A DNA stretch of 23,329 nucleotides from a virus, in the IMG/VR virus record IMGVR_UViG_3300018088_000005, positions 1 to 23,329 of that record; one strand, given 5' to 3'. How positions within the stretch are numbered: the first letter of the stretch is position 1; the number at the start of each line of letters is the position of its first letter. The translations under genes and the position numbers were made by a program. Positions 1-23,329 of this stretch are shown one piece after another. Below the pieces are notes generated by a model. That model was not told where the DNA came from. It made no database searches and saw only the letters and a program-made list of their open reading frames with translations.

Positions 1-47
1 AGGATCGCGGCGCCGGTCAGCGCGCCAAGGAGATATTTGCGAAGCAT
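1..47 (-). CDS. partial gene running off the left edge, hydrophobic N-terminus
   Basis: An ATG at 47 opens a frame that stays open to the window edge, giving 15 codons. The visible N-terminus is MLRKYLLGALTGAAI: a short basic start followed by a hydrophobic run, as in a signal peptide or a first membrane segment. A purine-rich GAGAG lies about 7 nt upstream of the ATG. The gene follows the DUF4376-like tail gene by 27 nt on the same strand. In many phages lysis genes (holin, endolysin, spanin) follow the fibre genes, so a lysis or envelope protein is possible, but the visible part is too short to name it. Confidence 0.5.
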   Translation of the reverse strand, partial: MLRKYLLGALTGAAI

Positions 48-74
48 GGTGGACTCTCGTTGTGGGGGCGGCGC

Positions 75-608
75 TCAGGGGATCGTCGCGCTTGGCGTCG
101 GCAGCGCGCCCTGCCCGGCGGCGTAGAGATCGAGCGCGTAGACGTAGCCGCGCACCGCCGACGCGAACGACACGAACTGCGCCTGCGTGAACGTGTGCGG
201 CGCTGAGGAAGCGTCGAGATAGACGAAGGTCGAGCCGCCGCCCGGCAGGCCGAGGCTGGCGGCGATGCCGGTGACGATGGCGGTGATGTTCGCCTGCGCC
301 GCCGCGTTGACGCCGTAGATCGCGTTCAGCGCCGGCGTCGCCGTGCTGGTGATGGCGAGGCCGGCGGCGAGCGCGGCGTCGCAGATACTTTGCGGCGTCG
401 GCGTGGGCGGGGCCATCAGCCATGGTTGTAGGGTCCACGACTCATAGGTCGTTCCGACTGCGGGACAGTGAACGCGGTCGCCGTTCGGGAGCGCGAGCAC
501 ATCGGGCGGACTGGGGTATTCCCCCCATGCGCCGCCCCACGATTGGACGATATTTCCCGACACGTCTACAAGACGATAGCCTACTAGCTGACTAGTCTCT
601 GCGCTCAT
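75..608 (-). CDS. tail fibre-associated protein with DUF4376-like C-terminus
   Basis: The protein has 177 aa and starts at the ATG at 608, four bases after the TAA of the glycine-rich gene, so translation is probably coupled. A longer frame continues upstream, but it is low-complexity Arg/Ala sequence antisense-like to the adhesin gene, so the start MSAETSQLVGYRLV is preferred. Residues 1-65 are Trp-rich and resemble the short N-terminal part of fibre-associated proteins. Residues about 75-177, with motifs such as LNAIYGV, GGGSTFVY and SFASAVRGYVYAL, resemble the DUF4376 family found next to phage tail fibres. The position after fibre genes suggests a fibre-tip component or fibre assembly helper. 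The family call comes from memory of motifs and is moderately secure; the role is inferred. Confidence 0.65.
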   Translation of the reverse strand: MSAETSQLVGYRLVDVSGNIVQSWGGAWGEYPSPPDVLALPNGDRVHCPAVGTTYESWTLQPWLMAPPTPTPQSICDAALAAGLAITSTATPALNAIYGVNAAAQANITAIVTGIAASLGLPGGGSTFVYLDASSAPHTFTQAQFVSFASAVRGYVYALDLYAAGQGALPTPSATIP

Positions 609-612
609 TTTG

Positions 613-1224
613 TTAAAATCCCAGCATTGGCATATTGTCGCCGACAATGGCGGCGAGATGAAAAGTGTAGCGAACCTGTCCCGCTCCACCGTCGCCGCCG
701 ATGTAGTCAGGCCCGTCGCTACCGCCGCCGCCGCCCGGCTGCGCTCCGTTCGACCCAGAGCTGTTGCCGCCCGCGCCGCCCGTTCCGTTCCCCGCCGAAC
801 CCGCGCCGGCGCCGCCGTTGCCCGAAGTATCCCCCCCAGCGCCAGCATACAGCGTCCCGCCGACGCAGCTCGTTGTTCCGGCGCTCGCGCCAGCGCCGCC
901 TGGAAACGGCGCGCCGGGGCCGCCCGTCGCCTTCGCGCCAGTCGCCGCAGTCGTGGGCGCGGCGTTCGTTCCGACATTGATCCACGCTGCCGCGCCGGGG
1001 GAGTTCGGGCCGCCACCGCCAGGGACGCTCCAATAAACATAGGTCGAGCCGCCCGTGACAGTTAGGCCAAAGGCGCCAGCGTATTGCCCACCGGCACCGC
1101 CGCCGCCGTAGCCATCCCCATCGCCGCCGCCCCCTGAACCCCACGCCTCCACGTCCACCGAGGTCGCCCCAGCGGGGGCCTGCACGCTGCCCGCCCCGGT
1201 CGCGGTGATCGTTACAGCTGTCAT
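613..1224 (-). CDS. glycine-rich tail tip / adhesin-like protein
   Basis: The protein has 203 aa and starts at the ATG at 1224 with AGGGAAA upstream. The first 30 residues (ATGAGSVQAPAGATSVDVEAW) look like a beta-structured attachment part. They are followed by about 150 residues dominated by Gly, Ala and Ser with many GGGG and GGAGG runs broken by aromatic residues (YVYWSVPGGGG). The C-terminus returns to ordinary sequence (QVRYTFHLAAIVG). Glycine-rich domains of this type occur in phage receptor-binding tips, where stacked Gly-rich runs form rigid loops that contact the host surface. It follows the fibre gene by 9 nt. It probably sits at the distal end of a fibre and contributes to host range; this is inferred from composition and place. 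Confidence 0.65.
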   Translation of the reverse strand: MTAVTITATGAGSVQAPAGATSVDVEAWGSGGGGDGDGYGGGGAGGQYAGAFGLTVTGGSTYVYWSVPGGGGPNSPGAAAWINVGTNAAPTTAATGAKATGGPGAPFPGGAGASAGTTSCVGGTLYAGAGGDTSGNGGAGAGSAGNGTGGAGGNSSGSNGAQPGGGGGSDGPDYIGGDGGAGQVRYTFHLAAIVGDNMPMLGF

Positions 1225-1233
1225 TTGCTTTCC

Positions 1234-2178
1234 CTATTGCAGCGCGTAGATCGAATAAGTCGCGACGGCGTTGATGCGCCGAATCGAGATGATGAATTTA
1301 CTGCTGCTCGTAGTGGTAAGCGCTGAGCCCGTACTAGAACCGGCCGTGAAGCCGGAAAAGGTGACTGATCCGGCCGATGCGCCGTTGGTGACGAGAAGGT
1401 CGATGGCGCAGTCGGAAGTGGGCGCGGTGATCGTGAAGGGGCCGTTATTGGTGACGTACTGATAATTTCCCAGCGCCGGGTTCGGCGTGATGTTGCCCGT
1501 TGAGTTGCTGTAGGGAGTGAACGTGTATCCCGCGGTCAAGTTGGCGGTTGTGCTGGTTGTGAGGATACCGCCCGCCGCTCCGACGCTGTTCGCAAGCGCC
1601 GCCGCCACGCCGGTACCGAGCCCTGAGAGGTTTCCCACGCCCGGCTGCGCGAACGTAGGCGCGCCCGAGGTGTTGATCCCGGTCATGAACTGGTTCGACC
1701 CGGCGCTCGCCGCCTCGACGCCGCCGAGCGTCGAAGTCGTCGGCGGTGGAATCGCTACCGCCCCGCTGCTGATCTTCTGCCAGACGCTTCCGTTGAACAG
1801 TACGAGGTCGCCGACATTCCACACCGAAATGCCGTTGAGCGATGTCGATCCGGCTACTGCGACCTGATAATATTGCCCAGCCGTCCCCACGCTTGAGGTA
1901 AGCGTCGGCGAATTCGTCGAGGCGTTCCATGTTCCCTGATACTGCATCGCGCCGATGACGGAAGCCGTCAACTGAGACAGCGGCAGGCGCCCGGTCGAGT
2001 CGAGTGTGGCGAGGCCGTTGGCGGCGCCGGCGTTCAGAGCGCTCATCAGCGCCGAATAGGACGTCTGCGAAAGCAGACCGCTGACGTAAGCCGAGACGTT
2101 GCCGGCCGGGTAGAACTGCGCGAGCGCGGCGTTGAGTTGCGCGGCCGTCAGGATTTGGCCTTGGACGAACGATGTCAT
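1234..2178 (-). CDS. tail fibre protein (second fibre gene)
   Basis: The protein has 314 aa. The N-terminus MTSFVQGQILTAAQLNAALA is typical of short phage fibre proteins that begin with a coiled attachment segment. Residues about 78-135 carry a recurrent fibre motif (YQGTWNA, GTAGQYYQV, NVGDLVLFNGSVWQKI), a small beta module repeated in many fibres. The C-terminal third (from about 215) is rich in Thr, Ser and Gly with beta-strand patterns ending in RRINAVATYSIYALQ, as in trimeric tip domains. It lies between the large fibre gene and the glycine-rich gene, 75 nt after the former. It probably forms the distal or side part of the tail fibre. The receptor cannot be told from sequence. Confidence 0.75.
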   Translation of the reverse strand: MTSFVQGQILTAAQLNAALAQFYPAGNVSAYVSGLLSQTSYSALMSALNAGAANGLATLDSTGRLPLSQLTASVIGAMQYQGTWNASTNSPTLTSSVGTAGQYYQVAVAGSTSLNGISVWNVGDLVLFNGSVWQKISSGAVAIPPPTTSTLGGVEAASAGSNQFMTGINTSGAPTFAQPGVGNLSGLGTGVAAALANSVGAAGGILTTSTTANLTAGYTFTPYSNSTGNITPNPALGNYQYVTNNGPFTITAPTSDCAIDLLVTNGASAGSVTFSGFTAGSSTGSALTTTSSSKFIISIRRINAVATYSIYALQ

Positions 2179-2197
2179 TCAAGAGTCCGATTTCACG

Positions 2198-2237
2198 AGA
2201 AAAGACGAGTCCGCGCGGCAGTCGATTCTCCGCGCGG
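2198..2237 (-). other. hairpin with weak U-rich tail upstream of the second fibre gene
   Basis: Two copies of CCGCGCGG (2211-2218 and 2230-2237) can pair as an 8-bp stem with an 11-nt loop. On the minus strand the stem is followed after five bases by TCTTTTCT. It lies in the 75-nt gap between the two fibre genes, about 30 nt upstream of the start at 2178. The tail is poor for a rho-independent terminator, so this may be a leaky terminator or an mRNA-processing hairpin. Confidence 0.4.
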
Positions 2238-2253
2238 GAACAGGCGTCGGCGA

Positions 2254-3900
2254 TCAGGCGGTTCGCACGAGTTGAACGGAGAAGGTCGCCGTGTAATACG
2301 TCACCACGCCGCCAATGCCGGTGCTGACGGGATAGGACGACGTGCTGACGCTGTAAGCGACGACGGTCCATGTCTGGCCGGCGGGGATAAGCGTCGAATT
2401 GCTGTTGAGGACGGCGGTTCCGACCGATCCGGCGACGGCGACCTGACCGGCCGTCGAGGTCGTGGTCGCCCCGACCGTGAAAGAGCCGAGGATGATGGCG
2501 TTGTTGCTGCCGTTAGCGGTGTAAGTGGCGGTGACAGACGATCCGATCGGCAGCGCGCCGCCGCTCGCCGGCTTGTAGGGGACGTATACGGGAGTGGACG
2601 GCCACGCGCCGGAAGACTTCGGCCCGAAGACGTCGCCGCTCGACACGTCAAAGGCATAATCGCCATTGAGCCCGACACCGCTCGCCGGTGCCGCGCCCGC
2701 AAAGTTGCCCACGATCATATTGCCGTCAGCGGCCGACGATCCGACGCCGAGCGCGCTCGACATCTTCGCCACGAGATTAGCCCACGACATCGCGCGATGA
2801 TGCGAGTCCGCCTGACTGAAAAAGCTAAACAGGTCCGTGCTCGCGACGGCGTTCTCGACCGTCAGGCCGGGATAGTTGAGCGAGACGACGCTGCTGCCGC
2901 CGACCGTGACGCCCTCGCCGCTCGACGCCGTGAGCGAGCCGACCGCCGTCGACGCTTGCGGGTTGATCCAGCGCCAGGACGTGCCGTCGAACTTGATGCC
3001 GATCAGCACGCCGGCGTTCATCGTCACGCTGCTGGAAAGCGCGCTGCCGTCGATGTTGACGACCGCGACGTTCGCCGCGCCGTTGACCGAGATCGCAACC
3101 GTGCTGGTGCTGGTGACGGCCTTCTTGAACCAAATCTCGAAGCCGGCGCTAATGTTCGCCGGAACGGGATTCAGCGTGACGGCGATGGCGTTGGCCGAGC
3201 CGGTGTCGGTCGCCCACGCCCAGGTGCCGCCCTGAACCCAGCCGGGAATCTGCGGCAGCTTGACCGCGATGAACGGTGCGGCGGGATATTGGCTGATCTG
3301 CGCCGACGTGATCTGCGTCGCGCCGTTGGCGACGGTGACAACCCACAGGCCGACGTAGCCGGCATCGGGCGACGGCGTGACTTGCGAACCGGCGGTCGCC
3401 GCGGCGCCCGCCTTGGCGACGAGATTGACCGTGCATTGGCGCAGCGTCGGCAGGGAGCCGCCGGCGCCGCCAGGCCCGGCAAACGAGACGGAGGGGGCGG
3501 CCGAATTGAAAAAGGACAGAACGGCGGCGTTCGTGTCGACTTCCGACAGTTCGCCCTGGATCAAATAATTGATCGCCTGGCCCGAGGTCGAAGGCGGCGT
3601 CAGCGTCAGCGGCGTGACCGGCAGATTCACGCCCTGCTTGATGATCTGGTCCGTGGCGTCGATTCCGAGCGAGCCATAGGCGACGGAGTCGACGGGCTCT
3701 TGGCTGTAGATCGCGCCGGGGCCGATGTTGACTGCGAGCGAGGCGGGAACGGTGGGCGTGCAGGCGAGGCCGTCGACGACCGTGGCGAGGCCCAAGACGC
3801 CCTGCGCGAGATAGCCGAGCGCGATCATCTTGTTGCGCTCAGCGTTCAGCCAGAGACCGGAAGTCGGCTGCATCGAGGGGTAGGCGAAAGTCCGATCCAA
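2254..3900 (-). CDS. large tail fibre protein
   Basis: The protein has 548 aa. The start is a TTG at 3900, preceded on the minus strand by AGGAG with a 6-nt spacer; no ATG fits better. The N-terminus (MDRTFAYPSMQPTSGLWLNA) resembles baseplate-proximal fibre ends that precede variable fibres in tailed phages. Residues about 265-315 carry a strand-rich block ending in GIKFDGTSWRWI. Around residue 420 there is a common fibre motif, GLNGDYAFDV followed by VFGPKSSGAWP. The C-terminal 120 residues are Ser/Thr/Val-rich with beta patterns and end in FSVQLVRTA. A strong terminator-like hairpin lies just upstream and the gpI-like gene before that, which is the usual place for a fibre. It probably spans baseplate to tip. 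Confidence 0.78.
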   Translation of the reverse strand: MDRTFAYPSMQPTSGLWLNAERNKMIALGYLAQGVLGLATVVDGLACTPTVPASLAVNIGPGAIYSQEPVDSVAYGSLGIDATDQIIKQGVNLPVTPLTLTPPSTSGQAINYLIQGELSEVDTNAAVLSFFNSAAPSVSFAGPGGAGGSLPTLRQCTVNLVAKAGAAATAGSQVTPSPDAGYVGLWVVTVANGATQITSAQISQYPAAPFIAVKLPQIPGWVQGGTWAWATDTGSANAIAVTLNPVPANISAGFEIWFKKAVTSTSTVAISVNGAANVAVVNIDGSALSSSVTMNAGVLIGIKFDGTSWRWINPQASTAVGSLTASSGEGVTVGGSSVVSLNYPGLTVENAVASTDLFSFFSQADSHHRAMSWANLVAKMSSALGVGSSAADGNMIVGNFAGAAPASGVGLNGDYAFDVSSGDVFGPKSSGAWPSTPVYVPYKPASGGALPIGSSVTATYTANGSNNAIILGSFTVGATTTSTAGQVAVAGSVGTAVLNSNSTLIPAGQTWTVVAYSVSTSSYPVSTGIGGVVTYYTATFSVQLVRTA

Positions 3901-3917
3901 GGATGACTCCTGAAATG

Positions 3918-3943
3918 AAAAAAGCCGCCCGATCGGGGCGGCT
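3918..3943 (-). terminator. rho-independent terminator between gpI-like gene and fibre gene
   Basis: On the minus strand AGCCGCCC pairs with GGGCGGCT (8 bp, 5-nt loop) and runs straight into six U residues. It follows the gpI-like stop by 25 nt and sits 17 nt upstream of the TTG start at 3900, so it leaves no room for an ordinary promoter before the fibre gene. It is probably leaky, or overridden by antitermination, during late transcription. Confidence 0.85.
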
Positions 3944-3967
3944 GAGCGGGCGGCGCGGCGGCCAGTC

Positions 3968-4693
3968 TCAGGCGAGCGGCGTTCCGTCGAGAACGAAATT
4001 CATGTCGAGCCGACCGCCCGGAACAGGCGGTGCGGAAATGTTCGTCCAAACGGTGATGCCGGCGGCGCGAGTCGCGTTGATCGCGTCGTAAATGTCCTGG
4101 TTTGTGACGTGGCCGTTCGCTTCCGTTGGATCGGCGAAGTAGAACCAGCCGGCGTCGAAGCCGGATTGCGCGTCGTCGAAGCCGCTGACGTAGGGAATGC
4201 CGGCGCCGGACGGTTCGACGGCGGTCAGGAACACCTGATAGGGATAATGCTGCGATCCCCACGCCGAGGTCGGCTCGTCGAAGGCGAACGAGCCGTCGAA
4301 GCCGCCTGTGTCGCCAGCGTTCCACGGCTCGAAGATCGTGACCGGCGCATTCGTCAGCGCGGCGACGGCGCTCGCCAGCGCGGCGCGTGTCTGCCGCGGG
4401 CGCACCAGCTCGGATTTGATCAGCGTCCGCAGCGATGCGTCATTCTGACCCGGCTTGCGGCGCACGCGCCGACCGAAGAAATCGAAAGCGATCAGATCGA
4501 GAAAGAAGCCCGTCGCCGTCGAAATGCGCGTTTGCAGCTTCGCGAAGGCGATCAGGCCATAGAGCCATGACGCGATGTTCGCGAAGCCCTGCAACTGGCT
4601 CCATAGGTCCGGCGCCGGATCGGGGAACCACGACGGCGGCAGAAGCGACCGCAGGCGAGAGGCGATGTCAGATTGGGAGCCGGTCGTCGCCAT
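3968..4693 (-). CDS. baseplate protein, P2 gpI-like
   Basis: The protein has 241 aa from the ATG at 4693, which overlaps the TGA of the baseplate J gene (ATGA); a GTG one codon earlier would also work. Residues 1-60 (DIASRLRSLLPPSWFP, LWSQLQGFANIASWLYGL) match the N-terminal pattern of gpI-type or DUF2612-type tail proteins, which join baseplate J to the fibre. The C-terminal half is rich in aromatic and acidic residues and ends with a segment containing INATRAAGITVWTNIS, a motif shared with the preceding J protein. The gp25-J-I-fibre order is conserved in Mu, P2 and related phages, and this supports the call more than residue identity does. Confidence 0.75.
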   Translation of the reverse strand: MATTGSQSDIASRLRSLLPPSWFPDPAPDLWSQLQGFANIASWLYGLIAFAKLQTRISTATGFFLDLIAFDFFGRRVRRKPGQNDASLRTLIKSELVRPRQTRAALASAVAALTNAPVTIFEPWNAGDTGGFDGSFAFDEPTSAWGSQHYPYQVFLTAVEPSGAGIPYVSGFDDAQSGFDAGWFYFADPTEANGHVTNQDIYDAINATRAAGITVWTNISAPPVPGGRLDMNFVLDGTPLA

Positions 4694-5820
4694 CACGCCA
4701 CCACAATCGTTCCGGGCTTGATCGTCACCTGATTGTTGGCGGGAATGTCCGCCATCGCGCCGTTGAGCGTCAGGCCCACGATGTCGACGACGCCGGGACT
4801 CGCCTCAAAGGCGATCTGCGACAGCTTGAGGTAGCTCAGCCCGGCGCCAAGCCCGAGGTCGGCGATGTAGATATTGATCGCCGCCGCAACCTGTCCCCAG
4901 ACGGTTTGCTGGACATAGCCGGCCGCGACGGTGACGAGCATCGACACGTTCGCCGTGACGACGGTCGGCGAGATCACCGCGAACTGAATTCCGGCGGCGC
5001 GAGTCGCGTTGACGGCGGCTTGCGCGTTCGTGATCAGCGACGAGGGCGGCATTCCCGTTCCGTCGTCGACGGTGACGTAGATGAAGCCCGACTGCGGCGC
5101 TCCCGCGACCGTCTGGTTTTCGGTGATCGTGTTTTGGGCGCCGAGTTGCAGGCTGGTGATCGCATAGCTGATCGCGCCGAGCGTGCCCTTCGCCAGCGAC
5201 GCCAAGAACAGCACGAAGCGGATTTTCAGCGCCGCGTCGCTTTCGGCGTTGGCGCCGCCGCTCATCGCTGCGGCGTTGTTGACGTAATCGACGCCGGAAA
5301 TCGCCGTCGCCAGGCGGGTGACGCCGCCAGCGACAACATTCGCCGCCGTGCCGGCATTGGCCGAGACGACGGGAACGGACAGCGAGGCGACGCCAGCCGG
5401 AATGAGATAGCCGTTGAGGCCCGCGCTCCACGCCGTATTCGTTGCGTCGAGCGAGACGTTGAATGTCTGCGATCCGTCCGCGCTCTGCACCTGCGCGCCA
5501 AACGGAATCAGCGCCGAATTCGTCGCCGAGTAGCGCGAGAACGTCACCTGCCCGACTGCGTTCGACGACGACAGGCGATAGACGCCGTAATCGTTGACGA
5601 AGGAGTCGACGTCCGTCCCGACCGAGGTCGCGAGGCGCGAGACCTGCAACACGACGAGGACGAGGCCCTGAAGCCAGACCGCGACGGCGGCATTGGCCTC
5701 GACGACGGCGCGAAGGACCGAGCCGACCGAGAAGTCGATCAGCGCCGAGGCATTGGCCTGGATCGCCGCCGCCTGATTCGAGACGAGCGTCGCAATGCTT
5801 TTGAGATTGAGAGTCGCCAC
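4693..5820 (-). CDS. baseplate wedge protein J (BaseplateJ/gp47-like)
   Basis: The protein has 375 aa and starts at a GTG at 5820 with a modest AGGCGG upstream, 7 nt after the gp25-like stop. The N-terminal helix-rich segment (VGSVLRAVVEANAAVAVWLQ) followed by ATSVGTDVDSFVNDYG is the signature of the Baseplate_J / Mu gp47 family. The middle region (GGANAESDAALKIRF, KGTLGAISYAI) is also characteristic. The length fits the family. In contractile tails J dimerises and forms the wedge arms that link the hub ring to fibre-bearing gpI. The neighbours (gp25-like before, gpI-like after, overlapping stop and start) agree. Confidence 0.9.
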   Translation of the reverse strand: MATLNLKSIATLVSNQAAAIQANASALIDFSVGSVLRAVVEANAAVAVWLQGLVLVVLQVSRLATSVGTDVDSFVNDYGVYRLSSSNAVGQVTFSRYSATNSALIPFGAQVQSADGSQTFNVSLDATNTAWSAGLNGYLIPAGVASLSVPVVSANAGTAANVVAGGVTRLATAISGVDYVNNAAAMSGGANAESDAALKIRFVLFLASLAKGTLGAISYAITSLQLGAQNTITENQTVAGAPQSGFIYVTVDDGTGMPPSSLITNAQAAVNATRAAGIQFAVISPTVVTANVSMLVTVAAGYVQQTVWGQVAAAINIYIADLGLGAGLSYLKLSQIAFEASPGVVDIVGLTLNGAMADIPANNQVTIKPGTIVVA

Positions 5821-5827
5821 GGGCCGC

Positions 5828-6232
5828 CTATCGGTTCACGTCAAACGAGAGTTGCTTTTGCTGGCCCGTCACGGCGTCTTTGTATTGGATCAGGACCGGC
5901 AGGCTGTTGAGGCCGGACGGCGTGAGCGTGATGACGGGCGGCGGCTGCTTGGCGACGACGGCCTCTTTGAGGATTTGCGAGCGAATGACCGACCTGATGA
6001 GCGGCAAATCGAACGCGCCGCCGATGCGCTGAGGCAGGCCGGCGCCGTAAGTCGGATGGAAGATGTATTCGCCGACCATCGCCGGCTGATTGACCTGCGC
6101 CGACGTTTGGCCGCGCGTCAGAAGGCGGCGAAGGACTCGCTGAATCCCGAGCTGCGTTCCATCGACGACTCCAAGGTCGCCGGTCGGGCCGGCAACGATG
6201 TCCTGGCCCCACAGGTGGTTGATGTCCGGCAA
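5828..6232 (-). CDS. baseplate wedge protein, gp25/gpW-like
   Basis: The protein has 134 aa. The start is a TTG at 6232 with AAGGA 8 nt upstream, just after the spike gene stop. The pattern LGIQRVLRRLLTRGQ at residues 28-42, then MVGEYIFHPTYGAGLPQRIG and IRSVIRSQI, matches the GPW/gp25 family of small baseplate wedge proteins. The family does not act as a lysozyme despite its fold name in older annotation. The size is typical. It initiates sheath polymerisation at the baseplate together with J, which follows. Confidence 0.82.
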   Translation of the reverse strand: MPDINHLWGQDIVAGPTGDLGVVDGTQLGIQRVLRRLLTRGQTSAQVNQPAMVGEYIFHPTYGAGLPQRIGGAFDLPLIRSVIRSQILKEAVVAKQPPPVITLTPSGLNSLPVLIQYKDAVTGQQKQLSFDVNR

Positions 6233-6250
6233 GCGGGCGATCCTTCGATG

Positions 6251-6829
6251 TCAGGAGATGCGGGCTTGGGCGTAGGGAGATGGCCCGGCCACGGTCGCAA
6301 CCGGCGAGAACGTCCCCGCCTCGTCGGGATCGCCGCCGATATAGTGCTGTTGCGACGTGCTTGAGATGTACGTCGCCGCGCTGCCGTCTTTGCGCAGCTT
6401 GTGGTAATTGCCCGTCGCCTTGTGGACCCACTGAAACGAGCCGTCGGGATTGAGCGTGAAATAGTTGCCGCTTTGCGTGTGGCGCAGGATCGCCTGGCCC
6501 GAGGCTGCGTTCGGCGGCGTGTCGACCGTGTTGTGCAGGAAGCCGGTGATGACGCCCGCTTCCGAGTCGCCTTCAAGATGCTCGACCGTGCATTGATCGC
6601 CGATGGCCGGGCCGATAACCCACGATGCGCCGGCGCCGCCGGCCTGCGCCTGAAACGGCATCCAGCCGGTGATCCTCGGATTGCCGTCGACGTCGAGTTC
6701 AGTCGGGAACTTGACCTTCGCCGTATGGTCGTTCGGATTGTAGGAATCGATGAAGCCGACCATCTTGCGATTGTGGCGCGTCTGAAAGCGCGCGATCTCG
6801 CGGCGGATGATGTTGAGCCAATCGACCAT
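6251..6829 (-). CDS. baseplate spike protein, gpV/Mu gp45-like
   Basis: The protein has 192 aa and starts at the ATG at 6829 with AAGGAGCG upstream. Residues about 23-100 form the OB-fold part (MVGFIDSYNPNDHTAKVKFP, ITGWMPF, PAIGDQCTVEHLEGD, VITGFLHN) seen in gpV, Mu gp45 and T4 gp5 N-terminal domains. Residues about 110-150 (SGNYFTLNPDGSFQWVHKAT) form a repetitive beta pattern as in spike stems. A HxH iron-binding tip motif like that of P2 gpV is not evident at the C-terminus, so the tip may differ. It follows the gpD-like hub with a 9-nt gap, which fits hub plus spike. Confidence 0.82.
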   Translation of the reverse strand: MVDWLNIIRREIARFQTRHNRKMVGFIDSYNPNDHTAKVKFPTELDVDGNPRITGWMPFQAQAGGAGASWVIGPAIGDQCTVEHLEGDSEAGVITGFLHNTVDTPPNAASGQAILRHTQSGNYFTLNPDGSFQWVHKATGNYHKLRKDGSAATYISSTSQQHYIGGDPDEAGTFSPVATVAGPSPYAQARIS

Positions 6830-6838
6830 AGCGCTCCT

Positions 6839-7879
6839 TCAGGCGGCGGCCTTGGCGCTGCCCGCCGACTTGCCCGCGCCCTTCTTGTTCTTGACGTGGA
6901 TTCCGGTGCGGTAGCCGTCCTTGAACGAAAACCGATGCTCGATGTGCTGCGCGTCGTAGGATTGATCGAGCGGCGAGTTCGTGCCGCTCAGCACGAACGA
7001 CATGCGCGCGTTGACCGTCTCGTCGCCGGGGATTTCCAACTCGTCGATCGTCAGTTCGTGCGCCAGCACTTCGGCGAGCTTCGCCTTGGCGATCGTGTTG
7101 GCCTGATCCTGCGTGATGCCGGCGATCGTGTGATTGTAGATCAGCGGCGTCCCCTGCCCCGCGCTGCTTGTCATCGACGCGCTGACGACCTTCTTCTGGC
7201 GGTGATTGTGCGAGCGGACGTTGACGGTGACGGGGCGCCCGAGAACCAGGTTCCGCGACGCCTTCAGCCGAATGAAGTTGCCGGACCCGTAGCCCTGCGG
7301 CGTCGGCGGCGAATAGGAGATTTGGTAGCTCGGCAGCGTCTCGTCGTAGTTCTTGAAATAGAGCGTGCCGCCCGTCATATAGGCGATCATGCCGTAATGA
7401 TCGGCGATCATGTTGATGAGCGACCATTCCGAGCCGCGATGGCTGATCGCGTCGAAATCCGTGCTATACATCTTGCCGGCGTCGCCGCCTGGACTGTCGG
7501 CGACGACCGGAATTCCGTGGCGCGCGGCGATCGTCTGGACGATCTGCGAAGGCGTCTGATTGAGGAATTTTTCGCTCGACTGCGCGTCGATCATCGCCGC
7601 GCCCTTGTCGCGGCCCGAGATCGTGAACGACGTCTCGTTGAAATCCATGTCGGCGTGATCGACTTGGCCGACGAAGATTTGCGTCCCGTTGATCGTGATG
7701 ACGATCGGGATCGGCGTCGTCGTCAACCACCAGTCGAGGTCGATTGCGCTCAGGGCCCCCTTGGCGGTGAAGCTGTCGCCCTTCTTGGTCCGCGTCTGCG
7801 TGACGGTGAATTCCTCGAAGGGCATGGGATTCCCGCCCGCCACGACCTGCGCCGTGGGGTTGCGAAGAATTCCCGCCAT
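6839..7879 (-). CDS. baseplate hub protein, gpD-like (late control D family)
   Basis: The protein has 346 aa and starts at the ATG at 7879 with GGAG upstream. The order of segments matches the gpD / Mu gp44 / T4 gp27 family: an N-terminal beta domain (FTVTQTRTKKGDSF, DHADMDFNETSFTISGRDKGA), then the IDAQSSEKFLNQTPSQIVQTIA helix region, then SEWSLINMIADHYGMIAYM and a later hub beta domain. The length fits. The protein forms the trimeric hub that holds the spike and caps the tube. The C-terminus is a Lys/Ala-rich tail (KNKKGAGKSAGSAKAAA) that looks disordered. The neighbours LysM-like X and gpV-like spike support the call. Confidence 0.87.
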   Translation of the reverse strand: MAGILRNPTAQVVAGGNPMPFEEFTVTQTRTKKGDSFTAKGALSAIDLDWWLTTTPIPIVITINGTQIFVGQVDHADMDFNETSFTISGRDKGAAMIDAQSSEKFLNQTPSQIVQTIAARHGIPVVADSPGGDAGKMYSTDFDAISHRGSEWSLINMIADHYGMIAYMTGGTLYFKNYDETLPSYQISYSPPTPQGYGSGNFIRLKASRNLVLGRPVTVNVRSHNHRQKKVVSASMTSSAGQGTPLIYNHTIAGITQDQANTIAKAKLAEVLAHELTIDELEIPGDETVNARMSFVLSGTNSPLDQSYDAQHIEHRFSFKDGYRTGIHVKNKKGAGKSAGSAKAAA

Positions 7880-7882
7880 TGA

Positions 7883-8128
7883 TTAGCTCCCGCTGGGGAT
7901 AGGCCCGATGATGCCGCCTGTGCCGGCGCCGGGATCGACCGCCGGAATATTGATCGTCGTCACGCCGACGAACCACGGATCGCCGTTGAGTTGCGGGTTG
8001 GCCGCCATGATGCGGTCGACCTGCGTCGCGTCGCCGAGATATTGCGAGGCGATCTGAAAGGCGTTGCCGAACGGCAGCGTGACCTGCTGCACCGTGACCG
8101 GCGCGAGAATGGTCGGCGTCGAGGCCAT
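7883..8128 (-). CDS. LysM-like tail protein X
   Basis: The protein has 81 aa; its ATG at 8128 overlaps the TGA of the GpU-like gene (ATGA). The pattern GNAFQIASQYLGDATQVDRIMAANP then WFVGVTTINIPAV is LysM-like and matches small gpX-type tail proteins that bind between the tube end and the baseplate hub. The first 15 residues (TPTILAPVTVQQVTLP) also fit gpX. The stop is 3 nt before the gpD-like start, so all three genes are translationally linked. Confidence 0.8.
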   Translation of the reverse strand: MASTPTILAPVTVQQVTLPFGNAFQIASQYLGDATQVDRIMAANPQLNGDPWFVGVTTINIPAVDPGAGTGGIIGPIPSGS

Positions 8129-8880
8129 CAGTTCGCCCCCAGCGTGACGTTGGTCGCGATGCGCGAGACGTAGCCGAGCCCGTCAGCAAGGCCCGATTGC
8201 GCGACCATCGCCTGCCCCGTATTCGTCAGCCATGACGCGAGGACGGACGGATCGGCGCCGTCCGGCGAGGCCGCATTGAGCGCCGGATCGTTCGCCGTCA
8301 TGTCGGCGCTGATCGCGTTCTCGGCGGACTGCGCCGCCAGAAGGACGCGAGCCAGCGTCGCGGCGGACGCGCCCTGAAGCTGGGGGATCGCGGACACCGC
8401 CGCAGATAGGCCAGAAAGGGCGCTGGCAACGTCCGGCGTGCCCGCCGCTAGTATCCCTGCGGCGGTCGAGAGATCGCCGCCTACGAGGCTGTCTAGCGAG
8501 GCTACGACCCCGCCGTCGTCCGCCGAGGGATCGTCGACCACGACGCAGGTGATCGTGTAGGGAACCTCGTAGAACTTTTCGGTCTCGCCCCTGAAGTCGA
8601 CAATCAGGACCGTGTAGAACAGGCCGAGCCAAGACAGTTGCACGGCTGCGCCGGCGATCCTCATCGCGTCGAGCGTCTGCGCGCGCGCTATCGCCTCGGC
8701 GCCGCGAAAGCGCCCCGACCAAGAGATGTTGTCCGGCGAAGGCCCCATGGCGTCGACGACCCTTTGGTCGCCGACCATCTCGTGAATCTTGTGCGCCTGC
8801 TTGCCGCCGAAAGGAATCTTGTCGGGGATTTCGTGATCGAGGAAGACGAAACCCCCGAGAATGACCAAGCCGTCGCTCAT
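8128..8880 (-). CDS. GpU-like tail protein with long C-terminal extension
   Basis: The protein has 250 aa; the ATG at 8880 is preceded by AAGGA. Residues 1-115 (LVILGGFVFLD, QRVVDAMGPSPDNISWSG, AQLSWLGLFYTVLIVD as pattern VQLSWLGLFYTVLIVDFR, EKFYEVPYTITCVVV) resemble P2 GpU, including a GP-D-x-x-SWSG turn and a final strand. P2 GpU is about 160 aa, so residues 120-250 are an extra Ala/Leu-rich helical region of unknown role. The tape measure-U-X-D order supports the call. The U family acts at the tail end or in tail completion. The family identification is by motif and context, so it is moderate. Confidence 0.7.
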   Translation of the reverse strand: MSDGLVILGGFVFLDHEIPDKIPFGGKQAHKIHEMVGDQRVVDAMGPSPDNISWSGRFRGAEAIARAQTLDAMRIAGAAVQLSWLGLFYTVLIVDFRGETEKFYEVPYTITCVVVDDPSADDGGVVASLDSLVGGDLSTAAGILAAGTPDVASALSGLSAAVSAIPQLQGASAATLARVLLAAQSAENAISADMTANDPALNAASPDGADPSVLASWLTNTGQAMVAQSGLADGLGYVSRIATNVTLGAN

Positions 8881-8910
8881 TGCGATTCCTTGATGACGGC
8901 TCGACGCCGG

Positions 8911-10941
8911 TTAGTGGAAGCCGTGATCCGGGTACGGCGTGTCGGCCTGCCCGTCGAAGCCGCTTGTGTCGTGGGTGACGCGCGTGGTCGACATTGAGGG
9001 GATATTTTTGCCGTCGATTGTGACCGTCGTAACAGCCTTCAGATTGACGACCGGCTGCGGCGCGCTGTGAGCGCGGCTCCAATCCCCGCTGCGCATGATT
9101 TCGGCGCGGACGGTTTCGGGGTCGTCGCGGAACCTAGCGGCGTTACGCCTGCTTCGCTCCAACGCCCAGGGGTCGATTGGCTGTCCTTGGCCGCCGAGAT
9201 TCCCATACGAGAACTCGCCTTTGAGCCAAGCAAGTATCGCAGCGTCGTTCGCCTTCGCTTCCGGCGTGCGATTGTCGTCGGTAAGGAAGTCGACGACCGC
9301 CGGAAGGCTTGCGGCGCCGCCGCCGAGATTGAGAAAGCGACCGAAGATGGACTTGGCGCCGGACCAGATCGCGCCGCGATTGAAGAACGCCACCACGCCG
9401 GCGGCTATCGCCGCCAGTTCGCCCTTGCCGCCGAGCGTTTCGTTCGCCTTCTGCAACATAGACGTGGCGTAGGGGAGTACGTTCGACCCGAGATTCATAA
9501 GCTCGACGTTCAGGCCCGCAAACGCGGTGCGGAATTGGACGATCGGCGAATTTTCGAGCGATTGCTTCCACATCGCTTCGCCAGAGATGAAGTCCTTTTC
9601 CTCACCCGCGACAGCGGCCATGATCGAGCGGTTCGTGGGGTCGGAGAAGAACGCCGCCGCCCGGCCGCCTTGGTCGCCCCACAGCGCCTTTTCGACCGCG
9701 AGACGATCCTTGACGTCCAATTTCTCGATACGCTCGCCTGCAATTCCCGTCATCTTGACGAGATCGGGGCGCCCGTCCGTAAACCATGTCGGATTCCCGC
9801 GGTCGTCGATCAGGCCGAGTTTGCGCAGCGAAGGTTCGTGCTGCCGGAACAGCATCTTGCTCATCAGCGACGTGCCGGGGAAGGATCGCGTCGCAAGCTG
9901 CGAAATCCACGTTCCGGCCTTCGTGTTCATGATGCCGGCGCGCTCCATCGCCGTAATCATGAGCAAGACCTGCTCGGGATCGAAATTGGCGGTGCGCAGC
10001 ATCGGAATCGCATAGCCGGCGGCGCGCTCGATCTGCTCGACCGAGACGGGAGTCGTCGTCGAGAGAAAGGCGAAATGGTCGGCTAGCTTGGCGATCTCGG
10101 CGGGAGAGTATTTGCCCTCCATGTGCGCCAGCCCGACGAAGACTTGCATCGCCTCTGGGATGGTCGTCCCGGCCTTCAGATACGCCTCGGTTGCGGACGA
10201 GGCGAGAAGGCCCGGCATAAGCGCCAGGCGCTTTTCTAGGTCGATACCGGCAAGACCGCGCGTCCCGGCCAGAATTCCTTCCTCGATCTGTTCGAGCGGC
10301 AGGCCGGTCATCGTGTATGCCTTGAGGATGGCGTCGCGAATCTTGCCGTAGAGCGGATTCGCCGTCTCCTTGCCTGTCGAGATTCCGCCGGTCAGAAAGA
10401 TGCGGTTGACGAAATCCTGTATCTTGGCTTCCTCATAGGCGCCATAAGCGACCGCGCCGGCGCCGGCGAGCAACGGCGTGCCGCTGATCCGCATATGCTG
10501 ATCGCCGGGAAGGGGAACGGATGCTCCGCTGAAATGGACGCCGCCAGAGCCGGAACCACCGCTCGATCTCGCGCCGTCGCCGTTCCTGATCGACGGCGCG
10601 ATGCGTCCGACGCCTCGACTGGCGCTGGCGAGCCCGCTCATTTCCTTGCGCAGATCGGCGACGAGCTTGGTTGTCGTCGAGACCGATTCGTCAATCTTCT
10701 TGAATCCGACGCCAACGGTCTCGGTCGTGAGCTTCGTCTGGTCGGCGACGCCCTTGAGCGCGCGCCCCATATTGCTGATCGACTTGTTCAGGCCGGTAGG
10801 AAACCTCAGTTCCGCCATCGCCGCTTTCGTGCGGTCGATCACGCCTTGAAGCGCGTTGAACTGATCCATCAGGCGTCTGAGGACGGGCGACGCCTCGTCG
10901 ACAACCTTGAATAGCGCGCCGACTTCGCCTGCGCTGATCAT
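8911..10941 (-). CDS. tail tape measure protein
   Basis: The protein has 676 aa and starts at the ATG at 10941 with AGGATGG upstream, overlapping nothing. Residues 1-110 are helical with coiled-coil patterns (VVDEASPVLRRLMDQFNAL). There follows a Gly/Ser-rich linker at about 125-140 and a PhageMin_Tail-like core at about 170-480 (TGLPLEQIEEGILAGTRGL, QIERAAGYAIPMLRTANFDP). Around residues 510-550 a hydrophobic stretch (AAIAAGVVAFFNRG) fits the membrane-active part that is ejected. At the usual rise of about 1.5 angstrom per residue the tail would be near 100 nm. It lies between the chaperone cluster and the GpU-like gene, as expected. Confidence 0.88.
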   Translation of the reverse strand: MISAGEVGALFKVVDEASPVLRRLMDQFNALQGVIDRTKAAMAELRFPTGLNKSISNMGRALKGVADQTKLTTETVGVGFKKIDESVSTTTKLVADLRKEMSGLASASRGVGRIAPSIRNGDGARSSGGSGSGGVHFSGASVPLPGDQHMRISGTPLLAGAGAVAYGAYEEAKIQDFVNRIFLTGGISTGKETANPLYGKIRDAILKAYTMTGLPLEQIEEGILAGTRGLAGIDLEKRLALMPGLLASSATEAYLKAGTTIPEAMQVFVGLAHMEGKYSPAEIAKLADHFAFLSTTTPVSVEQIERAAGYAIPMLRTANFDPEQVLLMITAMERAGIMNTKAGTWISQLATRSFPGTSLMSKMLFRQHEPSLRKLGLIDDRGNPTWFTDGRPDLVKMTGIAGERIEKLDVKDRLAVEKALWGDQGGRAAAFFSDPTNRSIMAAVAGEEKDFISGEAMWKQSLENSPIVQFRTAFAGLNVELMNLGSNVLPYATSMLQKANETLGGKGELAAIAAGVVAFFNRGAIWSGAKSIFGRFLNLGGGAASLPAVVDFLTDDNRTPEAKANDAAILAWLKGEFSYGNLGGQGQPIDPWALERSRRNAARFRDDPETVRAEIMRSGDWSRAHSAPQPVVNLKAVTTVTIDGKNIPSMSTTRVTHDTSGFDGQADTPYPDHGFH

Positions 10942-10950
10942 GCCGCCATC

Positions 10951-11391
10951 CTATGCGAATAGTTTCTCGGCGAATTTGCCGAACACCTTCTCCATGACCG
11001 GCGTCGCCAGCCAGAGCGATTTGAACAGGAACGACCGCGGCGGCTGTCCGCGGCCCGGCCCATTCGTCCCGAGTTCCGCCCAGAGGGCTTCCTTCTGATC
11101 GGAATAGACCAGTCCTTCGGCGCCCTCGGCGGTCAATTCCGCCTTCGTCGCGATGTCGGCCCGCAACGAGCCCCTCCGCAACAGCGGCTCGTTCTCGGGA
11201 AATCCCGCCGCGACGCGATTCTCTTTCGTGCGGTCGGCGAGTTCCGGCCAGCCATACTCATACGTGCCGATGACTCGCTTCGCCTCCTTGGCGACCTCAT
11301 CCATCACGACTTGCGTCGGCTCGGCGAGCAGAAATTCAGCCTTCGCGGCGGCGCGCGCCAACTTCTCGGCGAACTCGGCGCATGACATCAT
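10951..11391 (-). CDS. minor tail/neck protein, HK97 gp10-like
   Basis: The protein has 146 aa. The frame could extend to a TTG at 11430, but the ATG at 11391 has AGGA 8 nt upstream while the TTG has no binding site, so the ATG is chosen. The pattern is that of the HK97 gp10 / tail-completion group: an N-terminal helix (FAEKLARAAAKAEFLL), WPELADRTKENR, a central PLLRRGSLRADI, then LWAELGTNGPGRGQPPRSFL near residue 115. Such proteins sit at the head-tail joint or tail end. Its position between the chaperone and the tape measure is less usual than next to the neck genes. The start codon abuts the -35 box of the opposite-strand promoter. Confidence 0.7.
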   Translation of the reverse strand: MMSCAEFAEKLARAAAKAEFLLAEPTQVVMDEVAKEAKRVIGTYEYGWPELADRTKENRVAAGFPENEPLLRRGSLRADIATKAELTAEGAEGLVYSDQKEALWAELGTNGPGRGQPPRSFLFKSLWLATPVMEKVFGKFAEKLFA

Positions 11392-11419
11392 TTGACGATT
11401 CCTGTGCGGGCGATATAAT
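11392..11419 (+). promoter_or_regulatory. near-consensus sigma-70 promoter for the plus-strand gene
   Basis: TTGACG (11392-11397, five of six consensus bases) and TATAAT (11414-11419, all six) are separated by 16 bp. A transcript would start near 11426, about 20 nt before the TTG start codon. The window is GC-rich, so a chance match this good is unlikely. The promoter lies over the start region of the minus-strand gp10-like gene and includes its ribosome binding site. Confidence 0.82.
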
Positions 11420-11435
11420 CCCCGCCTCAAACACG

Positions 11436-11439
11436 GGAG
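11436..11439 (+). promoter_or_regulatory. ribosome binding site that decides the TTG start at 11446
   Basis: GGAG, within GGGAGAAG, lies 6 nt upstream of the TTG at 11446. No ATG or GTG in the same frame has a comparable site before the membrane segment, so TTG is taken as the start. Confidence 0.75.
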
Positions 11440-11445
11440 AAGCGA

Positions 11446-11838
11446 TTGCGCATCTGGCTTTCAGCGCCGATAGGCGGGGGACGCAGGGCCGGCATAGGCT
11501 TGGCGCCCGGTGGCGCGCCGTCGCGCGCCGGCATCGGCGACAGGATCGGCGCAATCGCCATCGTCATCGCCATTGCGGCTGGCGCCGGCTGGATTTTCCG
11601 CGACCCGAAGCCGCCAGATTCCGGCTGGACGCCGATCAGCGCGGCGGACCCTCGATATGACCCCTATCCACTAACAGCGGACGCACTAACCAAGATTCGC
11701 GCCGCAATGAATTGCGAGGCGTCGCAGCGCATCGCGATCATGGGGGACGGGCTACGCCATTGCGTCGATAGCGCCACGCCGTTGACCGGCAACGACGTGC
11801 GATACATGGCCGGCAGGCCGCCAGTCATCGGCCGTTAG
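11446..11838 (+). CDS. moron-like small membrane protein of unknown function
   Basis: This is the only plus-strand gene in the window. It encodes 130 aa from a TTG with GGAG 6 nt upstream and its own promoter. Residues 1-33 are basic and Gly-rich; residues 34-51 (IGAIAIVIAIAAGAGWIF) are one hydrophobic membrane segment. The remaining about 79 residues are polar, start with DPKPPDSGWTP and contain two cysteines (90 and 106) that could form a disulfide outside the cytoplasm. Basic residues before the segment predict N-in, C-out. I do not recognise the family. The TAG at 11836-11838 overlaps the convergent TAA of the frameshifted chaperone. The layout fits a prophage-expressed accessory gene, perhaps acting at the envelope; that role is inference. 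Confidence 0.72.
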   Translation: MRIWLSAPIGGGRRAGIGLAPGGAPSRAGIGDRIGAIAIVIAIAAGAGWIFRDPKPPDSGWTPISAADPRYDPYPLTADALTKIRAAMNCEASQRIAIMGDGLRHCVDSATPLTGNDVRYMAGRPPVIGR

Positions 11839-12406
11839 TCGAGACGGATAAACCGCCCCGCCTCGAAATCGAACTTCTCGCCATCCAATTCCCGAAAGAT
11901 GATGACATGGGCGATCCGCTCGCTCTCGGGCCAGCTTTCGGCGACGTCGTAAGGGATTCCGTTCTTGACCAAGATCGCCGTGACGCGGCGGTCGGAATCC
12001 CTTACGAGTTTTTTACGCTGTCCTCCCGCGGCGACGAGAACTTCTCGGCGATCGTGATGGCGATGGCCTCAAGCCCTTCCTGGTCGAGCCGGTCGATCAG
12101 CGCGTCGACCTGAAGCTCGGTCGTCGGGAACGGCACCGGCACGCCGTCGATCGACACGCAGCAACAGGCCGTCGCCGCCATGACGAAATACTGACCTTTG
12201 TCGCCGTTCTCGGCCGACAGCGCCTTCAAGACGCGGCGGCGCAGCGATGCGTTGAAGCGAACGACGCCAAGGTTGCGCCCCTTCGAGTCGGTCGCGTATT
12301 CGACGCGGTTCGCGTCGGCGACGATGGCCTGCGTCGGCGAGAGGGGCGCGGGCGAGGGCGCGGCGGTCGGCGGCGCGCCGACAGTGATGTTCGAGAGGAT
12401 CGTCAT
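11835..12406 (-). CDS. tail assembly chaperone, long -1 frameshift product
   Basis: The product shares its first 133 codons with the chaperone that ends at 12002, then changes to the -1 frame at the A AAA AAC heptamer (12014-12008). Reading resumes at CTC (12008-12006) and continues for 57 codons to the TAA at 11837-11835, giving about 190 aa. The extra part begins LVRDSDRRVTAILVKNG and includes WPESERIAHVIIF and DGEKFDFEAGRFIRLD, a protein-like sequence similar in style to the T part of G/GT chaperones. The -1 frame has no credible start codon with a binding site of its own. Tail chaperones made in two lengths by -1 frameshifting between tube and tape measure genes are conserved in tailed phages, including lambda, P2 and Mu. 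Confidence 0.8.
11947..12014 (+). terminator. terminator-like stem-loop with T6 tract after the plus-strand gene
   Basis: A perfect 15-bp inverted repeat (11947-11961 with 11993-12007) encloses a 31-nt loop that holds its own 5-bp hairpin (11976-11980 with 11986-11990). One base after the stem the plus strand has six T residues (12009-12014). It lies 108 nt after the plus-strand gene stop and would end its transcript. The loop is longer than usual for an intrinsic terminator. Confidence 0.65.
11947..12014 (-). promoter_or_regulatory. programmed -1 ribosomal frameshift signal: A AAA AAC plus stem-loop
   Basis: On the minus strand the heptamer A AAA AAC (12014-12008) is in the correct X XXY YYZ phase with codons GTA AAA AAC. 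It is followed at once by the 5' arm of a perfect 15-bp stem (12007-11993 with 11961-11947), and the zero-frame stop TAA (12004-12002) lies inside that arm. A ribosome on the slip site would open about the first six pairs, leaving a stem of roughly 8-9 bp at a normal distance. The loop has an additional 5-bp hairpin. Confidence 0.8.
12002..12406 (-). CDS. tail assembly chaperone, short zero-frame product
   Basis: The protein has 134 aa; the ATG at 12406 has AAGGA 6 nt upstream. The N-terminal 30 residues are Pro/Ala-rich (GAPPTAAPSPAPLSPTQAI). Residues 31-115 are compact (RVEYATDSKGRNLGVVRFN, LRRRVLKALSAENGDKGQY, CCCVSIDGVPVPFPTTELQ), with a helical end (VDALIDRLDQEGLEAIAITI). The position straight after the tube gene and before the tape measure, together with a perfect slippery heptamer at its end, identifies it as the G-like chaperone that coats the tape measure during tail assembly. 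Three consecutive Cys at residues 86-88 are unusual. Sequence alone gives only weak family signal. Confidence 0.82.
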   Translation of the reverse strand: MTILSNITVGAPPTAAPSPAPLSPTQAIVADANRVEYATDSKGRNLGVVRFNASLRRRVLKALSAENGDKGQYFVMAATACCCVSIDGVPVPFPTTELQVDALIDRLDQEGLEAIAITIAEKFSSPREDSVKNS

Positions 12407-12420
12407 TCGCTATCCTTCGC

Positions 12421-12858
12421 TTAGAGGACTCGGGTCCGCGTCGAGGCGTTCCAGTCGATGCGCTGCGGCACCTTCTCGGCGGCCTTCCATTGTCCGGCCT
12501 GCGCGAGTTTCATCGCGACGCCGGTGAAGACAAACTGCGTCACGGAGCCGTTCTTTTCCTGAATGGTCTGCGTGATCGTGCCGCTGACGGGATTGGCGCC
12601 GGCGTAATAGGTCGCCTCGTAGTTGGCGAAATAGACGTCGATCGACGAGTCGGTTCGATCAAAGTCGAGCGTCCCCCTCCATCCGTTCGGCGCCTCGCCG
12701 AACAGGGGCGGCCCATTCAAGGGCTCGCTGTTGATCGTCTTGGTGATGGGCTCCGCGCTGAATCCGGTGCGCGCGGGGAAGGACACGATGCTCTGCGAGA
12801 CCACATCGAAGATCGTGACCGTTACGTCATGACCGATCGAGAGATTATTGACGGGCAC
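12421..12858 (-). CDS. tail tube protein
   Basis: The protein has 145 aa and starts at a GTG at 12858 with GGAG 8 nt upstream. The sequence (MPVNNLSIGHDVTVTIFDV, PNGWRGTLDFDRTDSSIDVY, GTITQTIQEKNGSVTQFVF) matches small myovirus tube proteins: a beta barrel with a long hairpin. The ends (KAAEKVPQRIDWNASTRTRVL) also fit. Hexameric rings of this protein stack to form the inner tail tube inside the sheath. It directly follows the sheath gene, as usual, with a hairpin in the 73-nt gap. Confidence 0.87.
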   Translation of the reverse strand: MPVNNLSIGHDVTVTIFDVVSQSIVSFPARTGFSAEPITKTINSEPLNGPPLFGEAPNGWRGTLDFDRTDSSIDVYFANYEATYYAGANPVSGTITQTIQEKNGSVTQFVFTGVAMKLAQAGQWKAAEKVPQRIDWNASTRTRVL

Positions 12859-12870
12859 TTAGGCGGCTCC

Positions 12871-12901
12871 AAAAGAAAAGGGGCCGCCGTCAGGCAGCCC
12901 C
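12871..12901 (-). terminator. terminator-like hairpin between sheath and tube genes
   Basis: On the minus strand GGGGCTGCC (12901-12893) pairs with GGCGGCCCC (12888-12880) with one G-U pair and a 4-nt loop, followed by TTTTCTTTT. It ends only 12 nt before the GTG start of the tube gene and touches its ribosome binding site. It may trim the sheath transcript or protect the 5' end of tube mRNA. Confidence 0.78.
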
Positions 12902-12931
12902 GTCATGGGTTTGATTGTTGGCGAGCCCGGC

Positions 12932-14803
12932 TTATTGGCCGGGCGGCGTGTTGCTGATCGTCACGCTCGAACCGCCTTCGAGATTGATGATGAAGTAGCG
13001 GACGATCGGGCCGATGATCGCCTTCACGTAGGCGTACTGGTAGCCGAGCGCGGCGGTCGCCTGCGTGTTGTTCGACGTGTCGAGGACCACCTGATAGGCT
13101 TGCGAGCCGTCGAAGGTGTAGATGATGCCGTTCGTCTGCGCGAGCGCAAGGAACTGCTGCAACGCGACCTTCGCCTGAAGCATCTCGGTCGGCGTCATGT
13201 TCGCGCCGATATACTGCGCGCCGACGACCTGGATCGACTTGGCGAGGAAGAAAATCACGCGCGTATATTCGTCGCCCATGATGACCGGGTTGGACGACGT
13301 ATTGATGCCGAGACGATGCACGAAGTTGTTCGTGATCGTCCTGTCGAGCGTGATGACGTCCATCCTAGCCGCAGCGAGATTCTGAAAATCGCTGTAGCCA
13401 TAGGTCTTGCCGAGGACGGTCGATTGCGTGCCGACGATGCCTTGAATCGGCTTGTTCAGGGAGTTGCGCTGCGGCGAGGCATTGCCGAAGAAGCCGAGGG
13501 AGACGGCCTGCGGCGAGGTCATGCGCTGCGGCGTGGCGGTGACGCTATCGTTCCAGATGATCCAGTCGCCGAACAGCACCTTCGCCACGAAGGAGTCGAT
13601 GCCGTATTGCGAAAGCTCGGCGGCGGCGTTGCTGATCGTGTCGGAAGGCTGAGTGGCGAAAATGCAGTAGGCGCCGATGCTGACGCCGAACGCGATCTGC
13701 GTCGACAGCGACGTGAGGTCGCTGCAATCGCAGAGATCGAACTGCGCCACGCCCATGTGGCGCAAGCAATACATGCCCGAGCGCGGCGGCGCGTCGACGC
13801 CGAGGAACGTCGCGGTCGTGATGCTCGTCACGCCGTCCGTGCCGCCAGAGAGGGGCGTGCTGGCGAGGATCGGTGCTGCGGTCGCCGTGCCGGCGGTCGC
13901 AATGATGATGTTCGACGGCGGCCGGATGGTCGACGAGCCGTTATTGATCGCGGCGGCCAAAGCGGTCCAGAGAGCGAGGCCCGACAGGTTTGCGCCGACG
14001 TTATCGTAAATCTCGGTCGCCAGGCCAGGACACGAGACGACGATCTTGTAGCTGTTGGCCGCCGTGCCCTTCGTGAGCAGGACGGCGACGCTGTTGCCGA
14101 GCGATCCGGTGTATTTGGCGGTCCAGGTGACGCCGGTCGTGCCGGCCGTGCCTCCCGAGAGGACCGCACCCGATGCCGTCGCAGCGGACGCGGCGAGGGT
14201 CAGGGCGTTGCCGCCAGTGCCGAGCGCAACGGCGGCGATATTGATCGCGGTCGCCGTCGCCACGTAAGTCATCTTCGCCGTGTTGGCGTCGGCCGAGGCG
14301 TTGAGGACCGCAGCGGCGGCCGTCAGCGTCGCGGCGAGGGCTGTGCCGATCAGGAGTTGGTTGGAGCCGGTGATCGCCGAGACGAACGTCCAGACCGTGC
14401 CGTTGAGCGTGATCGTCGCGGCGGCGCTCGGATTGGCCGAGAAAGTCAGCGAGCCGGTCGCTGCGGCGGCGCCGGTCGCTGGCACGACGGCGCCCGCAGC
14501 GGTATCGGTCCCGTCCGTGATGCGGACGCCCGCGAAATAGCCCGCGCCCTGCGCGGCGGCGAGCAGAACATGGCCGCCCATGTCATAGAGGCGGTTGATC
14601 GTCGGCCCGAAGATCGAGACGTATTGCGCATAGTTGCCGAAGGGCTGCGCGAGGTTGACCGGCCCCCACGACGCGGTGCCGACGATGCCGCAAACGTTGG
14701 TTGCGACGCCATTGAAAAGGAACTGCGGCGGGACGATCTGGACGAGGATTTGCGGGACATTCAGCGCGGACACATTGACCTGTCCGACCTGGGCGATGGG
14801 CAT
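12932..14803 (-). CDS. contractile tail sheath protein with inserted domain
   Basis: The protein has 623 aa and starts at the ATG at 14803; the upstream site is weak (GAAAG). The core is clearly a Mu gpL-type sheath: GIVGTASWGPVNLAQPFGN near residue 40, WTAKYTGSLGN at 227, GGTDG near 320, SGMYCLRHMG near 342. Towards the C-terminus DRTITNNFVHRLGINTSSNP and the final strand region NLEGGSSVTISNTP fit the extended-arm region that links sheath rings. Between GVRITDGTD (about 100) and the TWTAKYTG segment there is an inserted block of about 110 residues rich in Ala and Thr (SLTFSANPSAAATITLNG to TASGAVLSGG). Such insertions lie on the outside of the sheath. It is the largest tail gene after the tape measure. 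Confidence 0.92.
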   Translation of the reverse strand: MPIAQVGQVNVSALNVPQILVQIVPPQFLFNGVATNVCGIVGTASWGPVNLAQPFGNYAQYVSIFGPTINRLYDMGGHVLLAAAQGAGYFAGVRITDGTDTAAGAVVPATGAAAATGSLTFSANPSAAATITLNGTVWTFVSAITGSNQLLIGTALAATLTAAAAVLNASADANTAKMTYVATATAINIAAVALGTGGNALTLAASAATASGAVLSGGTAGTTGVTWTAKYTGSLGNSVAVLLTKGTAANSYKIVVSCPGLATEIYDNVGANLSGLALWTALAAAINNGSSTIRPPSNIIIATAGTATAAPILASTPLSGGTDGVTSITTATFLGVDAPPRSGMYCLRHMGVAQFDLCDCSDLTSLSTQIAFGVSIGAYCIFATQPSDTISNAAAELSQYGIDSFVAKVLFGDWIIWNDSVTATPQRMTSPQAVSLGFFGNASPQRNSLNKPIQGIVGTQSTVLGKTYGYSDFQNLAAARMDVITLDRTITNNFVHRLGINTSSNPVIMGDEYTRVIFFLAKSIQVVGAQYIGANMTPTEMLQAKVALQQFLALAQTNGIIYTFDGSQAYQVVLDTSNNTQATAALGYQYAYVKAIIGPIVRYFIINLEGGSSVTISNTPPGQ

Positions 14804-14828
14804 GTTTGCGGGCTTTCAGAAATGAAAA

Positions 14829-14847
14829 AGCCCGCGCGAGGCGGGCT
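14829..14847 (-). terminator. rho-independent terminator, second of a tandem pair
   Basis: On the minus strand AGCCCGC pairs with GCGGGCT (7 bp, 5-nt loop), running into five U residues and then CATTTC. It is the terminator closer to the sheath start, 25 nt upstream of that ATG. Confidence 0.85.
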
Positions 14848-14858
14848 GAGAACGGAAT

Positions 14859-14885
14859 GAAAAAGCCGCCCTGGCGGGGCGGCTT
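14859..14885 (-). terminator. rho-independent terminator, first of a tandem pair
   Basis: On the minus strand AGCCGCCC (14884-14877) pairs with GGGCGGCT (14871-14864), an 8-bp stem with a 5-nt loop, followed by five U residues. It ends the transcript of the small genes before the sheath, 22 nt after the stop at 14908. Its stem is the same as that of the terminator before the fibre gene at 3918. Confidence 0.87.
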
Positions 14886-14907
14886 TGCGAGGCGTGACGG
14901 GCGGCGG

Positions 14908-15132
14908 TTACGCGGCGGGCGCAGCCGGATTCGCGGCGTTGAATTCCGCAATGGCGCTGGTCTGGCTGGCGACTTCGGCGGCCAGGGCGTCGATCTGGCC
15001 CTGCGCGTCGGCGAGTTCGTCCTGCGCGGCCTTGGCGGCGGCGGCGTGAGCGGAGTTGGCATCGAGAAGCGCCTGCGTCGCGGCGGTGTGAGCAGCCGCA
15101 GCGGCATGGAGCTTCGAGAGGTCGAGCTTCAT
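14908..15132 (-). CDS. small coiled-coil protein of unknown function
   Basis: The protein has 74 aa; the ATG at 15132 has AAAGGA 8 nt upstream. It is almost entirely helical, with 28 or so Ala residues and heptad-like spacing (LDLSKLHAAAAAHTAATQAL, DELADAQGQIDALAAEVASQ), and ends in a Pro/Ala tail. It is the last gene before the tandem terminators and the sheath. I do not recognise a family. It could be a structural peptide or a small assembly factor. Confidence 0.65.
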   Translation of the reverse strand: MKLDLSKLHAAAAAHTAATQALLDANSAHAAAAKAAQDELADAQGQIDALAAEVASQTSAIAEFNAANPAAPAA

Positions 15133-15176
15133 GAGTTGAATCCTTTGAACGATGTCGCGAGGAAGGACGCCGCCGA

Positions 15177-15386
15177 TCAGACGATGGGTTTCAGCGTCGG
15201 GACGCTCGGGGATGCGGACGAGGAAGGCGGGGTCGAGGCAAGAGATGCGGCGGACTCCTCAATGGCCTTGCGCACGACGAACTCGGGATGCGAGGCGGAA
15301 AACTTCGCAACGAGATCGGGATCGACGATGTGAGCGCCGATCTCGTAGCCGGCGAAGGGGTGTCTGACGACAAGCTGAAAGGACAA
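15177..15386 (-). CDS. small conserved-looking phage protein of unknown function
   Basis: The protein has 69 aa. The start is a TTG at 15386 with GGAG 6 nt upstream, directly after the stop of the neck gene. Residues 1-42 (FQLVVRHPFAGYEIGAHIVD, SHPEFVVRKAI) form a compact pattern seen in small proteins near the neck genes of other phages. Residues 43-69 are a Ser/Pro tail. Its function is unknown. Codon use and spacing match its neighbours, so it is probably a real gene. Confidence 0.68.
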   Translation of the reverse strand: MSFQLVVRHPFAGYEIGAHIVDPDLVAKFSASHPEFVVRKAIEESAASLASTPPSSSASPSVPTLKPIV

Positions 15387-15398
15387 TGCAGGCTCCGA

Positions 15399-16292
15399 TT
15401 AACTGATGACGGTGGTTGCCGGCGTGAAGCTCGGCAGCGGGAGAGGCTCGATGACGGTCGCCGCGTTGTCGCCTTCGATGCCGGCAGAGAACGTCGTCAT
15501 CGGATAGGCGACCATCGACTGAGTCGTCGGGTACTCGGCCCAATAGAAGATGTCGCGGCACGACAGGTTTTGCTTGCCGGTGCGGTCAACGTCGGTCGAA
15601 CTCTCGTATTTCAGTTCGGCGGCGTAGCCGTCAGGCAGGCCGAGAAAGTCGAGCGCGGCGAGCGCGGGCCTGATGATCCTCGCTGCGGCGACGCGGCAAG
15701 CGTTGTTCGGCGCCCAAATGGTGACGATGAATCGCTGCGTCGTCCGCTCAAGCTCACGGGCGGCCGTTCCCGGCGCGGCGCAGCGCGCGACGATCCTGCC
15801 GCCCATCGTCGAAGGCACGGTGATGACCGCGCCGGACGCGCTGGCGGTCATATTGGCGGCGATGAGCGCGGCGAGAGCCGCGGCGACCGAGGCCAGCGTA
15901 TCGCTCGCCTGGGCGGCGTAGGAGAAGGCTTGGCCGCCGATCTGAAGCGTCACGTAATGGCCGACCGTCACCGCGCCGCCGATAGTGACGGTCGCGCCAG
16001 AGACGGCGGCGGTCAGCGTGCAGGCCGTCGAGGTCTGGTTCTGCCAGTCCTGCGGGAAGCGCGTCACGTTGCGCTCCATCCCCGCCTGCGGAAAAACCGA
16101 GACATTGACGACGTTGCCCGCCGCCATGTCGGGATCGAGGGTTTCGGGGAGCGGCCAGCCCGCATAGATGCGGCAGTTGAGCGCCGCGCCGCCCGGCAAG
16201 ACGATCGCCGATGGCGCGCTCGTCCCATTGGGATAGACCGCAGCCGTTATCGCGGCGACGAAGGCTTGCTCGACGTCGGAAATGTCAGCCAA
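15399..16292 (-). CDS. neck / tail-completion-like protein
   Basis: The protein has 297 aa. The TTG at 16292 (MADISDVEQAFVAAI) is preferred over a TTG at 16325 because TAAGG lies 9 nt upstream and the longer start would overlap the preceding gene by 22 nt. The N-terminus ISDVEQAFVAAITAAVYPNG is typical of a family found between head-closure and sheath genes in alphaproteobacterial phages. Residues 95-185 are a separate beta-rich block (TVTIGGAVTVGHYVTLQIGG, GAVITVPSTMGGRIVARC). The C-terminal part (QRFIVTIWAPNN, AALDFLGLPDG) resumes the core. It probably joins the head connector to the tube. Function comes from context. Confidence 0.65.
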   Translation of the reverse strand: MADISDVEQAFVAAITAAVYPNGTSAPSAIVLPGGAALNCRIYAGWPLPETLDPDMAAGNVVNVSVFPQAGMERNVTRFPQDWQNQTSTACTLTAAVSGATVTIGGAVTVGHYVTLQIGGQAFSYAAQASDTLASVAAALAALIAANMTASASGAVITVPSTMGGRIVARCAAPGTAARELERTTQRFIVTIWAPNNACRVAAARIIRPALAALDFLGLPDGYAAELKYESSTDVDRTGKQNLSCRDIFYWAEYPTTQSMVAYPMTTFSAGIEGDNAATVIEPLPLPSFTPATTVIS

Positions 16293-16303
16293 AGCCGCGC
16301 GCC

Positions 16304-16684
16304 TTACGTTTCGAGGAACACGCAATAGGCGCGGTAGCCGAGCGAATTCCAGTAGGGATTGATGACGTGATATTTGACGCCGAGATCGTCGAGCAGGTAG
16401 TCGCGGAACATCAGCGAGCCCTTGGCGAGGACCATGCGCGGAATGTAGAGCTTGACGGTCGGTGTGACCGTCGTCGAGCCGGGCAGATCGTCAATCGGAC
16501 GCTGCCCCGATCGGTATTCCTGAATCGAGCATTGCAGGCCGGTATAGACCGGCGTCGACGACCATATCGAACCGGCGCTCGCCGTCTGCGCTTCCTGATA
16601 GTCCTGCGCGCCGTATCCCGCATTGCCGCTCTCGAAGCCGGGCAGGCGGTAGACGGAAACCCGTCTTGGATACACGAAATTCAT
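16304..16684 (-). CDS. head-closure (stopper)-like protein
   Basis: The protein has 126 aa; the ATG at 16684 overlaps the TGA of the adaptor gene (ATGA), so the longer upstream frame is rejected. The N-terminus MNFVYPRRVSVYRLPG and the central block (TPVYTGLQCSIQEYRSGQ, VTPTVKLYIPRM, RDYLLDDLGVKYHVINPYWN) follow the layout of head-closure or stopper proteins: a beta barrel that begins with the rewriting of coordinates into the connector channel. The place after the adaptor-like gene and before the neck gene fits. Identity to a named family cannot be shown without a search. Confidence 0.65.
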   Translation of the reverse strand: MNFVYPRRVSVYRLPGFESGNAGYGAQDYQEAQTASAGSIWSSTPVYTGLQCSIQEYRSGQRPIDDLPGSTTVTPTVKLYIPRMVLAKGSLMFRDYLLDDLGVKYHVINPYWNSLGYRAYCVFLET

Positions 16685-17298
16685 GTCGCCACCCGTCGAT
16701 AGGGCAGGATCATCGCTAGGACCGCAGGCGGGATGACCTGAACGGACCCGTCGAGCTTCGTCAGAACGTTGCCGAAGTCGATTTGCGTATCGCCGGCGCG
16801 CAGCATGACGACGGACGGGTCTTGGCCGAGAAGCGCGTAAGCCGAGCCGAGCCAGTTGAGGCACGCCTGCTGAAGATCATATGGAACCGCCGCATAGCCG
16901 GCCGTGTAGCTGACGACGACGTTCTGCACGCCGCGGGTGAAACCGCTCACGAAGCCGGGCGACAAGCCCCAATGACCATGATGCTCGTAGAGGTAGAGGA
17001 ACTTCGTGTCGAAAAGGTATCCCCACGACGGCGGCGACGCGGCGGGGATCGAAATCGTGTCGATCGTGAGCGAGGCGACCGCCGTCACCGGCCGGTCGGG
17101 AAGAAGCAATTTCTTCCCGCCCGTTCCGTTGAACGTTCGCGTGTAATTCGCGCTCGCGATCTGATAGCCGATGAAGTTCTGGATTTGCGTCGAGACGGAC
17201 GAGATCAGGGCGGCGATGATGCCGCTCGGATCGCTCGTCTGACCAAGCCATGCAAGCGCCTGGGCCTGTGTCACGAGATCGCCAGGGTTGCCGGACAT
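16681..17298 (-). CDS. head-tail connector adaptor, gp6-like
   Basis: The protein has 205 aa; the ATG at 17298 is preceded by AAGGA. The N-terminal part (GDLVTQAQALAWLGQTSDPS, ISSVSTQIQNFIGYQIASAN) has the helical pattern of gp6-type adaptors, in which a short loop precedes two helices. The middle (DRPVTAVASLTID) and the following strands (VSYTAGYAAVPYDLQQACLNW) also fit, including the typical GYxxxPxDLxQA motif before the last helix. Such proteins ring the portal after DNA packaging. It overlaps the head-closure-like gene by 4 nt. Confidence 0.78.
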   Translation of the reverse strand: MSGNPGDLVTQAQALAWLGQTSDPSGIIAALISSVSTQIQNFIGYQIASANYTRTFNGTGGKKLLLPDRPVTAVASLTIDTISIPAASPPSWGYLFDTKFLYLYEHHGHWGLSPGFVSGFTRGVQNVVVSYTAGYAAVPYDLQQACLNWLGSAYALLGQDPSVVMLRAGDTQIDFGNVLTKLDGSVQVIPPAVLAMILPYRRVAT

Positions 17299-17307
17299 GA
17301 TGCTTCC

Positions 17308-17697
17308 TTACTTCGCCGGAATTTTCAGCTTGGGAACCGGCTGCACCTTCTCGGGCGCGGGCGCGGGATCGGCATCGACTTCCTCGACGCCGACAAAGCC
17401 GTGCGAGGAAAGGTCGTCCGCCGCGACGGCCGGGATCAGGAAAGTCCCGTCAGGGCGCGCCTCATAGGTCGCGCTTCCCCACGAGCAGGACGTCGCGTCG
17501 CCGTTGTGGCGAACGCGAACGAAGCCATCCGGGTCCGGGCCAGTGTCGTCGTCGATCGTGCAGCCGCCGACCTTGAGCAGCGGCTCGATCGCCTCGACGG
17601 GAACCTCGACGTCGCCGTTATTGTCGACGCGATAGAGTTTGCCGTCGAAGTTGACCTCATCGGTCCCTTTCTGGACATGAAGTTTTCGCTTGGACAT
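17308..17697 (-). CDS. small protein downstream of the major capsid gene
   Basis: The protein has 129 aa; the ATG at 17697 has GGAG 5 nt upstream. Residues 1-95 contain short beta patterns (LHVQKGTDEVNFDGKLYRVD, WGSATYEARPDGTFLIPA), and the end is a Pro/Lys-rich tail (PAPAPEKVQPVPKLKIPAK). Small genes in this place in other phages encode decoration or unknown head proteins. No family is recognised. A strong hairpin separates it from the capsid gene. Being a head component is inference. Confidence 0.68.
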   Translation of the reverse strand: MSKRKLHVQKGTDEVNFDGKLYRVDNNGDVEVPVEAIEPLLKVGGCTIDDDTGPDPDGFVRVRHNGDATSCSWGSATYEARPDGTFLIPAVAADDLSSHGFVGVEEVDADPAPAPEKVQPVPKLKIPAK

Positions 17698-17717
17698 GGA
17701 ATCTCCGCTTGGTTGGC

Positions 17718-17743
17718 GGGCGCCGGGTGAATTCCCGGCGCCC
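17718..17743 (-). other. perfect 10-bp hairpin without U-tract after the major capsid gene
   Basis: GGGCGCCGGG and CCCGGCGCCC pair perfectly around a 6-nt loop, 18 nt after the capsid stop. On the minus strand no U-run follows, so it is unlikely to be an intrinsic terminator. A 3' protecting or processing hairpin that favours capsid mRNA is possible. Confidence 0.6.
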
Positions 17744-17761
17744 CATCTTCGTCAGCGGGGA

Positions 17762-19306
17762 TCAGCCATTAGTAATATTGCTGAGGATGCCGAGGCCGAA
17801 AGGCGCGTAAATCGCCAGCACTTCCTCGGCGTAGACGCCGACCTGGCGCTGGCGGGTCGTGATCGGCCAGTCGATTTGGTAGTAGTCCTGACGGGTCTTC
17901 ATCTCCGCGATGTTCGGAACCTCGTTGGACTGATACTGGATCGGCAGGTGTTCGGCCCACGCAACGATCGTGCCCGGAGGCACGTTCGGGTGGATCATGA
18001 TCGGGATGCGGCGGCCCGCGCCCGGCGCCATGAACGGGTTGTAGTAGAACTCGACCACGCCGCCCGCCGAGATGATGTATTCGCCGGCCTTCGGGTCTTG
18101 GAAGTAGTTGACGAGCGAACCGCCGTTGGCGCCGGTCAGCACCTTGGTCGTGATGTTCTTCAATTCCTGCGCGTTGCAGAACAGAACCGAGACCGAGAGC
18201 TGGTAGTTCTGCCACATCGCCAGCATCATCGCGTCGATCTCGTTGACCGAGCCGCGGCCCGAGGCCGTCAGCGGCGTGCCGGTGCCCGCCGTGCCGGTCG
18301 CCAGATAGTTCACGTAGGCGCCGCTGCCGGAAAGGGCTGCGGACGGGAACAGGCCGTTGAACGCGAGCGTATTGGTCGAGCAGTCGGCGGTGACGGCGGT
18401 CGCCGCCTGGCGCGAGCCAGCGAGCGGAGCCGAGAAGGTCGCGCTGTTGATGGTCGTGATCGCCTGAAGGGTTTCGCTGCCCGCCGTGCCGACGTACCAG
18501 GCATAAGCGACGGCGCCCTGAATCGCCGGAACCGAGGCGAACAAGGTCTGGCCGAGGGTGACGGCCTGCGTCACGTTGGCCGACTTGTTGGACGAGCCGC
18601 CGTTGAGCGTGAAGGGCTGGCCGTCTGCGCCGGTGATGGACTTGCTGGTGGCGACGCCGTTCGCAAGAGACGAGTTGGCGTAACCCTCGCCGGTCAGCGC
18701 GACGACGATGACCGAATAGGTGGCTGCGGGCAGGGTCGCGCCAGAGCCGGACGCCGAGAGCGAGATCGTGCCGGGCGTGCCGAGCTGAAGGCTGTTATTG
18801 CCGAACAGGATGCCCATTTCCTCTTTGAGCATCATCTTCTGCAACAGGCGCATGGTCTGCGTCGCCTGGACGTCTTCGAACGTGCGGCCGGCGGCGATGG
18901 CTTCGAAGGTGGCCGAGGTTTCCTCGCCGATCGTGACGTAAGAGGCGGCCTTGTTCGAGGTATTGTAACTCATCTGCGCGGCGCGCTGGCCTTCAGGAAC
19001 CCAGCCCATGCCGTCGTAACCGGAGCCGATGATCGCGTTGACCTGGCGCCAGTTGGTCGCCGTGCCCTTGCCGCCGCCGACGCGCGGAATCTTGTTGCGG
19101 ATGGGCGTGTAGACGGGATAGAGGTTCTTCGCCGGGGCCTGAAGGTCGTAGGCGACGAGGCCGGTCGAAGTGGTGATCGTCGACTTCTGCAAGGTGTCGG
19201 GATTGGCGCCGGCCGCGAGCATGATGCTGCGGGCGATGTCCTCGGAAGGCGTGCGCAGAGAATCGACAACCGACTTGTGCAGATCGTCGTTGGAAACAGT
19301 GTTCAT
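17762..19306 (-). CDS. major capsid protein with inserted Ig/FN3-like domain
   Basis: The protein has 514 aa and starts at the ATG at 19306 with AGGA 6 nt upstream. The N-terminal arm and first core part (PVYTPIRNKIPRVGGGKGTA, GWVPEGQRAAQMSYN, YVTIGEETSATFEAI, RLLQKMMLKEEMGILFGN) and the C-terminal part (VNEIDAMMLAMWQNYQ, IPIMIHPNVPPGTIVAWAEH, EVLAIYAPFGLGILSN) fit the HK97 fold. Between residues about 178 and 297 lies a Ser/Thr/Val-rich beta block (SVIVVALTGEGYANSS, AVAYAWYVGTAGSETLQAI) resembling an FN3 or Ig-like domain. Such insertions decorate the capsid surface. It follows the protease-scaffold gene, as in HK97-type heads. Confidence 0.92.
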   Translation of the reverse strand: MNTVSNDDLHKSVVDSLRTPSEDIARSIMLAAGANPDTLQKSTITTSTGLVAYDLQAPAKNLYPVYTPIRNKIPRVGGGKGTATNWRQVNAIIGSGYDGMGWVPEGQRAAQMSYNTSNKAASYVTIGEETSATFEAIAAGRTFEDVQATQTMRLLQKMMLKEEMGILFGNNSLQLGTPGTISLSASGSGATLPAATYSVIVVALTGEGYANSSLANGVATSKSITGADGQPFTLNGGSSNKSANVTQAVTLGQTLFASVPAIQGAVAYAWYVGTAGSETLQAITTINSATFSAPLAGSRQAATAVTADCSTNTLAFNGLFPSAALSGSGAYVNYLATGTAGTGTPLTASGRGSVNEIDAMMLAMWQNYQLSVSVLFCNAQELKNITTKVLTGANGGSLVNYFQDPKAGEYIISAGGVVEFYYNPFMAPGAGRRIPIMIHPNVPPGTIVAWAEHLPIQYQSNEVPNIAEMKTRQDYYQIDWPITTRQRQVGVYAEEVLAIYAPFGLGILSNITNG

Positions 19307-19327
19307 TTGAATTCCTATGAAGGCGCG

Positions 19328-19359
19328 AAAAAAACGCCCGTCGCCATGGCGGCGCGGGC
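19328..19359 (-). terminator. terminator-like hairpin before the major capsid gene
   Basis: On the minus strand GCCCG and CGCC pair with GGCG and CGGGC (9 bp with one bulged A) around a 5-nt loop, followed by G and seven U residues. It lies 51 nt after the protease stop and 21 nt before the capsid ATG, leaving no space for a separate promoter. It would partly separate early head genes from the capsid. Confidence 0.75.
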
Positions 19360-19410
19360 CTGAGATTCGGCCTTGCGTTTGCTTGGCCGCGTTACGGGGT
19401 GGGGTTGCTG

Positions 19411-20955
19411 TTAGCGGTACGTTACGGGCCGAGGCAGTTGCTGCGCGGCCTTGATCAGCGCCATGGCGCGATCTTCCGGTGACATGGCTTCAAGGGCTTT
19501 GGCGATGTCATCGGTCGCCGGGCCTGCCGACTTGGCGACGGCGCTCGCGGAGCCCGCGCTGTCGGCTTCTTTCGAGATCGCAACGCCAGCGCCGGCCGTC
19601 TTGGCGGGCGCGGGCTGTTCCTCGATTTCGGTGAGCCGCTTGCCAAGCGACTCGACCGTCTTCACAAGCGGCTCGATCCGCTCCGTGATCTTGTTAAGCG
19701 CCTCGTCGCGGGCCGCCAGCGCCTTGGCGAGCGCGTCCAGATCGCTCTGAGCTTTCGCCAGCGCTTCGGATGCGTCCGGCGCGGAATCGCCGCCAGCGGG
19801 CTCGGCTGCGGCCTTGGCAAGGTCGTCGGCCCCGACGGCTTTCTTGATCTTGTTCGCCGCGGCGACAAGTTCGTCGCCTTCCTCCTTCGTCATATCGCGA
19901 TGGATGGTGATGCCGGCCTTCAACCAGTCGCGCAGCTTCTCGGGGATCGGCGAGCCGTCGCCCTCATAGTCGCGCTCGTCCGCAACGTCGCGGTGAAGAT
20001 AGGACAGACTCGAAAGCATGTCGGCGAAACGGCTGACGTGATACATCGACTTGGCGAGATCGTCTTTCGGCGTGGCGGCGTCGAGCGCCGCAACGAGCGC
20101 GTCAACCGCGCCGGTCGCCTTCGTGACGGGATCGTCGGCCTCGGGCTCGGGCTCGGGCTCGGGCTCGCCAGCAGCCTCGACGGCGGCTTCGTCGGCCGCC
20201 GCGTCTTCGGCGGCGGGATCGGCGGCGACAGGCGCAGCCTTGGCGATTTCGCCTTCAGTCGTCTTGGCGTCATCGCCAATCTTCGCGCTCATAGCGGCCT
20301 TCCATGTATCGGGGATTTCGGATTCGAGGCCGAGCGCCTTGGCGCGCGCCTTGATGTGCCGGCGAGCGGCGTCGGGGTTTTTCGCATTGCCCGCCAGGCG
20401 AATGGCGTTGCGGAGGTCTTTCGCGTTCTCGATCGGGAACGATCCGTCCTTCATCGCGGCGCCGGACTTCGCGTCCTTCTTGCGCTCGGCGGCGCTGAAG
20501 TCTCGCTTGGCGAGAGTGGTTCCGCCATCGGCGCCGGCCGCCTTCCACACGTCGAAGCGCGCCTCGGGATTCTGCGGGCGGTCCACGATCGAGATTTCGT
20601 GAAGGGCGACCTTCGTGATGGTCTTCTTGTTGAGCGGGTCGCGCTCGATGACCTTGCCGCCGACCGAGAAGCCCTTGTAAACGCCGGCCTTGACCTTGGC
20701 CCAAGCCGCGTCGTCAACGATATGCGCGGCGAGGTATAGGCCCTTGTCGTCGACCGACGCTTCCTCGGCGGTTCCGACCGCCGAGAGCTGGTGCATCTCG
20801 CGAATGTTCGCGAATTCCAGATAGTCCTCAAGCGCGCCTTCGATCGCGCTTCTGAGGATCACTTCGCCGGACGCATCGACGGCCTCGGTCGAGGCGTAGC
20901 CGTAGACCATGCGCTTGTCGGCGTCGACCTTCTGAATTGTGCCGTAAAGGCGCAT
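19411..20955 (-). CDS. prohead protease fused to a scaffold-like region
   Basis: The protein has 514 aa; the ATG at 20955 has GGAG 6 nt upstream. Residues 1-130 are a caudovirus prohead serine protease of the XkdF/HK97 type: YGYASTEAVDASGEVI, likely catalytic His55 in REMHQLSAVG, Ser97 in VYKGFSVGGKV and the ISIVDRPQNPEA end. Residues about 170-218 (GSFPIENAKDLRNAIRLAGN, ARRHIKARAKALG, IPDTW) match a DUF6582-like helical module. An acidic repeat (EPEPEPEPE, 264-272) follows, then helical sequence and a coiled coil at about 390-450 (SDLDALAKALAARDEALNKI). The coiled part probably serves as internal scaffold and is cleaved during maturation, as in fused protease-scaffold proteins. The catalytic assignment is by motif. 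Confidence 0.85.
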   Translation of the reverse strand: MRLYGTIQKVDADKRMVYGYASTEAVDASGEVILRSAIEGALEDYLEFANIREMHQLSAVGTAEEASVDDKGLYLAAHIVDDAAWAKVKAGVYKGFSVGGKVIERDPLNKKTITKVALHEISIVDRPQNPEARFDVWKAAGADGGTTLAKRDFSAAERKKDAKSGAAMKDGSFPIENAKDLRNAIRLAGNAKNPDAARRHIKARAKALGLESEIPDTWKAAMSAKIGDDAKTTEGEIAKAAPVAADPAAEDAAADEAAVEAAGEPEPEPEPEADDPVTKATGAVDALVAALDAATPKDDLAKSMYHVSRFADMLSSLSYLHRDVADERDYEGDGSPIPEKLRDWLKAGITIHRDMTKEEGDELVAAANKIKKAVGADDLAKAAAEPAGGDSAPDASEALAKAQSDLDALAKALAARDEALNKITERIEPLVKTVESLGKRLTEIEEQPAPAKTAGAGVAISKEADSAGSASAVAKSAGPATDDIAKALEAMSPEDRAMALIKAAQQLPRPVTYR

Positions 20956-20965
20956 GTTATGCTCC

Positions 20966-21244
20966 TTAGACGGACGAGCCGCTGGCCGGGTTGCGCCACG
21001 CCGCGCCCTCGTAGCAAATGACGTAGCCGAGCGTCGTATCGTGGTAGAGCTGGCCGACGTAGGGATTGGCGGGACGCTGCGCCGTGGTGCCGGTCGTCGC
21101 GACGGGAACCCACCCGTTCGCGATCAGCACTTGCGCGTCGAAGTCGGGAACCGTGATGGTCGAGCCGGTCGCGCACGAGTAGGACCGCCCGTTCACGACC
21201 GTCGTTTTCGACGACTTGGGCGGCATGAGAAGAATGTTAGCCAT
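20966..21244 (-). CDS. small structural-type protein of unknown function
   Basis: The protein has 92 aa from the ATG at 21244, one base after the portal TAA (TAACATG), so translation is probably coupled. A longer frame exists upstream but lies inside the portal gene and has unlikely composition. Residues 12-48 (VVNGRSYSCATGSTITVPDF, AQVLIANGWVPVA) resemble the C-terminal beta motif of several head proteins, and residues 56-85 (QRPANPYVGQLYHDTTLGYV, ICYEGAAWRNPA) resemble a beta motif of fibre and collar proteins. It may be a decoration or head-fibre component. Its role is not certain. Confidence 0.7.
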   Translation of the reverse strand: MANILLMPPKSSKTTVVNGRSYSCATGSTITVPDFDAQVLIANGWVPVATTGTTAQRPANPYVGQLYHDTTLGYVICYEGAAWRNPASGSSV

Positions 21245-21245
21245 G

Positions 21246-22670
21246 TTACTGAGTCTGTTCCTTTGCCCGTTTGGGCGACGGAGAGGATGAGGTTGCGGCG
21301 GGGCGCGAGACCGTCTTGCCCGGCGTCGGCCGAGCGCCGGGGGGCGTCTTCTGCGCCTCGATCTGCGCGTCGGCCTGATCTTCGAGCCGGTCGACCGGCA
21401 TGGCGCCAGTGCCGACGTAGACGTAATGACCGTCGCCTTCCGGCCCGATCTGCTCCATGCCGAGATCGTCGCGGACGTCGTTGATCGAATACGTGCCGTT
21501 GCGAAGATAGAGATCGTGGACGCGCGCCTGCTTTTCGATGTCGATGTCGCGGATGGACATCCACACGAATTCGAGGTCAGAAAAGCCGAGATCGTCCTGA
21601 ATAATCCCGTCAAAGAGGCGCTTCGCCCACTTCAAAATAGGCGAAAGTCCTTCCTCCATCGCCCGATCTTGGTCTTCCTGGGCGGTGCCGCGGTTCATCT
21701 GTTTGATGAACGGCGTCGGCGGAATCGAGAAGGCGTAGCAGACGACGCGGGCAAGCCATTCGTCGAATTCGTCCTTGATCGGGCTTTCCTTGAAGCCCTG
21801 ATATTTCGTGCCGTTCGGCACGCTGACGAGCTTCGCGCGCTCGGCGAGATTGCCGGCGAGCCGCGAGTCGAGCCAGTCCTGCCACTCGCGCACCTGATCG
21901 GGCGTCCAGCCGTCAGGAACCGACAAGAGGCCCTGCGGGACCGTGCCCTCGGTAAAATAGGCGAGTTGCTGCGTCTGCCGCTTGATGAGCGTGTTGAGCG
22001 TGACGATCGTCTGCTCGACCGGGCCGAAGCCATAGAGATGGCCGGGGCGCAGATTGCGCGGCGAATAGATGATGTCCTGCGTCGTCAGGTCGTTCCAGAT
22101 CGTGCCCTTGATGATCTGCTGATAGGCGGGATCGGGAGCGAGCGGTAGACGACCGTTGTGGTCGACGAGAACCTTGATCGTCGAGCCGTCCACGACTTCG
22201 AGCGCATGAAGGTCGCCGCGGCGGTTGCGGCGCCGCTCGATGGTCGCCGCGTCGATCGCCAGCACGTCTTCCATGACCTGACGAAGCCAGGTGTCGAAGA
22301 CGGTCACGCCGTCCGGCTTGCGCAGCAGTTTCGTCGCCTTGGCGATGCGCTCGGCGCTGTCAGTGCGCGGCTTGCGGTTGATCTTGGTCCGCACCTGCCA
22401 GTCGAGTCGCTCGACCTGATCCTTGCGCGTCTCGATGCAGAGGCGCACGAGTTCGACGTTGGCGAACGAACGAAGCTGCGCGAAGCCGAACGCCTCGTAA
22501 ACGCGAGGCGTTCGGTTGAGGTTCACGCCCTCGTGAAGATCGAAGCGGCGAATCGGCTGCGGCCAAGTCGCGACAGGCGGGACGCCGGGCGAAAACAGCG
22601 CCGAGCCCGGCTGAAACGCCGCGAGCATCCGGGCCGTGTCGAGCCTGGTCTTCACTCCACCTTCAGGCAT
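21246..22670 (-). CDS. portal protein
   Basis: The protein has 474 aa; the ATG at 22670 follows GGAGG by 10 nt. Motifs that fit portal proteins include an N-terminal region with RSFANVELVRLCIETRKDQV and ERLDWQVRTKI, a middle part (LEVVDGSTIKVLVDHNGRLP, DIIYSPRNLRPGHLYGFGPV, LNTLIKRQTQQLAYFTEGT), and IPPTPFIKQMNRGTAQEDQD followed by MEEGLSPILKWAKRLFDGII, which is typical of the stem and tunnel region. The length fits. The last 45 residues are a Pro/Ser-rich disordered tail. Twelve copies form the DNA entry ring of the capsid. It lies between the terminase and protease genes, as expected. Confidence 0.92.
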   Translation of the reverse strand: MPEGGVKTRLDTARMLAAFQPGSALFSPGVPPVATWPQPIRRFDLHEGVNLNRTPRVYEAFGFAQLRSFANVELVRLCIETRKDQVERLDWQVRTKINRKPRTDSAERIAKATKLLRKPDGVTVFDTWLRQVMEDVLAIDAATIERRRNRRGDLHALEVVDGSTIKVLVDHNGRLPLAPDPAYQQIIKGTIWNDLTTQDIIYSPRNLRPGHLYGFGPVEQTIVTLNTLIKRQTQQLAYFTEGTVPQGLLSVPDGWTPDQVREWQDWLDSRLAGNLAERAKLVSVPNGTKYQGFKESPIKDEFDEWLARVVCYAFSIPPTPFIKQMNRGTAQEDQDRAMEEGLSPILKWAKRLFDGIIQDDLGFSDLEFVWMSIRDIDIEKQARVHDLYLRNGTYSINDVRDDLGMEQIGPEGDGHYVYVGTGAMPVDRLEDQADAQIEAQKTPPGARPTPGKTVSRPAATSSSPSPKRAKEQTQ

Positions 22671-22718
22671 AGGTCTTCATCCTCCGTGGGCCGCACAGAG
22701 GGCCGTGTGGGCGTGGAA

Positions 22719-22979
22719 TTAGGCGTCGAGCGCGAGCCATGCGACCGGCTCGCCGTCGATCATGACGATGACGATCGGGCCGGCGACGAAGGTCTCAACC
22801 CTGTCCGCGTCGCCGTCTTTGTCGTCGGGGACCACTTCGGCACCGGGATCGAAATACTCGTCGCCGTCAGGGAACAGGATGACGTCGAGGATGGCGTCGA
22901 GGACGTCTTCATGCTCGTCGTCGAACACGTCGTCGTCCAATTCGGCGAGGTCCAGTAGGACCGTGGCGTCGCTCGTCAT
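22719..22979 (-). CDS. very acidic small protein of unknown function
   Basis: The protein has 86 aa; its ATG at 22979 overlaps the terminase TGA (ATGA), so translation is coupled. It holds 27 Asp or Glu against one Lys and one Arg. Acidic runs (LDDDVFDDEHEDVLDAI, FPDGDEYFDPG) fill the first two thirds and a short hydrophobic strand (GPIVIVMIDG) the last. I do not recognise a family. The place between terminase and portal suggests a packaging or head-assembly role. Strongly acidic small phage proteins are also known as DNA mimics, but nothing here proves this. Confidence 0.65.
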   Translation of the reverse strand: MTSDATVLLDLAELDDDVFDDEHEDVLDAILDVILFPDGDEYFDPGAEVVPDDKDGDADRVETFVAGPIVIVMIDGEPVAWLALDA

Positions 22980-23329
22980 TCCGCAGACTCCATAATCAGC
23001 TCGTATTCGACGCAGCCCGGCGCGTAAGTGACCAATTTCGGCTTGTCCTTGCCTTCCGCAGCGGCTTCGGCGGCCTTGCGCGCGGCGGCCTTCACAGCCT
23101 CCAACAGCGCTTCGCCGGGGGCGTACTTGCCGACGAGGCCGTTGAACGCCTCGGCGGTCGAGTCCGCGTCGTCGTCGTGCGCCGCGTCGGGGAAGCCCTC
23201 AAGCTGAGAGAACCAGCGCTCGTTCCAAGGGCCGCGCAGGACAAGAACCTTGCCCTTGCCGCCGGCGCTGGCGCTCGGGCCGGGATCGGCCTGCGCCGAG
23301 AAGCCGGCGAAGCGCGTCACCTTGTCGCC
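22976..23329 (-). CDS. terL: terminase large subunit, C-terminal end (5' part outside window)
   Basis: The frame is open to the right edge and the first visible codons read GDKVTRFAGFSAQAD, so a GTG at 23320 is an internal Val, not a start. About 117 codons are visible. The pattern KVTRFAGFSAQ, VLVLRGPWNERWFSQLEGFP and then the acidic motif HDDDADSTAEAFNGL is the end of the nuclease domain of large terminases. The DDD cluster corresponds to the last metal-binding acidic residue, with the FNxL helix after it. The ATPase domain lies outside the window. The rest is a Lys/Ala-rich helical tail. The enzyme packages DNA into the prohead through the portal encoded two genes later. Confidence 0.9.
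   Translation of the reverse strand, partial: GDKVTRFAGFSAQADPGPSASAGGKGKVLVLRGPWNERWFSQLEGFPDAAHDDDADSTAEAFNGLVGKYAPGEALLEAVKAAARKAAEAAAEGKDKPKLVTYAPGCVEYELIMESAE

Follow-up and report, generated by a model that had tools for sequence, protein, structure and literature searches.

Results

The tail module and its opposite strand

The window, by which we mean the whole stretch of DNA analysed here, is a complete IMG/VR contig of 23,329 nucleotides, and its minus strand carries a contractile-tail module. In particular, the module consists of a sheath gene (12932-14803, family match to PHROG 279), a tube-like gene (12421-12858, matching PHROG 12993, a family of unknown function, and named tube from its place), a gene for a 134-aa protein (12002-12406, matching PHROG 20383, likewise of unknown function), a gp10-like gene (10951-11394, product MMSCAEF...) and a tape measure gene (8911-10941, family match to PF10145). 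On the plus strand there is an ORF of 130 aa with a TTG start and one hydrophobic segment (11446-11838), and a promoter scan yielded a sigma70-like candidate for it, TTGACG-16-TATAAT, matching at 11 of 12 positions (11392-11419). Searches of viral contigs and phage records with this ORF returned no homologue, nor was there a convincing match to a family. Between tail genes, the minus strand also bears two hairpins that resemble terminators and end in T-rich tails (14829-14847 and 12880-12901). They are possibly internal attenuators of the structural operon; the overall number of terminator-like hairpins in the window scan is at chance level.

The inverted repeat and the reading frames

Between the plus-strand ORF and the tube-like gene lies a perfect inverted repeat with arms of 15 bp (11947-11961 and 11993-12007) and 31 nt between them, the latter folding into a nested 5-bp hairpin (11976-11990). 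It is the longest perfect inverted repeat in the window with arms less than 80 nt apart, and since Markov shuffles contain only about 0.5 repeats of at least 12 bp per window, chance would not be expected to produce one of 15 bp. Next to it, on the plus strand, is a run of six T (12009-12014), one of three A/T runs of at least six in the window, which a terminator on the plus strand would have as its U-tract. In the minus-strand reading, the same run is the complement of the slippery heptamer A AAA AAC (12014-12008), which stands in exact X XXY YYZ phase of the ORF 12406-12002 (codons GTA AAA AAC TCG TAA). The repeat begins directly after the heptamer and contains the zero-frame stop, TAA at 12004-12002, while the -1 frame (P0001, 11835-12008, minus strand) remains open for 57 codons up to a stop at 11835. 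Folding of the element gives -34.5 kcal/mol (z -3.97 against shuffles) for the minus strand and -39.3 kcal/mol (z -4.45) for the plus strand; an Rfam search gave no match at the element. The initial annotation had described the repeat, the nested hairpin, the adjoining T run, the in-phase heptamer with the stop-bearing stem directly after it and the distance of 108 nt from the end of the plus-strand ORF (11838) to the repeat, and all of this is correct to the base. It should be kept in mind that the window was selected because its repeat is striking, and its uniqueness, as reported below, is partly a matter of ascertainment.

The 134-aa protein

The gene for the 134-aa protein lies between the tail tube and sheath genes and the tape measure gene, which is the place of a frameshifted tail assembly chaperone gene. 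All 53 of the 53 aligned relatives of the protein match PHROG 20383. The PDB entry closest to its structure model (pLDDT 89) is the tail assembly chaperone of HK97, a weak match (E 0.14, prob 0.69); in BFVD, the model matches a Bacillus phage chaperone with a prob of 1.00, and the best viral models include annotated chaperones. Given also its place and its -1 extension, the protein is best read as a tail assembly chaperone. When the phage collection was searched at the DNA and protein level with this region of the window, the chaperone fusion or the -1 domain of a relative, no match was returned. A search of the same collection with the tube protein matched two Komagataeibacter phages only, and a tube-protein screen of 385 genomes from the class of the Acidocella host (G001) recovered only two genomes that were already known.

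Conservation of the heptamer and of the -1 domain

Scans of viral contigs and genome contigs provided about 100 loci that share the -1 domain. In 100 of the relatives scored first (86 of these 100 being unique), the distance from an X XXY YYZ heptamer to the VKNG[IV]P codons is exactly 45 nt, and in the larger set an in-phase heptamer is found at this distance in 105 of 109 distinct loci. The heptamer itself varies among A AAA AAC, A AAA AAG, A AAA AAA and G GGA AAC. Both its phase and the conserved -1 extension are those of a tail-chaperone frameshift. In a sister group, the heptamer appears to be A AAT TTG rather than A AAA AAC (L113, 723-735; L114, 2801-2813). Because the distance between heptamer and VKNG[IV]P codons is fixed, the relatives could be aligned without gaps, and 90 sequences of less than 92% identity to one another make up the alignment used below (A4).

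The exact heptamer and 5' arm of the window recur in only two other viral contigs. L117 is the closest relative; its contig is also that of L122 and L165, and L119 is a second contig, identical over the stretch compared. Window and L117 are counted here as one clade. Overall, 51 of 177 nt differ between the two, and the differences fall at positions 1, 2 and 3 of the -1-frame codons in the numbers 13, 10 and 28, i.e. with a third-position bias in the -1 frame. Counting from the heptamer, there are no differences in nt 1-23 and 46-64 and 10 in nt 24-45, and the stretch of the nested hairpin (11976-11990) is among the parts that differ.

The -1 domain is also present in an isolate phage, phiKX1 (L178, 369-548; LC644975.1, 31738-31917), whose record lists it as a hypothetical protein in its own right, BCZ76064.1. 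The annotation of this phage overlooks the frameshift.

The inner stem

With positions counted from the first base of the heptamer, the 15-bp stem divides into an inner part of nine pairs, 14-22 x 54-62, and an outer part of six, 8-13 x 63-68. The 5' arm of the inner stem (12001-11993 on the minus strand of the window) begins 6 nt after the heptamer, and its 3' arm (11961-11953) falls within the codons for (V)KNGIP in the -1 frame. At least eight of the nine inner pairs are kept in 47 of 86 sequences, as compared with 0-5 in slid registers. What is more, the two arms covary. Namely, pair 16:60 is formed in 76% of sequences (45% expected) by CG, GC, GU and AU, pair 19:57 in 80% (54% expected) by CG, GC and others, and pair 18:58 occurs as both CG and UA. 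For the unselected set of 90 non-redundant sequences, covariation scores 0.210, as opposed to 0.138 after shuffling (0/500), a control which breaks relatedness, and to 0.077-0.140 in slid registers, which preserve it. When 39 members that have the stem are placed on a parsimony tree, 20 double changes preserve pairing as opposed to 1 that does not, a count inflated by the choice of members for having the stem. In L121, a 3-nt insertion is accompanied by a shift of the stem register along with it.

The type of pairs tolerated reveals the strand. Pairs 15-22 include 18 G-U and 1 A-C combinations, and shuffles give 11 A-C. An A-C combination on the minus strand is a G-U pair on the plus strand, and its avoidance implies that the plus-strand RNA is not the one under selection. 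In other words, base-pair evolution indicates that the inner stem acts in the minus-strand RNA, where G-U is tolerated and A-C avoided. Members with the heptamer G GGA AAC, which have no T6, keep the inner stem in 11 of 12 cases, and this fits slippage of the ribosome and not of the polymerase. The spacer of 6 nt between heptamer and covarying stem falls within the usual range of 5-9 nt (PMC5009743), a downstream structure being a common and not a universal part of such signals.

The initial annotation had pointed to covariation of the stem in related phages with and without the plus-strand gene, which it took for moron-like, as a check. Covariation is borne out for the inner 9 bp and not for the outer 6 bp, and the inner stem is kept in dozens of relatives without a plus-strand gene, including phiKX1, whose sequence reads GCA AAA AAC TGA GCA GGCACCCCG ... 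CGGGGTGCC. About half of the relatives do without this particular stem, and some have another. Members of a sister group (L115/L170 and L173) keep AAAAAAC and have neither the plus-strand gene nor a strong stem, L173 being judged by eye; taken alone, they would be in keeping with a stem tied to the gene, but the wider family is not.

Two variants of the stem deserve mention. In L052, L083, L107 and L149, the 5' arm that pairs with the same KNGIP codons is a nearer one, some 20 nt after the heptamer, and the resulting stem has 10-11 bp, at about 27-37 x 55-65. In the Acetobacteraceae-type loci L099, L100, L101, L104, L109 and L111, the stem lies at 13-21 x 54-62, about one base away from the register given above, and the zero-frame stop is 46 nt downstream.

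The outer extension and the plus strand

The outer six pairs (12002-12007, which hold the zero-frame stop, with 11947-11952) behave differently from the inner nine. Namely, the frequency with which they pair in relatives equals the chance prediction. Given the base frequencies of the family, all six would form Watson-Crick pairs with a probability of about 0.001 per sequence, or about 0.012 if G-U is admitted, and the window is alone among 109 distinct loci in having all six. For this reason, only its stem is flush with the T6 (15 bp, a 1-nt gap and U6), no other of the 109 loci having a flush stem of at least 9 bp. L091 has a 14-bp minus-strand stem and no plus-strand gene. The outer 6 bp occupy what relatives use as the spacer, and most likely this extension arose by chance or is private to the window.

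Nearly all relatives lack an insert between the -1 frame and the gp10-like gene, which are directly coupled, and a plus-strand gene with a promoter is found at this site only in the window and in L117. The latter has a promoter-like sequence, TTGACG-17-TATGGT, in the same place as that of the window. On the complement of L117 (907-1017), opposite to the -1 frame and between it and the gp10-like gene, there is a 36-aa hydrophobic ORF, MDKAIFKMRWPKSSAGQILLVIALLYLIGSAINLFK, and the insert site is possibly used by different small membrane proteins. The heptamer and the 5' arm of L117 are identical to those of the window, while its 3' arm reads CGGAATCCCTTTTGA, with a Phe codon where the window has Tyr. 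On the plus strand, its stem comprises 11 bp, then A-C and A-A mismatches, and ends 5 nt from T6; in other words, two positions of the outer 3' half are broken. L117, the one relative found to have a plus-strand gene, is thus predicted to have a poorer terminator than the window, with the frameshift stem kept.

Canonical intrinsic terminators, following the TransTermHP criteria, have loops of 3-13 nt (median 4) and stem-loops of at most 59 nt (PMC12207403). The loop of 31 nt and the hairpin of 61 nt of the present element exceed these limits, its score of the d'Aubenton-Carafa type is -17.7, below threshold, and a scan for terminators with loops of 3-8 nt did not call it; such rules were derived from other species and leave room for a long branched hairpin to act as a terminator. 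The window scan found no other good plus-strand terminator after the ORF before 12.9 kb.

Discussion

We believe, with a probability of roughly 0.8, that in this contractile-tailed phage the element directs programmed -1 ribosomal frameshifting in a gene for a tail assembly chaperone, and we do so because of the conserved heptamer, its fixed spacing, the conserved -1 product and the covarying stem. In the mechanism which these features suggest, ribosomes on the minus-strand mRNA would arrive at A AAA AAC and be held there by the 9-bp stem, which lies 6 nt downstream, at the mRNA entrance. Some of them would slip to AAA AAA and go on to produce a fusion of 190 aa, as opposed to the short form of 134 aa, with the 3' arm of the stem forming part of the KNGIP codons of the -1 domain that they then translate. 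The resemblance to a terminator on the plus strand, where the element probably has no role, would be a geometric by-product of placing a stem beside a heptamer with six A.

Could one and the same element serve both strands, as had originally been suggested? The frameshift half of that proposal is strongly supported by the relatives and by covariation, whereas the terminator half, according to which the element is a plausible intrinsic terminator for the plus-strand gene, finds no support in relatives. The outer 6 bp, on which the terminator reading depends entirely and which the frameshift does not need, pair at chance in the family and are broken in L117, even though L117 has both the plus-strand ORF and the promoter. 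The GGGAAAC subgroup has no U-tract, base-pair evolution marks the minus-strand RNA as the functional one, and the inner stem is kept where there is no plus-strand gene to terminate. Loop, hairpin size and score likewise lie outside the canonical range, and the window was picked for the very repeat in question. That said, an account by frameshifting only has to accept a coincidence, in that an improbable complete extension of the stem occurs together with a rare plus-strand gene. In the window, a 15-bp stem does stand 1 nt before U6, downstream of an ORF with a good promoter and with no other good terminator following before 12.9 kb, and it is the only flush one among 109 loci. It is conceivable, if rather unlikely, that the outer 6 bp are kept in order to reach the U-tract, the minus-strand stimulator doubling as a plus-strand terminator; equally doubtful in our view is the evolutionary form of the same idea, in which a private gain of 6 bp joined the stem to the complement of the heptamer and so provided a terminator for an inserted gene.

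The remaining alternatives are much less probable. Polymerases can slip on homopolymer runs such as A6, and the run could in principle serve transcriptional slippage and not ribosomal frameshifting. However, the members with G GGA AAC have the same stem, spacing and -1 domain, and their existence led us to reject this reading; moreover, L113 and L114 appear to have A AAT TTG, the phase is always X XXY YYZ, and a covarying stem behind a 6-nt spacer fits slippage of the ribosome, which makes a transcriptional origin very improbable. Least probable of all is that the repeat acts as DNA, be it as an operator, a recombination site or the end of a mobile element, or that it is a chance palindrome. 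The perfect symmetry of its 15-bp arms would suit such an element, but the arms covary, tolerate G-U, differ between strands in doing so and are tied in position to the heptamer. For the inner stem, a DNA-level role was rejected on the basis of covariation and of the G-U/A-C asymmetry, and chance could apply to the outer 6 bp only.

As for known systems, dsDNA tailed phages use -1 frameshifting in tail assembly chaperone genes, as in gpG/gpGT of lambda (PMC5009743). The present case shares with it the gene between tube and tape measure, the X XXY YYZ heptamer near the end of the gene and the -1 extension, which is predicted here from sequence to give a longer minor product. It differs in that the proteins belong to PHROG 20383, a gp10-like gene stands between chaperone and tape measure, a covarying stem follows at 6 nt in about half of the sampled members, and the window has an additional plus-strand gene. 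Seen from the plus strand, the stem followed by T6, 108 nt after the ORF, resembles an intrinsic (rho-independent) terminator, but the branched loop of 31 nt, the hairpin of 61 nt and a flush stem not kept in relatives do not. Similarly, in a bidirectional terminator, composed of A-tract, hairpin and U-tract, one hairpin is also read from both strands, whereas here the minus-strand A-run before the stem is in codon phase, and no U-run follows the stem. A link between terminator and frameshift exists in gene 10 of phage T7, where frameshifting is influenced by CCCC in a transcription terminator more than 200 nt 3' (PMC5009743), but there the two are separate elements on the same strand, without mirrored double use. 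Among the papers searched, none offered a precedent for a mirrored terminator/frameshift element. If it were true, the double use would be a striking case of one DNA element acting as different signals on its two strands.

For the family as a whole, the consequences are more direct. PHROG 20383, so far without a function, gains a likely one, in that its members would be tail assembly chaperones that undergo frameshifting and have a stimulator stem that covaries. Their -1 domain has been overlooked in annotation, as in phiKX1, where it stands as a separate hypothetical gene.
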